A model generated the notes under the pieces. It saw only the letters and a program-made list of their open reading frames with translations. It had not been told where the DNA came from and did no database searches. A DNA stretch of 64,000 bases from Thermodesulfobium sp. 4217-1 (GTDB lineage Bacteria; Thermodesulfobiota; Thermodesulfobiia; Thermodesulfobiales; Thermodesulfobiaceae). Position numbers and translations under genes: made by a program. Shown here piece after piece: positions 1 to 64,000 of this stretch. The first letter of the stretch is position 1, and each line of letters opens with the position of its first letter. The DNA is taken from positions 62,001 to 126,000 of the forward strand of contig NZ_JBAGBW010000002.1 in NCBI RefSeq assembly GCF_039822205.1, read 5' to 3'.

Positions 1-275
1 TGTACTTACTTGATGAGCCAACCACAGGACTTCACTTCGATGACATAAAGAAATTGGTTAACGTCTTGCAGAGATTGGTAGACAGAGGAGATTCTGTCAT
101 TGTAGTCGAGCATAATCTTGATGTGGTGTACGCCTCCGATATGGTTATTGATCTGGGTCCTGACGGAGGAGACAAAGGAGGTCAGATAGTCGCTTTTGGG
201 CCTCCTGAAGAAATAATGAAGGCAAAGGATTCTTTTACTGGTCAATATCTAAGAGAGTGGTTTGATAGGTCTTGA
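1..275 (+). CDS. uvrA: UvrABC excinuclease subunit A, C-terminal end (partial)
   Basis: Only the last 90 codons lie in the window; the reading frame enters at base 3. The fragment opens with the Walker B stretch [13 protein letters not shown] of the second ABC ATPase domain. It continues with the switch-histidine motif [10 protein letters not shown] and the UvrA ending in which a [17 protein letters not shown] block precedes the C-terminus. UvrA is the damage-recognition ATPase of nucleotide excision repair and acts with UvrB and UvrC in the cytoplasm. The zinc modules and the first ATPase domain lie upstream of the window. The stop codon overlaps the start of the next gene by 4 bases (TTGA), which suggests translational coupling. 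Confidence 0.95.
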
Positions 276-775
276 CGGGATTTACGCATCTGGTAGGCGG
301 AATCGGTACTGTAATAGCTATATATGTCAATCACCCTGAATGGGTAAAGAGCTATAATGAAATTGGGGTTTTTTGCGGCAGCTCTCTGGGCTCGCTATTG
401 CCAGATATTGATATAACAACTTCAAAGATATCAAGTTTGGTAAAAAATCCTTTTTTTGGAATTTTTTTCTCCCATAGGGGCTTTTGGCATTCTTTATCTG
501 CAATAATAATTGTGGACTTATTGATAACTTTTTTGTTAAGATTTCTTATGAATATAGACTTTAATTTTTTTGTAAGCTTTATAACTTTTTTTACTTTATG
601 TTATGCTCTTCATATACTTTTTGATATGATAGGTAATAAAGGTGTCAAGCTTTTCTATCCTTTTAGCAAGAGAAGCTTTTCATTTCCTTTAACAGGATGG
701 TTCAAGAGCAAGACTCCTTTGGAGTTTTTGATTCTTTTGATATATTTATTAATTGTTTTTGAAGGGTTGAGGTGA
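272..775 (+). CDS. Membrane-bound metal-dependent hydrolase, DUF457/YdjM-like
   Basis: The protein has 167 residues. It starts at TTG, with the start codon overlapping the uvrA stop. The metal-ligand pattern of the YdjM/DUF457 family is visible: an early His in [14 protein letters not shown] near residue 44, SHRGFWHS near residues 67-74, and ALHILFD near 111-117. Hydrophobic stretches at about 75-95, 98-117 and 150-165 suggest three or four membrane segments. The family is assigned as inner-membrane metal-dependent hydrolases. The substrate is unknown, and nothing in the neighbourhood (uvrA upstream, accD downstream) identifies it. Confidence 0.75.
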
Positions 776-779
776 TACA

Positions 780-1595
780 TTGTTAGAAAAATTTTTTAAT
801 GTGAAGAAAAGAGATATACCTGGAGGCCTTTGGACAAAGTGTCCAAATTGTAATAATGCAATATATACGCGTGAATTAAACGATAACCTTAAGGTTTGTC
901 ATCATTGCAATTATCATTTTAGGTTGACAGTGCAAGAGAGAATAGATATTACATTTGACATTTTTAACGAAATGTTTTCTGGGATTTTGCCCGTTGACAG
1001 TCTCAACTTTGTAGACACAATGCCTTATTCTGACAGGCTTAAGGAAGCAAACTCTAAAACGGGAAAGGAAGAGGCTATTTTAGTAGGAGTTGGGACTATA
1101 GCTGATAAACAGATTGCTGCTGGAATAATAGATTTTGACTTTGTAGGCGGCAGTATGGGTTCGGTGGTTGGAGAGAAGATTTTTAGAATTACCAATTACG
1201 CCAGAGAAAACAAATTGCCGCTTATTTTGTTTAGTTCATCTGGCGGTGCAAGAATGCAAGAGGGCATGCTTTCTCTTATGCAGATGGCAAAGACCTCAAT
1301 GGTTGTGGGAAAATATAAGGAGATGGGCGGATTGTATATCTCTGTATTACTTCATCCGACCACAGGGGGCGTTTCTGCAAGCTTCGCAACACTTGGCGAC
1401 ATAATTGTTGCTGAGCCTGGAGCTCTGATAGGGTTTGCTGGTCCGCGAGTTATAGAGCAGACAATAAGACAAAAGCTGCCTCAAGGGTTTCAAAGATCAG
1501 AATATTTATTAGAACACGGGATGATCGATTCTGTGGTTGAAAGAAAGGCGCTTAAAGAAACGTTGAAAAAGTTGGTGACTTGGCATGGCTATTGA
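780..1595 (+). CDS. accD: Acetyl-CoA carboxylase carboxyltransferase subunit beta
   Basis: The protein has 271 residues and starts at TTG, 4 bases after the previous stop, behind GAGGTGA. An N-terminal zinc ribbon is present with Cys21, Cys24, Cys40 and Cys43 (CPNC and CHHC), as in bacterial AccD. The crotonase-fold core has GGSMGSVVGEK and SSSGGARMQEG. With AccA it transfers CO2 from carboxybiotin to acetyl-CoA to make malonyl-CoA for fatty acid synthesis in the cytoplasm. It overlaps accA by 11 bases, so the two carboxyltransferase subunits are probably co-translated. accB and accC are not in the window. Confidence 0.97.
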   Translation: MLEKFFNVKKRDIPGGLWTKCPNCNNAIYTRELNDNLKVCHHCNYHFRLTVQERIDITFDIFNEMFSGILPVDSLNFVDTMPYSDRLKEANSKTGKEEAILVGVGTIADKQIAAGIIDFDFVGGSMGSVVGEKIFRITNYARENKLPLILFSSSGGARMQEGMLSLMQMAKTSMVVGKYKEMGGLYISVLLHPTTGGVSASFATLGDIIVAEPGALIGFAGPRVIEQTIRQKLPQGFQRSEYLLEHGMIDSVVERKALKETLKKLVTWHGY

Positions 1596-2556
1596 TAAAA
1601 AAGAACAATATATTGATTTTGAAAAACCAATAGTAGAACTTTATAACAAGATTGAAGAACTTAAAAGAGCTTCAGCCGAAACGGGAGAGGATATGAATGG
1701 GGAGATAGAGGCTCTTCAGCAAAGAGTTGAAAATCTATATAGGGTTACAATGAAGGATCTTACGCCCTATCAAAGGCTTCAGATAGCAAGGCACCCAAAG
1801 AGACCCACTACTATGGATTTGATATCAGGGGTTTTTGAGGATTGGTTTGAGATGAAGGGTGACAGGCTTTATAGGGATGATCCTGCAATCATAGGTGGAA
1901 TAGCTAAACTTTCAGGCGTCAGTGTGGTTGTGTTAGGGCACCAGAAGGGTAACGATACAAAGAGCAATGTATACAGGAACTTTGGTATGCCTTACCCAGA
2001 GGGATATAGAAAGGCTATGAGGTTAATGAGACATGCACAAAAATTTAATTTGCCTCTGATTACCTTTATAGATACGCCAGGTGCATATCCTGGTATTGAG
2101 GCCGAAGAGAGGGGACAGTCCAATGCGATTGCTGAGTCTATATGTCTAATGAGCTCATTATCGACTCCTTCATTGGCAATTGTTATTGGAGAAGGAGGTT
2201 CTGGCGGAGCTCTTGCGATTTCTGTAGCTGACAGGATTGCAATGTTTGAGAACTCTGTCTATTCTGTAATCTCTCCTGAGGGGTGTGCGTCTATACTATT
2301 TCGAGATGCAAAATTTGCAAACGAAGCTGCGTGCGCACTTAAGATGACATCTTATGATCTGTTGGGCCTTGGTATAATCGATGAGATTATCGAGGAACCG
2401 CTTGGCGGAGCCCATAGGGATATGGATCTTACAATTCTAAAAGTAAAAGAGTGTATACAGAGAAATATCAAAAATTTAACTAGTCTTAGCGAAGAGGAAA
2501 GAAAGATCGCTAAATGGAAAAAATATGCTAGTATGGGAAAATATTCTACAAAATAG
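1585..2556 (+). CDS. accA: Acetyl-CoA carboxylase carboxyltransferase subunit alpha
   Basis: The protein has 323 residues, normal for AccA (about 315-325). The N-terminal helical part (FEKPIVELYNKIEELK) is followed by the crotonase-type core with TFIDTPGAYPGIEAEERGQ and the glycine-rich oxyanion region GEGGSGGALA near residue 202. It forms the carboxyltransferase heterotetramer with AccD and binds carboxybiotin. The ATG start lies inside the accD 3' end. No terminator is apparent in the 17 bases before the convergent exporter gene. Confidence 0.97.
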   Translation: MAIDKKEQYIDFEKPIVELYNKIEELKRASAETGEDMNGEIEALQQRVENLYRVTMKDLTPYQRLQIARHPKRPTTMDLISGVFEDWFEMKGDRLYRDDPAIIGGIAKLSGVSVVVLGHQKGNDTKSNVYRNFGMPYPEGYRKAMRLMRHAQKFNLPLITFIDTPGAYPGIEAEERGQSNAIAESICLMSSLSTPSLAIVIGEGGSGGALAISVADRIAMFENSVYSVISPEGCASILFRDAKFANEAACALKMTSYDLLGLGIIDEIIEEPLGGAHRDMDLTILKVKECIQRNIKNLTSLSEEERKIAKWKKYASMGKYSTK

Positions 2557-2573
2557 TTAATTTAAGTTTAATT

Positions 2574-3338
2574 TTAAGAATATGGGGTAGTTAGCTCTTT
2601 ATTTTTTAATATCCAGATTATGGAAAAGGTTAGAAAGGTGAGCCAGATAACTTCTGCAATGAAGTATTCTGGCATTTGTGGCCTTCCTAAAGAAGCAGCT
2701 CTTAGGCCGTTCGAACAGGGAGTGATGGGGAGAAGATTTATGATCTGGCTTATAGGATAAGGCAAGAGGCTGGTATTGAAAAATGTGCCTCCCAGAAATG
2801 CCATTGGCGTAATAAAAAATGAATTAAGTCGATTCATTGTTTCATGGGAGGTGGCTATAAGTCCTGCTACAACTCCAAGCGATGAAAAGATAAGCAGACA
2901 AAAGATTAAGTGAACTATAAATACGACATTCCACAAAAATGGGTTCGCACCATAGAAGAAAGAGACAAATATGAGCGAGGTGCAAGCTAGTACTCCTCTA
3001 ATCAAGCCCGTGGTTATCTTTGCAATAGCGATGCTTGAAGTTCTTATCGGGGCTATTAATAGCTCTTCAAAGGTTTTGGTATATATCCTTGAGATTGTTA
3101 TAGATGGGCCAGAGCCATTAAACGCAGATGTCATTGCTGTGAGTGAGAGGATGCCCGGGAGAACGAAGTTTAGATATGAGCCTTCTGGTATATGAATTTG
3201 CGAGCCCAAACCCCAGCCAAAAGCTGTAAGATATAAAATTGGTCCCATAAGATTGGAACCAATAAGAATTATAAGCCTTCTTTTCAATACTATTAAGTCT
3301 CTCAATACTATGGGAAACACTTCTCTAAAGAGTTGCAA
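2574..3338 (-). CDS. ABC-2 type transporter permease
   Basis: The protein has 254 residues and about six membrane helices. It has the ABC-2 architecture seen in daunorubicin/DrrB-type and NodJ-type exporters, including a loop ending in FFNTSLLPYPISQIINLLPITP. The start is TTG at 3336-3338 behind GGAGGTAA, which lies within the last codons of the ATPase gene, so the two genes overlap by 31 bases and are certainly one unit. Together they should form a half-exporter pair that assembles as two permeases and two ATPases. The substrate (drug, lipid or polysaccharide) cannot be told from sequence. Confidence 0.85.
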   Translation of the reverse strand: MQLFREVFPIVLRDLIVLKRRLIILIGSNLMGPILYLTAFGWGLGSQIHIPEGSYLNFVLPGILSLTAMTSAFNGSGPSITISRIYTKTFEELLIAPIRTSSIAIAKITTGLIRGVLACTSLIFVSFFYGANPFLWNVVFIVHLIFCLLIFSSLGVVAGLIATSHETMNRLNSFFITPMAFLGGTFFNTSLLPYPISQIINLLPITPCSNGLRAASLGRPQMPEYFIAEVIWLTFLTFSIIWILKNKELTTPYS

Positions 3339-4198
3339 GATTGTTTACCTCCGTTTCCAGTCATCGTGATAAAAACATCTTCAAGGTTTGTTTCTCTAAT
3401 TAGTATAGATTCTAAATAGCTAAGATTTGCACTAAATGTTTTTGCCTCTTTGTTCGAATTGAAAAATTTATAAATTGTTTTGCCGTGTTCTTGATATTCC
3501 AAAGTTATCTTTCCCAATTTGCTTATCAGAGAATATGGCGTTTCTTCAATTATTTTTTTGCCCTTGTCGATTATTAGAACGAGATCTGATAACATTTGGG
3601 CTTCTTCAATATAGTGCGTGGTTAGAATAATAGTCTTGCCCGAAGATCTGAGCTGTTTTATGCTATCCCAAATAGATCTCCTACTAATAGTATCGAGCCC
3701 GACAGTTGGTTCATCTAAAAATAAAATTTTTGGGTTGTGCAAGAGGGCCCTGATAATAGTGAGTTTTCTTCTTTCGCCTCCAGAGAGTTTGTTTGCGAAC
3801 CTATTTTTCTTATCTATCATATCTGTTGCTGTCAAGAGCTGGGTAGCTCTTTCCTCAAATATAGATTTTTTCATCCTGTGTAGCATTGCGTGGATTAAAA
3901 GATTCTCCCATACTGTAAGTTCTGAATCAACGTTTGTGTGCTGTTGGACTACGCCAATGATATTTTTTATCTCTTGTGGTTTCTTGTCTAAGTCCATATC
4001 AAAGAAGTATATTTTTCCTCGATCCTTTTTTAAAAGGGTGTTTAATATCCTTATGGTTGTGGTTTTACCAGCACCGTTTGGTCCTAGGAGGCAGAAAACC
4101 TGTCCCTCTTCGACTTCAAATGATAAGTTGTCTACAGCAATTGCACCTGAATTTGATCCGTATGACTTTGTTAATTCTATGACCCTTATGGCTTTCAC
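3308..4198 (-). CDS. ABC transporter ATP-binding protein (DrrA/CcmA type)
   Basis: The protein has 296 residues and starts at GTG behind AAGGGGAA. Walker A GPNGAGKT is at residues 39-46, the signature LSGGE at 138-142 (followed by RRKL), and Walker B ILFLDEPTVGLD starts near 158. The LSGGERRKL form and the roughly 80-residue C-terminal extension are typical of drug and lipid exporters of the DrrA/CcmA class. It energises the permease encoded immediately downstream. Confidence 0.9.
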   Translation of the reverse strand: MKAIRVIELTKSYGSNSGAIAVDNLSFEVEEGQVFCLLGPNGAGKTTTIRILNTLLKKDRGKIYFFDMDLDKKPQEIKNIIGVVQQHTNVDSELTVWENLLIHAMLHRMKKSIFEERATQLLTATDMIDKKNRFANKLSGGERRKLTIIRALLHNPKILFLDEPTVGLDTISRRSIWDSIKQLRSSGKTIILTTHYIEEAQMLSDLVLIIDKGKKIIEETPYSLISKLGKITLEYQEHGKTIYKFFNSNKEAKTFSANLSYLESILIRETNLEDVFITMTGNGGKQSCNSLEKCFP

Positions 4199-4244
4199 AA
4201 TTTCCCCTTAAAGAAGTCAGCCAAAGAACTTGTGTTGTATATTA

Positions 4245-5270
4245 TCAAGGCTCTGAATGATTTTTTTGCCAATATTCATAAAGCGATTTAGAGATAGCAG
4301 TTAGCGGGATAGCTAAAAGCATCCCCGGAATAGAACCGAGTGCTGCTGCGATTGTTAAGACAATTATTACAAGAGAAGGAGGCACGTCTATACTTTTGCT
4401 CATTATGTTCGGCGCTATTATTACTCCCTCCAACTGATGGAGTATTATATAAAATATAAACACTCCGAAAGCTTTTATGGGTGAAATTGCAATAGAAATT
4501 ATAAGGGCTGGAACTGCCGCAAGCATTGGTCCAAGATATGGGATGAACTCTAATATGGCTGCTAAAACTCCGAGGAGGAGAAAGTATTCAATTCCTAAGA
4601 AAAACAATCCAAGTCCTGTCAAGACGCCAATAGTAATAGATAATATTAACTGTCCTTTTACGTAAGCCCTGATTCCGTGAGTAAGGCAAGAGCCTATTTC
4701 TGTTATTAGAACTTTTTTACTTTTGGGAAATATCTCTAAAATACCATTTGTAAGAACTGGCAGGTCCTTCATAAAAAAAAGAGTTAAAATTGGAAATATC
4801 AGCCATGAGATAGCCTTATTTATCAAATCAAAAGTTGATGCGCCTAACACGTTTAATAAATTGCCCAGCCATTCCTGAAAGTGTTCGTGCAGCTTTTGGA
4901 TAATTAAATTTAACCATATATAGTGTCCTGGGTTTATTTGCAAATTTTTTAGAAAGTTTTGAAAAAATTCATCAAAGTTTTTAAGATATTTTGGAAATGA
5001 AATGACCAACTTTTGCGTTTCGAAATTTAAAATGGGGGCAATAAGCAAGTATATTATAACCATAATCAGTATTACTGAAAAAAATACTATTAACGATCCA
5101 AAAAATCTTGGCACCCTCTTTTTCTCAAGCAGATCTACGGGCGGTGATAATACTATGGCGAATATAAGGGCAAGCAACACCTGGATAATAAAGTCTTTAA
5201 ATACAAATAAGAAAATGGTGAGGGCTATTAATATATAGATTGGCAAAAAATTTAGGAAAGATTTACTCAT
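4245..5270 (-). CDS. AI-2E family transporter (PerM/UPF0118)
   Basis: The protein has 341 residues with about eight predicted membrane segments in the AI-2E family arrangement. There are two N-terminal helices, a soluble stretch at about 65-140, then a hydrophobic C-terminal half with GIEYFLLLGVLAAILEFIPYLGP and PLTAISKSLYEYW. Known members export diverse small molecules or act as Na+/H+ antiporters, so the substrate is uncertain. The ATG start has only a weak upstream ribosome binding site. It stands alone between the ABC exporter and the K+ channel gene, all on the minus strand. Confidence 0.85.
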   Translation of the reverse strand: MSKSFLNFLPIYILIALTIFLFVFKDFIIQVLLALIFAIVLSPPVDLLEKKRVPRFFGSLIVFFSVILIMVIIYLLIAPILNFETQKLVISFPKYLKNFDEFFQNFLKNLQINPGHYIWLNLIIQKLHEHFQEWLGNLLNVLGASTFDLINKAISWLIFPILTLFFMKDLPVLTNGILEIFPKSKKVLITEIGSCLTHGIRAYVKGQLILSITIGVLTGLGLFFLGIEYFLLLGVLAAILEFIPYLGPMLAAVPALIISIAISPIKAFGVFIFYIILHQLEGVIIAPNIMSKSIDVPPSLVIIVLTIAAALGSIPGMLLAIPLTAISKSLYEYWQKNHSEP

Positions 5271-5323
5271 AACAGCGATCTTTTAATATTTCAACATTTA
5301 TAGTCTTTAGATTTTTATAATAT

Positions 5324-6340
5324 TTATTTGTTGTTTTCAAATACAAGTTTGTTAACTCTTTCTATATCGGATTTTGATCCAATTATGATTATTTTATCAG
5401 ACTCTTTCAAGGTAAACTCTTCGTTGTGAGGACATTTGTTATATTTTTCGATACAAAAAGTTAAAGGTATTAATGATGGCACATCTAAAAATAATCTTAA
5501 CTCTTCCCATGAAGCAAAGGTTTTACCATCAAGCATAGAGTTTGGCTTAACAGCTAACTCTTCCATAAATATATCAATGTTTTCATCTCTCAAAATATCA
5601 AGAAATTCAACGACTCCAGGGTTTAAGATAAAGTTTACTATTCTTCTTGCACCAAAAGTATGAGGGGATATGACTTCATCCGCTCCAGCAAGGTGCAGCT
5701 TCGATATCCATTCTGCATTGCTGGCTCTGCTGATAACCGATATTTTTGGATTTAATTTTTTCGCAGAAAGGCTTATAAATCCATTGTCTGATTCTGACGA
5801 AGTAACGGCTATTATTGATTTTGCTTCCTTAACTTCTGCTTTCATCAGTATTTCGTCATTTGTAGCATTTCCCTCAATGGTGAGAAATCCATCTTTCTTT
5901 GCAAGTTCACAAGCTTGCGAGTTGCTCTCTATTACAACTATATCTTTTTTGTTCTTTCTCAACTCTTTTGCAACTACAGAACCCATTCTGCCAAAGCCAC
6001 ATACTATGATGTGCCCTTTTAAACTTTTTAATTTATTCTCCATTTTTATAGTCTCCCTCTCTTCGGGATATGTTCCAATTAAATAATCTATTATTCGAGA
6101 AATTGCAAAAGCAAATATTCCAAAGCTTGATAGTATTAACATTATGCTAAATAACATGCCCACATTGTCAAGAGGCCTTACCTCTTCGTAGCCAACCGTA
6201 GTTATGGTTATTACGGTCATAAAAAGAGCTTGTATGGGATCGTAGTGCTCCAAAAACATATAACCGAATGTTCCAAATAGCAAAATAAAAAATACGAGAG
6301 AAATTTCGCGTTTAATATGACCTAAAATTAATTTAATCAT
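5324..6340 (-). CDS. Two-TM potassium channel with RCK (TrkA-N) regulatory domain
   Basis: The protein has 338 residues. Two membrane helices (about 13-31 and 62-84) flank a pore loop whose filter reads TVGYEE at residues 48-53. A Rossmann-type RCK domain begins with GFGRMG at 115-120, and a TrkA-C-like region lies at about 250-338. The order matches MthK/GsuK-type ligand-gated K+ channels, which act in the inner membrane. The filter is unusual because the last glycine of TVGYG is replaced by Glu; related bacterial channels with a non-glycine residue here are known to me. The ATG start lacks a strong ribosome binding site. Confidence 0.88.
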   Translation of the reverse strand: MIKLILGHIKREISLVFFILLFGTFGYMFLEHYDPIQALFMTVITITTVGYEEVRPLDNVGMLFSIMLILSSFGIFAFAISRIIDYLIGTYPEERETIKMENKLKSLKGHIIVCGFGRMGSVVAKELRKNKKDIVVIESNSQACELAKKDGFLTIEGNATNDEILMKAEVKEAKSIIAVTSSESDNGFISLSAKKLNPKISVISRASNAEWISKLHLAGADEVISPHTFGARRIVNFILNPGVVEFLDILRDENIDIFMEELAVKPNSMLDGKTFASWEELRLFLDVPSLIPLTFCIEKYNKCPHNEEFTLKESDKIIIIGSKSDIERVNKLVFENNK

Positions 6341-6502
6341 TGTTTAAAGTTAAGCATTTCAATTTTAGTGAAAAGCAAAATATAAAACAATTTTCATTTA
6401 GAAATGCTGCGAAGGGCATAATAAAATATATCGCTTTATCATAATTACTTCCGTATGTTTTTAGCATATATTTTTGTTTCTACCCTTCACAGCAAGATTG
6501 AT
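6341..6502. other. Intergenic region with interrupted inverted repeat, 3' of lon
   Basis: This 162-base AT-rich stretch lies between the lon stop codon and the K+ channel start, both on the minus strand. It contains an 11-base inverted repeat with one mismatch, GCTGCGAAGGG at 6406-6416 and CCCTTCACAGC at 6483-6493, separated by about 66 bases. No T-run follows on either side, so it is not a typical terminator. No coding potential is seen. Confidence 0.4.
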
Positions 6503-8866
6503 TTAATTGTCTAAGAGAGTAGCCTTAAAGGCTTCTTGAACTTCTTTGATATATATTATTTCAAGGCTTTTCAGTACATTTTTCGGTATATCTATAATAT
6601 CTTTTTTATTTTTTTCTGGTATCAGCACTGTTTTTATGCCCGCTCTGTGTGCAGCAAGAAGCTTTTCCCTAACTCCTCCGATTGGCAGAACCTGACCTCT
6701 TAGAGTAATCTCACCTGTCATAGCGACGTTTTTGTTCGCTTTTTTCCCAGATAAAGCTGAAACCATTGAAGTGGCAATTGCTACTCCTGCAGAAGGACCA
6801 TCCTTTGGAATGGCTCCTTCAGGCACGTGGATATGCATATCATTTTTGCTTAGAAGCTCGTCAGAAATATTTAATGAGTTTGCGTTTGACTTAATATAGC
6901 TTAGTGCTGCGTGAGCAGATTCCTTCATAACGTCACCCAACTGTCCAGTTAATGTCAGCTGCCCCTTGCCAGGATAGATTGAGGTCTCTATAAACAATAT
7001 ATCTCCGCCGCTGGGCGTCCATGCAAGGCCCGTTACAACGCCTACTCTATCTATTTCGTCTGCCATCCCATAGCTATATTGTGCTACTCCTAAATACTTT
7101 TCCAGGTTTCTAACTGTGAAGGTTAAGCTCGATGTTTTATCTGTCGCAATTAACTTTGCTGCTTTTCTGCACAAAGATGCAATATTTCTCTCTAAGTTCC
7201 TAACACCTGCTTCATGCGTGTATTCACGAATAATCTTTGTTATTACGTCCTTGTTAATCTTAACCTTTTCTTTGCTTAGACCATGAAATTTCAATTGTTT
7301 TGGTAAAAGATGCCTTAGGGCTATTTCTACCTTTTCGTCTTCTGTGTACCCTGGGATCTCTATAATTTCCATTCTATCCCTCAAAGGAGCTGGAATTGGA
7401 TCCATCAGGTTTGCAGTGGTTATGAACATTACATTGGAGAGGTCAAAGGGCACTTCTAAATAGTGATCGGTGAATGAGTGGTTCTGTTCTGGATCTAATA
7501 CCTCAAGCAGGGCACTGGTCGGATCACCTCTGAAATCTGTGCCGACTTTGTCTATTTCGTCCATCATAAACACAGGGTTATTCGTCTGTACCTGGGAGAT
7601 GCTCTGGATGATTCTGCCAGGAAGAGCGCCAACATAAGTTTTTCTGTGGCCTCTTATTTCTGCTTCATCTCTCATCCCGCCAAGCGCTATTCTAATGAAT
7701 TTTCTGTTTAACGCAGCAGCAATAGATTTGCCAAGAGAAGTTTTGCCTACTCCTGGAGGACCGACAAAACAAAGAATAGGCCCTTTTAAGCTCTTTGTTA
7801 GCTTCCTTACAGCTAAAAACTCTATAATTCTTTCCTTTACCTTCTTAAGTCCGTAGTGTTCTTTTTCTAATATTTTCTCAGCCTTTAATATATCAAGGTT
7901 GTCTTTTGAATTTTTTGACCATGGAAGGTTTACAATCCAATCAAGATAAGTTCTTATTACAGGAACTTCCGCCGAGGAGGATGGCATTTTCTCAAGCCTG
8001 GAAATCTCTTTGTATATCTTTTTCTCCACATCTGGCGGCATCTTCGCTTCTTGAATCTTGTTTTTCAGGTCGTCCAATTCTATTTGCTTTTCTTCTGCTT
8101 CGCCAAGCTCTTTTTGGATTGCTTTAATTTGCTCCCTAAGATAAAACTCTTTTTGATGCTTTTCCATTTCTTGATTTATCTGATTTTTTATTCTTGATTC
8201 TACCTCTAAAATAGATATTTCTTTTTGAACATAATTTAGCAATCTATTTAATTTCTCTTTTAAATCTGTGGTCTCGAGTATGAGCTGTCTTTCTTCAGTA
8301 TTGTTTATCAAGTGTGTAGCTACATATTCTGACAATCTTGAGGGTTCGGTGATATTATAAATAGCCACTACAGCATCAGATGGAATATTTTTTCCCAATT
8401 TTGTAGCTTCTTCGAACTTGTTTACAAGAATTCTTACCATTGCTTCAATTTCTGGATCCTTTGTTTCTTCTTCTTTAATTTTTTCAAATTCGACAATGAA
8501 AAATGGATCCGTCTGTTTGTATGACAAGATCTTGGCTCTATCAGTCCCTTGTACAACTATACGCGCGTGACCGTCCGGCAACTTTAATATTTGTAATACA
8601 TTTGCTATAACGCCTATCTGGTATAGCCCATCGATATCAGCCTCTTCATCTGGCTTCTTTTGCGATACAACTATAATATGTTTTTCGTACTTGAGCATTG
8701 CCTCTTCTAAGGCCTTAAGCGATTTATCTCTGCCTATGAAAAGAGGCACTACCATATGAGGGAAAATCACAGTATCCTTTAATGGTATAAGGGGCAATTC
8801 ATTTGAAAGCTGTTCTTTTGTTTCATCTATATTTTCATTTATATTTTCATTTATGTCTTTATCCAT
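6503..8866 (-). CDS. lon: ATP-dependent endopeptidase Lon
   Basis: The protein has 787 residues, the usual LonA length. The substrate-binding N domain opens with ELPLIPLKDTVIFPHMVVPLF, a coiled-coil region covers roughly 190-270, and an AAA+ module has Walker A GPPGVGKT at 369-376. The S16 protease domain has Ser692 in PKDGPSAG and a Lys about 43 residues later in GGVREKLLAA, forming the Ser-Lys dyad. It degrades misfolded and regulatory proteins in the cytoplasm. The extreme N-terminus carries a short in-frame repeat (INEN INEN IDE) ahead of the conserved domain. A sigma-A-like promoter lies just upstream. Confidence 0.98.
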   Translation of the reverse strand: MDKDINENINENIDETKEQLSNELPLIPLKDTVIFPHMVVPLFIGRDKSLKALEEAMLKYEKHIIVVSQKKPDEEADIDGLYQIGVIANVLQILKLPDGHARIVVQGTDRAKILSYKQTDPFFIVEFEKIKEEETKDPEIEAMVRILVNKFEEATKLGKNIPSDAVVAIYNITEPSRLSEYVATHLINNTEERQLILETTDLKEKLNRLLNYVQKEISILEVESRIKNQINQEMEKHQKEFYLREQIKAIQKELGEAEEKQIELDDLKNKIQEAKMPPDVEKKIYKEISRLEKMPSSSAEVPVIRTYLDWIVNLPWSKNSKDNLDILKAEKILEKEHYGLKKVKERIIEFLAVRKLTKSLKGPILCFVGPPGVGKTSLGKSIAAALNRKFIRIALGGMRDEAEIRGHRKTYVGALPGRIIQSISQVQTNNPVFMMDEIDKVGTDFRGDPTSALLEVLDPEQNHSFTDHYLEVPFDLSNVMFITTANLMDPIPAPLRDRMEIIEIPGYTEDEKVEIALRHLLPKQLKFHGLSKEKVKINKDVITKIIREYTHEAGVRNLERNIASLCRKAAKLIATDKTSSLTFTVRNLEKYLGVAQYSYGMADEIDRVGVVTGLAWTPSGGDILFIETSIYPGKGQLTLTGQLGDVMKESAHAALSYIKSNANSLNISDELLSKNDMHIHVPEGAIPKDGPSAGVAIATSMVSALSGKKANKNVAMTGEITLRGQVLPIGGVREKLLAAHRAGIKTVLIPEKNKKDIIDIPKNVLKSLEIIYIKEVQEAFKATLLDN

Positions 8867-8912
8867 ATTGATTCCTCTCTTTCGATTTATATTCGCTAAT
8901 GTATCTCTAAAG

Positions 8913-8941
8913 ATTATATAACAATTTCTTAATTAATCTAA
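8913..8941 (-). promoter_or_regulatory. Putative sigma-A promoter for lon
   Basis: On the minus strand TTAGAT (8936-8941) and TATAAT (8913-8918) are separated by 17 bases, giving a start near 8906 and a leader of about 40 bases before the lon ATG. The -35 box overlaps the stop codon of the upstream zinc-ribbon gene. The -10 is perfect and the -35 partial. No CIRCE or CtsR-like direct repeat was seen. Confidence 0.4.
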
Positions 8942-9684
8942 AACTTTATCGAATGTATAATCGGACTAAATGTTCCCCAGACGATTATATCCACAAAAGA
9001 TACGGTTATGCTTATAAAAAAAGATTTAAATGTGGAACAGTTGGTAATATCTCTAATGCCTAAAGCCAGAGTAAAAATCAAATAAATTTTTAAAATTTCC
9101 CAACTGTAAGGTATGAAGCTTAAGAATAGCGGTGCGCTTGTGATAGAGATCAATCTTAAAAATAAATCGTTTGGAAAAGACACCTTTACCAGCGTATGAG
9201 TCAAAAACTTCAATACTATAATTTTAGCAAATATTATTGCTGCCTCTGTGAGGCTTAGCAACAATGCAATTAACAAAAGATTTAATGAGATGCCCAGAGA
9301 GAAGACGTATCCTATTAGAAAATTAAATACATACAATAATATGTACAAAAATGCTCTTTCGTTATTTTCCTTGTTAAAGACAAACTTTTTATAAGTGTTT
9401 TTTACTATAAGGGTTGCATATAGTATAGTTTTTAAAAATTTAAATTTATTCAAATATTTAATATATTTTTTTTCCTGCTTCTTTCCCCAATCTGAAAGAA
9501 GTATTTGAAAACTCCATATAGGACCTCCAATTGGAGCTGAAAGCCTAAAGTCATCGTTTTCTATCTTGTTATCTGAGAACTCTGTTTTTTTCGGTTCATT
9601 TAACAGTGGGTTTCTGCAATTTCTGCAGAAAATTGCATCGGCAAAGTTAACAGTATTGCACTTTTTACAGATTATTCTTCTCAA
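8938..9684 (-). CDS. Zinc-ribbon membrane protein, Yip1-like
   Basis: The protein has 248 residues and starts at TTG behind AAAGGA. The N-terminus is a zinc ribbon with Cys6, Cys9, Cys20 and Cys23 (CKKC and CRNC). A charged linker follows, then about five hydrophobic helices between residues 110 and 245. The arrangement resembles bacterial Yip1-domain proteins with an N-terminal ribbon, but the family match is by architecture only. The function is unknown. It is divergent from the rubredoxin gene and lies upstream of lon on the same strand. Confidence 0.65.
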
Positions 9685-9705
9685 TATCGTAAATCCTTTC
9701 GATTA

Positions 9706-9714
9706 TGGTATAAT
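9706..9714 (+). promoter_or_regulatory. Putative extended -10 promoter for the rubredoxin gene
   Basis: TGGTATAAT at 9706-9714 fits the extended -10 form (TGnTATAAT). No good -35 box is present 17 bases upstream, which is acceptable for an extended -10 promoter. The predicted start near 9721 leaves a leader of about 27 bases that contains the GGAGG site. Confidence 0.4.
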
Positions 9715-9747
9715 AACGATTATTATTTTTATATTTTGGAGGCAAAC

Positions 9748-9933
9748 TTGAAAATTTTTCATTGTATGTGTGGTTATGAATACGATCCAAATCTTGGCGA
9801 TCTTGAAAACGGTATTCCTCCTGGTACCTCATTTGAAGACTTGCCTCAAGATTGGAAATGTCCATGGTGCGATGCAGCAAAAGATACATTTATAGAGGGT
9901 AAAAACGAAGATGATTACCAGGGCAGAATTTAA
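9748..9933 (+). CDS. Rubredoxin with shortened first cysteine knuckle
   Basis: The protein has 61 residues from the TTG at 9748. An in-frame TTG at 9736 is excluded because it overlaps the ribosome binding site GGAGG (9738-9742), which sits 5 bases before 9748. The conserved rubredoxin core is clear: [26 protein letters not shown], then CPWC. The first iron knuckle reads C-M-C-G-Y, one residue between the cysteines instead of two, and the second reads CPWCD rather than CPxCG. Rubredoxins carry single electrons, often to oxygen- or peroxide-reducing enzymes in anaerobes. The altered spacing could change the Fe site. Confidence 0.9.
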
Positions 9934-10412
9934 ATATCTAAAATCTTTTCTATAAGTTTTACATCGAAAAGCCAATTTAATGTGCCTGATTGGGGGTTTT
10001 TGGGATCAGTTGTAATGCTCAAACATGAGCACTTCTTAAATGGGACAACTGATCCTGTGAGACTCTTTACCCAATCAGTAAGGGTTGGCTGATGTCCTAC
10101 GCATATCAGTTTTACATTTTCATCCATATCCTTTAAGTCGTGTAGAAATTTTATGAAGTCACCTTCCCATAGGGAATCCATTTCTTTTATGTTTTCGCAT
10201 TTTAGAGAGTCTGCAATTATTTTCGAGGTTTGCAATGCCCTTTGAGCTGGACTTGTCCAAATTTCAAAAATATCGCTATTAAAAATTTTTCTTAAACCCC
10301 TCGCAATCTTTTTTGTCTTCTTAATTCCTTTTTCAGTTAACTTTCTGTCAAAATCTTTTTGCTCAACGCCTATTGTTTCAGCATTGCTATGTCTTACAAA
10401 TATTATCTCCAC
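9930..10412 (-). CDS. SixA-like phosphohistidine phosphatase (histidine phosphatase superfamily)
   Basis: The protein has 160 residues from GTG at 10410-10412, which follows GGAGG by 5 bases; a TTG four codons upstream overlaps that site and is rejected. The catalytic RH motif appears as FVRHSNAE near residue 5, the second-half [12 protein letters not shown] follows, and a second catalytic His lies in CVGHQPTL. The size and order match SixA, which removes phosphate from histidine phosphotransfer domains. Its target here is unknown. The stop codon overlaps the end of the convergent rubredoxin gene by 4 bases. Confidence 0.8.
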
Positions 10413-10655
10413 TATAGCCTCCAAAGTTTTAAAAGAAGAAATTAACTTATTCTAACACTTTATGGATTTAAGATGAAAAAGTTATTTGATTTACTCATTA
10501 ACGTTAAATTAAATTTTAGTAAATACATTAATTTTAATGATTATTCTGAGTCTTTACTGAATGATATGTTTTGTGCTAAACTTTTCTAGCCGATTGTTCG
10601 GTAAATTCGCACGCCAACTTTTTTATTTTGGCGGAGGTAAACTAAGGAGGATTTA
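10413..10655. other. Leader region of the rpsB operon with a GC-rich hairpin
   Basis: This 243-base region lies between the divergently transcribed phosphatase gene and rpsB. A stem-loop of CGCCAA (10612-10617) and TTGGCG (10628-10633) sits just before the AAGGAGG of rpsB. A weak candidate promoter is TTGATT (10486-10491), 17 bases, TTAAAT (10509-10514). The hairpin is in the right place for translational control of rpsB, as known for S2 leaders in other bacteria, but it does not obviously match a named motif. Confidence 0.35.
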
Positions 10656-11408
10656 GTGTCAATAATTTCTATGAAACAGCTTTTGGAAGCGGGGGTACAT
10701 TTTGGACACCAGACGCGTAGGTGGAATCCAAAAATGAAACCATACATCTTTACTGCGAGGAATGGCATCTACATCATCGACCTTCAAAAAACACTTCGTT
10801 GTTTTGAGGCTGCTTATGAATTCACCAGAAAGATTGCTTCCCAAAGAGGAGAGATTCTTTTCGTTGGAACCAAGAGGCAGGCGCAAGACGCTATCAAAGA
10901 TGAGGCTATTAAGTGCGGTTCACCTTATGTGAACAGCAGATGGCTTGGAGGCACTCTTACAAACTTTGTCACCATTATGAGCAGAATTGCTAGGTTAAAA
11001 GAGTTAGAAGAGCTCCAATCAAGCGGCAGAATAGACTTGTACCCTATCAAAGAGTCTATGAAACTAAAAAAAGAACTCGTAAAATTACAGAGCAGCCTTG
11101 GAGGAATGAAAAATATTGATAGATTACCAGGTGCACTCTTTGTGGCAGACATAAAGAAAGATCAGATCGCTGTTTTAGAGGCAAGGAAGCTTGGCATTCC
11201 TGTTATAGGTATCGTAGACACCAATTGCGATCCTGATTTGGTAGATTGTATTATCCCGGCTAATGATGATGCAATTAGAGCGATAAAACTTATCGCTGGT
11301 AAAATTGCTGATGCAATTATAGAGTCTAAACAGGGACAGGACGCTATTGAGGCGGCTGAGAATAAAGAACCTCAAGAATTATCAGAGAATTCTGAAGAAG
11401 CAGTTTAG
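10656..11408 (+). CDS. rpsB: 30S ribosomal protein S2
   Basis: The protein has 250 residues and starts at GTG, 5 bases after AAGGAGG. Typical S2 blocks are present: [42 protein letters not shown] and [15 protein letters not shown]. The acidic Glu-rich tail is common. S2 binds the head-platform junction of the small subunit. It is the first gene of rpsB-tsf-pyrH-frr, the classic bacterial order, here extended by hisIE and mtrB. Confidence 0.98.
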
Positions 11409-11454
11409 GCATTATATAAATTTAAACAAACTTAATTATAAGGAGTAGATATTA

Positions 11455-12054
11455 GTGGAAATAAAGAGTGAAACAGTAAAAGAATTGAGGGAAAGAACAG
11501 GCGCAGGAATTATGGACTGCAAAAAGGCTTTACAAGAGTGCTCTTGTGACATGGATAAGTCTATAAAGTATTTGCGCGAAAAGGGTCTTGCAAAGGCAGC
11601 CAAGAGAGCCGGAAAAGATGCAAAAGAGGGCATAATCGAGTCCTATATTCACCAAAACAAGAAAATCGGAGTGCTATTGGAGCTTAATTGTGAGACAGAT
11701 TTTGTAGCAAGAACTGATGAATTTGTGAATTTAGCTCACGATATTGCACTTCAAATAGCAGCATCCAATCCTATTTATGTATCCAAAGAATACGTTTCGG
11801 AAGAAATATTGAATTCTGAAATGGAGATTCTTAAAAATCAGGCAAGGCTTGAAGGAAAGCCAGAAAATATGCTTGATAAAATTGTAGAAGGCAGAATTAA
11901 AAAATTTTACGAAGAGTCATGTCTCATGGAGCAGCCATTTGTGAAGGATCCTTCTGTAAAAGTTTCTGATTTAGTTAATCAAATGATTGCAAAAGTTGGA
12001 GAAAATATCGTAATTAGAAGATTTACTCGCTTTGCCTTGGGAGAGAACATATAA
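11455..12054 (+). CDS. tsf: Translation elongation factor Ts (short form)
   Basis: The protein has 199 residues and starts at GTG behind AAGGAG. It has the N-terminal UBA-like motif [19 protein letters not shown] and the conserved [12 protein letters not shown] motif. At 199 residues it is the short form also found in Thermus and related bacteria, lacking the second core subdomain of the 283-residue E. coli protein. It recycles EF-Tu by releasing GDP. It lies 46 bases after rpsB in the same operon. Confidence 0.97.
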
Positions 12055-12078
12055 AAATAATTTTATCTGGAGGGGGAT

Positions 12079-12783
12079 ATGATCTCTAAAAGAGTATTGC
12101 TGAAATTGAGCGGAGAAGCCCTTATGGGGAAAAAGGGTTACGGCCTGGATCCTGAGGTCCTGTCTGATTTAGCTTCGCAGATTCATAATGTTTGTAGTGA
12201 AACAATTCAAATTGCTATAGTGGTGGGTGGGGGTAATATCTTTAGAGGCCTTTCAGGGGTAGCCTTAGGTATGGATAGGGCTACCGCAGATCATATGGGT
12301 ATGCTGGCTACGGTAATCAATGCTCTTGCTCTTCAAGATGTACTTGAAAGAAGTGGCGTTCAAACCAGGGTCCAGACTGCTATAGAAATCAGAGAGGTGG
12401 CTGAACCATATATTAGGCGCAGAGCCATAAGACACCTTGAAAAGGGCAGGGTAGTAATATTTGCAGCTGGGACTGGAAGTCCATATTTTACTACTGATAC
12501 GGCGGCTGCTCTCAGAGCGGCTGAGATTGGCGCAGAGGTTATTTTCAAGGCTACCTCTGTGGACGGAGTGTATGACTCAGATCCAAAACTAAATCCTGGA
12601 GCAGTGAAATACGATAAACTAAAGTATATGGACGTTCTCAGGGAAGGCCTTTCTGTAATGGACACCACTGCAATATCTATGTGTATGGACAACAAAATTC
12701 CAATTGTAGTTTTTAGCTTGCTTGAGTCTGGAAACATAGAGAGGGCTTTGAAAGGTGAAAAAGTGGGCACAATTGTTTCTTAG
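12079..12783 (+). CDS. pyrH: UMP kinase
   Basis: The protein has 234 residues, an amino-acid-kinase-fold enzyme that phosphorylates UMP to UDP. Diagnostic motifs are [12 protein letters not shown] at the N-terminus, [10 protein letters not shown] near residue 53, and [18 protein letters not shown] in the second half. It has the ATG start behind GGAGGGGGAT, 24 bases after tsf. Bacterial UMP kinases are hexameric and regulated by GTP and UTP. Confidence 0.98.
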
Positions 12784-12832
12784 TTAGCGTTTTTTGTAAT
12801 GAGTTTGAACGTATGTTAAGGAGGTGTGCTAA

Positions 12833-13390
12833 TTGAGCTCAAAAGAAGTGGAACATTTAAAACAAAGGATGTCAAAGGCCTTAGAAAATCTTTCTAAGGA
12901 GTTTTCTTCTGTAAGGACAGGCAGGGCTTCACCCGCTCTTCTGGATCACATAAAAATTGATTATTATGGCACTACGGTTCCAATAAAGCAGCTGGCAAAC
13001 GTGTCGCAGCAGGATGCAAGAACATTGCTCATAAGCGTCTATGACAAGAACGCTCTTCAGGCCGTTGACAAGTCAATTAGGTTGTCTGATTTGGGGCTTA
13101 CACCTCAGGTGGATGGTATGGTTTTAAGGATTGTTATGCCCGCACTTACCCAGGACAGAAGGAAAGAGCTAGTAAAGGTAATAAAGAAGATGGCTGAAGA
13201 GTCAAAGGTGGCTGTTAGAAATATAAGACGCGATGAACTTGAAGTTCTTGAAAAAAAGGAAAAGAGCAAGGAAATATCTGAAGACGACCTAAAGAGGTTA
13301 AAAGTAGAATTTCAAAAGATAACTGACTCTTTTATGCAGGATATAGAAAAGCTTCTCTCCAATAAAGAAAAGGAGATAATGAACGATTGA
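12833..13390 (+). CDS. frr: Ribosome recycling factor
   Basis: The protein has 185 residues, the normal length. It starts at TTG, 8 bases after AAGGAGG. Family blocks include [27 protein letters not shown] and [13 protein letters not shown], with the long helices of domain I at both ends. It splits post-termination ribosomes together with EF-G. It overlaps hisIE by 4 bases, so the operon does not stop here. Confidence 0.98.
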
Positions 13391-14037
13391 TTGATGACAT
13401 TGTATCGAGTATAAAGTTTGACAGTTCTGGCCTGGTTCCTGCTATTGTTCAGGATTATTATACCCTTGACATTTTGATGATGGCATATATGAACAAGGAA
13501 TCTCTAAAAAAGACTATTGAGACTAACGAAACCTGGTTTTATAGCAGATCCAGACAGTGTTTGTGGCATAAGGGTGAGACGAGCGGTCATATTCAAAAGG
13601 TAAAAGAAATTAGAGTTGATTGTGATCAGGACACCCTTCTTCTTTTTGTAGAGCAGATAGGGGGAATTGCCTGTCATACTGGAAACAGGAGCTGCTTTTA
13701 TAGGAAGATAGACAAAGGAGAGTTGGTAGAAGAAAAGTCAAAATTTGCTGTATTGTCATATCTTTTTTCAATTTTTGAAGATAGAGACAAGAACCCAACA
13801 CCAGATTCTTATGTGAGCAAGCTCCTTAAAAAGGGAAAGAGCAGAATACTCCAAAAAGTAGGCGAGGAGGCTGTGGAAACGGTCATTGCTGGGATGAGGG
13901 AAGATAAGGATGAATTTGTTTATGAAATAACTGACCTTTTTTTCCATATGGCACTCTCTCTTTATACATTTGGGCTAAGCTTTGATGATATTTTTGAAGA
14001 ATTAAATAGAAGAAAGAAGGAAGAAAAAAATGGATAA
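13387..14037 (+). CDS. hisIE: Bifunctional phosphoribosyl-AMP cyclohydrolase / phosphoribosyl-ATP pyrophosphatase
   Basis: The protein has 216 residues and starts at TTG overlapping the frr stop. Residues about 1-110 are the HisI cyclohydrolase, with [19 protein letters not shown] and [10 protein letters not shown]. Residues about 118-216 are the HisE pyrophosphohydrolase, with [17 protein letters not shown] and the acidic helix that binds Mg. It performs the second and third steps of histidine synthesis. Sitting inside a translation-factor operon, away from other his genes, is unusual. Confidence 0.96.
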
Positions 14038-14332
14038 ATCGGATAACAACAGTATTGAGGAAAAGGTAGAAAACCTTTTGCTGCCTTTGGATACAAAGGC
14101 TATTTCTACCCTTGCAGATTATGTGGTGATAAAGGCGATGTCTGATGGGGTAATGATATCTGGTATGACAAGGGGAAAAGAGACAAAATTTCATCACTCT
14201 GAAAGAATCGACGCCGGTGAAGTGGTAATCGCACAATTCACCGACAATACTTCTGCAATGAAGATTAGGGGTAAAGCAAAAATACTAACAAAGTACGGCA
14301 CAGTGTACTCTGGTATGGCTGACAAAGAATAA
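14030..14332 (+). CDS. mtrB: TRAP, tryptophan-sensing RNA-binding attenuation protein, with N-terminal extension
   Basis: The protein has 100 residues; the C-terminal 70 align closely with Bacillus MtrB from memory. Shared stretches are [31 protein letters not shown] and KIRGKA. By alignment the tryptophan-binding threonines correspond to Thr47 and Thr52. The RNA-contacting triad Lys37/Lys56/Arg58 of B. subtilis corresponds to Arg59/Lys78/Arg80, so charge is conserved. An extra N-terminal segment of about 22 residues is not in Bacillus TRAP. TRAP forms an 11-subunit ring that binds (G/U)AG repeats when loaded with tryptophan. It overlaps hisIE by 8 bases. No trp genes are in the window. Confidence 0.92.
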
Positions 14333-14343
14333 AAAGTATCTGA

Positions 14344-14793
14344 CTATTTATCTGAATTTTTTTTCAGATATTTCTCTAAGGTAATTATTGCAGCAATGTA
14401 AGAAAACTCGCCCAGACCGCTTATCTGGCCAAGGCATACGGGTGCTATCACCGAAGTTTTCCTGAACTCCTCTCTTGCGTGAATGTTCGAAAGGTGTACT
14501 TCTAAAACGGGAATCTTAATTGAGGCGATAGCATCCCTTATTGCATAAGAATAGTGAGTGAAGGCACCAGGATTGATTATAAAAGCGTTATATGCGTCAT
14601 AAGTTCTGTGGATTTTGTCTATGATGTCACCCTCATGGTTTGATTGAAAGAAGTCTATTTTTACATCCATTTCTCTTGCGAAATTTAATATTAACTCTTC
14701 TAAGCCGTGCAAGGTAAGATTGCCGTACGTATCTGGCTCTCTGGTTCCTAACATATTTAGATTTGGACCGTTTATAACGAGTACTTTTATCAC
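14344..14793 (-). CDS. aroQ: 3-dehydroquinate dehydratase, type II
   Basis: The protein has 149 residues and starts at GTG behind AGGAGG. Type II motifs are complete: NGPNLNMLGTREPDTYG with the catalytic Tyr, FFQSNHEGDIIDKIH, INPGAFTHYSYAIRDA and EVHLSNIHAREEFR. It dehydrates 3-dehydroquinate to 3-dehydroshikimate in the shikimate pathway and works as a dodecamer. It ends against the mtrB gene coming from the other strand. Confidence 0.97.
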   Translation of the reverse strand: MIKVLVINGPNLNMLGTREPDTYGNLTLHGLEELILNFAREMDVKIDFFQSNHEGDIIDKIHRTYDAYNAFIINPGAFTHYSYAIRDAIASIKIPVLEVHLSNIHAREEFRKTSVIAPVCLGQISGLGEFSYIAAIITLEKYLKKNSDK

Positions 14794-14802
14794 TTTTTCC
14801 TC

Positions 14803-15165
14803 CTAAAATATTAACATTCTTGCTGCCAGGAACAAAAGTATGACTGAGAATATCATCTTAAGAAAATAAGTAGGCAGATATCCAACTATTGAGCTCGTGA
14901 AAATGCTGCCCAATGCTGCACCCAAACTTATCCAGAGCAAATCTTTCGTAAGGTTGCCTTTTTTGTAGTGGATGTAAGATGCCATCATTGATATGGGGAC
15001 GGTGGCTGCTAAAGATATGCCTTGTGCTACATCTTCATGGAATGACAACAAATATACTAATATTGGAACCATTATTACTCCGCCGCCAATTCCGAAAAGA
15101 CCAGCTATAACGCCAGTAATGATTCCTATCAGTAGATATAATAGCTTTGCAATGATTATACCCAT
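14803..15165 (-). CDS. Half-size TauE/SafE (TSUP) transporter, class B, second pair
   Basis: The protein has 120 residues, about half a normal TSUP transporter, with roughly four membrane helices. Family signature GLFGIGGGVIMVPILVYL is near the N-terminus, followed by AQGISLAATVPISMMASYIHYKKGN. It is clearly similar to the class B protein at 15542-15892. It overlaps its class A partner (15156-15521) by 10 bases, so both are made together. TSUP proteins move sulfite, sulfonates or other anions. The pair probably forms one functional transporter, an inference from the two-repeat structure of full-length relatives. Confidence 0.85.
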   Translation of the reverse strand: MGIIIAKLLYLLIGIITGVIAGLFGIGGGVIMVPILVYLLSFHEDVAQGISLAATVPISMMASYIHYKKGNLTKDLLWISLGAALGSIFTSSIVGYLPTYFLKMIFSVILLFLAARMLIF

Positions 15166-15521
15166 GACATAATCATCCTGATAGCAACTATTACAAGTAT
15201 AACCCCAAATCCCTTTTTAAGCTGTTTGTTTGGAATTTTGTACATTAGCTTTGCACCAATCTGAGCTCCTACAATGCCGCCTATACCTAAATATATGCTG
15301 TCACCTAAGTTGCCAAATTTGTTTAATCCGTAAATCGCAGCTCCGACTATTACAGCAGGCACTATGGCGCCTACTGATGTGGCATGAGCATCTTTTTGAT
15401 TAAATTTCGCAATTGAAATCAATAGGGGAACAAATATTATGCCGCCGCCTATGCCAAGTAGACCTGATGCCATACCGCCGCACAAACCTATAAAGACTAA
15501 TAAGAGTTTACGCTTATCCAA
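15156..15521 (-). CDS. Half-size TauE/SafE (TSUP) transporter, class A, second pair
   Basis: The protein has 121 residues and starts at TTG behind AAGGAGG. It has the TSUP repeat signature GLLGIGGGIIFVPLLISIA and the class A segment KDAHATSVGAIVPAVIVGAAIYGL, followed by GGIVGAQIGAKLMYKIPNKQLKKGFG. It is similar along its whole length to the class A gene at 15893-16249. It corresponds to one repeat of a full-length TauE/SafE protein. Confidence 0.85.
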   Translation of the reverse strand: MDKRKLLLVFIGLCGGMASGLLGIGGGIIFVPLLISIAKFNQKDAHATSVGAIVPAVIVGAAIYGLNKFGNLGDSIYLGIGGIVGAQIGAKLMYKIPNKQLKKGFGVILVIVAIRMIMSWV

Positions 15522-15541
15522 ACTATATTACCTCCTTAAAA

Positions 15542-15892
15542 TTATTTTAATATCATTCTCAGGGCAAAATAAAGCAGCACAAGAGAAAAAATTATTTTTA
15601 AAGCGCTTATTGGCATATATGGGATTATGCTGCTTGTAATAGATGCGCCTACTACTGCGCCCAATCCTATCCATATTGCGTCTTTTTTCAATCCTCCCTT
15701 CTTAAAGTGTACCCATGCTCCCATCAAGCTTATTGGTACTATTGCAGCCAGAGATATACCTTGTGCCATACCTTGGGGTATAGACATAAATAATACCATT
15801 GCAGGTATCATAATAAGCCCTCCTCCAACTCCCATCATTCCGCTAACTATTCCAGTAAAAAGTCCTACAACCAGAAACATTAAAATGCTCAT
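15542..15892 (-). CDS. Half-size TauE/SafE (TSUP) transporter, class B, first pair
   Basis: The protein has 116 residues with about four membrane helices. It has GMMGVGGGLIMIPAMVLF and AQGISLAAIVPISLMGAWVH, matching the class B gene downstream. Its ATG directly follows the stop codon of the class A partner (TAAATG), so translation is probably coupled and no separate ribosome binding site is evident. Loss of a stop at this junction would give a standard full-length TSUP protein. Confidence 0.85.
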   Translation of the reverse strand: MSILMFLVVGLFTGIVSGMMGVGGGLIMIPAMVLFMSIPQGMAQGISLAAIVPISLMGAWVHFKKGGLKKDAIWIGLGAVVGASITSSIIPYMPISALKIIFSLVLLYFALRMILK

Positions 15893-16249
15893 TTAAGGTA
15901 ATACCATCCTTATGCTCATAATGAAAAGAAATACGCCAAATGCCTTTCTTAATTTTTTATTTGAGAACCTATACATTGCTCTTGAGCCAATTTGGGCTCC
16001 GACAATACCGCCCAAAGCTAAGTAGGCACTGTCTGTAAAGCTATTTAATCCGTTGAGATTGTAAATCAAGGCACCTGCTAAGCCAGCAGGTATTATAGCT
16101 CCAAGCGACGTGGCATGAGCCTCTTTTTGCGAATAGGCAGCATAGGTGATTAAAAGGGGCACAAACACTAATCCTCCGCCAATCCCAAGGAGCCCAGAGG
16201 CCAATCCACCTACTACGCCAATTAAAATAAATTTCAATCTTTCTTTCAC
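15893..16249 (-). CDS. Half-size TauE/SafE (TSUP) transporter, class A, first pair
   Basis: The protein has 118 residues and starts at GTG, 9 bases after AAGGAG, which lies in the folC 3' end. Signature GLLGIGGGLVFVPLLITYA, class A segment KEAHATSLGAIIPAGLAGALIYNL, then GGIVGAQIGSRAMYRFSNKKL. It is the first of four half-size genes that run in A-B-A-B order downstream of valS-folC. Confidence 0.85.
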   Translation of the reverse strand: MKERLKFILIGVVGGLASGLLGIGGGLVFVPLLITYAAYSQKEAHATSLGAIIPAGLAGALIYNLNGLNSFTDSAYLALGGIVGAQIGSRAMYRFSNKKLRKAFGVFLFIMSIRMVLP

Positions 16250-16251
16250 TT

Positions 16252-17538
16252 TTAATGCTCCTTATTTATTTGGTATTTAGAAATTAGCAATGTTTTTACA
16301 GTTTTTAATATTTCCCCTATCAGGTAGAGAGAGCCACAGACTACAATATTCTCAGATGAGCTATTTTCTAAGATAAATTTTTTCGCCTCTTCAGTCGACA
16401 TATATGTGAAATCGTAGTTAGTGAGTATCTTTTTGTAGTCTTCCAAGCTCATTGTCCTTTTTGATGGAACTTGTGTGAATATGATTTTCTTTGAATATGC
16501 AAGGATTTGATCTATCATATTTTTCGCATCTTTGTCTCTTAAGATCCCAATTATAAAAATCGCTTTTTCACCCTTTAACAACCTCTTCAATGACTGGCTT
16601 AAGGCTTTGAAGCCTGAGGGGTTGTGAGATCCATCGAGCAGCAGCAGCGGCCTTTCTTTTATTATCTGAAATCGTCCGGGCCACAAGGTTTTTTCTACGG
16701 CATATTGAAATTTCTGGTGTTCAAATCTCTTCATAAGAACGTTTCTTAAGAAGATGTATGAGGTGACCAAAGCAGTTTTTATGTTTTCTACCTGATAATC
16801 AGCTATAAGGGATGGTGTTATGTAGTCTGTTTCAAATTCGTTAAATATAAACTTTATCTTGTTTGAGTTAATTTTTGCTTCTACTTCTTCATCTGATAAG
16901 ATTGGACTCGAGCCTATCATATCAAGGTCATCAAGAATGAGATTAAGCGTTTTGTTGTCTTGTTTTGCAATAACTACTCGCTTGTCCTTTCTGGAAATCT
17001 TGGTTTTTTCTTTTACTATCTCTTCAATTGTATTTCCAAGATAGTCAGTGTGATCGATATCTATCCTGGTTAAAACGCTGATATCAGGATCTGTGGCGTT
17101 TGTGGCATCGAGTCTGCCACCTAATCCAACTTCTAATATGCATACTTCAATTGATAGTTTTTTGAATACGTAAAGAGCTAATACTGTAAGCAGTTCAAAT
17201 TCTGTTAAGTTTAAATTTTCTATTTGATCTCTTATTTCATTGAGTCCCTCGATCAAAGTGGAATAAGGGAGGTCTTCCAAATCCAGATTAAATCTCTCGT
17301 TGTATTCGATCAAGTGCGGCGAGGTAAAAAGTCCAGTTCTTATCCCGTGTTGTACCATTATGGTTTGTATAAATTTTACAGTAGAGCCCTTACCGTTTGT
17401 TCCCCCCACAAGGATTGTCCTGTATGGCAATTTCTTTAAATCTAAAATCTCAAGAGCCTTTTTCATTCTTTCAAGGCCAAAATTCCAGTGTTCTACTGAA
17501 ATTGAATTTATTAAGTTTATAAAGTATTCCTCACTCAT
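16252..17538 (-). CDS. folC: Bifunctional folylpolyglutamate synthase / dihydrofolate synthase
   Basis: The protein has 428 residues of the Mur-ligase fold. The nucleotide loop GGTNGKGST is at 45-53, TGLFTSPHL follows, then LEVGLGGRLDATNAT and DHTDYLGNTIEEIVKEK, and LLLDGSHNPSG in the C-terminal domain. It adds glutamates to dihydropteroate and to folates in the cytoplasm. Its ATG overlaps the valS stop by 4 bases; valS-folC is a common order in Gram-positive bacteria. Confidence 0.96.
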   Translation of the reverse strand: MSEEYFINLINSISVEHWNFGLERMKKALEILDLKKLPYRTILVGGTNGKGSTVKFIQTIMVQHGIRTGLFTSPHLIEYNERFNLDLEDLPYSTLIEGLNEIRDQIENLNLTEFELLTVLALYVFKKLSIEVCILEVGLGGRLDATNATDPDISVLTRIDIDHTDYLGNTIEEIVKEKTKISRKDKRVVIAKQDNKTLNLILDDLDMIGSSPILSDEEVEAKINSNKIKFIFNEFETDYITPSLIADYQVENIKTALVTSYIFLRNVLMKRFEHQKFQYAVEKTLWPGRFQIIKERPLLLLDGSHNPSGFKALSQSLKRLLKGEKAIFIIGILRDKDAKNMIDQILAYSKKIIFTQVPSKRTMSLEDYKKILTNYDFTYMSTEEAKKFILENSSSENIVVCGSLYLIGEILKTVKTLLISKYQINKEH

Positions 17539-20162
17539 TTTAGAAAGCTCAATTTCCTTTCAAGGATTTCAATTGACTCTTTTTGATTGACTATTTTTTC
17601 TTTTTCTGATTCAATCACTTCTTCAGGGGCACCCTTTAAAAAGTTTGGATCGCTGAGTCTTTGTTCAGAAATTTTAAACTCTTTTAGTAGTTTTTGAAGA
17701 GATTTTTCTATTAGTTCTTTGCTCTTTTTTAAATTGTCTTGTTCTAAATAAAGCAAAACTGTTATAGAGGCGTCTCTTTCTATGGCGTAGCCTTTCAGAT
17801 CTACTGGCGTATCCTGAATTATTTGAGGAGTTTTGGATTTTGTAAGGAAACAATATTTCTCTATTTCAGACATAAAATTACTCTTAATATCATCTGGCAT
17901 AACTAAAATAGGCTCTGTTATAATATCGGGTGCAATTCTATACTCGCTTCTTAGCTTTCTTGTGGATTTCGTAGCTTCTACAAGGGTAGTCATATGTTTA
18001 ATTTTTTCTGGACTCAATGGATGATCAAATTTTTTAAGGGTCTCAAATGTTATTGATTCTTTGTTGTTTGGCAGCCTCCTATATAGATATTCTGTAATAA
18101 ATGGCATAAAAGGATGGAGCAAAATCAAAGATTGTCTAAAGGTATAAAATAAAACTTTAAGAGCTAATTCATCTTTAAAATGATTTTTTATTCTAAATTT
18201 TGTAAGCTCAATATACCAATCGCAAAACTCATCCCATATAAAGTTATAAACTTCTGTAGAGGCTGCTGAGAAATTGTATTCGTCAAGTTTTTGGCACAGA
18301 TAATCTATAACCGAGTTTGACCTTGATAGTATCCAGATATCTTCTGGTTCCATATTTGCAATATCTTCATTGGAAATATTATGATTGGTGACATTTTCTT
18401 CATAATTTAGAACGAATCTTGCTGTATTCCAAAGTTTATTCGCAAAGTTTCGTGCGCCTTTAACCTTTTCTTTGGACATCTTTATATCCTGTCCTGAAGG
18501 ATTGGAGAGGCTTGCCAAGGAAAACCTGAGCGCATCTGCACCTGATTCTTCAATTATATCCATTGGATCTATAACGTTGCCTATAGACTTGCTCATCTTT
18601 CTTCCTTGAGGGTCCCTTATCAGTCCATGTATTATAACGTTTTTAAATGGCTCTTTCTCTGTAAGCGCAAGGCTCATCATTATCATCCTTGCAACCCAAA
18701 AGTATATTATGTCGAAGCCCGTAACAAGAACGCTTGTTGGAAAGAACTTCTTTAATTCTTCGGTCTCTTCTGGCCAGCCCATTGTCGAGAATGGCCAAAG
18801 CGAGGATGAAAACCAGGTGTCTAACACATCTTCATCCTGTCTCAAGTTAGTCGAATTACACTTTGGGCAACTGTTTGGCTCATTTTCACTAACAATTATT
18901 TCGTTGCAGTCGTCGCAATACCAAGCAGGTATCCTGTGGCCCCACCAAATCTGCCTTGATATACACCAGTCTTTTATGTTTTCAAGCCAATCAAAATATA
19001 TTTTTTCCCATCTTTCTGGGGAGAATTGAACTATGTCATTCTTAACTGCTTCCATCGCCTTTTTTGCGAGTGGGGCGCTTTTTACAAACCACTGTTCAGA
19101 AACGTAGGGCTCGATTACCGTTTTGCACCTGTAACAGTGTCCTACTGCATGTTTTAGGTCTTCTATTTTTTCAAGGGCTCCCATTTCTTCGAGAATTTCT
19201 ACCGATTTCTTTCTTGCACTATCGCGATCTAATCCCTTTAGATCTCCAGCGAGATCGGTCATTTTACCATCTGAGTCAATAGCTATTAAAACTTCAAGAT
19301 TGTGAGCTAACCCAATCTCAAAATCCATAGGATCGTGTCCTGGAGTAATTTTTAGAGCTCCAGTGCCGAAGTCAGTTTCGACCAAACTATCTGAGATAAT
19401 TTCTACAACTCTATCTGTCATTGGAACGAGTACTTTTCCCCCCACTAATCCTTTGAATCTTTCATCTTTTGGGTTTACTGCAACTGCTGTGTCTGCGAAA
19501 ATAGTTTCAGGCCTTGTAGTAGCTATTGTGATAAATTTATCAGGACTATCTAAAAACTTATACTTTACGAAATATAGCTTGTCCTCTCTGTCTTCGTGCT
19601 CTACTTCTAAATCTGCCAATGCAGTAGAACATCGTGGACACCAGTTTATTATCCTTGTGCCCTTATAAATCAACCCCTTGTTGTAGAGAGTAACAAAGGC
19701 TTTTTTTACAGCTTTCGATAGACCTTCATCCATAGTAAATCTCTCTCTATCCCAATCACAAGAGGCGCCTAAGGACTTTAACTGGTTTATGATTCTCTGG
19801 CCGTATTGTTCCTTCCATTCCCATACTCTTTCGATAAATTTGTCTCTGCCAAGGGTTTGTCTGGTTTTGCCTTCCTTATGAAGCATTTTTTCAACTACAT
19901 TTTGGGTAGCAATGCCTGCGTGATCTGTTCCTGGCAGCCAGAGCACCTCAAAGCCCAAAAGCCTCTTGTATCTACAGATTATATCCTGCAGGGTATCATC
20001 TAATGCGTGGCCAAGATGGAGAGAACCTGTGACGTTTGGAGGGGGTATTACTATGGAAAATGCATCCTTGCTTGATCTTTCGTTGGCATGATAAATATGA
20101 TTATCGAGCCAAAAATTTAATATTTCTTTTTCTGTGTTGTTGTGTTGGTATATTTTATCCAT
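17535..20162 (-). CDS. valS: Valyl-tRNA synthetase
   Basis: The protein has 875 residues of class I type. HIGH appears as HLGH at 49-52 within PPPNVTGSLHLGHAL, and KMSKS is at 522-526. The editing (CP1) domain is present with TTRPETIFADTAVAVNP. Cys pairs in the CP core (CYRC, then CDDC and CPKC) suggest bound zinc. The C-terminal roughly 60 residues form the tRNA-binding coiled-coil arm. No T-box leader was found in the 374 bases before the gene. The cognate tRNA-Val (CAC) is at 55752. Confidence 0.98.
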   Translation of the reverse strand: MDKIYQHNNTEKEILNFWLDNHIYHANERSSKDAFSIVIPPPNVTGSLHLGHALDDTLQDIICRYKRLLGFEVLWLPGTDHAGIATQNVVEKMLHKEGKTRQTLGRDKFIERVWEWKEQYGQRIINQLKSLGASCDWDRERFTMDEGLSKAVKKAFVTLYNKGLIYKGTRIINWCPRCSTALADLEVEHEDREDKLYFVKYKFLDSPDKFITIATTRPETIFADTAVAVNPKDERFKGLVGGKVLVPMTDRVVEIISDSLVETDFGTGALKITPGHDPMDFEIGLAHNLEVLIAIDSDGKMTDLAGDLKGLDRDSARKKSVEILEEMGALEKIEDLKHAVGHCYRCKTVIEPYVSEQWFVKSAPLAKKAMEAVKNDIVQFSPERWEKIYFDWLENIKDWCISRQIWWGHRIPAWYCDDCNEIIVSENEPNSCPKCNSTNLRQDEDVLDTWFSSSLWPFSTMGWPEETEELKKFFPTSVLVTGFDIIYFWVARMIMMSLALTEKEPFKNVIIHGLIRDPQGRKMSKSIGNVIDPMDIIEESGADALRFSLASLSNPSGQDIKMSKEKVKGARNFANKLWNTARFVLNYEENVTNHNISNEDIANMEPEDIWILSRSNSVIDYLCQKLDEYNFSAASTEVYNFIWDEFCDWYIELTKFRIKNHFKDELALKVLFYTFRQSLILLHPFMPFITEYLYRRLPNNKESITFETLKKFDHPLSPEKIKHMTTLVEATKSTRKLRSEYRIAPDIITEPILVMPDDIKSNFMSEIEKYCFLTKSKTPQIIQDTPVDLKGYAIERDASITVLLYLEQDNLKKSKELIEKSLQKLLKEFKISEQRLSDPNFLKGAPEEVIESEKEKIVNQKESIEILERKLSFLK

Positions 20163-20263
20163 AAAATTTTTACTCCTTCATTATTAATTTTTCTTATTTT
20201 AATTAATTTAGATTGGTTTGTAAAATTTTAGATAAATTTTGCAAATGAAGCAGAAAAAATTCT

Positions 20264-20292
20264 ATTACAAGATTAATGAATTTTTTCTGTAA
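20264..20292 (-). promoter_or_regulatory. Putative sigma-A promoter for valS-folC
   Basis: On the minus strand TTACAG (20287-20292) and TGTAAT (20264-20269) are 17 bases apart. Transcription would begin near 20257 and leave a leader of about 95 bases before the valS ATG. Confidence 0.35.
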
Positions 20293-20465
20293 TAAGCTTT
20301 ATTTATTAATACATAAGTAAAACTACGATATTAGAGGATGTTATATATAACAGACCACATCTATATTAAATTAATGGCTTAAAATAAGAAGTTTTTAACT
20401 TTTATACTAACTTTATGCTTTAAATTGAATAATTATATTTTTATTTTTAATTGTTTAATTTACAA

Positions 20466-20494
20466 TTGACACTAATATATCGGTGGTTTAAACT
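20466..20494 (+). promoter_or_regulatory. Putative sigma-A promoter for the hdr-mvh operon
   Basis: A perfect -35 TTGACA (20466-20471) is followed after 17 bases by TAAACT (20489-20494). The start would fall near 20501, leaving a leader of about 35 bases with AAGGAGGG before the hdrA start. Confidence 0.55.
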
Positions 20495-20536
20495 TAATTT
20501 AGGACGATTATTATAAAATCTCAAGGAGGGATGAGT

Positions 20537-22567
20537 ATGAGTGCTAGCGGGGAAGATGCTCTTAAGATTGGTGTCTACGTATGTCATTGTGGCGAGAATA
20601 TCGCGGGAGCTGTAGACATTGAAGAGGTCAGAAAGTTTGCAGAGTCTTTGCCAAACGTTGTGTTGGCTAGAGATTACATGTTTATGTGTTCTGATCCAGG
20701 GCAAGAGTTAATTAAAGAAGACATTAGAAAAGGGATTGTAAACAGAGTTGTAGTTGCTGCATGTACGCCAAGAACCCATGAACCTATTTTTAGGAAAGCG
20801 GTTGCTGATGCAGGTCTGAACAAGTATTTCTTCGAAATGGCCAATATTCGCGATCAGGATAGCTGGGCGCATTGGCATGATAAAGCCGGAGCTACAGAAA
20901 AGGCTAAGAAATTGGTTGCAAGCGGCGTATCTAAGGTTAGATTGGCTGAACCACTGGAAGAGTCTTATGTAGATGTTACAAAGGCTACTTTGGTAATTGG
21001 GGCGGGAGTATCAGGTATTTTTGCAGCCGTTGATATAGCCAATATGGGCTATAAAGTCTATATGCTTGACAGACAGGCTTCAATTGGCGGCAACATGGCA
21101 AAGCTTGACAAGACGTTCCCAACAAATGACTGTTCTGCTTGTATTCTTACGCCAATAATGGTTGCTGCTGGAACGCACCCAAATATCGAACTTTTGACAT
21201 ATTCTGAAGTGGAGTCAATAGATGGCTCTATCGGAAATTTCAAGGTCTTGGTGCGCAAAAAGCAGAGCTATATCGATTGGGATAAATGCACTGGATGCGG
21301 TGCGTGTATAGAGGCATGTCCAGGAAAAGTGGACAACGAGTTTAACGAAAATATGGACAAGAGAAAAGCTGTATATATTGAGTTTCCTCAAGCGGTTCCA
21401 AAAAAGGCTGTAGTAGATATGGAGCACTGCTTGAACTGTGCAGGGAGAACTATTGGCACTCAGCCAAAGCCTCACCCGAAGACAGGCGAGCCAATTTTAT
21501 CACCTTGTGAGAAGGCATGTCCAACTGGTGCATGTGACAGATCTTTGCCGTGGGATCCAAAGGGCCAATTAATTGAAATCAATGTGGGCACAATAATTGC
21601 AGCTACTGGATTTAAGGCTATGGATAAGACTCCATTCAAAGAATATTCACCTCAATCGCCAAACGTACTTACTTCGTTGCAGTTCGAGAGAATACTTTCA
21701 GCTACTGGACCAACTGAAGGAGAATTGCTTAGACCATCTGACAACGAACATCCAAAAACAGTCGCATTTATCTCCTGCGTAGGCAGCCGAGATAAGAATT
21801 ATCACCGTTACTGTTCTAAGGTTTGTTGTATGTATATGTTGAAAGAGGCAAGATTGATCAAAGAGAAATATCCAGATCTTAATGTTTATATATTCTTTAT
21901 AGACGTTCGTACTGCTGGTAAGGATTTCGAAGAGTATTATACTTACTGCAGAGAACTAGGCATCAGAGTAATAAGGGGTCGTGTGGGCGGAGTAGACGAA
22001 TTAGCAGGCGATCGTCTGCGTGTTCGTGCGTATGATGTAGATATGGGAGCACCAGTAGAGTTAGAGTCTGATATGGTTATTCTTGCAACTGCTATAGAAT
22101 CTCCTCCAGGAGTTGAAGAGCTTGGCAGAAAGTTGGGAATTCAGTGTGGTGGAGAAGGCTTCCTAAAAGAACTTCACACGAAGCTTTATCCTGTCGAGAC
22201 ATCGGTAAGAGGAATCTACATTGCTGGTTGTGCACAGGGACCAAAAGACATTCCAGAAAGCGTCTCACAGGCCAGGGCAGCAGCCGCAGCAGCGTCTATA
22301 CCTTTGACTGTTGGTAGAGTTGTCGTAGAACCTCTGATTTCTGAAATTAACTCTGATAAGTGTAGCGGATGTGGTATCTGCTTGCCGCTGTGTCCTTATT
22401 CAGCTATTAGCTGGAAGGAATATGGAGAAAAGAAGAGAGCGCACATCGACCCAGCACTGTGTACTGGATGCGGAGTATGCGCTTCAGCATGTCCTTCAAG
22501 GGCAATAGTGCTTCATGGGTTTACTACCGAACAAATTGAATCACAAATAGAGGCACTTACTTTTTAA
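20537..22567 (+). CDS. hdrA: Heterodisulfide reductase subunit A (flavin-based electron bifurcation)
   Basis: The protein has 676 residues from the ATG at 20537. An in-frame ATG at 20531 touches the ribosome binding site, so the second is preferred. A FAD-binding Rossmann motif VIGAGVSG is near 153-160. A [4Fe-4S] motif CTGCGACIEACP starts at Cys251, CVGSRD lies mid-protein, and two more ferredoxin motifs start at Cys609 and Cys642. HdrA carries the bifurcating flavin that splits electrons from hydrogenase between ferredoxin and the disulfide site on HdrB. No selenocysteine is needed. The C-terminal ferredoxin module is duplicated in the next gene. Confidence 0.95.
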   Translation: MSASGEDALKIGVYVCHCGENIAGAVDIEEVRKFAESLPNVVLARDYMFMCSDPGQELIKEDIRKGIVNRVVVAACTPRTHEPIFRKAVADAGLNKYFFEMANIRDQDSWAHWHDKAGATEKAKKLVASGVSKVRLAEPLEESYVDVTKATLVIGAGVSGIFAAVDIANMGYKVYMLDRQASIGGNMAKLDKTFPTNDCSACILTPIMVAAGTHPNIELLTYSEVESIDGSIGNFKVLVRKKQSYIDWDKCTGCGACIEACPGKVDNEFNENMDKRKAVYIEFPQAVPKKAVVDMEHCLNCAGRTIGTQPKPHPKTGEPILSPCEKACPTGACDRSLPWDPKGQLIEINVGTIIAATGFKAMDKTPFKEYSPQSPNVLTSLQFERILSATGPTEGELLRPSDNEHPKTVAFISCVGSRDKNYHRYCSKVCCMYMLKEARLIKEKYPDLNVYIFFIDVRTAGKDFEEYYTYCRELGIRVIRGRVGGVDELAGDRLRVRAYDVDMGAPVELESDMVILATAIESPPGVEELGRKLGIQCGGEGFLKELHTKLYPVETSVRGIYIAGCAQGPKDIPESVSQARAAAAAASIPLTVGRVVVEPLISEINSDKCSGCGICLPLCPYSAISWKEYGEKKRAHIDPALCTGCGVCASACPSRAIVLHGFTTEQIESQIEALTF

Positions 22568-22580
22568 GAGGAGGTGAACG
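22340..22580 (+). repeat. Direct repeat, copy 1 (hdrA ferredoxin module plus ribosome binding site)
   Basis: This segment encodes the last 75 residues of HdrA plus the following TAAGAGGAGGTGAACG. It is repeated at 22635-22875 with a constant offset of 295 bases and no net indel. The protein copies differ mainly by conservative changes, and the downstream ribosome binding site is identical in both. Confidence 0.8.
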
Positions 22581-22583
22581 GTA

Positions 22584-22862
22584 ATGGCGGTAACTGAGAT
22601 CCCTAAAGTTACAGATAACGTGGAGTCCTTGGTCTCTGAAGTTAATTCTGATAAGTGTAGCGGATGCGGTGTTTGCTTGCCATTATGTCCTTACTCTGCA
22701 ATTGGTTGGAAGGATTACGGCGAAAAGAAAAGGGCTTACATTGACCCGGCGCTCTGCACTGGGTGCGGAGTATGCGTAGCCGCATGTCCTTCTAAGGCTA
22801 TAACCTTACAGGGTTTTTCTACTGAGCAAATTGAATCACAAATAGAGAATTTGACTTTTTAA
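22584..22862 (+). CDS. Stand-alone 2[4Fe-4S] ferredoxin derived from the HdrA C-terminus
   Basis: The protein has 92 residues. From residue 18 on it is a near copy of the end of HdrA, sharing for example the closing TEQIESQIE motif followed by LTF. Two clusters are bound by Cys25, Cys28, Cys31, Cys35 and Cys58, Cys61, Cys64, Cys68. The first 17 residues are unrelated to HdrA. It lies between hdrA and hdrC with identical ribosome binding sites before and after. It may act as a mobile electron carrier for the complex or replace the HdrA module; this is inference. Confidence 0.9.
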   Translation: MAVTEIPKVTDNVESLVSEVNSDKCSGCGVCLPLCPYSAIGWKDYGEKKRAYIDPALCTGCGVCVAACPSKAITLQGFSTEQIESQIENLTF

Positions 22863-22875
22863 GAGGAGGTGAACG
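22635..22875 (+). repeat. Direct repeat, copy 2 (ferredoxin gene plus ribosome binding site)
   Basis: This is the second copy of the 22340-22580 segment. It covers most of the ferredoxin gene and the AAGAGGAGGTGAACG that serves the next gene, hdrC. The shared non-coding part shows that the duplication included the intergenic ribosome binding site. Confidence 0.8.
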
Positions 22876-22878
22876 TTA

Positions 22879-23442
22879 GTGGCTGAAATAGAAGTTCTTA
22901 ATATTTCAGAAGGTGAAGTAGGTTTTTCTGATGAGATAATGAAATTGGGAGCAGAGGAGCTGTTAGATTGTATCCAGTGCGCCAAGTGCGCTGCTGCGTG
23001 TCCAATGGTTCTTGCTGGTTTTGAATTTTTTAATAAACGTGTTATCCAATCTATTTTGATAGGTCAGAAAGAAATTTTGCTCGATGACAGCTCTATCTGG
23101 GCTTGTCAGGCATGCAATAGATGTACTGAGGTATGTCCAAGAAAGGTAGAGCCTTTCGGCGTAATAATGGCGATGAGGCGTTCTGCAATGAAGGAATTTG
23201 CTTTACCAACCCTTGCGATAGAGGGCCTAAAGTCGTTATATGATGTAGGCCACGCTGTATATTTTTCTAACGCGGGAGAAAATAGAAAAAAAGTAGGTTT
23301 GCCAGAAAAAGCTCCTACAACCGCGAATAATCCTCAAGCTCTAAAAGAACTAAGGATTCTAATGAACAAGTCAACCCTGTCTTCATTGGGCATTATTCCG
23401 ATGGATGCGGGACTGACTGATGTCACTTGTTGTGAGGTGTAG
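22879..23442 (+). CDS. hdrC: Heterodisulfide reductase subunit C
   Basis: The protein has 187 residues and starts at GTG after AGAGGAGGTG. Two [4Fe-4S] motifs are present: Cys31, Cys34, Cys37, Cys41 (CIQCAKCAAACP) and Cys76, Cys79, Cys82, Cys86 (CQACNRCTEVCP). HdrC passes electrons between HdrA and HdrB. The length and the C-terminal helical tail fit methanogen-type HdrC. It is followed 3 bases later by hdrB. Confidence 0.93.
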   Translation: MAEIEVLNISEGEVGFSDEIMKLGAEELLDCIQCAKCAAACPMVLAGFEFFNKRVIQSILIGQKEILLDDSSIWACQACNRCTEVCPRKVEPFGVIMAMRRSAMKEFALPTLAIEGLKSLYDVGHAVYFSNAGENRKKVGLPEKAPTTANNPQALKELRILMNKSTLSSLGIIPMDAGLTDVTCCEV

Positions 23443-23445
23443 CCG

Positions 23446-24339
23446 ATGAAAGTAGGTTTTTTTGTAGGTTGTAATACAGCATTCAATAGACCTGATTTAG
23501 AAAAAGCATTTCGCTATGTGTTGCCTATTTTAGGCGTTGATATTGACGATCTGGATGGTCAGTCTTGCTGCCCAACATGGGGCACTATGCCTTCTGTAGA
23601 TGAGGCTGGATGGTGTGCATTAGGGGCACGTAACTTTTTAATATCTGAAGAAAAGAACGTTGATATGGTTACCGTTTGTGGCAGCTGCTATGGCAGTTTG
23701 GCAGAAACAAAAAATAAATTGGATACAAAGCCTGAGCTTAGAGAAAAGGTAAACGAGATGCTTAAGGCTATTGGTAAGGAATATAAAGGCTCGACCAAGA
23801 TTAGGCTTGCTACAAACTTCTTCTACAATGAAATTGGCATTGAGAAGATTAAAAGCGCTTTGAAATATACTTTGGAAGGCGTTACTGTTGGCGTTCAGCC
23901 AGGTTGTCACTCTCTGTGGCCAAGTGAAGCTTATTTAGAGGGGGAAAAAGATTCTTTTCACCCTGTCATGCTAAGGGAGCTTTGTGAGGCATTGGGCGCT
24001 TCTGCTCCTTATTACAGTCGTGTTGTGGATTGTTGCGGAATGGGAGGTATGCGCTCTACAAACGTTGAGGCATCATTTAAGCTGGTAAAGACGAAACTGG
24101 ATTCTATGAAGAATGAGATAAAAGCTGATCTTTTGGTTACAGGCTGTAGTTCTTGCCTGATCCAGTTTGATACTGCTCAAGCTCCTATGAAGAAGGATAA
24201 AAAGATTGATTATGAGATACCTTCTATTCATTACGTACAACTCTTAGCACTTTGTTTGGGGGCGGATCCACAGCAGGTTGTCGGGCTTAGCACGACAGAT
24301 ATGAGTGGAATTTTAGGAAAGCTGAAGAAGATAAATTAG
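23446..24339 (+). CDS. hdrB: Heterodisulfide reductase subunit B
   Basis: The protein has 297 residues with two complete CCG motifs. The first is Cys9, Cys41-Cys42, Cys78 and Cys81; the second is Cys154, Cys196-Cys197, Cys234 and Cys237. In methanogen HdrB these hold two non-cubane [4Fe-4S] clusters that cleave the disulfide substrate. Keeping both full motifs means the enzyme is probably a true disulfide-type reductase. In an organism without coenzyme M the physiological disulfide is unknown; DsrC trisulfide is a candidate. Confidence 0.93.
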   Translation: MKVGFFVGCNTAFNRPDLEKAFRYVLPILGVDIDDLDGQSCCPTWGTMPSVDEAGWCALGARNFLISEEKNVDMVTVCGSCYGSLAETKNKLDTKPELREKVNEMLKAIGKEYKGSTKIRLATNFFYNEIGIEKIKSALKYTLEGVTVGVQPGCHSLWPSEAYLEGEKDSFHPVMLRELCEALGASAPYYSRVVDCCGMGGMRSTNVEASFKLVKTKLDSMKNEIKADLLVTGCSSCLIQFDTAQAPMKKDKKIDYEIPSIHYVQLLALCLGADPQQVVGLSTTDMSGILGKLKKIN

Positions 24340-24361
24340 TATTATGGAGGTTCAATAAATT

Positions 24362-24778
24362 ATGAGCGAATGGACACCTAATTTGATCGTTTTTGCGTGT
24401 AACTGGTGTACTTATCAGGGGGCAGATCTTGCTGGTAGCTTACGTTATGATTACCCATCCAACATAAAGATTATACGTGTTCCTTGTAGTGGAAGGGTAG
24501 AGCCTGAATTTGTAGTGGAGGCTTTTAAAAGGGGTGCTGACGGGGTATTTATTGGAGGTTGCCACCCTGGAGACTGCCACTATAAAGAGGGAAATTATAA
24601 GGCTATAAGAAGGTTTGATTTGTTGAAACGCATTCTTCTTGATATGGGGATAGAAACAGAAAGATTTCAGTTAGAATGGATTTCTGGTTCTGAGGGGAAG
24701 AGATTTGCAGAGGCTATGACGACTTTTGAGAAAAATGTGAGAGAATTGGGACCCTGTAGGGTAAAGGAGGGAGTGTAA
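24362..24778 (+). CDS. mvhD: Methyl-viologen-reducing hydrogenase delta subunit
   Basis: The protein has 138 residues, the usual MvhD/FrhD size. Conserved features are Cys13 and Cys16 in FACNWCTYQGADLAG, RVPCSGRVEPEF, and GGCHPGDCHY. MvhD holds a [2Fe-2S] cluster and connects the [NiFe] hydrogenase to HdrA. Its place between hdrB and mvhG supports a single HdrABC-MvhADG complex. It overlaps mvhG by 1 base. Confidence 0.93.
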   Translation: MSEWTPNLIVFACNWCTYQGADLAGSLRYDYPSNIKIIRVPCSGRVEPEFVVEAFKRGADGVFIGGCHPGDCHYKEGNYKAIRRFDLLKRILLDMGIETERFQLEWISGSEGKRFAEAMTTFEKNVRELGPCRVKEGV

Positions 24779-25746
24779 TGGCAGACAAAAAGCTTAGATT
24801 AGCTGTTTTGATGGCAGGAGCATGTGGTGGCTGTGATATGGCTATAGTAGATATTTCAGAAACGCTTGTAGACGTGCTGCCCTCTCTGGAAGTGGTTTTT
24901 TGGGCGCCAACTGTTGCTGACGTAAAATATAAAGATTTAGAGGCTATGCCTGATAAATCAATTGATGTAGGATTGATATCGGGAATGATTCGTTTGGATG
25001 AACACGAGCATATGTGTAAGGTTATGAGGGCAAAATGTAATGTAATCGTTGCTTATGGAGCATGTGCTGCTATGGGTGGAATTCCTGGCATGGCCAACAT
25101 GCACACAAAGGAAGAAATATTCCAGACCGCATACTTTGATACCTTTAGCACCGACAATCCAGAAGGCGTTACTCCACAGCCAAGCTACCTTTTGGATGGG
25201 AAGTATGACTTAACCTTGCCTACATTTTATCCTTATGTCAGACCAATCCAGTCAGTCATCGATGTTGATTTCTTTTTAGGTGGATGTCCACCGCATCACT
25301 CGGTTGTGCTAAACGCATTGGTTGCGATATTGAAAGGCGAATTGCCTCCTAAGGGTTCCTGGATAACAAATGGTAAGGCTGTTTGCGATGTTTGCGTTAG
25401 AAATCCGAGAAATACTGATGAAAAGAGAGAAATGGTAAAGGAAGTTAGAAGAACAATAGACGGTGATCCAGATGAAAATAAATGTTTACTTCAGCAGGGC
25501 TATATGTGCCTGGGACCTATTACTCAAGGAGATTGTGGGGCTTTGTGCCCTAAGGTAAACATTCCGTGTGCTGGCTGCGGTGGACCAATTCCAGGGGTGA
25601 AAGACTTTGGATTGAGGGCAGTAAGTGCTATTGCCTCATTAATGGATAATGAAGACTTGGTAAACCAAATACCTAGCCCAGTAAAATTATTCTATCGTTA
25701 TTCGCTCCCGTCATCTATGTTGGGCAAAAAAGTAAAAAAGGTTTAG
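24778..25746 (+). CDS. mvhG: Group 3c [NiFe] hydrogenase small subunit
   Basis: The protein has 322 residues with no twin-arginine signal, so it is cytoplasmic. The proximal-cluster motif is AGACGGCDMA (Cys16, Cys19), with AYGACAAMGG and GGCPPHH completing it. The C-terminal part has further cysteines (CDVC, CGALCP and CAGCGG) for medial and distal clusters. It carries electrons from the NiFe site to MvhD. Confidence 0.93.
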   Translation: MADKKLRLAVLMAGACGGCDMAIVDISETLVDVLPSLEVVFWAPTVADVKYKDLEAMPDKSIDVGLISGMIRLDEHEHMCKVMRAKCNVIVAYGACAAMGGIPGMANMHTKEEIFQTAYFDTFSTDNPEGVTPQPSYLLDGKYDLTLPTFYPYVRPIQSVIDVDFFLGGCPPHHSVVLNALVAILKGELPPKGSWITNGKAVCDVCVRNPRNTDEKREMVKEVRRTIDGDPDENKCLLQQGYMCLGPITQGDCGALCPKVNIPCAGCGGPIPGVKDFGLRAVSAIASLMDNEDLVNQIPSPVKLFYRYSLPSSMLGKKVKKV

Positions 25747-25748
25747 GT

Positions 25749-25838
25749 ATGAGTTTTATTGATAATGAAGTTAACCAAATGGCTATCTTGAGAATAGGAA
25801 TAAAATCTCATATTTCTGTACATAAGGGGGGAAGATAA
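25749..25838 (+). CDS. Possible 29-residue small protein between mvhG and mvhA
   Basis: An ATG at 25749 opens a 29-codon frame that stops exactly one base before the mvhA ATG (TAAATG). Only AAAGGTTTAGGT precedes it as a possible ribosome binding site. The product would be MSFIDNEVNQMAILRIGIK followed by ten more residues, and I recognise no family. It may simply be a translated spacer that couples mvhA to mvhG. Confidence 0.25.
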   Translation: MSFIDNEVNQMAILRIGIKSHISVHKGGR

Positions 25839-27371
25839 ATGGATCTTTCTGGAATCTTTAATTTTTTCCATGGTGGACAGAAAAGTAAAGAAGGAGTGAG
25901 AAATGATATGGCTTTAACAAAGATTGAAATTAATCCTATGACTCGTCTTGAAGGACACGGCAAAATAAGCATGTTCTTAGACGAGAAAGGAAATGTCGAT
26001 AATGCTTTCTTTCAAGTAGTTGAGCTTAGGGGATATGAGCGTTTCTTGCAGGGAATGCCTATAGAAGAAGTCCCTAGGACAGTTTCAACTATTTGCGGAG
26101 TATGTCGTGCAGTGCACTTTACCGCTTCTATGAAAGCATCTGATGGAGTCTACAATGTAGAGCCTACTCCTACTGCTCGTAAGATAAGAGAGATATTCTT
26201 CAACGCGCACTATGTAGAAGATCACGCTGCAATATTATATGCCCTTGGTTTTCCTGATTTTGTAGTAGGACCAACAGCTAATCCTGCTGAGAGAAACCTT
26301 ATAGGCTTAGTCAATGCTGTCGGCGCTGAAACTGGAAAACTGGTCCTAAGGAAGAGGTACGCTGCAGTCAAAGTGCTGGAAATGTTGGGCGGCAAACCTA
26401 TACACCCAGTAGCTGCTCTTCCAGGAGGCTGGTCGAAGAGGGTAACTCAGGATGAAAGAAAAGAGATAATGGCCTTAGCTGAAGAAATGGTAGAATTAGG
26501 CCAGCTAACTTTGAAGATCTTCGGAGATGTTGTACTTAACAATCCTGAATATGTAAAGCTGGTTACGGGAGATGTTTATAAAGTAGTTACTAACTATCTG
26601 GGCTCGGTAGATGAGAATGACAAAGTTGCCTTTTATGAAGGCACACAGAAATTTATAGATACAAACGGCAAAGAGATAGCGAGATTTAAAGGTAAGGAAT
26701 ATCTAGACTATATCGCTGAGAGAGTCCTCCCATGGAGCTATCTCAAGATGCCTTATATGAAGCAAAAGGGTTGGAAGGGCGTAGTCGATGGTCCTGATAC
26801 AAGCCTATATAGCGTTGGACCACTTCCAAGATTGAATGTGGCAAGCGGAATGCCTACTCCTCTTGCTCAGGAAGCTTATGAAAAGATGTTTAGCGTTTTT
26901 GGGCACAAACCTGTTCATAATATTATGGGTTATCACTGGGCAAGAGCTATTGAGCTCCTTTGTGCTGCTGAAAACATTCGTGAGTTGGCAAAAGACGAGA
27001 CTTTGTGCAATCCAGAAGTCAGATCTAAGTTAGGTCCTGCATCAGAAGGAGTAGGGATAGTAGAGGCTCCGAGAGGCACCCTGATACATCACTATGTAAC
27101 TGATGAAAAAGGCATTGTAGAAAAGGCAAACATTGTGGTAGCTACTACACACAATAAAGGTCCTATAAATGTTGCAGTAAAGCGTGCAGCACAAAACTTC
27201 ATTAAAGATGGTGTTATCAATGAAGGATTACTCAATATGGTTGAGTTAGCTTACAGACCATACGATCTTTGTCTAGCATGTGCTACCCATGCTCTTCCTG
27301 GGCACGATCCTTTGCAGATAGACATTTATGATCATGAAGGCAAACCATATAAGACTTTGAAGAATTTTTAG
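25839..27371 (+). CDS. mvhA: Group 3c [NiFe] hydrogenase large subunit
   Basis: The protein has 510 residues from the ATG at 25839 behind AAGGGGGGAAG. An internal in-frame ATG at 25908 (MALTKIEINPMTRLEGHG) has AAGGAG upstream and is an alternative start. The NiFe site cysteines are Cys86 and Cys89 (TICGVC) and Cys478 and Cys481 (DLCLACATH, His484). The first motif has Thr where many relatives have Arg (RxCGxC), and the second has Leu where many have Pro (DPCxxC). The 26 residues after His484 form a C-terminal extension that the maturation protease encoded next should remove. It oxidises H2 in the cytoplasm. Confidence 0.92.
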   Translation: MDLSGIFNFFHGGQKSKEGVRNDMALTKIEINPMTRLEGHGKISMFLDEKGNVDNAFFQVVELRGYERFLQGMPIEEVPRTVSTICGVCRAVHFTASMKASDGVYNVEPTPTARKIREIFFNAHYVEDHAAILYALGFPDFVVGPTANPAERNLIGLVNAVGAETGKLVLRKRYAAVKVLEMLGGKPIHPVAALPGGWSKRVTQDERKEIMALAEEMVELGQLTLKIFGDVVLNNPEYVKLVTGDVYKVVTNYLGSVDENDKVAFYEGTQKFIDTNGKEIARFKGKEYLDYIAERVLPWSYLKMPYMKQKGWKGVVDGPDTSLYSVGPLPRLNVASGMPTPLAQEAYEKMFSVFGHKPVHNIMGYHWARAIELLCAAENIRELAKDETLCNPEVRSKLGPASEGVGIVEAPRGTLIHHYVTDEKGIVEKANIVVATTHNKGPINVAVKRAAQNFIKDGVINEGLLNMVELAYRPYDLCLACATHALPGHDPLQIDIYDHEGKPYKTLKNF

Positions 27372-27397
27372 AAAAAATATTGTAGGTAGGTAATAAT

Positions 27398-27889
27398 TTG
27401 GATTTTGATGAAAGAAGTATTGAAAGAAGAGGCAAAACTGTAGTTTTAGGGATAGGCAATCCTGTATTGACCGATGATTCGGTTGGTATTAAAGTAGCCA
27501 AAAAATTAGAGGGATTTGTGGACACACATATCCTGATGACTACTGATTTTGACGTATTAGATACTTTATTTGGTTATGAGAGAGCGATAATTGTAGATGG
27601 CATTCGTTCTGGTGATGCTCCTGGTACTGTAAAGGAGGTATCTCCTGATGATTTGTCTCACACTCTCACATACTCAGGGTCTCATAACATTTCTTTGCCA
27701 TCTACACTGAAGATAGGCATTGAGATTTTAGGCGATGATATGCCTAAAGACATAAGGATTTTTACAATCGAATTGCTCGATGTAGATACTTTTAGCACCG
27801 ATTGTACTCCTATGGTACAGAAGGCTATTGAAGAGGTGGTTGAAAGAATTCAGAATTTAGTTAAAGATTCTGAGAAGTGTAAAATTTAA
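27398..27889 (+). CDS. Hydrogenase maturation endopeptidase (HyaD/HycI type)
   Basis: The protein has 163 residues and starts at TTG after GTAGGTAGG. The family opening VLGIGNPVLTDDSVGIKVAK carries the conserved Asp/Glu position near the nickel-sensing site, and SGSHNISLPSTLKIG contains the second His region. It cleaves the C-terminal tail of the NiFe large subunit once nickel is inserted. Its position right after mvhA indicates that MvhA is its substrate. It is the last gene before a strong terminator. Confidence 0.9.
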   Translation: MDFDERSIERRGKTVVLGIGNPVLTDDSVGIKVAKKLEGFVDTHILMTTDFDVLDTLFGYERAIIVDGIRSGDAPGTVKEVSPDDLSHTLTYSGSHNISLPSTLKIGIEILGDDMPKDIRIFTIELLDVDTFSTDCTPMVQKAIEEVVERIQNLVKDSEKCKI

Positions 27890-27906
27890 TAAGCTTAAAA
27901 TATGCT

Positions 27907-27953
27907 AAAGGGTACTATGCTAAATTTTTATAAAGGCATAGTACCCTTTTTTA
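27907..27953 (+). terminator. Rho-independent terminator of the hdr-mvh operon
   Basis: A perfect 11-base stem, GGGTACTATGC (27910-27920) with GCATAGTACCC (27936-27946), is extended by three A-T pairs. It is followed by a run of seven T. The loop is 15 bases. Confidence 0.9.
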
Positions 27954-28049
27954 TTATTTCTTATTCATAATTTTAGGATTTTTTTATTCTTAAATTTTAT
28001 TTTAAATTAAATAATTTTTTTATAATATGACTGAATTTTCTGTAAATAT

Positions 28050-28077
28050 TTGAAAATAATAACTTTTTTAATATAAT
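28050..28077 (+). promoter_or_regulatory. Putative sigma-A promoter for the DsrMK-like operon
   Basis: TTGAAA (28050-28055) and a perfect TATAAT (28072-28077) are spaced 16 bases apart. The start would be near 28084, about 50 bases before the TTG start codon. Confidence 0.5.
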
Positions 28078-28135
28078 AGTAAAGTTATGTGATAAAATAA
28101 ACACTTTGTAAATATCTTATTCAAAGGAGGTTACA

Positions 28136-29056
28136 TTGAATCAATTTATGATCTATTTTGCATGGTTTTCTGTAATGTGTTTTTTTGTAGGATCTTTTTT
28201 GAAATTATTAAAGATCAACAATATGCCCTTGCATCTCAGGGCAGAATTGTACCCTGTGGTTCACGATTCAAAATATAGTTATGGCGGCAGTTATATGGAA
28301 GACGTGAATTATGTCGAAGAGGTAAGAAAAGGACTGAAAAATATTTGGGTGAACGATATAATTGAAATCCTTAGAGAAGTGCTTTTCTTGGATAGGGTGA
28401 ACGAGTATAACATTTATGGTCTTTGGTTCCCATCTTTACTCTTGCACTGGGGGCTATATATTTTATTTGGTTGGATTTTCTTATCAGTTTTTTCTGTCTT
28501 TTGGCCATTCTACTTTTTGATACAGCTATCGAGCATTTTTGGAATCGTAGCTGGAGCATTTGGAGTATTGGGATCATTTATTTTGATTCTAAGAAGAATA
28601 TTTTCACAGGAGCTGAGGCTTTATACGACGCCTTTAGACTTTTTTAATCTTTTTCTACTCCTTTTTCTGTTTTTGGCAACTTTATCAACCTTTTTGTTTG
28701 ACGCAAATCACGATATTTTAAAGTATCTTGGCTCAGTGATATCGTTTAAACCTGCAAATATATCTAATTTTGTAATTGTTCAATTTTTCCTGTTTCAATT
28801 TTTCCTGTTTTATTTTCCATTTTCAAAATATATGCATGCACCGATTAAATATTGGACTTGGCACGGCATTATGTGGGACGATACGCTTACGATGAAAGGT
28901 AACAAACAAGACTTAATTCTTCAGGAACAACTAAAATATAAACAATACTGGGCTGCCCCACATGCTATACCGGGCGCTTCATGGGCTGAAGTCGCTACCA
29001 ATTTAAAAGTAGAAGAAAGGGGAAACAATAATGGCAATAAAAAGACCACCCTTTAA
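28136..29056 (+). CDS. DsrM/NarI-like membrane cytochrome b subunit
   Basis: The protein has 306 residues and starts at TTG, 5 bases after AAGGAGG. Five hydrophobic helices are seen at about 4-25, 97-123, 128-152, 168-189 and 212-232, the NarI/DsrM arrangement. Candidate heme b ligands are His104, His192, His234 and His243. The soluble C-terminus ends in a Lys/Asn-rich tail. It should take electrons from menaquinol and pass them to the iron-sulfur partner encoded next, with which it overlaps by 26 bases. HmeC or TmcC-type subunits are alternatives in the same superfamily. Confidence 0.8.
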   Translation: MNQFMIYFAWFSVMCFFVGSFLKLLKINNMPLHLRAELYPVVHDSKYSYGGSYMEDVNYVEEVRKGLKNIWVNDIIEILREVLFLDRVNEYNIYGLWFPSLLLHWGLYILFGWIFLSVFSVFWPFYFLIQLSSIFGIVAGAFGVLGSFILILRRIFSQELRLYTTPLDFFNLFLLLFLFLATLSTFLFDANHDILKYLGSVISFKPANISNFVIVQFFLFQFFLFYFPFSKYMHAPIKYWTWHGIMWDDTLTMKGNKQDLILQEQLKYKQYWAAPHAIPGASWAEVATNLKVEERGNNNGNKKTTL

Positions 29057-30650
29057 CGATATTTCAAAAGATCTTAAAGAACCTATGGCTCCTATTGAGA
29101 TGGATGATTTGATAGATATATTGGGCATAGACAAAGGCGAAGAGACGCCATTAGAGCCAACAAACGATAGCATAAAAAATTCATACGATTGGTATTTAGA
29201 TGGGCATGTTGCGCTTAGTAATCTGTATCCACCGAAAACTAAGGAAGAAGAAAATGAAATTGTTAGAAAATTTCTGAGTGGTTTCGAGAAGCTGCTGGAT
29301 CCAAAAAATAATTGGACTATGCTACAGGTTTTGAAAACTGGTTTGGATTATTGCGTAAGGTGCCAAACCTGTTCTGAAGCCTGTCATGTGTTTGTCGGTA
29401 GTGGTAGGCAAGAGATTTATAGACCTACTTATAGGATAGAAATTTTGAGAAGAATATATAAGAAATATTTCACTCCAGAGGGGAAGCTTTTAGGCTCTTT
29501 TGTAGGCGCTGATGTAGATCTTAATTGGAAAACTATCTATAGGTTGGCTGAGTTAGCTCACAGATGCAATCTATGTAGGAGATGTGCCCAAAGGTGCCCT
29601 GTCGGCATTGATAATGGCTATCTTGCAAGAGAAATTAGAGTTCTTTTAAGTCAAGAGTTGGGCATTTCTCCTGCTGAAATATTAGAGAAGGGTTCTCGTT
29701 TGCAACTAACAGTAGGTTCATCTACTGGGCTTTCCCCAATGGCGCTAAAAGACTATTTAGAGTTTATTGAGGAAGATACCTATGAAAAAACTGGAATAAA
29801 GATTAAATTCCCAATAAACAAAAAAGGTGCTGATATACTGCTGATTCATAATGCTGGTGAGTATGTATCCTGGTATGAGAACCCTGCTGCATTTGCGATA
29901 TTGTTTGATGCTGCTGGAATAAACTGGACTATATCTGATGAGCCTGTTGGATATGACAATATAAACTATGGTCTTTGGAATGACGACATAGAGGCGGCAA
30001 GGGTAGTCTTGAGACAGGCAAAGATTGGCAAGGATCTTGGAGTTAAAAGGATAGTTATCGGCGAATGCGGACACTCTACAAAGGCATTTTGCGTTATCGG
30101 AGATAGAATCTTAACTGGAGATCTTGCCAGTTCTGAGCTATCAAGAGAGTCTTGCTTGCCTTTGTTCTGGGAAATTTACAAAAGCGGGGCGATAAAATTC
30201 GATCCTTCAAAGAATAACTTTCCCGTGACCCTTCATGACCCTTGTAATATGGTAAGGAATATGGGAATAGTCATGCCGCAAAGGAATGTACTAAACGCTA
30301 TTGCTCCAAGGTGGAGAGAGATGCATCCAAATGGGGTCAATAATTATTGTTGCGGCGGAGGTTCTGGCTTTGCAATTATGCAGGGCTTAAACTTTCCGCA
30401 GTGGAGAAACAAGATATCTTCAAGAGTTAAGCTAAATCAGATTTTAAATGCTTTCAAAGAAGAGTTGGATCCTGGCATTCCCAAATATGTTTGTGCGCCA
30501 TGTTCAAATTGCAAGGGAACCATTAGGGACCTTTTTGAGCACTATAAGTGCAAGGACAAGTTTAATCTCACTTATGGCGGTCTTGTTGAACTTATGGTAA
30601 ATTCTATGGTTGATATGAAGAAGCCTTATATTTCATGGGATGAATATTAA
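29031..30650 (+). CDS. DsrK/HdrD-like iron-sulfur protein
   Basis: The protein has 539 residues and starts at ATG behind AAGGGGAAA. Two [4Fe-4S] motifs are present: Cys108, Cys111, Cys114, Cys118 (CVRCQTCSEACH) and Cys179, Cys182, Cys185, Cys189 (CNLCRRCAQRCP). The C-terminal half is a CCG-type catalytic domain with LHDPCNMVRNMG, NNYCCGGGSGF and CAPCSNCKGT. This is the DsrK/HdrD pattern that reduces a disulfide or trisulfide on the cytoplasmic face. With the preceding cytochrome it forms a minimal DsrMK-like complex; DsrJ, DsrO and DsrP are not adjacent. Confidence 0.85.
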   Translation: MAIKRPPFNDISKDLKEPMAPIEMDDLIDILGIDKGEETPLEPTNDSIKNSYDWYLDGHVALSNLYPPKTKEEENEIVRKFLSGFEKLLDPKNNWTMLQVLKTGLDYCVRCQTCSEACHVFVGSGRQEIYRPTYRIEILRRIYKKYFTPEGKLLGSFVGADVDLNWKTIYRLAELAHRCNLCRRCAQRCPVGIDNGYLAREIRVLLSQELGISPAEILEKGSRLQLTVGSSTGLSPMALKDYLEFIEEDTYEKTGIKIKFPINKKGADILLIHNAGEYVSWYENPAAFAILFDAAGINWTISDEPVGYDNINYGLWNDDIEAARVVLRQAKIGKDLGVKRIVIGECGHSTKAFCVIGDRILTGDLASSELSRESCLPLFWEIYKSGAIKFDPSKNNFPVTLHDPCNMVRNMGIVMPQRNVLNAIAPRWREMHPNGVNNYCCGGGSGFAIMQGLNFPQWRNKISSRVKLNQILNAFKEELDPGIPKYVCAPCSNCKGTIRDLFEHYKCKDKFNLTYGGLVELMVNSMVDMKKPYISWDEY

Positions 30651-30665
30651 TTTATAATTTTATTT

Positions 30666-30705
30666 GGAGGGTGAAGATTACTCTGCACTCTCCATTTTTT
30701 CTTTT
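30666..30705 (+). terminator. Rho-independent terminator of the DsrMK-like operon
   Basis: GGAGGGTG (30666-30673) pairs with CACTCTCC (30686-30693) including one G-U pair, and is followed by ATTTTTTCTTTT. The hairpin overlaps the last codons of the convergent sulfite reductase gene. Confidence 0.7.
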
Positions 30706-31307
30706 ATAAACTCTAAGCCTACTCTTCTTAGAAATTTATAAAATCTTTCTTTTTCGTTCGCATGGCTTTTATAGACAAAAAACAATTTTTTTAGTTTCTC
30801 TACCACTTGTTCTTCATTTAAATTTACTGAAATTGTTTCGCCTATACCGCCATTTCTTCCAGCGAAGCCGCCAACGGTTAATGTGTATCCTGTGGGATAG
30901 CCCATCAACCCAATGTCTCTCACTAAGGGTTCGCTGCACCCATTGGGACAGCCGCTAATAGATATCTTTACTTTTGCGGGAGTATTAATTCCATAGAAAT
31001 TTTCATTTATCTTTTTTGATAGACTTCTTGCATCTTGTCTTGACATAGGACAGTATGGTTTCGAGAGACAAGTTTGAGCGTAGAAGACCTTATTTTCCAT
31101 ATGCGGCAGGTCCAAAAATCCTGCCTCTTTCATTTTCTCTTTTGTTGTATCATCTACTTTTGGAATAGTGACCGATGAGTTTCCTGATAATATTACCTCA
31201 TATCCATCGCAGGACAAATCTGAAAGCAATTTCAGCTGCAACTGATTTAAGATACCATCTGGAACATAAAAGCTCTTTGGAAATTTATTTAGAATCTCTG
31301 GATTCAT
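30678..31307 (-). CDS. Small (assimilatory-type) siroheme sulfite/nitrite reductase
   Basis: The protein has 209 residues from the ATG at 31305-31307, which follows GAGGGAG. An upstream in-frame start at 31340 is rejected because it lacks a site. The siroheme-[4Fe-4S] motif is complete: Cys80 and Cys86 (CLSKPYC) and Cys120 and Cys124 (CPNGC in ISISGCPNGCSEP). The size and domain match the 218-residue low-molecular-weight sulfite reductase of Desulfovibrio. It would reduce sulfite or nitrite by six electrons. It is read away from the DsrC-like gene, with an FNR-type site between. Confidence 0.88.
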   Translation of the reverse strand: MNPEILNKFPKSFYVPDGILNQLQLKLLSDLSCDGYEVILSGNSSVTIPKVDDTTKEKMKEAGFLDLPHMENKVFYAQTCLSKPYCPMSRQDARSLSKKINENFYGINTPAKVKISISGCPNGCSEPLVRDIGLMGYPTGYTLTVGGFAGRNGGIGETISVNLNEEQVVEKLKKLFFVYKSHANEKERFYKFLRRVGLEFIKEKMESAE

Positions 31308-31377
31308 TTTTTTCTCCCTCAAGTTAAATGTGATTAGCAAACATATTATTATTTTAAATCAAATGCAATTTTATAAA

Positions 31378-31391
31378 TTGATCTAAATCAA
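31378..31391. promoter_or_regulatory. FNR/CRP-family operator, perfect consensus
   Basis: TTGATCTAAATCAA is an exact match to the FNR consensus TTGATNNNNATCAA. Its centre (31384.5) lies about 42 bases before the predicted start site of the DsrC-like gene, the class II activator position. It could also serve the divergent sulfite reductase gene, whose likely -10 lies near 31343-31351. Confidence 0.75.
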
Positions 31392-31414
31392 ATATTTCAT
31401 TCGAAAATTTATGA

Positions 31415-31420
31415 TATAAT
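31415..31420 (+). promoter_or_regulatory. -10 element of the DsrC-like/pilT promoter
   Basis: A perfect TATAAT at 31415-31420 predicts a start near 31427. No sigma -35 box is seen; the FNR-type site occupies that position, which fits an activator-dependent promoter. Confidence 0.55.
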
Positions 31421-31447
31421 AAAAAAAACAATTTGTGGGGTGGTTTT

Positions 31448-31774
31448 TTGAGGATATTTAAGGTTAAAGATAAGGAATTTAAGATCGATCAGGAAGGCAA
31501 TTTATTGGATTTTTCTTCGTGGACAAAGGATTTTGCTGAAGCTGTAGCAGTTGAGAATAAGATTGTGCTTTTAGATATTCACTGGAAGATTATTGATTAT
31601 GTAAGAAGATACTATGAAGTCGACAAAATTATGCCTCCAAAAAAGCAGATAGAGAGAGAATTTAATGTAAGTGAAAAGGACATGTCAGGACTTTTCCCAA
31701 TGAAATACAAAGATGGATATCTCTATCTATTAAGCAAATTGGCTGGTTTACCGGTGCCTACTGGTGATATTTGA
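31448..31774 (+). CDS. DsrC/TusE-family protein lacking both redox cysteines
   Basis: The protein has 108 residues from the TTG at 31448, which follows GGGGTGG; a TTG five codons earlier overlaps that site. The family fold is clear: DFSSWTKDFAEAVA near the start, IVLLDIHWKIIDYVRRYY, PPKKQIEREFNV and LAGLPVPTG at the end. DsrC proper ends with a penultimate Cys (PTGCV) and has a second Cys about ten residues before. Here the end is PTGDI and no Cys occurs at either site. Cys-less members are thought to be regulatory (the RspA class, as I recall). It overlaps pilT by 11 bases. Confidence 0.85.
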   Translation: MRIFKVKDKEFKIDQEGNLLDFSSWTKDFAEAVAVENKIVLLDIHWKIIDYVRRYYEVDKIMPPKKQIEREFNVSEKDMSGLFPMKYKDGYLYLLSKLAGLPVPTGDI

Positions 31775-32909
31775 TCCCTTATTTGCTCAGGTTTTTGATG
31801 AGGCCTTAAGGCTGGAAGCGAGCGATATCCACCTTAAAAACGATTCTTATCCAGTATTTAGAGTGCATGGAAAACTTGAAAAAATTTCTTCATTGCCTTT
31901 TTTTAAGGATGAGGAGCTAAGAAAGATAATATTACAACTGCTAACTCCAGATCAGCAAAAAAGAATGTTTACAGAGCTCGGTCTTGATTTTGGCTTTACA
32001 TACGAGGGAAAATCAAGATGCCGTGCAAATATTTATTTTAACAGGGGAACGATAGGTATTGCATTAAGGATCTTGCCTATGAATCCTTATTCCTGGGCAG
32101 AGCTATCCTTGCCTGACGTCATAGAAAAGATTAGAAAGTTTAGACAGGGTTTGGTTCTTGTCACGGGACCGACTGGCTCTGGAAAATCTACTACAATGGC
32201 ATCTATGGTTGACGATTTAAATGCCTTGAAAAGCTTAAATATTATAACTGTTGAAGATCCAATAGAGTATGTTTTCACTGATAAAAAATCAAACATTATT
32301 CAAAGAGAAGTTGGTGTGGATGTAAGAAGCTTCCCTGAGGCTTTGAGATATGCTCTTCGTGAAGATCCAGACATTATATTTATTGGTGAAATGAGAGATC
32401 AGGAGACCATTAACTCATCATTCTTAGCTGCTGAAACAGGACACTTAGTTTTATCTACCCTTCACACAAACAATTCTTACTCTACAGTGGATAGAATTGT
32501 GAATACCTTTCCAGCAGATCAGCAGCACTTTGTGAGACTGAGGCTTTCTGAGACGCTAAAAGTAGTTATGTCTCAAACTCTGCTGCCCACTGCAGACAAT
32601 AAAGGTAGGGTGGTTGTCTGTGAGGTGATGGTGGTAACCCCTCATATAAAGGACTTAATTGCAGAAGCAAGACTGGACGATATGTATTCTGATATAAAAA
32701 ATGGACAATATAATTCTATGAGTACTCTTAATCAAGCTTTATTTAAATTGTTTCAGGATAAAAAGATCGATAAAACCACAGCGGTTAACGCTTCTTACAA
32801 GCCGAGTGAGCTCGAACAGATGCTAAAAGGAGTGTATAACAGTGCTGATGCGTTCGGAGAAATTACAGGCGCTCAGAACTCCCAAAAGGGAGGGGATAAT
32901 TTGCATTGA
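31764..32909 (+). CDS. pilT: Type IV pilus retraction ATPase PilT
   Basis: The protein has 381 residues and starts at GTG inside the previous gene. PilT features in order: EASDIHLKNDSYPVFRVHGKL, Walker A GPTGSGKSTTMASM, the Asp box ITVEDPIEYVF, Walker B LREDPDIIFIGEMRD and the His box TGHLVLSTLHTNNS. PilT hexamers power pilus retraction at the inner membrane. No other pilus genes are in the window. Co-transcription with a DsrC-family gene from an FNR-type promoter is unexpected. Confidence 0.93.
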   Translation: MIFDPLFAQVFDEALRLEASDIHLKNDSYPVFRVHGKLEKISSLPFFKDEELRKIILQLLTPDQQKRMFTELGLDFGFTYEGKSRCRANIYFNRGTIGIALRILPMNPYSWAELSLPDVIEKIRKFRQGLVLVTGPTGSGKSTTMASMVDDLNALKSLNIITVEDPIEYVFTDKKSNIIQREVGVDVRSFPEALRYALREDPDIIFIGEMRDQETINSSFLAAETGHLVLSTLHTNNSYSTVDRIVNTFPADQQHFVRLRLSETLKVVMSQTLLPTADNKGRVVVCEVMVVTPHIKDLIAEARLDDMYSDIKNGQYNSMSTLNQALFKLFQDKKIDKTTAVNASYKPSELEQMLKGVYNSADAFGEITGAQNSQKGGDNLH

Positions 32910-32915
32910 TCCCCT

Positions 32916-33104
32916 TTATGCTCTTGCTGCTTTGTTCGTCTTTATGCAGCCTGTGCAAACATAAACGCTTTTTACGCTGCCCTCAAGGTTTACCTTTATC
33001 TTTTGAAGGTTTGGCAAAAAGCGACGGCGTGTTTTTCTATTTGAGTGGCTTACATTATTTCCTGCGGATGGACCTTTACCGCAAATTGCGCAAAATTTTG
33101 ACAT
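32916..33104 (-). CDS. rpmB: 50S ribosomal protein L28
   Basis: The protein has 62 residues. It has the L28 pattern [25 protein letters not shown], written here in parts: [13 protein letters not shown], then [16 protein letters not shown]. Cys5 and Cys8 (CAIC) and CTGC near residue 51 make it the zinc-binding C+ form. It is convergent with pilT, 6 bases away. Confidence 0.95.
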
Positions 33105-33182
33105 TGTTTCGCCTCCTTTATTTTAAACAAAGTATTATAATCTTAACAGAAAAAATAAATTTTGAAAAGGTAGGGAAGTGCT

Positions 33183-33782
33183 TTGACAGAAAAGGTTATT
33201 GAGTTTGTAAAGAACAGGCTCGGGAATACCTACAGGTTTCATCATACTATGGCAGTTGCCGAAGAGGCGAAGTATATTGCATCTTTTATGAATGTGGATG
33301 TAGAGAGGATATATGTAGCAGCTTTAATGCACGACACTGCAAGGGGTCTGGCTCCTGAAGATATGTATAGCGAGGCTAAGAAATATAAAATAAACATCTC
33401 TCCTTTAGATGAAAAAAGGCCCATCTTGCTTCATGGTCTGGTTGCGGCAAACTGGTTAATAGATAGGCTAAATGTGTTTGATTGGGAGATATATGAGGCA
33501 ATTTGTCTTCATACAACGGGTGCTCCGAATATGGGCAAGATGGCTGCAGCGCTTTTTATGGCAGATAAATTGGCTATAACTGAAGGCTCGCATGTAGATG
33601 AGGATTTGCTTAATGCGCGCAAGATTTTGCCTGATGATATTGACAAGGTCTTTTTGTGGTGTTTTACTTATAGTTTCAAATATCTAATGGACAACAATCA
33701 AGAGCTTCATCCTGTGTCAATTGACGCATGGAATTATTACTGTAAAAAAGAAAATTTGGAGGTCTTATTTGGAAAAAAATAA
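33183..33782 (+). CDS. yqeK: HD-domain phosphohydrolase YqeK (Ap4A hydrolase)
   Basis: The protein has 199 residues and starts at TTG after GGTAGGGAAG. HD-domain metal ligands are His in RFHHTMAVAEEA, HD in LMHDTARG near residue 56, His in LLHGLVAA, and LHTTGAPNMGKMAAALFMADK. YqeK hydrolyses diadenosine tetraphosphate symmetrically to ADP. It overlaps rsfS by 14 bases; yqeK-rsfS is a very common pair in Gram-positive bacteria. Confidence 0.9.
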   Translation: MTEKVIEFVKNRLGNTYRFHHTMAVAEEAKYIASFMNVDVERIYVAALMHDTARGLAPEDMYSEAKKYKINISPLDEKRPILLHGLVAANWLIDRLNVFDWEIYEAICLHTTGAPNMGKMAAALFMADKLAITEGSHVDEDLLNARKILPDDIDKVFLWCFTYSFKYLMDNNQELHPVSIDAWNYYCKKENLEVLFGKK

Positions 33783-34119
33783 TTCTAAATTATTTGCACG
33801 TGAAATTGTAAATTGTATCAAGGACAAACAAGGTGAAGATATTACGCTGCTTTCTATTGGTGAGAGGTCTATAATATGCGATTATTTTATAATTGCTTCT
33901 GGAAACTCACCAATACAGGTTAAGGCAATTGCTGATAGTGTGGCAGAAAAGTGCAAAGAGCTTGGCAGAAATGTTTTTAGAGTTTCTGGATATAATGAAG
34001 GGCTCTGGGTTATAGTAGATCTTTTAGACATAGTAATACACATATTCTCTCCAATGGAGAGGGACTATTATAACTTAGAGGGTTTTTGGAAGGACGTAAG
34101 CGTAGAAAAAATTAGCTAA
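33769..34119 (+). CDS. rsfS: Ribosomal silencing factor RsfS
   Basis: The protein has 116 residues from the TTG at 33769, 6 bases after TTGGAGG. Upstream in-frame starts lack a site and lie deep in yqeK. The RsfS/YbeB core is present: GEDITLLSIGERSIICDYFIIASG, given here in parts as SIGERSIICDYFIIASG, then PIQVKAIAD, EGLWVIVDLLDIVIHIFSP and RDYYNLEGFW. RsfS binds L14 and blocks subunit joining when nutrients are low. Confidence 0.93.
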   Translation: MEKNNSKLFAREIVNCIKDKQGEDITLLSIGERSIICDYFIIASGNSPIQVKAIADSVAEKCKELGRNVFRVSGYNEGLWVIVDLLDIVIHIFSPMERDYYNLEGFWKDVSVEKIS

Positions 34120-34149
34120 ATATAACCATAATCACTGAATATTAATCGG

Positions 34150-34187
34150 GTGCGCCTGTCACTAAACAATGCAGGCGCACTTTAATT
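34150..34187 (+). terminator. Stem-loop terminator after yqeK-rsfS
   Basis: GTGCGCCTG (34150-34158) pairs perfectly with CAGGCGCAC (34172-34180) and is followed by TTTAATT. The stem is strong but the T-run is short. It lies between convergent rsfS and ilvD. Confidence 0.6.
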
Positions 34188-34206
34188 GTGAAAATATGTC
34201 TATCTA

Positions 34207-35880
34207 TTAGTCGTCTTTGAATACCGCTCCAGTGTTCGCTGAGGTTACAAGTTTCGCATACCTTGCAAGATAGCCCGACTTTACTTTGGGCGGTTTTGGC
34301 GACCAATTCTTTTTTCTATTTTCCAGGGTTTGAGAGTCAACCTTTAATTCAATCCTTTTGGCGGGTATGTCTATTTCTATCGTATCGCCTTCTTCTATTA
34401 GGCCAATTGGTCCACCTTCGGCTGCTTCAGGAGAAATGTGCCCTATTACTGCACCACGAGAGCCTCCAGAGAACCTTCCATCGGTAAGAAGTGCTACTTC
34501 TTTGCCCAGCCCCATTCCAACAACTGCTGATGTGGGACTCAGCATCTCTCTCATGCCTGGTCCGCCTTTTGGTCCCTCATATCTAATTACCAATATGTCT
34601 TTTGATTTTACTTGCCCAGCCAATATCGCCTTCATAGCTTCTTCCTCAGAATCAAAGATCCTTGCAGGTCCAACGTGAACCAACATTTCTTTGTCTACTG
34701 CTGATTGCTTTACCACCGCGCCATCAGGGGCAAGATTCCCTCTTAGTATAGCTATACCTCCGCTTTGAGAATATGGCTCATCAATAGGCTTAATTACGTC
34801 CCTTCTCTTGACTGCTTTATTTTTAATAATTTCTCCGATGGTTTTTCCTGAAACTGTAATATTATTTAAGTTTATAAGGTTCTTTTTTGCAAGCTCGTTC
34901 ATTACAGCACTGATTCCGCCAGCCTCATTTAAATCCTGTATGTGTTGCTTTCCAGCAGGGCTGATTTTACATAGGTTTGGTGTCCTTGATGATATAAGGT
35001 CAAATATTTCAAGAGGCAGCTTTATTCCTGCTTCGTGAGCTATGGCTGGAAGGTGCAGCACTGTATTTGTAGAGCCACCAACAGCCATATCTACTGCTAT
35101 TGCATTCTCAAATGCTTGAGAAGTAAGTATGTCTCTTGGACAAATATTATTATTTACTAATTCTACTGCTTTCATTCCAGCATATGTTGCCAGCCTCTTT
35201 CTTTCGCCTTCAAATGCTGCGGGAATTGTGCCGTTTCCTGGGAGTGCCATCCCTAAGGCTTCTGAAAGACAGTTCATAGTGTTTGCGGTAAACATTCCAG
35301 AGCAGGAGCCACATCCTGGGCATGCACACATCTCAAGTTCTTCAAGCGTGGCATCGTCATACTCCCCGCGTGTTTTGTGACCCACACCTTCGAAAACAGT
35401 GATGAGATCCACATCGGTTTGTTGAAATCTCCCAGCAAGCATTGGTCCGCCTGAAACTATGATTGATGGGATATTCAATCTTGCGGCAGCCATGAGCATA
35501 CCAGGGACAATCTTGTCACAATTTGTAAGGAGAACAAGGCCATCGAATTTGTGCGCCTGAGCCATAGTTTCAATAGAATCAGCTACCAATTCTCTGGAAG
35601 CAAGAGGATACTTCATCCCGTCATGACCCATTGCAATACCGTCGCAGATTCCTATAACAGGAAATTCAATGGGTACGCCACCAGCCTGATTAACTCCCTT
35701 TTTAACATACTCTACAAGTGTTTTAAGGTGAATGTGGCCTGGTATTATTTCGTTGTATGCGTTTACCACTCCTATAAGCGGTTTGGACATATCTTCTTTT
35801 GTGTAACCCATTGCATAAAATAGTGATCTGTGCGGTGCTCTTTCGATCCCCTTTGTAACCTCGTCACTTCTTCTTGGCAT
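34207..35880 (-). CDS. ilvD: Dihydroxy-acid dehydratase
   Basis: The protein has 557 residues from the ATG at 35878-35880 behind GGGAG. A start 17 codons upstream has no site. Family motifs: [57 protein letters not shown] with the cluster cysteines (in parts: [17 protein letters not shown]), [16 protein letters not shown] and [10 protein letters not shown]. It makes 2-keto acids for valine, leucine and isoleucine and needs an Fe-S cluster, so it is oxygen-sensitive. It stands alone, away from other ilv genes. Confidence 0.97.
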
Positions 35881-36012
35881 CTCTTTCTCCCTTCGGCTAA
35901 TTTTATGTGAATAAATTTTATCTGCAAACAAGCATATTTTTAATCGAAAAATTTCAGGATTCTAAGAAAACCACTATAAATTTAAGTATTAACTCTTAAA
36001 TCATAACTGTAT

Positions 36013-36018
36013 TATAAT
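36013..36018 (+). promoter_or_regulatory. -10 element for the hrcA-dnaJ operon
   Basis: A perfect TATAAT at 36013-36018 has a weak -35 TTAACT (35989-35994) 18 bases upstream. The usual CIRCE operator (TTAGCACTC-N9-GAGTGCTAA) is not present anywhere in the 186 bases before hrcA. Confidence 0.35.
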
Positions 36019-36066
36019 ATATATGGAATGAAATAAAAACATTTAAGAAAGAGGACTTAAGTAATT

Positions 36067-37116
36067 ATGAAAGGCAAATTTTCTGATGATTACCTCTCTA
36101 TAAGAAAGAAAAAAGTTTTATGGGCTGTAGTTGAGAGCTATACTCATACTGCAGAACCTGTAGCTTCAAGAACGGTATGGAAAAGGTTTGATCTGGGGGT
36201 TAGTCCTGCCACCATCAGAAACGACATGGCAGATCTTGAAGAAGAGGGATTTTTAAACCAGCCTCACATCTCATCAGGCAGGATACCGTCTTGTGTTGGC
36301 TATAGGTATTATGTAGATTCTCTAATGGAGTGGTCAAAAAATCGTTCAAGCCAAATGATAGAAACTGAAAATGAATTTACTGGTGAGAACCCGATAGATG
36401 AATTTCTAAAAAATATTGCCAAACAACTTTCAAGTCAGACTCTTGGCATTGCAATAGTATCTCATCCATTGTTGTTGGAGCTTTGTGTAAGGGACTTTCA
36501 CCTTTCTTACGTGAGAAGGGGACAATGTATTGTGTTTTTGCTCCTTGATGGAGGTATTACTTTTACATATTCTTTGAATATAGATATTTCAAAAGATGAA
36601 GATGCACTTGTTATAAATTCTCTTATAAAGAGCAAAATACTGGGTAAAAATAGAAGCGAAATAAATTCTGAAATTGATTCGGTTTTTGCTCCTGTTTTTA
36701 ATCTCTCTGCTCAAGCTAAGCAAATATTGATGAGCGTTACAGAACATTTGTGGAAAGCTACTGACAAGAAGGCTTATATTTATTATAGTATGAAGATGTT
36801 CAATCTCCCTGACTTTTCTGATAGGGAAAAATTTGATATATTGGTAGCTTTGTTGGAGGAAGAGGATAGAATTGTTCAAAAACTTTTTGAGAATCCTTGG
36901 GAAAAAAGAGAAATTAAGATTATTATTGGAGAAGAAAATGAAGATCCAAAATTTTGGGAGTTTACATTTTTTAAGATACCATACTATTATGCTGATAAAG
37001 TAGTAGGTTTTATAGGACTTATCTCTCCTACGCGCGTAAGGTACCCGTACGTAGTAGAATTGCTTGATTCTTATGCACATAAAATATCCAATGCTTTGAG
37101 GAGGTTATTTGATTGA
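36067..37116 (+). CDS. hrcA: Heat-inducible transcription repressor HrcA
   Basis: The protein has 349 residues. The winged-helix N-terminus has VSPATIRNDMADLEEEGFLNQPH and SSGRIPSCVGYRYYVD, here given in parts as ATIRNDMADLEEEGFL and SSGRIPS, the HrcA signature. The GAF-like and C-terminal domains follow, ending with FIGLISPTRVRYPYVVELLD. HrcA binds CIRCE operators and represses chaperone operons, with GroEL as co-factor. It overlaps dnaJ by 4 bases; grpE and dnaK, which usually lie between, are missing. Confidence 0.93.
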   Translation: MKGKFSDDYLSIRKKKVLWAVVESYTHTAEPVASRTVWKRFDLGVSPATIRNDMADLEEEGFLNQPHISSGRIPSCVGYRYYVDSLMEWSKNRSSQMIETENEFTGENPIDEFLKNIAKQLSSQTLGIAIVSHPLLLELCVRDFHLSYVRRGQCIVFLLLDGGITFTYSLNIDISKDEDALVINSLIKSKILGKNRSEINSEIDSVFAPVFNLSAQAKQILMSVTEHLWKATDKKAYIYYSMKMFNLPDFSDREKFDILVALLEEEDRIVQKLFENPWEKREIKIIIGEENEDPKFWEFTFFKIPYYYADKVVGFIGLISPTRVRYPYVVELLDSYAHKISNALRRLFD

Positions 37117-38228
37117 GAACTAATAATAAAGATCTTTATTCTGTGCTTGGAGTTTCTCGCGAGGCTTCATTTGAAGAAATTAAATCGTCATATAGAAGGC
37201 TGGCTAAGGAACTTCATCCTGATGTGAATAAAGACGATCCAGAATGTGCTGAGAAATTTAAGGAACTTACACAGGCTTATGAGATTCTTTCTGACTCTGA
37301 GAAGAGAGCTAGATATGATAGATTTGGCACTGATAAGGAGATGGCTGATCCTTTTGGCGGCATGTCTGATATATTTGAAACCTTTTTTGGTGATTTTTTT
37401 GGTGCAGGTCAGGAAAGGGCAAGAAGGACTGTTAGTTTTCGGGGTGAAGACAGAGAGCTTGCGGTAGGCTTGACCTACTTTGAAGCCATAAATGGCGCTC
37501 CTGGCAAGACAATAGAATATGACAGATATGAAAGATGTGAAAAATGCGAAGGCAAAGGTTCTACAAGCGGCAAAAAAACTGTTTGTAAGGTGTGTCACGG
37601 TGCAGGGCAGGTTACCTCATCAAGAAGGACACTTCTTGGAAACGTTTACCAAACTTATAACTGTCCAGAATGCAATGGTAAAGGTTTTGTGATTGAAGAT
37701 CCATGTCCTCATTGCAGGGGAACGGGGAGAAAGGTTTCAAAGGCAAAGATATCGATTGATATACCCCCATTTAGCGAAGAGGGGAAGATATTTAAAGTCA
37801 GATCGGGCGGAAATGCAGGCTCCTATGGAGAAGAATTCGGAGATTTATATGTTCAAATTAGATATATAAACGATGAAAGATTTATCAGAGATGGTTATAA
37901 TCTTATTTACCCCGCGACTATAAGTTTCCCGCAGGCTGTACTTGGGACAAAAATAAAATATTATACGCCTGATGCAGAGGAAGGCTTTTCTGAATATGAA
38001 ATACCATCCGGAGTTCAGCCCTATACAGAATTTAAGATAAGAGGAAGAGGGTTGCCTAAGCAGGGCGGCAGAGTAAGAGGGGATCTGATCTTGAGAATGG
38101 TTATACAAACTCCAACCGAGGTGAGCGATGAGGAAAAAGAGCTGTATTTGAAGCTTGCCCAACTGAGAGGAGAACATCAGGAGAAGGATAATATATTCAA
38201 AAAAATTAAGAAAAAAATCAAAAAATAG
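37113..38228 (+). CDS. dnaJ: Chaperone protein DnaJ
   Basis: The protein has 371 residues and starts at TTG overlapping the hrcA stop. The J domain has the HPD motif at 35-37. The Gly/Phe linker is short and includes FGGMSDIFETFFGDFFGAG. Four zinc knuckles are present: CEKCEGKG, CKVCHGAG, CPECNGKG and CPHCRGTG. DnaJ stimulates DnaK ATPase and binds unfolded proteins. dnaK is not in the window. Confidence 0.96.
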   Translation: MRTNNKDLYSVLGVSREASFEEIKSSYRRLAKELHPDVNKDDPECAEKFKELTQAYEILSDSEKRARYDRFGTDKEMADPFGGMSDIFETFFGDFFGAGQERARRTVSFRGEDRELAVGLTYFEAINGAPGKTIEYDRYERCEKCEGKGSTSGKKTVCKVCHGAGQVTSSRRTLLGNVYQTYNCPECNGKGFVIEDPCPHCRGTGRKVSKAKISIDIPPFSEEGKIFKVRSGGNAGSYGEEFGDLYVQIRYINDERFIRDGYNLIYPATISFPQAVLGTKIKYYTPDAEEGFSEYEIPSGVQPYTEFKIRGRGLPKQGGRVRGDLILRMVIQTPTEVSDEEKELYLKLAQLRGEHQEKDNIFKKIKKKIKK

Positions 38229-38950
38229 TGTCTGAACCAAGGCTTTATGTAAATAAAGAAAGAATAAAAGATTTTTTAGCAGGTGATCTTGTCGAGCTAG
38301 AAGAAGACGAAAGGCATTATCTTTTCAAGGTTCTTCGTCTAAAGGATGGCGATCTTGTCATCGTATTGGATGGCGCAGGGAGCGTTTTTAGATCGAGAGT
38401 TCAGTTAGATAAAATTGTTCTTGGAGAAGGATCTGACGCAAAAGAGCCTGAGCTAAATATTACGCTGTTTCAGTTTCTGCCAAAAGGTGACAAATGCAGT
38501 GAGATAGTTCGTATGTGTACAGAGCTTGGTGTTAAGAAATTTGTTCTGGTATATGGTGAGAGAAATTCTTATGGAGAGGTGTCTCTAAATAAGATAAAAA
38601 GATGGCAAAAGATTGCACAAGAAGCGGCTGAGCTCGCAGGCAGGGGAGTGGTTCCAGAAATTTTGGGGCCCTATAAACTCTTTAAGATACCGGATGCGCT
38701 TTTTACAGGCAAGATGCTGGTTTTTTGGGAAAATTCGAATCAATCAATTAAAGAGCTGTTTAAATCTGATATTTCTGGAGACTTATCGGTATTTATCGGT
38801 GCTGAAGGCGGGATTTCTTTGAGCGAGATAGAATACCTTCAGTCAAAGGGGGCATACGTTTCATCTTTGGGCGAAAGGATTCTGAGGGTGCAGACGGCAA
38901 GCGTGGCTGCATGCAGTATTTTATTTTATCTGTCAAATGACATCAAATAA
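38228..38950 (+). CDS. rsmE: 16S rRNA (uracil1498-N3)-methyltransferase
   Basis: The protein has 240 residues and starts at GTG, sharing one base with the dnaJ stop. The N-terminal PUA-like part has HYLFKVLRLKDGDLV. The SPOUT knot has IGAEGGISLSEIEY and LGERILRVQTASVAA. It methylates U1498 of 16S rRNA. The dnaJ-prmA-rsmE order is common in Gram-positive bacteria; prmA is absent here. It overlaps mtaB by 14 bases. Confidence 0.93.
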   Translation: MSEPRLYVNKERIKDFLAGDLVELEEDERHYLFKVLRLKDGDLVIVLDGAGSVFRSRVQLDKIVLGEGSDAKEPELNITLFQFLPKGDKCSEIVRMCTELGVKKFVLVYGERNSYGEVSLNKIKRWQKIAQEAAELAGRGVVPEILGPYKLFKIPDALFTGKMLVFWENSNQSIKELFKSDISGDLSVFIGAEGGISLSEIEYLQSKGAYVSSLGERILRVQTASVAACSILFYLSNDIK

Positions 38951-40133
38951 AAAGGTTTTTTCTCTTGCATTAGGGTGTAAGGTAAGCCAGGCAGATCTTT
39001 CCAAATTTAAAGATCTATTCTTTCCTGACTGTGTGGATGAACCATCAGCTAATTTATCCGATGTAATCATACTAAATAGCTGTGCGGTGACAGAAAATGC
39101 TCAAAAAGATTCCGTTAGGATGCTGAAAAAATTTACTAAGCTTAATAAAGATATATATTTTCTTGGATGTGCTGCCTCAATATCTGAGGATTTGAAGAAA
39201 ATTTTTCCAGGAGTAAATTTCTTTGACAACAAAGAGTTAAGCGATTTATTGAGCAGAAACGTTCATAGTTCGAATTATCACGACAGAAAGAGATATGTCC
39301 TTAAAGTTGGAGATGGATGTTGTAGGGAATGCTCTTACTGTATTATAAGATTTTTGCGCGGTCCATTGAAATCAAGACCCTTTGAAGATATAAGAAAAGA
39401 GATTTCTTTGATCCAGGATGTGAATGAAATAGTCTTGAGCGCAATTGAAGTAGCGTTGTGGGGATATGACTTTGGACTTGATATAGTTTGGCTTTTGAAA
39501 GAAATTATTAAATTAATCGAAAATAGAGATATCAAGATAAGACTTGGATCTATTTATCCAGCTCTACTTCTGAACAAAGAATTTGTAGACTTAATGGCTA
39601 ACACAGGTAAATTACAGCCGCACCTTCATATTTCTCTACAGAGTGCAAGTCCTGATGTTCTGAGGTCTATGAGAAGATTTACAAATTTAGATAAGATTTT
39701 AGGCAAAATCTTTGAGATTAAAGAAACAAGAAATGATTTTCTCGTTTCTACCGATATAATTGTAGGCTATCCTACTGAGAGCGATGAAGATTTTCAGATG
39801 ACAGTCGACTTTCTTGAGAGGCTTCCTCTTGTAAGGGTTCACTCTTTCCCATTTTCCTCAAGGAAAGGAACTATAGCAGCAGATCTAAAACCGCTCGATA
39901 GAAAGATTCTTTTAGAAAGACAAAAGTTGATAACCGAAAGGTTCTCTCAGTCGAAGATATTAGAGGGATTTATAGGTGAGAGTATATCAGATCCCTTATG
40001 GGAGAGCGAAGATGAGAACTGGTTGTACGGTCACAGCTCAAACTATATTCCCATCAAACTTAATAAGCGTTTATCAAGAACAGCTATTTTAATGGGTAAA
40101 TCAATAGATAAAAATCATCTGGTTTTAGAGTAA
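38937..40133 (+). CDS. mtaB: tRNA t6A37 methylthiotransferase (MtaB-like)
   Basis: The protein has 398 residues. The N-terminal UPF0004 domain has LALGCKVSQAD, LNSCAVTENAQKDS and FLGCAASIS with three cluster cysteines. The radical SAM motif is CCRECSYC (C-x3-C-x2-C) at about residue 129. Later blocks include LHISLQSASPDVLRSMRR and VSTDIIVGYPTESDEDF, and the C-terminus is a short TRAM-like region. It converts t6A to ms2t6A in tRNA. Some MiaB-like paralogues cannot be fully excluded. Confidence 0.88.
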   Translation: MTSNKKVFSLALGCKVSQADLSKFKDLFFPDCVDEPSANLSDVIILNSCAVTENAQKDSVRMLKKFTKLNKDIYFLGCAASISEDLKKIFPGVNFFDNKELSDLLSRNVHSSNYHDRKRYVLKVGDGCCRECSYCIIRFLRGPLKSRPFEDIRKEISLIQDVNEIVLSAIEVALWGYDFGLDIVWLLKEIIKLIENRDIKIRLGSIYPALLLNKEFVDLMANTGKLQPHLHISLQSASPDVLRSMRRFTNLDKILGKIFEIKETRNDFLVSTDIIVGYPTESDEDFQMTVDFLERLPLVRVHSFPFSSRKGTIAADLKPLDRKILLERQKLITERFSQSKILEGFIGESISDPLWESEDENWLYGHSSNYIPIKLNKRLSRTAILMGKSIDKNHLVLE

Positions 40134-40144
40134 GTATATTTACG

Positions 40145-40666
40145 CTATTTTGTTGGAAATCCTGGGATTATTATTGGCAATATTTTTCTCATAATTGATG
40201 CTGATGCCTCCTTCATAGCTCCTTCAAAGGGATTGTTTGTTCTGAAAATTGGAGTGGAGGAGCTACTTTCGCCGTATACAGAGTCGGTAATTATAACGTT
40301 TTCACCTTTCAAGAGGACAATTTTCGCCTTTATGAAAGACTTACCTCCCGATAGTCCGAAGCTAAATTGCGGAATTTTTTTTACATCAGTTACCGTTACT
40401 ATTAGATGGATATTGCTATTGGGATTGATGCCTACGTTATGAGAGTTGAAATCTGATTTTATTATATCGTAGAACTTGGAAAGGTCCTCGTCGCCCATAG
40501 ATCTATCGGTAACTTTTCCCGTGCCCTTTGGCACATATATAGAGGAGTCTGCCTGGACATCAAGATTTATCTGCTGCAAATATGTATTATTCATCTCTTC
40601 TGCGTGTGCTGAAGTTGATGCGGCAAAAAATAGCAAGAAAGCTGTTATAAAAATTAAAAATTTCAT
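40145..40666 (-). CDS. Secreted protein of unknown function
   Basis: The protein has 173 residues from the ATG at 40664-40666 behind GAGGTGAT. A signal peptide (MKFLIFITAFLLFFAASTS then AHA) ends at Ala-His-Ala before Glu-Glu. The mature part has mixed alpha/beta character, with IHLIVTVTDVKKIPQFSFGL and a Ser-rich loop. It resembles DUF4410-type periplasmic proteins only weakly, so I assign no function. It is the last gene of the ercA-GGDEF-NlpC operon, and its ribosome binding site lies next to the stop codon of the preceding gene. Confidence 0.65.
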   Translation of the reverse strand: MKFLIFITAFLLFFAASTSAHAEEMNNTYLQQINLDVQADSSIYVPKGTGKVTDRSMGDEDLSKFYDIIKSDFNSHNVGINPNSNIHLIVTVTDVKKIPQFSFGLSGGKSFIKAKIVLLKGENVIITDSVYGESSSSTPIFRTNNPFEGAMKEASASIMRKILPIIIPGFPTK

Positions 40667-40685
40667 ATTTATCACCTCGTTAAAT

Positions 40686-41936
40686 TTATGGTATTTCAAC
40701 TGCTGTAGTCAAAGACTCTAAAAAGCTTTTAGAGTTAGCCCTTCTTGTACTAATTATATCAGTAACTGCTACTTTATAGTCCCTTACAAGATAGCCGTTT
40801 TGGTAATACGATGTGATGTCGTTAATTACATAGGCAGAATTATCAAAATATCCAAGATAGAGCATCACGTGATCGGGCATAAACAGAAGCGCTCCAGGTT
40901 TAAGTCTTTTTATGATATCCAATCTTTCATTATATTCAAGGTCCTTGAAAGAAAACCTGTTTCCAGGTAGCAGCTCTTGAATGTCTGCATTTCTTGGGAA
41001 GGTAAAACCAAAGGTTTTAAAGATATCTTGAACGAAAGATGAGCAATCGTGAAAACCATTTTCTCCACCCCAACCGTAAGGTTGATTTAGCATTTTAAAG
41101 GCCTGGTCTATAATATCTTTTCTCGTATAAGGCAGATATTGAAAAACTGCATCAGAAGTTGGGATTTGTCCCGTTACAAAGCTAACTATGCCTGATTTAT
41201 CTCTTATAGGCACCTCTACCTTCCAATAGCCGTTTATTGGTGTCTTTTCCTGCAATATGAATTTGATTCCCATATTTACATCTTGATATTCTCCCGTATC
41301 GAACGTCAATCTCGATTTCGAAGAAGTAGTCGTTATAAAATTAGCGTTTAGCGAACCTATGTAATTTGTAAAGTCTTTTTTATTCTGGAAAAATGCGACG
41401 TCCTTTTTTAAGATCCAGCCATTATAATTCTTGCCCTGAACGAATAGCCAGTATTGACTCTTGTCCTCAGTTAATACCAATATCGGTTCATTTATTTCAA
41501 AGGTTGTCTCTTGAAACTGATCGAAGCCAGAAGAATCGGAGTTATAGGTAGCTTTCAACAATGTCGGAAAGGTTCTTACGTTTACTCTTTTTAACGTAAT
41601 TGCGTATCTTATGGTATTCATATCGTTTATAACGATATTGTTTGTGAAATATTGGTGTTCGTAATAGGTTGAATCTATGTATAGAGGAAAGTAGTCATCG
41701 TTTTGGAAGATGAGCTTTTCTAATTCTGTTTTTGAGATTTTATCTTTGAAGGTTCTAAGGGAAACGATGCCCTTAATCTTTTTATTGAAATTGTTGATTT
41801 CAATATTTGTCATTAATATATCGCTACTTAGTTCAGATCTGTAATTATCAATGCTAAAATCCGCATAACAAAGGCCGTTAGCCTGAAATAGCAGCAATAT
41901 AAATATTATTAAGTTTAGCTTAAAGATTGTTTTCAC
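40686..41936 (-). CDS. Secreted NlpC/P60 peptidoglycan hydrolase with SH3-like domain
   Basis: The protein has 416 residues from a GTG at 41936 that gives a clean signal peptide (VKTIFKLNLIIFILLLFQ followed by ANGLCYA). An AGGAGG lies about 20 bases before it, so the start is not certain. An SH3b-like region spans roughly 110-270. The NlpC/P60 domain begins at about 285 with the catalytic Cys in YGWGGENGFHDCSSFV and the catalytic His in PDHVMLYLGYF. It probably cleaves stem peptides in the cell wall. It overlaps the GGDEF gene by 17 bases. Confidence 0.83.
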   Translation of the reverse strand: MKTIFKLNLIIFILLLFQANGLCYADFSIDNYRSELSSDILMTNIEINNFNKKIKGIVSLRTFKDKISKTELEKLIFQNDDYFPLYIDSTYYEHQYFTNNIVINDMNTIRYAITLKRVNVRTFPTLLKATYNSDSSGFDQFQETTFEINEPILVLTEDKSQYWLFVQGKNYNGWILKKDVAFFQNKKDFTNYIGSLNANFITTTSSKSRLTFDTGEYQDVNMGIKFILQEKTPINGYWKVEVPIRDKSGIVSFVTGQIPTSDAVFQYLPYTRKDIIDQAFKMLNQPYGWGGENGFHDCSSFVQDIFKTFGFTFPRNADIQELLPGNRFSFKDLEYNERLDIIKRLKPGALLFMPDHVMLYLGYFDNSAYVINDITSYYQNGYLVRDYKVAVTDIISTRRANSKSFLESLTTAVEIP

Positions 41937-43656
41937 AATGGAATAAAAACCTGTTGCCTCCTGAATTTTTTGCCTTGTACATTGCAGTATCTGCATTGGT
42001 TAGAAGCTCTTCGTAGCTTTTGGCATCGTATGGGTATGTGCTTATTCCTATGCTTATACCCAGCTTAAAAGAATGGCCGTTGACCGTAAATGGTTCTTCA
42101 AATAATTGGAGAATTCTTTCTGCTAATGGTCTTATTTCGCTTTTGTCTTTTAGATCTGGCACTAAAACTGCAAATTCGTCTCCACCCATCCTTGCTAATA
42201 TGTCCGTTTCTCTAATTCTTTCCTGAAGCTTTGCGCTTACTATCTGCAGGAGATTGTCTCCTATTTGGTGCCCTTCAGAATCGTTTACGTCTTTGAATCT
42301 GTCAAGATCTAAAAACATTACTCCTAAGTATGTTCCGTTCCTTTTTGCTCTTGAGATTTCATAGTGAACTCTGTCAGAAAAAAGCGTTCTGTTTGACAAT
42401 CCTGTGAGGTGATCGTGAAAAGCAAGATAGTTTAGTTTATTTTCCAATAGTTTTTTCTCTGTGACGTTTCTGACTATTAGCAAAACCATGTCCTGGTCTC
42501 CTATGTGGCATTTCTTTATGTCCATCTCCACACAGATGTTTTGGGAGCCCTTGCTAATTAACTCTGCCTGAACGCCATTGACATACTCTCCTGAGGTTAA
42601 CTTCTCAATAAGGGCCTCTTTTTCTTTGCCTGGGGTAATAATGTCCTCTATAGTTAGATTTAAAATTTCTTCTTTATTTCTATTTAAAAATGTGCAGGTG
42701 ATATCGTTTACCTCTACAAGTTTTTCAAATTGTCCTCTTTTTGGAATGGGAAAGAGCAGAACTGCTTCGCTTATGCTGTTAAAGAGAACTCTGAAGCGTC
42801 TTTCCTTCTCTTCTAAATCTTTATTGATTTTTGAAATTTTAGATATATCTCTCAGGCTTAAAACGTATGCGGTTTTTTCTCCTACAATCTTTGATATGCT
42901 TGCGCCTACTACAATTGGGCTATTTTTCTTGTTTTTTATTCTAAAGTCAATGTGTACATTTTTGACAATATTTGAAAAACTTGATACTACCGATTCAAGG
43001 TCTTGGTCCTCTACGAATTCATAAAAGTAGTGGCCTATGATTTCATAATCGTGATATCCCAAGATCTTGTTTACCGATGGGGTTACTGACAATACCCTAA
43101 AGTCATCTGAGAGCTCCATTATCGCGTCTGATATATTTTCCAGAATTTTTGCGTAATGGAGTTCTTTGCCTCTTATCTCAGCTTCTTTGGCAATCCTCTC
43201 ACTAATGTCTCTGGCTATTATAATGTAATACCACTGAGAAGAAAACCTTTTTGATGTTATTGTAATTTCTACGGGAATTTTTCTACCGTCTTTGCATATT
43301 AACTCGGTAACAATAGATTTTGTAAAGTCTTTTGAGACAACATAATCAAAAATTTCTAAGTATTCGCTTTCATTAATATTTATGAATTCAAGAATTGACA
43401 TCTTTTCTAACTCTTTTAAGCTAAAGCCCAAATTTTTTATTACGCTAAGGTTTGCGTCAATCAGCCTTTTGTTTGAGAAGTTTATAAGAAAGATCATATC
43501 TGTAGAGCTGTCAAGAAGAGCCCTGAAGCGCTCAAGATATTGAATTTTTTCTCTTAATTCGCCGTAATATGTTTTTTTTGAGGAATCTTCTCCTAAACCT
43601 ATTAGCTGTTTTCTAATGCTTTCAATAAATGATGGCTCTTTAGCTATTTCTCTCAA
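41920..43656 (-). CDS. PAS-domain diguanylate cyclase
   Basis: The protein has 578 residues and starts at TTG, with GGAGGTG upstream inside the ercA-like gene. Three PAS domains cover roughly 40-160, 165-285 and 290-405. The GGDEF domain has the active motif GGDEF at 491-495 and the inhibitory I-site RETD at 482-485, the canonical spacing, so it should make c-di-GMP and be product-inhibited. No membrane helices are seen, so sensing is cytoplasmic, perhaps of redox or a small ligand. It overlaps both neighbours by 17 bases. Confidence 0.92.
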   Translation of the reverse strand: MREIAKEPSFIESIRKQLIGLGEDSSKKTYYGELREKIQYLERFRALLDSSTDMIFLINFSNKRLIDANLSVIKNLGFSLKELEKMSILEFININESEYLEIFDYVVSKDFTKSIVTELICKDGRKIPVEITITSKRFSSQWYYIIIARDISERIAKEAEIRGKELHYAKILENISDAIMELSDDFRVLSVTPSVNKILGYHDYEIIGHYFYEFVEDQDLESVVSSFSNIVKNVHIDFRIKNKKNSPIVVGASISKIVGEKTAYVLSLRDISKISKINKDLEEKERRFRVLFNSISEAVLLFPIPKRGQFEKLVEVNDITCTFLNRNKEEILNLTIEDIITPGKEKEALIEKLTSGEYVNGVQAELISKGSQNICVEMDIKKCHIGDQDMVLLIVRNVTEKKLLENKLNYLAFHDHLTGLSNRTLFSDRVHYEISRAKRNGTYLGVMFLDLDRFKDVNDSEGHQIGDNLLQIVSAKLQERIRETDILARMGGDEFAVLVPDLKDKSEIRPLAERILQLFEEPFTVNGHSFKLGISIGISTYPYDAKSYEELLTNADTAMYKAKNSGGNRFLFHCENNL

Positions 43657-44809
43657 TGAATTCTTTCACCTCCTTTAAAGTTGGCATAACTGGATTTGTT
43701 AGCATACAAGGATCGTTTACTGCATGTCTTGAGATTATATCTATTTCACCCTTTTTTAGCTGTAAATCTTTTAATGTAATATTAAACCCAATTTTGTTCT
43801 TTAAATCGATAACGCTCTCAATTAATAGTTTCTTTCTGTCTTCTTCTTTTAGATTTTTTAAGTCATACCCTAAGCTTTCACTAATTTTGTCGTATCTGTA
43901 AGCCGCATATGGGTAATTGAATCCTATTACGCTGTCTAAAAGTATGGCGTTGCAGGTTCCATGCCTGATATCTTTGTACCCTCCTATGCTGTGCGCTATG
44001 GCATGAACCATTCCCAGACTGGCATTCGAGAAAGCCATTCCTGCCATAAGGCTTGCGAGCATTAGATCCTCTAAGTAATTGATATTTTTTGGATCTTTGG
44101 CTGCTTTTGGAAGGGTTTCAAAAATAAGATTTATGGCTTTTAGGGCAAACATATCGGTAATGGGAGATGAGCCCAATGATACGTAGGATTCAACTGCGTG
44201 CGTCAATGCATCAAGGGATGTGGCTATCAAAAGCTCTTTTGGCAAGGTTGTCATAGTTTTTGGATCTATTATTGATATGTCAGGAATTAGCGACTTGCTG
44301 ACTATCGCCATTTTGTATTTTTCATCAGTGTTCTTAATAATTGCAAATTGCGACACATCTGCTGAGCTGCCGCAGGTTGTAGGCACGCAAATTATTGGAG
44401 GCATTGGATGCACGATCTTATCAATTCCCTCGTAGTCTCTTATAGAGCCCGGATTTGTACACATTATGCCTGCTGCCTTTGCAGCGTCTATTACGCTTCC
44501 GCCACCTACTGCAATTATAGAATCGCAATCACAATTTCTTATAACTTTTGCAATTTCTTCGACTTCGTAGTCCTTTGGATTTTCTGTGATATTCTCAAAT
44601 ATACAGTAATTTATATTAATTTCTTCTAGTTGCTTAAAAATATTTTTGGCCCAGCCAACTTTCAATACCCCTGAGTCAGTAATTACAATGGGCGATGTGA
44701 GGGAAAAGTTCTTAATATATCTTTTTACATAATCTATAGAGTCAGTTCCAAATATGAATTCGGGAGCAACGAACTTTGAAATCCTATACATTGGCTTCTC
44801 TATACTCAT
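43640..44809 (-). CDS. ercA: Iron-containing alcohol dehydrogenase-like protein, ErcA type
   Basis: The protein has 389 residues of group III alcohol dehydrogenase fold. The nucleotide loop GGGSVID starts at 102. Metal ligands are visible in DALTHAVES, GMVHAIAHSIGG and RHGTCNAILL. The signatures SKFVAPEFIFG, GSSADVSQFAII and SNASLG match ErcA-type proteins as I remember them, which are encoded next to PAS sensors and affect regulation of alcohol oxidation in Pseudomonas. The overlap with a PAS-GGDEF gene supports that class over a fermentative enzyme. It may still be an active dehydrogenase. Confidence 0.8.
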   Translation of the reverse strand: MSIEKPMYRISKFVAPEFIFGTDSIDYVKRYIKNFSLTSPIVITDSGVLKVGWAKNIFKQLEEININYCIFENITENPKDYEVEEIAKVIRNCDCDSIIAVGGGSVIDAAKAAGIMCTNPGSIRDYEGIDKIVHPMPPIICVPTTCGSSADVSQFAIIKNTDEKYKMAIVSKSLIPDISIIDPKTMTTLPKELLIATSLDALTHAVESYVSLGSSPITDMFALKAINLIFETLPKAAKDPKNINYLEDLMLASLMAGMAFSNASLGMVHAIAHSIGGYKDIRHGTCNAILLDSVIGFNYPYAAYRYDKISESLGYDLKNLKEEDRKKLLIESVIDLKNKIGFNITLKDLQLKKGEIDIISRHAVNDPCMLTNPVMPTLKEVKEFIERNS

Positions 44810-44853
44810 AACATTCTCCCCTAAAATGTGGCGTTATAAACAAATATATAAGC

Positions 44854-44882
44854 ATTATATAACTAATTAAAAGATTTTTCCA
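44854..44882 (-). promoter_or_regulatory. Putative promoter for the ercA-GGDEF operon
   Basis: On the minus strand a perfect TATAAT (44854-44859) has TGGAAA (44877-44882) 17 bases upstream. The -35 is weak. Confidence 0.35.
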
Positions 44883-44924
44883 CTGTACATATATATAGAA
44901 TTGTTAAAATTTCTTTTATAATTT

Positions 44925-46127
44925 TTATACCTCAAATTTTTTGAAAAACATATAAAAACATACAAGATAGAGTATTTGAAATGCTGCACCTATGATAAAT
45001 GGGGTGGTATAGTCTTTGTGTGCAAAAAATATTCCAGTTATGAATGGCCCAATTGATAGTGACAATATTTGAGAGAAGTTGTTTATGCTCAGTGCCAGGG
45101 TGGCCTTAGTTCTGGTAATATTAGCGACAAGAGCTTGTCTGGCGCCTATATTCCCTCTATTCAAAAAGGATCTGATCATATAAAAAAATCCTGCTAATAG
45201 TGAACTTGGAGACGCGATCATCAACAACAAAGACATAAGCCCGCCAAACCTCATAAAGGTAACAGTTTTTGCTGCGCCGAGTTTTTTGACAATATATATG
45301 GATAAGATGCTTGAAAGAGAAGTCATAAATAGTGAAATTGTAAATATTATTCCAAGATCAAATGCATTGCTGTTAAATTTGAGCTTAAACCAGTAGGGCA
45401 AAAGAGGCATTATAAAACCAAGAGAGAGACCGTTGAGCGAATTTATTGCAAAAAGCAGTATTAAGCTCCTGTTTTCTTTTTTATTAATCTTTTTTTCTTC
45501 TTCAGAGTCTTTATCTATACTATTGTTTTGAGCTATAGGGTCGCTCTTTACTTTAGTGATAAGGTAAAAGCAAATTATGTTCCAGAATATTATGGTAAGA
45601 AAGACTAGTCTAAATGCAAGGTCTGGAACAATAATTTTTGATAGAAATTCAGGAATAGTTGCAACCATTGTTCCTATGCCCATTCCACAAAATATTAAAG
45701 AGTTATTCAGACTAAAAATCGCTGATTTCCTGCTGTATTTTATCAGGTCATTTAGCCAGGAGACCTCTATTATCGCAAATGGACCAGAACCGCCCATACC
45801 GCTTCTGCCAAAACCACCGATTATAGCTACGCCCCCAAGAAGTAGGTTGTTTGAGGTAAAAAGGGCAATTGTTGCACAGATTATAAGAACTATTTGGAAT
45901 CCTAAGATGAACTTTTTCTTATCATATTTTCCTGCAGTTAAGCCAAAGAGAAATGATAGCATACCATTTATAAACAGGCTGGCACTAAAGAGGGCGCCTA
46001 TAGAAACAGCACCCCAGCCTATCTGGTGTAAATATAGAGGAAAGTCAATTAGAAGTGTGCCCTGACCAATACTTCTTATTGCCCTTGCGTAAACTAAATA
46101 TTTTTCTTCATCTAATATAGATCTAAT
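44925..46127 (-). CDS. Major facilitator superfamily transporter, probable ATT start
   Basis: The first ATG of this frame (45960-45962) would give 345 residues and lose the first membrane helix. The frame is open back to a stop at 46143. Codons before that ATG read YARAIRSIGQGTLLIDFPLY, then LHQIGWGAVSIGALFSASLF, a typical MFS first helix pair. No ATG, GTG or TTG exists there, but ATT at 46125-46127 sits 5 bases after AAGAAGGG. From it the protein has 400 residues and about 12 helices. It follows the RND pump gene by one base and may be another exporter of the same operon. The substrate is unknown. Confidence 0.75.
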   Translation of the reverse strand: MRSILDEEKYLVYARAIRSIGQGTLLIDFPLYLHQIGWGAVSIGALFSASLFINGMLSFLFGLTAGKYDKKKFILGFQIVLIICATIALFTSNNLLLGGVAIIGGFGRSGMGGSGPFAIIEVSWLNDLIKYSRKSAIFSLNNSLIFCGMGIGTMVATIPEFLSKIIVPDLAFRLVFLTIIFWNIICFYLITKVKSDPIAQNNSIDKDSEEEKKINKKENRSLILLFAINSLNGLSLGFIMPLLPYWFKLKFNSNAFDLGIIFTISLFMTSLSSILSIYIVKKLGAAKTVTFMRFGGLMSLLLMIASPSSLLAGFFYMIRSFLNRGNIGARQALVANITRTKATLALSINNFSQILSLSIGPFITGIFFAHKDYTTPFIIGAAFQILYLVCFYMFFKKFEV

Positions 46128-46128
46128 A

Positions 46129-49100
46129 TTAACCCTTCTTTGTCAAAAAATATGAGAAAAATGGAACATAAATAAGGCTTAAGAACGTTCCAAAAATCAA
46201 GCCTCCAATGGCAACTACTGCAAGAGGCGATAGCCTCTCGAGCCCAATTGCCCACTGCATAGCTATTGGAATCATGCCAACTGCTGTTCCCAACGCGGTC
46301 ATCATAACGGGTCTGGTTCTTATGTGGATACTTTGTAATACCGCTTCTTCTATACCATAACCATTGTCAAGATATGTTTTTATAAAATCAATTATCAATA
46401 TAGAATTCTTAACGATTATACCAGAAAGTAGAACAAAACCCATGATAGCTGGTAGACACATGGTTTTGTCAGCTATTAAGAGCGACCATGCGCCTCCAAT
46501 TATTGACAGAGGTATAGCTGCCATAATAGCAAGAGGATTGAGCCACGATCTAAATATTGGAACGAGTACCAGATAAAGAAGAATGAAGCCAACTAATATA
46601 GCTTTAAACATCCTTCCCATAGAGTCCATCATTGTGGTGATATCGCCAGTCTGTTTTAATTCTACATCAGAAGTTACTTTGCCCTTGTTATCTTTTATGG
46701 CTTTTTGGAGAGCTGGCGTAAAGCTTTCCATAATGTGGGTAACAGGAAAGGTAGAGCGATATCCCATTACGTCCTGAGTATACTTCATTGCCTCCCTGGT
46801 AATAATCGTGGGTTCATAAATTGTGCTTAAAGTCCCAAAAGATTCAAGAGGGATAAAGCCCTTTGGAGTCTTTATCAAAAAACTCTTTAAACTGTTTACG
46901 TATTCTCTTGAAGATGTGGGCAGTATTACCTTTATCAAATATCCAGTTTCATTTGGAACGGTAAAGATTGATGCAGTGGCTCCCTGTATTCCAGCAGAGA
47001 GCTGAGATGCTACGTCATATGGAGTAGTTCCATAATATGCAGTTTTCAAGTGATCAATCTTAAATACGTATTCCAGGTTGTCCATATCCCAGTTTTTTGA
47101 ATAAGATTTTAAACCTTTGACGTTTTTCATGGCTTGCATAACGACATTGCCAGCTCTATTGACCGATTCTACACTGTCTCCATAGATGGTAGTGTCCAGG
47201 GTGGCTTTTATAGACGATAAAGGGGTAGCGCCATAGTCAAACACGTCTGCATACTTTACATCTGGCAGGGTTCTAATATAATTTCTGATCTTATCTTCCA
47301 ATTGCCAGATAGTTGCACTTCTTTTGAACCTGTTTACAAAGTGAATTGTCATAACGGCTACTTGAGGAGGGCCTGCTGAGACAGTCAGAACCCCTGGTTC
47401 TGAGCCTATGGCGTCTGACATCATTTCTACATCGCCAAGGGATTTTACGTATTTTTCTATTTTAAAAAGCGTTTGATTTACTTTTAAAATAGAAGTATTG
47501 CTGTCAAAGGTTACGTTCGCTTTTACAATGCCTGTATCCATTGGTGGCATAAGATCTCTGCCTATGGTAGGTATTATTATACCAACGCTAAGCATTAAAA
47601 GAGGTATGAGAGGGAGGGTCAAGGGCATTCTCATTTTTTTGTTATCAATTAAAAATTTCACTGCGTTTACATAAAATTGTTTAAATGGATTGAGCCAGTA
47701 GTCCATAATGTTATTAATTTTCGTCTCGAGTCTTGATTTTTTTGAGTTAGCTTTTAACATTTTTATGCTAAGAATTGGAATGAGCGTAATCGATACAAAA
47801 TATGAAACTACTATTGCAATTAACAAAGTGCCCGCAAGGGGTATGAAGATCTGGGCAGGGTATCCACCTACAAACATTAGTGGCAAAAGCACCACGCTTG
47901 TGGCAAGGGTGCCCCCAAAGACTACAAGCATAACCTCTTTTGTACCATTTATAGCTGCGTCCAATGGAGATTCCTTCAGCTGGGTGAAATGTCTTTCGAT
48001 ATTTTCCAATATTACAATTGCGTCGTCTACCAGCATGCCAAGAGCTAAGATTACAGCAGTTAAGCTAACTGTGTTGAAGCCTATATTTAGCACCCACATT
48101 ATTGCTATGGTTGCAAGATATACAAACGGTATCGATATTGCGCTGATTAATGTAAGCCTTAAGTCGGCAAGAAATAAAAATATTACAATTGCGGTGAATA
48201 TTATCGCATCTCTTAATGCCTCTAACATGTTGTCATTGCTGAGCTGTACGAGCTCTTTTTGGGTGTCTGCTACTTGAATATTTAATTGTGGAAATTGTGC
48301 TCTAAGCTTGGGCAATACGTCTTCCACCGCATTGATAGTCGTCATTACTGCTCCGCCATAAGGCCTTTGGACGGCAACAGCAATTGCCTGATGACCATCT
48401 CCGTGGTAGAAGGATGTAGGAGGAGAATAGTCATAATCTACGCTGGCTACGTCTTGTAACTTTACGCCAGGCGTTATTTGAAAATTTCTTATCATATCAA
48501 GATTGGTGGCTTCTGTAAGCACCTTAAAGGTATATTGTGAATTCGGGTTCATAATTATGCCAAGGGGGATATCTTTGTTTGATTTTTGTATAGTGTTTAC
48601 GACATCTTGGACGCTGAGACCTAAGGATGCCAGCTTTGCATTGTCGAATCTTATCTCTATATTCTTTTCATACCCGCCGAAAACATCAATGTTTGCTACC
48701 TTGCCAGTTCTTAATATTTCATCTTTTATCTGATTTTCGGCAATATATCTTACATCGGGCATTGACAGACTTGAACCCTCCTTTGGAGATATTGAGAGGG
48801 TAATTACAGGCTGAGAATAGGATGTAACTTCGTATATTTGTGGAGTTTGGATATCGTTTGGCAGTAGATTGGCTACCTTAGAAAGACCGTTTTGGACGTC
48901 TGTCTTAGCTTCTCCGATATTTTTCCCATAGTTAAATTCTGCTGTGATAGTGCAAAATCCGTCGTTGGAGGTGGAGTATACCCTTCTGATGTTGCTAAGG
49001 GTATAGAGCTCTCTTTCTATAACTGCGCTTACGTGGTCTGCAACATACCTTGCAGAGGCTCCTGGCTCAACCACCACTACTGCTATTTGAGGCCTATCAG

Positions 49101-49212
49101 CAGGCGGGAATAGATCTCTGGATATGTTAAAAAACCCTATCACGCCAAGAAGTGCGAATATTATAAGTATTGAAAATATAAAATGAGGTCTAGTAATATA
49201 CCATTTCAGCAT
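46129..49212 (-). CDS. RND-family efflux pump inner-membrane transporter
   Basis: The protein has 1027 residues in the AcrB/HAE1 layout: a first helix near residue 12-28, a large periplasmic loop, six helices at about 335-540, a second loop and six helices at 860-1025. Motifs include RDLFPPADRPQIAV, MLVDDAIVILENIERH with the proton-relay Asp pair (LVDDAIV), and GIIVKNSILIIDFI near the end. It exchanges protons for drugs or lipids together with the fusion protein encoded just upstream. No outer-membrane TolC gene is adjacent. Confidence 0.93.
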   Translation of the reverse strand: MLKWYITRPHFIFSILIIFALLGVIGFFNISRDLFPPADRPQIAVVVVEPGASARYVADHVSAVIERELYTLSNIRRVYSTSNDGFCTITAEFNYGKNIGEAKTDVQNGLSKVANLLPNDIQTPQIYEVTSYSQPVITLSISPKEGSSLSMPDVRYIAENQIKDEILRTGKVANIDVFGGYEKNIEIRFDNAKLASLGLSVQDVVNTIQKSNKDIPLGIIMNPNSQYTFKVLTEATNLDMIRNFQITPGVKLQDVASVDYDYSPPTSFYHGDGHQAIAVAVQRPYGGAVMTTINAVEDVLPKLRAQFPQLNIQVADTQKELVQLSNDNMLEALRDAIIFTAIVIFLFLADLRLTLISAISIPFVYLATIAIMWVLNIGFNTVSLTAVILALGMLVDDAIVILENIERHFTQLKESPLDAAINGTKEVMLVVFGGTLATSVVLLPLMFVGGYPAQIFIPLAGTLLIAIVVSYFVSITLIPILSIKMLKANSKKSRLETKINNIMDYWLNPFKQFYVNAVKFLIDNKKMRMPLTLPLIPLLMLSVGIIIPTIGRDLMPPMDTGIVKANVTFDSNTSILKVNQTLFKIEKYVKSLGDVEMMSDAIGSEPGVLTVSAGPPQVAVMTIHFVNRFKRSATIWQLEDKIRNYIRTLPDVKYADVFDYGATPLSSIKATLDTTIYGDSVESVNRAGNVVMQAMKNVKGLKSYSKNWDMDNLEYVFKIDHLKTAYYGTTPYDVASQLSAGIQGATASIFTVPNETGYLIKVILPTSSREYVNSLKSFLIKTPKGFIPLESFGTLSTIYEPTIITREAMKYTQDVMGYRSTFPVTHIMESFTPALQKAIKDNKGKVTSDVELKQTGDITTMMDSMGRMFKAILVGFILLYLVLVPIFRSWLNPLAIMAAIPLSIIGGAWSLLIADKTMCLPAIMGFVLLSGIIVKNSILIIDFIKTYLDNGYGIEEAVLQSIHIRTRPVMMTALGTAVGMIPIAMQWAIGLERLSPLAVVAIGGLIFGTFLSLIYVPFFSYFLTKKG

Positions 49213-49215
49213 ATT

Positions 49216-50418
49216 CTACTCTTTTACCACTTCGAGAGGTTGGTTTTCATAGATTCTTAAGAGAAGTGAATTCTCTCCTGTGACCACTTCTGAGTTGTCT
49301 GTAAGGGCGCCGTTTACACAACTTTCTTTATCGTTTTGGGCAAGTACATTTACGTCTACAAATTTCGCACGATTTTTGTCTGTGATTACTATTACGTAGG
49401 TTCTCCCATTCGACTTTACAATTGAATCATTTGGCACTATAAAGCCTTGAGCGCTTCCTGTATAGATATATGTGTCAACCATTGTGTGGGCAGGAAGGTT
49501 GAATGGGTTGTTGTTTAGTTTAAGCTTTATCATATTAAGATTGTTGTCAGAGCTTGAGAGTATTGCATCTACTACTGCCTGAGCAGTTTTACCATTGTAG
49601 GATAGGGTTTCGGTATCGCCCGTCTTAACATTTCTTGAAATATCTACAGGTACATTTACGTATACCAGAGAGCTTTCTCCTCCAGTAATTTCTAATATAG
49701 GCTTCCCTTGTACTACAGTATCGCCTTCATTAAAATATTTTTTTACCAAAAAACCGTTGAAGGGCGAGGTAATTACGCTGTAAGTAAGGGAGTCTTCAAG
49801 AGATGAAATCTGGGAGTCGACACTTTTTATGCTTTCCTGGATACTCTGAAGGTGACTTACTGCAGTCTTTTGGTTAGCTTCGGCCGCTTTATAGTTATTT
49901 TCCATTGTTTCAAGCTCTACCTTTGGGACTGCTTCTACTTTATATAAATATTGATATCTTTCGAGGTTATTCTTTGCGTTTGCAAACTGGGTGTTTGCAG
50001 CCTCTATTTCTGAATATGCACCACTTAATGTGCTCTCAAGAGATCTTTTGTTATATACAAGGGATTGGATATTTGATTGGATATCTTTTGAGTCTAATTT
50101 TGCAACTACCTGGCCAATTTTTACTGGAGTGCCCTCACTGGCTATGTAGTCGAGCTTTGCGCTTACTTTGGCAGTAACAAGAGCGTCGTTTTCTGGCCTA
50201 AAATCGCCAAGGTACTTTTGAGAAGCCTTCAGGGTGCCAGATTTTACTACGGCTACGTTCACAACAACAGAATATGGCTTTGCTGGAGGAGTGAGCATAA
50301 CTTCTATTTTTTTCTTTACAAAGAAGAATAAGGCTATTAATACTACAATTAAAACGGTAAGGACAATCTTGCCTTTCTTGGTTTTTGGAAGCCTTTTTTT
50401 AATATCAATCTTATTCAT
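49216..50418 (-). CDS. RND efflux membrane fusion protein
   Basis: The protein has 400 residues. An N-terminal Lys-rich stretch precedes a membrane helix (about 15-35). The barrel-sandwich region has VAVVKSGTLKASQKYLGDFRP and ALVTAKVSAKL, an alpha-hairpin covers roughly 105-215, and the second lipoyl half has SPFNGFLVKKYFNEGDTVVQGKPI (in parts: SPFNGFLVKKYFNEGD). It connects the RND pump 3 bases downstream to the cell envelope. Confidence 0.9.
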   Translation of the reverse strand: MNKIDIKKRLPKTKKGKIVLTVLIVVLIALFFFVKKKIEVMLTPPAKPYSVVVNVAVVKSGTLKASQKYLGDFRPENDALVTAKVSAKLDYIASEGTPVKIGQVVAKLDSKDIQSNIQSLVYNKRSLESTLSGAYSEIEAANTQFANAKNNLERYQYLYKVEAVPKVELETMENNYKAAEANQKTAVSHLQSIQESIKSVDSQISSLEDSLTYSVITSPFNGFLVKKYFNEGDTVVQGKPILEITGGESSLVYVNVPVDISRNVKTGDTETLSYNGKTAQAVVDAILSSSDNNLNMIKLKLNNNPFNLPAHTMVDTYIYTGSAQGFIVPNDSIVKSNGRTYVIVITDKNRAKFVDVNVLAQNDKESCVNGALTDNSEVVTGENSLLLRIYENQPLEVVKE

Positions 50419-50467
50419 CCGTTTACTCCCTTAAAAGTTTATAAATTTATTTAAACATTATTAGGTA

Positions 50468-50496
50468 ATAATATCATATATTTATATAAAATTCAA
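50468..50496 (-). promoter_or_regulatory. Putative promoter for the efflux operon
   Basis: On the minus strand TTGAAT (50491-50496) and TATTAT (50468-50473) are 17 bases apart, about 50 bases before the fusion-protein start. Confidence 0.4.
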
Positions 50497-50597
50497 AAAG
50501 CTTAACTAAAGATAAAGTTAAGAATCGTGACAAGGTTAAATTCTATTATAACAACAAAATAATAAGTTAGTCTTTTCAGAATAAATTAAAAATAAAG

Positions 50598-51635
50598 CTA
50601 ATTGTTGAGGTTCTTAGAATTTTCTAAGATAATATTTTGAATCGGATATGGTATTTCTATTCTATTTTCATTGTAGAACTTATGGATTGACTTGATCAGT
50701 TTGTGTAATACTATAAATTGATCGGGATAAGATTCTACTCTGAGATATATGGAAAAAGTAATGCAAGAATTATCAAATTTTTGATATCTTAGTATTGGGT
50801 CAACATCCTTAACACACCCATGTGTATTTTGAACAAAGTTTTTAAGAAAATTTATTGTTTTTTCTTCTGTGTCATCAAGATCGCTGTCATATGAAATGCC
50901 TATTTGCAAGCTAACGCTAAAATTTTCTTCTGGAAAAGAATAGTTTGTGATTATTGAGGTAGAAATTTTTGAATTTGGTATTATTATCATATTATTATCA
51001 GGAGTTAAAAGAGTGGTATTTCTCCAATTTATATCTGTAACCTTGCCTCTTTGACCATTTTCAAGAATTATTGTATTTCCTGGCTGAATCTTTTTCGATG
51101 CCAGAATATGAATGCCTGCAAAAAAATTAGATAGAGTATCCTGAAGCGCAAGGGAAACCGCTAGGCCGCCCACTCCAAAAGTTGTGAGTATTGGCACGTC
51201 TGAAATTCCAATTCCTTCAAGGATTACCAATATGCCCAAGAATATGACAGCTATAAATATTACGTTCGATATAATGCTGGTAGCAGGCAAGACACTGTCG
51301 TTTTTAGAAAAATAGTGAACGATAATCTTTGAAGATGTTCTGGCTATGAACAGAAAAACTATAAATATTTCCAGTGAAGTAAAAATTTTGTTTATTAGAA
51401 AAGAGTGTTGGTAGGTAAAAGGGTAATTATAAAGTGCTATATGCAAGCCTATAGCAATAAAAAATATTGAAAAAATCCAATTGAAAGATTTGATTGTAAT
51501 TTTTAACAAATAGTTTTTAGCAAGTTTTGTCCTTAACAGTCTTACCAATATAACTTTTTCTGTAAGCAATCCAAATAGGGCAAAGATAACAAAGAGAACA
51601 ATTGGTTTAATTAGACTGCCAAAAAAGTTTATGAT
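50598..51635 (-). CDS. Mechanosensitive channel, MscS family, probable ATC start
   Basis: The frame's first conventional codon, TTG at 51567-51569, has no ribosome binding site and would remove most of the first helix. The frame stays open to a stop at 51648. AAGGAGG (51641-51647) is followed after 5 bases by ATC (51633-51635) and after 8 by ATA. Starting at ATC gives 345 residues, beginning IINFFGSLIKPIVLFVIFAL, a membrane helix. The MscS core has TFGVGGLAVSLALQDTLSNFFAGI (in parts: GVGGLAVSLALQDTLSNFF), the pore-lining helix, then VTDINWRNTTLLTPDNNMIIIPN. It releases solutes under osmotic downshock. Confidence 0.85.
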   Translation of the reverse strand: MINFFGSLIKPIVLFVIFALFGLLTEKVILVRLLRTKLAKNYLLKITIKSFNWIFSIFFIAIGLHIALYNYPFTYQHSFLINKIFTSLEIFIVFLFIARTSSKIIVHYFSKNDSVLPATSIISNVIFIAVIFLGILVILEGIGISDVPILTTFGVGGLAVSLALQDTLSNFFAGIHILASKKIQPGNTIILENGQRGKVTDINWRNTTLLTPDNNMIIIPNSKISTSIITNYSFPEENFSVSLQIGISYDSDLDDTEEKTINFLKNFVQNTHGCVKDVDPILRYQKFDNSCITFSIYLRVESYPDQFIVLHKLIKSIHKFYNENRIEIPYPIQNIILENSKNLNN

Positions 51636-51760
51636 AATTGCCTCCTTTTAAATTTTGTCTCAATTATATCAATTATCGCATTTGAGTGCCAACTGAATTG
51701 TTTTATTGTTTCTTGTTTTCAATTTCGTACTAAAAGGGCTCTTAATGTTATAAAATAAAT

Positions 51761-52801
51761 ATGATGATTATAAAAAAATTTCTAATAATTTTATTTTTGC
51801 TGCTTATTACTGCAGTGTCTTATGCTGCTGGGTTAGATGAAGTTTATAATCAGGCAAAAGAAAAATTGCAGGCTAACGATGCATTGGGGTGTTCGATTGA
51901 GCTTACAAAGGCGCTTATGCAGATGGACGAAAACAACCCCTTACGCGACAAGTTTCTGACTTTGAGAGGAAAGTGTTTTTACGTTGACGCAGATACGGCT
52001 GAGGCGTCAAAAGATTTCAATGAAGCCATCTTGTTAAACCCTAAAAATAGTGACGCTTATTATGGTTTGGCGAAGATTAAGGAAAATTCTGGCGATATGG
52101 ATGCTGCTATAGACCTTTATACGAAAGCAATAGAGGCAAATAATCAAGATTCACAAATATATTTTGGCAGGGCGATTGATTATTATTTGGAGAAGAAATA
52201 CGATCTGTCTTTGCAAGACGTTGATAGCGCCATTAAATTAGAACCAAAACTGGAATACTTTCTATTTAAGGCTTCATTGGAACAAAATAGTGATAAAATT
52301 GATGATGCACTGTCTACTATCAATGTTGCCTATACATTGTTTCCTAATTCGATTCAAGTTCTTGAATTTAGATCAAGTCTTGAATTTGAGAAAGGAGATT
52401 ATAAAAGTGCTCTGGCAGACGCCAACAAAGCATTAGAAACTGATAGCAAAAAGTCTGACCTTTATTTTCTTAAGGGAAATATACTCTATAGCTTAAACGA
52501 TTTTCAAGGTTCTATGGAAGCCCTAAATCTTGCTATATCTCTCGATCCAAATCAGAGCGATTATTATGCTATGAGAGCAAAAGTTGAAGACTCTATGAAA
52601 CAGCAGAAAAAGGCGTTAGATGATGTCGATATAGCTTTATCTATTTCACAAAACAAGTATTATTACTTTCAAAAGGCATACTATGAATATGAGCTTAGCA
52701 GATATAAGGATGCAAAAAAGGATATTGACGCAGCTCTTTCGTTAGATCCAGACAACCAGTCTTTTAAGGGTTTGCAAGAGGCAATAACAAAGAAATTGTA
52801 G
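51761..52801 (+). CDS. Secreted tetratricopeptide-repeat protein
   Basis: The protein has 346 residues. A signal peptide (MMIIKKFLIILFLLLITAV then SYA) precedes about eight TPR units from residue 30 to the end. Repeated features are DSDAYYGLAKIKENSG-like and KSDLYFLKGNILYSLNDFQG-like helix pairs with regular Leu, Tyr and Pro positions. TPRs mediate protein contacts in the envelope. The start has only a weak ribosome binding site. It precedes the MORN gene by 42 bases. Confidence 0.8.
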   Translation: MMIIKKFLIILFLLLITAVSYAAGLDEVYNQAKEKLQANDALGCSIELTKALMQMDENNPLRDKFLTLRGKCFYVDADTAEASKDFNEAILLNPKNSDAYYGLAKIKENSGDMDAAIDLYTKAIEANNQDSQIYFGRAIDYYLEKKYDLSLQDVDSAIKLEPKLEYFLFKASLEQNSDKIDDALSTINVAYTLFPNSIQVLEFRSSLEFEKGDYKSALADANKALETDSKKSDLYFLKGNILYSLNDFQGSMEALNLAISLDPNQSDYYAMRAKVEDSMKQQKKALDDVDIALSISQNKYYYFQKAYYEYELSRYKDAKKDIDAALSLDPDNQSFKGLQEAITKKL

Positions 52802-52843
52802 ATAAAAATAATAATTATGAATCGCTTGTTATGGAGGTAAAAT

Positions 52844-54385
52844 GTGGGTATTTTTGATCCGATTGCCCGAGTCTTTAATAAAAAGAAAGATAAAATTGAA
52901 AACCAGGAAAAAATAGATCCTTGGAAGTATTTCGAGGATGGTTCAAAATATAAGGGAGACTTACTAAATAGCATACCTAATGGATTTGGCATTCTTATAG
53001 AGCCAAATGGCAATAGATATGAAGGTGAGTTCAAGGATGGAAAGATAAACGGTAAGGGGAGGGCCTTCTATGAAGGAGAGGGGTCATATGAAGGCGAGTT
53101 CAAAGACGGCCTAAGAAATGGCAATGGTGTTTTCAGATTTTTGGACTCCAGTCCTTTGGCTGGCGTCAAGCTGGAAGGCAGATGGGAAGACGACGAAATG
53201 GTTCAAGGGAAAGAATTCTGGCTTGATGGTAGGACATATGAAGGTTCGTGGAAGCGTGGCAAAAAATTCGGTAGGGGAGTCTTTAGGTGGCCCAATGGGA
53301 GCATTTACGAAGGAGAATATAAAGACGACCATTTTTGCGGGAGGGGGATATATATATGGTCAAATGGCGATAAATATGAAGGAGAATGGAAAGAAGACAA
53401 GTGGGAAGGTCAGGGAGTATTTACCTCATCGACTGGCGATAGGTATGAGGGGTATTTCAAAGATGGAATGAAAAATGGATATGGGACTATGTACTACCAT
53501 AATGCAACTAAATATGAAGGTTTATGGAAGAATGATTTATATGAAGGCAGGGGCAAGTTTTATTATAAAAATGGCGATAAATATGAAGGAGAGTGGAAAG
53601 AGAGCAAAAGATGCGGCGCGGGGAAGCTATTTTATTCGAGCGGCATTGTTTTTGAAGGACAATTTGACTCTGACAAGATTGTAGGTGGCGGCATTGTTTA
53701 CTTTGATGGCAAAGCCTATGAGGTTGAATTTGTAAATGGTAGGTTTGTCGGTAAGGAGACAATTTTTTGGCCTGATGGAAGGGTTTATTTCGGTGAGATA
53801 AAAGACAATATGATGCACGGTAAGGGTTCATTTCAGTGGACCAATAAGAGTAAATTTATTGGAGAATTTAGAGATGATCAATTTTATGGCAAGGGAAAGA
53901 TGATCTTATCCGATGGTTTAGAATGCGATGGCGAATGGAGGGATGGGAAGTTCTATAGTACTATAATTTTGAAAAATTTAGATGGAAGAAAATATGAAGG
54001 CGTATTCGAAGAAGGCGAGTTTAAAGGAAATGGTGTCCTAACATGGCCAAATGGGGATAGATATGAGGGCGAGTGTAAAGATGGTAAAAGGCACGGCAAA
54101 GGTAAGTTTGTAACCAATAGGGGAGATGTCTACGACGGAGAATGGAAATTCGATAAGAGACACGGTTTTGGAGAATTTTTTGCTACTAACAAAAACCATT
54201 ATGTAGGCGAATGGGACTCAGATTTTTGGCACGGCAAAGGTGTCTTAGAGCATTCAAACGGCGATAGATATGATGGCGAATGGGACAAGTCAAAAAGACA
54301 CGGTTTTGGTACAATGGTCTACGCTAATGGCAAAATTGATAAGGGATATTGGTTTGACGGAGTTTTTAAGGGTTCAAAAAAATAA
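52844..54385 (+). CDS. MORN-repeat protein with about 20 repeats
   Basis: The protein has 513 residues and starts at GTG after GGAGGTAAAAT. After 25 charged residues the rest is a nearly unbroken row of about 20 MORN units of 23 residues, with consensus YEGEWKDGKxxGxGxFxxxNGDR. There is no signal peptide or membrane helix, so it is probably cytoplasmic or on the inner face of the membrane. MORN repeats fold into long beta-hairpin rods that bind lipids or proteins. No catalytic domain is attached, which is less common than MORN modules fused to enzymes. Confidence 0.88.
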   Translation: MGIFDPIARVFNKKKDKIENQEKIDPWKYFEDGSKYKGDLLNSIPNGFGILIEPNGNRYEGEFKDGKINGKGRAFYEGEGSYEGEFKDGLRNGNGVFRFLDSSPLAGVKLEGRWEDDEMVQGKEFWLDGRTYEGSWKRGKKFGRGVFRWPNGSIYEGEYKDDHFCGRGIYIWSNGDKYEGEWKEDKWEGQGVFTSSTGDRYEGYFKDGMKNGYGTMYYHNATKYEGLWKNDLYEGRGKFYYKNGDKYEGEWKESKRCGAGKLFYSSGIVFEGQFDSDKIVGGGIVYFDGKAYEVEFVNGRFVGKETIFWPDGRVYFGEIKDNMMHGKGSFQWTNKSKFIGEFRDDQFYGKGKMILSDGLECDGEWRDGKFYSTIILKNLDGRKYEGVFEEGEFKGNGVLTWPNGDRYEGECKDGKRHGKGKFVTNRGDVYDGEWKFDKRHGFGEFFATNKNHYVGEWDSDFWHGKGVLEHSNGDRYDGEWDKSKRHGFGTMVYANGKIDKGYWFDGVFKGSKK

Positions 54386-54436
54386 TTTAAAGTTGTCTAA
54401 TATTAATTTCTGACTTAGCCAAAAGCATAGCGCAAG

Positions 54437-54474
54437 TTTTTAAATTTTGAGGGTTTAAAAATTTTGTTTTTTTT
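54437..54474 (+). terminator. Possible AT-rich terminator after the MORN gene
   Basis: TTTTTAAA (54437-54444) pairs with TTTAAAAA (54454-54461) and is followed by TTTTGTTTTTTTT. The stem has no G-C pairs, so strength is doubtful. Confidence 0.35.
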
Positions 54475-54501
54475 GTTATTATCTTATAAGAGGTGATTTT
54501 A

Positions 54502-55701
54502 TTGAAAAAATTGTTTATTGCTCTTTCAATGTTATTTTTTATTTTCTCAACAAGTTGTTTTTCCTATGCAGATGAGAGTGCTATGGTCAAAGGCAATATA
54601 GATTTCGGAATAAATTTAATGAATGAGATAAGAACTCATGAATTCGATAACAACGTTATTTTTTCACCGACTGGTCTGGGCCAATCCCTAAGCGCTCTTT
54701 CGAATGGTGCTGCAGGTTCTACTCTTGATCAGATAAATCTTGTACAGGGGCTTAATGGATATAGTGAATCTGATATAAATTCCTTTTGGAAGAAGACTGT
54801 AAATCCAAAACCCTATGAATATAACAAAAAAATGTTTATCTATACCAGGTCTTCTCTTTGGGTTCAAAATGGCTATACCTTTAGTCCCGATTTTATGACA
54901 AAGATAACATCTTTCTACCCAGGTTTCGACCTTACTTATATAAATTTTTCTGACAAATATACACCATCTGCAATAAACGGTTGGGTTAAATCTACTACTG
55001 ATCGCCAGGTTACAAACATCATTAGCAAAAAGGATGTCGACAAAGACACCATAATGGATTTGATAAACGTTACTTACGCAAAGCTTGCCTGGAAAAATGA
55101 ATTCCCAAAAAATCTTACTAAAAAGGGTGATTTTTATCTCTCGAACGGTAAGACCACTAAGGCTCTTTATATGAAGACATCTGGCAATTTTGACTACTAT
55201 GAGAATAATTTCTTTCAAGCTGTAAAAGTCGATTTGGCAGATCCTAATTTGGAAGCGGTATTTTTCCTTCCAAAGGGCACCAAGACTCTTATGAACATCT
55301 ACAGGAATATGAACGGTGAAAATTATTTTGATTGGTCTTCGAAATTCCAGAAAAAATCATTAGATCTTATTCTACCAAAAATGGATCTTGAATATAAGAA
55401 ATCCTTTATAACAGAATTCAAGGGAATTGGTGTCGGCTCACCTTTCAACCAAAATGATGCTGACTTTAAGAGAATGTTTAACGTTGCTAACTTTTCTTTT
55501 GTGTCAAACGAAATTTCTGACAACTTTCTAAAAGTTGATGAAAACGGCATAAATAAAACTGTTTTTGACAAAAGTATTAAAGACAACGTGAATTTTGATC
55601 ACCCGTTTCTGATGGTCATAGTGGACAAAACTACAAATGCCTGGATATTGGTAGCTTCTATTGAGAATCCCCATCCTGATGAATGGCTTGAAATTTTATA
55701 G
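54502..55701 (+). CDS. Secreted serpin-family protein with short reactive loop
   Basis: The protein has 399 residues from the TTG at 54502, which follows GAGGTGAT; the GTG three codons earlier overlaps that site. A signal peptide (MKKLFIALSMLFFIFSTS, then CFSYA) is followed by a full serpin fold with VIFSPTGLGQSLSALSNGA, NVTYAKLAWKNEFP, DLILPKMDLEY and DHPFLMVIVDKTTNAWILVASIENP (in parts: HPFLMVIVDKTTNAWIL). The loop between DENG and FDHPF is about 15 residues, shorter than the roughly 21 in alpha-1-antitrypsin. It also lacks the Ala-rich hinge, so classic inhibition is doubtful. Confidence 0.85.
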   Translation: MKKLFIALSMLFFIFSTSCFSYADESAMVKGNIDFGINLMNEIRTHEFDNNVIFSPTGLGQSLSALSNGAAGSTLDQINLVQGLNGYSESDINSFWKKTVNPKPYEYNKKMFIYTRSSLWVQNGYTFSPDFMTKITSFYPGFDLTYINFSDKYTPSAINGWVKSTTDRQVTNIISKKDVDKDTIMDLINVTYAKLAWKNEFPKNLTKKGDFYLSNGKTTKALYMKTSGNFDYYENNFFQAVKVDLADPNLEAVFFLPKGTKTLMNIYRNMNGENYFDWSSKFQKKSLDLILPKMDLEYKKSFITEFKGIGVGSPFNQNDADFKRMFNVANFSFVSNEISDNFLKVDENGINKTVFDKSIKDNVNFDHPFLMVIVDKTTNAWILVASIENPHPDEWLEIL

Positions 55702-55703
55702 TA

Positions 55704-55732
55704 TTTACAATAATTTATTTTTATGTTAGTAT
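55704..55732 (+). promoter_or_regulatory. Putative promoter for tRNA-Val
   Basis: TTTACA (55704-55709), 17 bases, TAGTAT (55727-55732). Transcription would start near 55739, about 12 bases before the mature tRNA. Confidence 0.45.
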
Positions 55733-55751
55733 TCACTTTTGCACTTTTTTT

Positions 55752-55826
55752 GGGCGGATAGCTCAGAGGTAGAGCACTTGCTTCACACGCAAGGGGTCGT
55801 AGGTTCGATTCCTACTTCGCCCACCA
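55752..55826 (+). tRNA. tRNA-Val (anticodon CAC)
   Basis: A complete 75-base cloverleaf with encoded CCA. The acceptor stem pairs GGGCGGA with TTCGCCC, the anticodon stem CTTGC/GCAAG encloses loop TTCACAC with anticodon CAC, and the T-loop is TTCGATT. It reads GUG codons. Confidence 0.95.
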
Positions 55827-55942
55827 CTCTTTAATCTTATAGGAGGGATATACATAGAGCCTCAAAAATTAATTAAAATTTGCTATTTTTTATTGGATTT
55901 TCTTTTTAAAGAATGATGGCTTGGTTGGAGTCTACTCCTTGC
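55827..55942. other. Non-coding spacer between tRNA-Val and tatA
   Basis: This AT-rich stretch has AGGAGGG at 55841 but no convincing open frame behind it. A short GGAGT/ACTCC hairpin near 55927 lies past the tatA stop but lacks a T-run. Confidence 0.4.
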
Positions 55943-56110
55943 TTATTTGATCTCTTTGGTTATATCAATCTGATCTTTGATTTCTTGTGTTTCTTTTTTG
56001 AAATTTCCAAGAGATCTACCGAATTCTTGTGTAATTTTTGGAAGCTTTTTTGGTCCAAGGATTATCAAAAGAATTGCTATTATCATTCCAGTTTGCTGCC
56101 AACTTATCAT
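55943..56110 (-). CDS. tatA: Twin-arginine translocase TatA-type subunit
   Basis: This short gene encodes 55 residues from the ATG at 56108-56110 behind AAAGGAA. The TatA pattern is complete. A short N-terminus (MISWQQT) precedes one membrane helix (GMIIAILLIILG), the conserved G-P-K-K-L-P hinge and an amphipathic helix with FGRSLGNFKKET. TatA forms the pore of the Tat system for folded proteins. It could also serve as TatB or TatE; tatC is not here. It is read away from rpoB. Confidence 0.88.
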   Translation of the reverse strand: MISWQQTGMIIAILLIILGPKKLPKITQEFGRSLGNFKKETQEIKDQIDITKEIK

Positions 56111-56176
56111 TTTTTTGATTCCTTTCCTTGTTTTTGGGATTTCATTTTTTTAAAGTGCTATTTTTAATTGGTTTAT

Positions 56177-56205
56177 ATTTTATCTTTTTTCTTCCTGTGA
56201 TGCAA
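56177..56205 (-). promoter_or_regulatory. Putative promoter for tatA
   Basis: On the minus strand TTGCAT (56200-56205) and TAAAAT (56177-56182) are 17 bases apart, about 60 bases before the tatA start. Confidence 0.4.
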
Positions 56206-56229
56206 GAACTTGTCTTGTGAGGTGTATTT

Positions 56230-59200
56230 ATGAGAGACGTATTAGTTAAGCCCCGCATAAAATATGCGGGTGAAAGATCAAATGAAACACAAAGGATCGA
56301 AGCTCCTGTACCAAATCTTTTAGATCTTCAAAAGAAATCTTATGAGAGATTTCTTCAGTTTGGAATTGAAGAAGAATTGAGTTCTTACTTCCCAATTGTG
56401 GATGCAGGTGACAGGTATGAATTAACATTTGTTTCCTGCCGTTTGGAAGAACCAAAATTTTCTGAAGAGGAGGCCCGAATCAAGGACAAGACTTATGAAG
56501 CCCAGATCAAGGTTAAGTTAAGACTACTTGACAAACAAAGCCAAGAAGTGATCGAATCTGAGGTTTTATTGGGTGAAGTGCCAGTAATGACAAAAAGGGC
56601 AACTTTTGTCGTGAATGGATCAGAAAGGGTAATAGTAAACCAGCTTACAAGGTCTCCTGGCGTTTATTTTAAAGAAGACAAAGACCTTATGGACAGGAAA
56701 ACGTTTTTAGGTACAGTAATACCTGTTAAGGGAAATTGGATAAATTTTGAGGCGCCTTCAAATGGTTCTGTATGGATTAGAATAGAAAAGTCAAGGAAAT
56801 TGCCCGTATCTATCTTTCTAAAAGCTTGCGGAATTGACCAATCAAGAATTGAAGAGGCCCTTGTAGATGACAAATTTAGAAAGGCCACTTTCGCTCAGGA
56901 TGGCACACAAAACAGAGAAGAGGCCCTTCAAGAGTTTTATAAGAAAATTAGACCTGGAGAAGCACCAAATCCTGAGGCAGCTAAGGGCATTATAAACAAT
57001 AGATTTTTTGACAAAAGAAGATTCGATCTTGGTGAGGTTGGACGTCTAAAAATAAATGAAAAATTGGGTCTAATGGATGTAGTTCCATTAGATTGTTTGG
57101 TTTTACATAAAGAGGATATGCTTGCAATTGTTAAGTATCTTGTAAACCTTCATTATGGAGATGGCACGCTGGATGATATCGATCATCTTGAGAACAGAAG
57201 AGTAAGACTGGTAGGCGAGTTGGTAAGACAGAAATTTAGAGAAGGTCTTTATAGGATGGAACATGCGATTCACGAAAGAATGTCTTTGTACAAGGGTACC
57301 ACAAAGCTAAAAATTAGCAATGTTATAAATAGCGGTCCGCTTACAGTAGCCTTGCGCGAGTTTTTCTGTACCGGTCAATTATCGCAATATATGGATCAAA
57401 CAAATCCTCTTGCAGAGCTTACTCACAAGAGAAGGATCTCAGTTCTCGGACCTGGCGGGTTAACAAGAGAGAGAGCTGGTTTCGAAGTAAGAGATATTCA
57501 CCCTTCTTACTATGGCAGATTTTGCCCGATTGAGACTCCTGAAGGCCCCAATGTCGGATTGATTAGCTCACCGACTATTTATGCTGTGGTCAATGACTAT
57601 GGATTTTTAGAGACGCCGTATAGAAAGGTCAAAAACGGTAAGTTGACTGATATTATCGAAAGCTTTACCGCTAGCAAGGAGAGAAACCTATATATTGCTT
57701 CTGCAGACGTAAACGTTGAAAATCAAAAGATTAAAGGCGACACTGTTGTAGCAAGGTATAACGGTGAATTCATGCAGGTTTCACCTGATAAGATTGACTA
57801 TATTGGAGTTTCTCCCAAGCAGATGTTAAGCTTGAGCTCCTCCTTAATTCCTTTCGTAGAACATAACGATGCAAACCGTGCTTTGATGGGCTGTAACATG
57901 CAGCGTCAGGCTGTACCTCTTGCTATTGAGGAGGCGCCATGGGTTGGCACGGGTATGGAGATGGTAGCAGCAATTGATTCCGGTATGGTTCACATTGCTG
58001 ATAAGGATGGGACGGTAAGGACTGCCGCTGGTGGAAAAATACTTATAGATTTTAATGATGGTACATCAAAAGAATATAGATTAATGAAATTTGTTAGATC
58101 AAACAACGCAACGTGCTTTAACCAAAAATCTCTTGTAAGGGCTGGAGACAAGGTCAAGAAGGGTCAAATTCTAACTTCTGGCTGTGCAACCGATAAAGGT
58201 GAATTGGCACTTGGCAAAAATGTTTTGGTAGCATTTATGCCATTTGGCGGATATAACTTTGAAGATGCAATATTGATCAACAATAGACTTGTAAGAGAGG
58301 ATGTTTTTACCTCTATACACATTGAGAGCTATGAAGTTGAGGCCAGATCTACTAAATTGGGCGATGAGGAAATAACGAGAGAAATCCCGAATGTCTCTGA
58401 AGAAGCAAGGAGAAATCTTGATGAACAGGGCATTATTGTGGTTGGCACAGAAGTCAATGCTGGAGATTATCTTGTGGGAAAGCTTACGCCAAAGGGTGAT
58501 GTGGAGCCTCCTTCTGAAGAAAGATTATTAAGGGCAATTTTTGGAGATAAATTAAGGGATATGAGAGATACCTCTCTAAAGCTTCCTCATGGTGAAAAAG
58601 GCAAAGTAATAGATGTTAGGATTTTTTCTAGGAACAATGGCGACGATCTGCTCCCGGGAGTGACTACAAAGGTTAGAATAACGGTTGCGCAGATGAGAAA
58701 GATATCTGTGGGCGACAAGATGACAGGTAGACACGGTAATAAAGGTGTCATATCCAAGATCTTGCCTGAGGCTGATATGCCTTATTTGCCAGACGGAACT
58801 CCAGTTGACGTCGTTTTGAACCCATTGGGCGTACCTTCAAGAATGAATGTAGGTCAGATACTTGAAGAACAATTGGGACTTGCGGCTGGAATACTTAACA
58901 ATTTTGGCAAGGATAAAGAAGTCAAATATAAATTTGAAGCAACGCCTTTTGACGAGTCATTTGGAGAAAGGGCATCTGAGAGATTTATCCAGCAATATTT
59001 GGACAAAGCCAGAGAGATTAAGCCCTTTGTTGGGAAAAACGGAAAGGTTACTCTGTATGATGGTAGAACTGGCGATCCGTTTTTGTCTCCTGTCACAGTG
59101 GGATATATGTACTTGCTAAAACTCATCCACCTTGTTGATGACAAGATCCATGCAAGATCAACTGGTCCATACTCGCTAATAACTCAACAGCCTCTTGGAG

Positions 59201-59529
59201 GAAAAGCTCAGTTCGGAGGTCAGAGGTTTGGTGAGATGGAAGTGTGGGCGCTGGAGGCTTATGGCGCTGCAAATGTGCTGCAAGAGATACTGACTATCAA
59301 ATCTGATGACATAACTGGCAGAACAAAGGCAATGGAGGCAATTATAAAGGGTAAAAATCTGGGAACTCCAGGTTTGCCAGAGTCTTTTAAAGTGCTTGTC
59401 AGAGAGCTTCAGGGATTAGCGCTTGACATAACCCTTATGCATCAAGATGGCAATTTTATTGATTTGGAACATATGGATGATGACGATAATATGCTTCCGC
59501 TTTTAAAGACTGTAAACATTGAATATTAA
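56230..59529 (+). CDS. rpoB: DNA-directed RNA polymerase subunit beta
   Basis: The protein has 1099 residues, a short form without the large insertions of E. coli RpoB. The start is ATG after GTGAGGTG. Conserved blocks: PNLLDLQKKSYERFLQ, the fork and rifampicin region with SQYMDQTNPLAELTHKRRISVLGPGG (in parts: SQYMDQTNPLAELTHKRR), ETPEGPNVGLI, GYNFEDAILIN, MTGRHGNKGVISK and GGKAQFGGQRFGEMEVWALEAYGA (in parts: GGKAQFGGQRFGEMEVWALE). The rifampicin residues look sensitive-type. It is not preceded by rplJ-rplL as in most bacteria. Confidence 0.98.
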   Translation: MRDVLVKPRIKYAGERSNETQRIEAPVPNLLDLQKKSYERFLQFGIEEELSSYFPIVDAGDRYELTFVSCRLEEPKFSEEEARIKDKTYEAQIKVKLRLLDKQSQEVIESEVLLGEVPVMTKRATFVVNGSERVIVNQLTRSPGVYFKEDKDLMDRKTFLGTVIPVKGNWINFEAPSNGSVWIRIEKSRKLPVSIFLKACGIDQSRIEEALVDDKFRKATFAQDGTQNREEALQEFYKKIRPGEAPNPEAAKGIINNRFFDKRRFDLGEVGRLKINEKLGLMDVVPLDCLVLHKEDMLAIVKYLVNLHYGDGTLDDIDHLENRRVRLVGELVRQKFREGLYRMEHAIHERMSLYKGTTKLKISNVINSGPLTVALREFFCTGQLSQYMDQTNPLAELTHKRRISVLGPGGLTRERAGFEVRDIHPSYYGRFCPIETPEGPNVGLISSPTIYAVVNDYGFLETPYRKVKNGKLTDIIESFTASKERNLYIASADVNVENQKIKGDTVVARYNGEFMQVSPDKIDYIGVSPKQMLSLSSSLIPFVEHNDANRALMGCNMQRQAVPLAIEEAPWVGTGMEMVAAIDSGMVHIADKDGTVRTAAGGKILIDFNDGTSKEYRLMKFVRSNNATCFNQKSLVRAGDKVKKGQILTSGCATDKGELALGKNVLVAFMPFGGYNFEDAILINNRLVREDVFTSIHIESYEVEARSTKLGDEEITREIPNVSEEARRNLDEQGIIVVGTEVNAGDYLVGKLTPKGDVEPPSEERLLRAIFGDKLRDMRDTSLKLPHGEKGKVIDVRIFSRNNGDDLLPGVTTKVRITVAQMRKISVGDKMTGRHGNKGVISKILPEADMPYLPDGTPVDVVLNPLGVPSRMNVGQILEEQLGLAAGILNNFGKDKEVKYKFEATPFDESFGERASERFIQQYLDKAREIKPFVGKNGKVTLYDGRTGDPFLSPVTVGYMYLLKLIHLVDDKIHARSTGPYSLITQQPLGGKAQFGGQRFGEMEVWALEAYGAANVLQEILTIKSDDITGRTKAMEAIIKGKNLGTPGLPESFKVLVRELQGLALDITLMHQDGNFIDLEHMDDDDNMLPLLKTVNIEY

Positions 59530-59585
59530 TATAAAAAATGTTTACTACAGGTTTGATCGATTAAATTTGAAAGGGAGGAAACAGA

Positions 59586-62500
59586 TTGGAACCCTTTGTT
59601 GAAATTGATGATAATAAAAGACAAATTAAAGAGAAGACATCTTCCAAGCTTGTTGGTATTAAGATTGGACTTGCTTCTAGTGAGAAAATAAGAGAGTGGT
59701 CAAAAGGAGAAGTAAAAAAGCCTGAAACCATTAACTATAGAACTCTGAGGCCCGAAAGAGGCGGCCTCTTTTGTGAAAAAATCTTTGGTCCTACCAAAGA
59801 TTATGAGTGTTATTGCGGCAAGTACAAAAGGCCAAGATATAAGGGCACAATTTGTGATAGATGCGGAGTAGAGGTTACCACATCAAAGGTAAGAAGATTG
59901 AGAATGGGGCACATTGACCTGGCAGCCCCTGTTGCTCATATTTGGTATTTTAAAGGCACTACGAGCTATATTGCATCTGTTTTGGAGCTTTCAAACAAGG
60001 AAGTTGAAGAAGTAATATATTTTTCAAGGTATCTAATTTTAGACCCTAAGGATAGTGACTTACAAAAGTTTAAGACTCTATCGGAAGATGAATACGAATA
60101 TTGGTTGAAACAACTTGGTAGGTCTGCAATTGAGGTAGAGTATTTAAATGATGGAAATTATCAGGTTACCGATCCAAAAAATACCTTACTGCAAGCTGGC
60201 AGAATTCTTACTTCAGATGAATACGAATATTATACTTATAGTTTCGGTCAGGATTATTTTGTTGCAAAGATGGGTGCTGAAGCTATTAAAGAGGCGCTGG
60301 AGTCTATTAACGTAGTAGAATTAAGCCAGCAAATTAAAGAGGATATGGTCTCTACATCTTCTCAAAGTCCAAAAAGACTTAAGATGATAAAAAGATTTAG
60401 AGTTCTTGAATTTTTTAGAAAATCTGGTGCCAATCCTGCATGGATGGTTTTAGAAGCCATACCTGTTATCCCGCCTGACTTAAGACCAATGGTTCAGTTA
60501 GATGGAGGCAGGTTTGCCACTTCTGACCTAAACGATCTTTATAGAAGGGTTATCAATAGAAACAATAGGTTAAAAAAACTTCTTGATATGGGCGCTCCTG
60601 AAATAATAGTCAGAAATGAAAAAAGGATGCTCCAGGAGGCTGTGGATGCGCTTTTTGACAACGAGAGAAGGATAAAACCTGTTACTGGGACTCACGATAG
60701 ACCTCTTAGATCTCTTTCAGATATCATTGAGGGAAAACAAGGGCGATTCAGACAGAATTTGTTGGGAAAAAGAGTCGACTATTCTGGGCGTTCGGTAATT
60801 GTGGTAGGTCCTACGCTTAAGCTTCATCAATGTGGATTGCCGAAAGAAATGGCTCTTGAGCTTTTCAAGCCATTTGTAATTCATGAACTGATTGAGAGAG
60901 GTTTGACTGGGAACGTAAAAGGCGCAAAGAGAAAGCTGGAGAGAGGTGAAAGTGTAATCTGGGATATCCTTGCCGAGGTTATACAAGGACACCCTGTATT
61001 TCTTAACCGTGCTCCTACGCTTCATAGACTGGGCATTCAGGCATTTGAGCCAGTTTTGATTGAAGGAAAAGCTATTCATCTTCATCCTTTAGTTTGTACG
61101 GCATTCAATGCGGACTTTGACGGAGATCAAATGGCAGTTCACGTTCCTCTATCTCTTGAGGCCCAGGCTGAAGCAAGAATATTGATGCTGGCAAGTCACA
61201 ACCTTTTGTCCCCTGCCAATGGTCAGCCGTTGGTTACGCCATCTCAAGATATGGTCTTGGGCCTTCACTATCTGACAAGTTTTGATAAAAATTCTAACTT
61301 TAGAAGTGAAGAAGACGCAATGGACGCCTTTAAGAAGGGTGAGATTGAAGAGACCCAAAAGATTGACGTTTTTTGTGAAAAAGCTAATGGGTACCTGACT
61401 ACCTGTATTAGTAAAATAAAGATTGGAAAGCCTTTTTTGTTCTTTGTAGACAAAGAGGACGCTATTACAAGATATCAAATAAATAGTGTAAATCCTGATG
61501 AATTTTCCCTTAGCATTATTGACAGAATTGCAGTTAAAATTAATAATGAATTCTTGTCAACGAGCATAGGTCAAATATTTTTTAATGAAGCTCTTCCAGA
61601 CAATTGGCCTTATTATAGAGAACCTCTTACCAAGAAAAAGGTTGCAAATATTGTAAGGAAATGTTACGAGGATATCGGGCTTACCAGAACGGTAAAGCTG
61701 GTTGACGATTTAAAGGATATGGGATTTAAGTATGCAAAAGAGTCGGGGATATCTATTTCAATCGACGATCTCGTCGTCCCTGATGAGAAAAAAGATATTG
61801 TTAAGAAGGCAGAAGAAGAAGTAAAAAAATACGAAGATTTTGTTTTTGAGGGCGTTATGACTCAAGAGGAAAAGGATTCAAAAGTAAGAGAAAAATGGAA
61901 CATGGTTACTGACGAGATTAAAGACAGAATGAACACGAGTATGGGTGAAAGAAATCCTGTGTTTATGATGGCAAATTCTGGCGCCAGAGGCAACATAGAT
62001 CAGGTAAGGCAGCTGGCTGCAATGAGAGGTCTTATGTCAGACCCACATGGGAGAATCATCCCTATACCTATAAAAGCAAACCTTAAAGAAGGCATGAATA
62101 TGATGGAATATTTTATTTCAACATACGGTGCAAGAAAGGGTTTGGTTGATACTGCATTGAGAACTTCTAACTCAGGATATCTTACCAGGAGATTGGTTGA
62201 CGTCGCTCAGGAAATAATCGTGAGAGAAGAGGATTGCGGTAGTGAAGAAAGCTTAATAGTCTCTGATATGTTTGAAGGGCCAAAAGTAATTTTGGAATTA
62301 AGAGACAGGATTATTGGTAGATTTAGCGCTGAAGACATATATGATGCTGATGGTAAGCTAATAGTAAATAGAAATTCGCTCATAACTCCTCCTATCGCTG
62401 ACAAGATTGTAGATGCTGGAATAAAAGAGGTGGCTGTAAGGTCTCCTTTGACTTGTAAAACTCCTCATGGAGTATGTCAAAAATGTTATGGCTGGAGCTT

Positions 62501-64000
62501 GGCTACCAGAAATATTGTTGAGATTGGCGAGGCTGTGGGCATTATTGCTGCTCAATCCATAGGAGAACCTGGCACTCAGCTCACTATGAGAACATTTCAC
62601 ACTGGCGGGGTCGCACTCCATAGGAGTAAGAACATAGAGAGATCAAAGACCAATGGAACGGTAAAATTCGATGGCCTAAAGACATTTTCGTTCTTAAATG
62701 ACAACGAAGAAACGACAATTGCCATTTCGGATGGGCATATATCTGTAAAGGGTGAGTCCAATTTTAAATCTTTTGTAAACAGAGGCATGCTTATACGCGT
62801 TAAAGATGGCGCAGTTGTAAAAGAAAACGATCTTTTAGCTGAGGAAGATGAAGAAAACGAATATTTGATATCAGGCAAGGGCATAAGTGTTTATTTCACA
62901 ATGCCTCTTGAGGAAAGAAAAATGTCTGAGGATAATGTTATTACCTTTGCATCTCAAAATGGTGAGGTTTTATATACAAAAGAGAAACCAATATTGATAA
63001 AGGTAAACGCTAACCTGGATATAAAAATAAAAGATAGAGAAAAAGTTGTGGTAGGTAAAGAAATCGCAGAAGGCATTACCAGCCCAGTTTTGGGTATGGC
63101 TATTATTCCTAAGTTCGAACCTGTTTTAGACTCTGAAACGGGCGAGATGGTTACCAATATATATATTTATCAAGGTGAATTTTTCCCTTGTAATAAGAAT
63201 TCAAGATTGTTTATAAAAGATGGCGCCAAGTTGACTAACACTACTTTAGTAGCAATTTCTCCTATTTTAAGGGAGAGCGCAATGAAGACAAAAGATATTA
63301 TCCAGGGTCTGCCAAGGGTAGAGGAGCTTTTTGAAGCAAGAAGACCAAAAAATGCTGCAATCCTCTCAGAAATTGATGGAATTGTTCATATCTTTGAAAA
63401 CAATGATCCAGATCCAATTAAAATAATAATTGAAGGATTGGATGAGACGAAAGAGATTATAGCCCCTGCAAGTACGCAGCTCAAGATGTCTGAGGGTGCG
63501 TTTATTAAAAAAGGCTATCCTTTGACAGAGGGTCAGTTCTACCCACAGGAGATTTTAAAGACCAGAGGGATTGATGCGGTCAAGCAGTATATCGTTGACG
63601 AAATACAAAAAGTATATAAGGACCAAAGCGTTTCAATACACGATAAGCACATTGAAATTATTGTCAGACAGATGACTAAGAGGGTGAAGATAAGAATCGA
63701 CGGTGATTCTGATTGGCTGCCAGGCGAATACGTCGATAGAGGCGAATTTGAAAAGGTGGTCAAAGACCTTATACTCCAAGGCAAAGTTCCGCCTGAGGCC
63801 GATGATGCAGTACTCGGGATCACAAAATCGTCTTTGAACACCTCATCCTTCATTGCTGCTGCCTCTTTCCAGGAAACTACCAGGATATTGACCGAGGCAT
63901 CCATTAGAGGAAAGGTAGACCATCTTAGAGGATTGAAGGAGAATGTGGTAATAGGGAGACTGATCCCTGCTGGCACAGGATATGATCTATATGAAAAGGT
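59586..64000 (+). CDS. rpoC: DNA-directed RNA polymerase subunit beta' (3' end outside window)
   Basis: At least 1471 codons are present and the frame is still open at the window edge. The TTG start follows GGGAGG by 7 bases. The N-terminal zinc site has CYCGKYK and CDRCGVE, the catalytic loop NADFDGD is at 61107-61127, and the bridge helix and trigger loop (MRTFHTGG) are near 62586-62610. About 226 residues (62616-63293) separate HTGGVA from [16 protein letters not shown], an SI3-type insertion in the trigger loop. The last visible block ([14 protein letters not shown]) is near the C-terminus of other RpoC proteins. Confidence 0.97.

Follow-up and report, generated by a model that had tools for sequence, protein, structure and literature searches.

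Analysis of a 64,000-nt stretch of the Thermodesulfobium sp. 4217-1 genome (hereafter, the window) revealed a small ferredoxin gene, fd, between hdrA and hdrC of an HdrABC-MvhAGD operon. Its 92-aa product is a free paralog of the C-terminal 2[4Fe-4S] module of HdrA and not an HdrA, because it is encoded by a separate ORF with its own start codon and Shine-Dalgarno (SD) sequence. Sequence comparisons provide good support for an origin by duplication from the neighboring HdrA. In two complete genomes of congeners (G001 and G003), fd was found in the corresponding position of an operon with an identical gene order. The relevant features of the window are as follows:

20531-22567, + strand: hdrA, complete, 678 aa; an electron-bifurcating HdrA that retains a C-terminal 2[4Fe-4S] module
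22325-22564, + strand: HdrA C-terminal ferredoxin module, first copy, delimited by the ungapped match to the second copy and by the module alignment
22566-22580, + strand: first copy of AAGAGGAGGTGAACG, comprising the end of the hdrA stop codon and the SD of fd
22584-22862, + strand: fd, the free ferredoxin gene, identified by its ORF, Fer4 domains and orthologs in G001 and G003
22861-22875, + strand: second copy of AAGAGGAGGTGAACG, comprising the end of the fd stop codon and the SD of hdrC
22879-23442, + strand: hdrC (TIGR03290, E 6.9e-28, below cut-off; Fer4_8)
23446-24339, + strand: hdrB (TIGR03288, E 3.3e-74, below cut-off; two CCG domains)
24362-24778, + strand: mvhD (FlpD, PF02662, E 5.4e-54, above cut-off)
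24778-25746, + strand: mvhG, [NiFe]-hydrogenase small subunit (PF01058; VhuG model E 3.4e-69, below cut-off)
25839-27371, + strand: mvhA, [NiFe]-hydrogenase large subunit (PF00374; VhuA model E 9.6e-111, below cut-off)
27398-27889, + strand: hydrogenase maturation protease (TIGR00072, above cut-off)

All eight genes, from hdrA through fd, hdrC, hdrB, mvhD, mvhG and mvhA to the maturation protease gene, run in one direction, and the HdrABC-MvhAGD gene set (hdrA, hdrB, hdrC, mvhD, mvhG, mvhA) is complete together in the window. HdrA matched the NCBIfam HdrA2/HdrA models with E-values of 2.8e-241 to 5e-176, under their full-length cut-offs, and residues 11-676 were covered by alignment with HdrA chains of the PDB. 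NCBIfam scores of the operon genes were lower than the curated cut-offs, with the exception of the maturation protease. The operon is that of an HdrABC-MvhAGD electron-bifurcating hydrogenase, for which H2-driven bifurcation to ferredoxin and disulfide is predicted. The inserted ferredoxin domain of HdrA (window 21287-21538, residues 253-336) possesses ~20 extra residues between cysteines 2 and 3 of its second cluster motif; this large insertion is not diagnostic of a need for an extra protein, as other bacterial HdrAs vary there. Elsewhere in the genome (G000), two more HdrA/QmoAB-like pairs with C-terminal modules were observed (G000:C5:19324-23588 and G000:C12:4104-7066). These pairs have no relation to the duplication.

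At the DNA level, a repeat finder detected a direct repeat of 22315-22609 in 22610-22904, with a spacing of 295 and 76% identity. Its core (22325-22580 vs. 22620-22875) was identical at 201 of 256 positions without a gap, while the next best ungapped match of 22325-22580 in the whole window reached only 96 of 256. Additionally, the 13-mer GAGGAGGTGAACG occurs at just two sites in the 2.0-Mb genome, one in each repeat copy. The first-pass annotation, made from the nucleotide sequence alone, had described a recurrence of the last 75 codons of hdrA and the following ribosome binding site 295 bases downstream with no net indel. Both self-comparisons confirm a 295-bp direct repeat, and the ribosome binding site is indeed repeated along with the codons, as AAGAGGAGGTGAACG at 22566-22580 and 22861-22875. 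However, the repeat takes in ~80 of the last hdrA codons, starting at VE-L-SE, together with the stop codon and SD region, so that homology of the first copy runs on past the hdrA stop and spacer to 22580. The gapless register holds in the window genome, but not in the sister genomes, where the copies are 300 bp apart. The inclusion of non-coding sequence in the event, which had been read from the shared 15-mer, is partly borne out by a GGAGGTGAACG core common to all six spacers of the three genomes, although the exact 15-mer is specific to the window genome. With sister copies 300 bp apart and separated by spacers of unequal length (in the sisters, TAAAAAATGAGGAGGTGAACG vs. TAAGGAGGTGAACG), both the register and the identity of the spacers seen in the window are peculiar to its genome.

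The proposed derivation of the free ferredoxin from the HdrA C-terminus was upheld by its relatives. Within its own genome, the best relative was the HdrA C-terminus (83% identity, E 7e-46), and no genomic ferredoxin was closer; the next relative was the C-terminus of another HdrA-like protein (39%, E 9e-18). The free ferredoxin and the HdrA C-terminal module (HdrA-C) share a two-residue insertion that is rare or absent in other HdrAs, as well as T59 and T80, positions occupied by K in 41 and by D in 40 of 45 other modules, respectively. In a module tree of 52 rows, which had few columns and numerous open forks, the three ferredoxins (97/71) and the three HdrA modules (99/92) of the genus formed sister clades that were jointly supported at 93/88. 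Whether sought in its own genome, in other genomes or among PDB folds, the closest relatives of the free ferredoxin were HdrA C-termini and not soluble ferredoxins. No small free ferredoxin was found among the best 80 of 310 relatives in GTDB genomes; 11 of these 80 loci were ORFs cut by a contig edge, and all 69 complete ORFs encoded proteins of at least 376 aa with the module near the protein end.

As annotated at first pass, the protein encoded between hdrA and hdrC (ORF 22584-22862) is a 92-residue 2[4Fe-4S] ferredoxin with Fer4 domains. The gene has 92 codons, an ATG start and its own SD, and its product is not a covalent part of HdrA. Eight cysteines, arranged in two CxxCxxCxxxC motifs with module spacing, make up a single 2[4Fe-4S] domain, and all eight are invariant across the 52-row alignment. 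The protein consists of the module copy plus an N-terminal extension of ~12 residues. After cluster II, it has the C-terminal tail F-T-x-x-Q-I-x-x-x-I, in which F78, I83 and I87 match the state of 76-89% of the 45 outgroup modules; position 82 is Q in the window ferredoxin and E in both sister ferredoxins. An AF2 model built on the 52-row alignment (mean pLDDT 83) predicted a ferredoxin fold with a C-terminal helix at residues 80-90, while most of residues 1-12 scored <50. When this model was compared with the PDB using Foldseek, the seven best matches were all HdrA chains. The pI of the free ferredoxin is ~4.6, which is not lower than that of the genome's other small acidic ferredoxins (4.05-4.45). 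When the window genome was compared with its sisters, we also observed strong silent-site conservation in the first 11 fd codons (window 22584-22616; pS 0.13, as against ~0.58 in the rest of the gene, based on few sites), possibly reflecting translation initiation or another constraint at the nucleotide level. RNA folds of the fd start region showed no shared structure of note.

Between the window genome and its sisters, the free ferredoxin is 82-83% identical, as compared with 95% for HdrA, 88-97% for the other Hdr-Mvh subunits and 83-85% for the maturation protease. At 13 nucleotide sites, HdrA-C and fd differ consistently in all three genomes (fixed differences), and the duplication therefore predates the split of these congeners. 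A recent duplication confined to the window genome was rejected on the basis of these differences and of the orthologs in the two sisters. The longest exact run between the two copies was 52 nt in G001, 29 nt in G003 and 21 nt in the window genome, whereas between-genome comparisons of the copies gave a longest run of 22. In a polymorphic-site permutation, P was 3e-4 for G001, 0.013 for G003 and 0.083 for the window pair (8.5e-4, 0.070 and 0.36, respectively, with third positions only), as against 0.16-0.98 for six between-genome controls; correction for nine comparisons leaves only G001 clear. We read these results as gene conversion between the copies in at least one lineage, clear in G001 and suggestive in G003, that reaches only part of fd. 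The single duplication event originally envisaged is thus retained as regards derivation from HdrA, but it is older than the species and was followed by gene conversion. Downstream of the operon (window 28136-30650) are genes encoding a NarI/DsrM-like cytochrome b subunit and a DsrK-like protein, which occupy the same position in G001 and G003; the NarI-like gene also has this position in a fourth congener, G002. A possible role of these proteins is that of a membrane partner for the disulfide electrons.

Over the 81-codon module, dN/dS was 0.09-0.11 for fd in all three species pairs and 0.012-0.036 for HdrA-C, with synonymous divergence in the fd pairs amounting to 0.27-1.22 changes per site. 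The reading frame and all eight cysteines are intact in all three orthologs. With a dN/dS of ~0.1, fd is subject to purifying selection, and its dN/dS, intact frame and cysteines rule out a pseudogene. Nonetheless, fd shows about three times the dN of HdrA-C (0.11 vs. 0.04 when the window genome is compared with its sisters), and both sister ferredoxins have lost P36 and Q82; for these reasons, the free copy may be only loosely constrained. In the cluster-II loop, position 65 is V in 42 of 45 outgroup modules and position 66 is A in all 45. Since V-A is found in the free ferredoxin and A-S in HdrA throughout the three genomes, HdrA is the copy that changed at these two residues, and the free copy retains the common, more ancestral HdrA state.

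In G002, which is 94% complete, no free ferredoxin and no HdrA or MvhG of the operon type were found. On a single contig, valS (99% identical to the first 242 residues of the window valS) and a narI-like gene (94%) lie ~700 bp apart. The sequence between them consists of the hdrA promoter region, the first hdrA codons and a 90-bp internal hdrA fragment matching window 20827-20916. When this locus (L157, G002:C28:1-6282) is compared with window 20571-27979, the whole hdr-fd-mvh-protease block is seen to be deleted, with the scar adjoining the narI-like gene. Because the full operon occupies the same place in G001 and G003, the G002 state is one of operon loss, in which the free ferredoxin was lost along with the complex. 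This co-loss is a single event and on its own does not establish a functional link, since all genes of a deleted operon disappear, irrespective of their functions.

A search for the same ferredoxin in HdrA-containing bacteria, as initially suggested, was successful in G001 and G003 but nowhere else in the genomes surveyed. Outside the genus, no free-standing module copies were detected in 142 distinct whole genomes (sets of 60, 4, 40, 3 and 39, with four repeats) and 80 loci, drawn from a limited set of phyla. Apart from the window genome, G001 and G003, the 142 genomes contained three short frames, all cut by contig edges (L137, L153 and L154); this count leaves aside a 272-aa frame in G112. 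In the case of L153 and L154 (G104:C149 and G104:C133), the two contigs, which belong to one genome, end at an identical position within near-identical HdrA C-terminal modules, as would be expected if repeated hdrA copies had halted the assembly. A non-exhaustive search of the literature on this gene and on the Hdr of Thermodesulfobium, including the accessible part of PMC8982180, found no detached HdrA module.

Taken together, these observations are best explained by a single tandem duplication of module, stop codon and spacer before the species of the genus split, with later partial re-homogenization of fd with HdrA by gene conversion. The 92-aa protein would then be a detached, still functional module copy that serves the co-encoded HdrABC-MvhAGD as a dedicated accessory electron carrier. 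Because the cysteines and the C-terminal helix are kept, it should meet the partners of the HdrA arm module; it may dock on them or be reduced by that module, and it would transfer electrons of low potential between the bifurcating complex and acceptors in the cell. The two roles suggested at first pass, a mobile carrier and a competitor for the HdrA docking site, are both plausible. In the available text of PMC12350162, the N- and C-terminal domains of HdrA follow the movement of the donor arm, and HA3, the C-terminal cluster, is the proposed "shuttle cluster" that picks up the low-potential electron at FAD' and delivers it to HA5'. The accessible part of PMC9012536 instead places the C-terminal module on the input side, from MvhD to FAD, and such an input-side route would make a carrier role for a module copy less obvious. 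The faster protein change of fd, the further small acidic ferredoxins of the genome and a pI no lower than theirs also count against that role. We give the accessory-carrier role an even chance of being correct. The origin and age of fd, its conversion in one sister, the selection on it and its joint absence with the complex in one congener are demonstrated by the data above; membership in the complex, docking site and direction of electron flow, as described here, are what we infer to be most likely. The main rival, which we consider possible but hold only tentatively, is a built-in relay or exchangeable arm module. The protein would be a stable arm subunit alongside MvhD and the N-domain of HdrA, or it would replace the covalent module in some complexes, altering gating or cluster potentials without diffusing away. 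Retention of the HdrA-specific C-terminal helix TEQIESQIE and of nearly all conserved module residues is in line with such a role, as is the location of the module in the mobile arm (available text of PMC12350162); the change of HdrA to A65 S66, while the free copy kept VA, would be expected under divided labor. On the other hand, HdrA is complete and has its own module with all cysteines, leaving no apparent vacancy, and stoichiometric binding is putative. A further, rather unlikely reading is that of a bifurcating HdrA with a divided shuttle. Here, the free copy, with its ancestral cluster-II loop, would be a dissociable shuttle that receives the low-potential electron from either the bifurcating flavin or HdrA-C and then departs with it, whereas the covalent module, altered at two otherwise nearly invariant residues, would serve the other branch, and conversion would keep the docking faces alike.

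Other explanations would dispense with a dedicated role in the complex. An ordinary, general-use soluble 2[4Fe-4S] ferredoxin that is merely encoded in the operon could account for the small size, pI of 4.6, soluble-ferredoxin fold and faster protein change relative to HdrA-C. We regard this as unlikely: the HdrA-specific tail is kept, the genome has further small ferredoxin genes, and operon-less G002, where a cell-wide carrier might have been kept, has no copy left. It is quite improbable that fd is a nearly neutral by-product, without distinct function, whose persistence is due chiefly to gene conversion and to a position among co-translated genes. The conversion tracts and the roughly threefold faster protein change agree with that idea, but conversion affects only part of the gene, and a dN/dS of ~0.1 has been maintained over the module, with every cysteine kept and no stop gained in the three lineages, over synonymous divergence of up to ~1.2 per site. 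Finally, we rejected as scarcely credible the arrival beside hdrA of an unrelated ferredoxin that then converged; the 83% identity, the ungapped DNA match through stop codon and SD, the common insertion and the tree all argue against it, as does the size of the relatives (all 69 complete ORFs among the best 80 of 310 encode larger proteins with the module near the end).

The free ferredoxin bears on a disputed point, namely, the exit route of the low-potential electron from HdrA, with the C-terminal module viewed either as an input-side module or as an output-side mobile shuttle cluster. A natural free copy of the module, which at 92 residues should be readily expressed, allows its reduction by the complex, its docking site and its ability to stand in for the covalent module to be examined directly. 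It also provides a case, with relative dates, in which a domain of a multi-domain redox enzyme gave rise to a free ferredoxin, the opposite of the more familiar fusion of domains.

Among known systems, the free ferredoxin most resembles the HdrA C-terminal domain of HdrABC-MvhAGD (PDB 5ODC/5ODI/5ODH, 8RVU/8RVY, 7BKB), with which it shares the fold, eight cysteines and C-terminal helix. HdrA chains of the PDB were its best matches by structure and, a multi-repeat polyferredoxin aside, by sequence as well. It differs in being separate, with its own start codon and a new N-terminal extension of ~12 residues, beside an intact HdrA. Clostridial-type soluble 2[4Fe-4S] ferredoxins are similar in size class, cluster motifs, acidic pI and free fold, but the free ferredoxin has an HdrA-type C-terminal tail and sequence, with an E-value of only 1e-4 to 1fdn, which we take to be a clostridial ferredoxin. 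The MvhB polyferredoxin of methanogen mvh operons is likewise a ferredoxin protein encoded in a hydrogenase operon and binds HdrA at the inserted ferredoxin domain (available text of PMC12350162). However, MvhB has 12 [4Fe-4S] clusters in many tandem repeats, whereas the free ferredoxin has two clusters and comes from the tail of HdrA itself; the score between it and MvhB is the sum of eight weak repeats, and homology to MvhB was ruled out by the cluster count. According to the accessible parts of PMC12054007 and PMC9012536, HdrA modules have been gained, lost, fused and split across variation classes, which include whole-HdrA tandems, fused HdrAs, HdrA lacking the C-terminal Fd domain, and insertions, but no detached additional C-terminal domain of the kind found here. 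The complex is of a known kind, and the detached copy of its C-terminal module is a new variation, seen in one small genus among the genomes examined.
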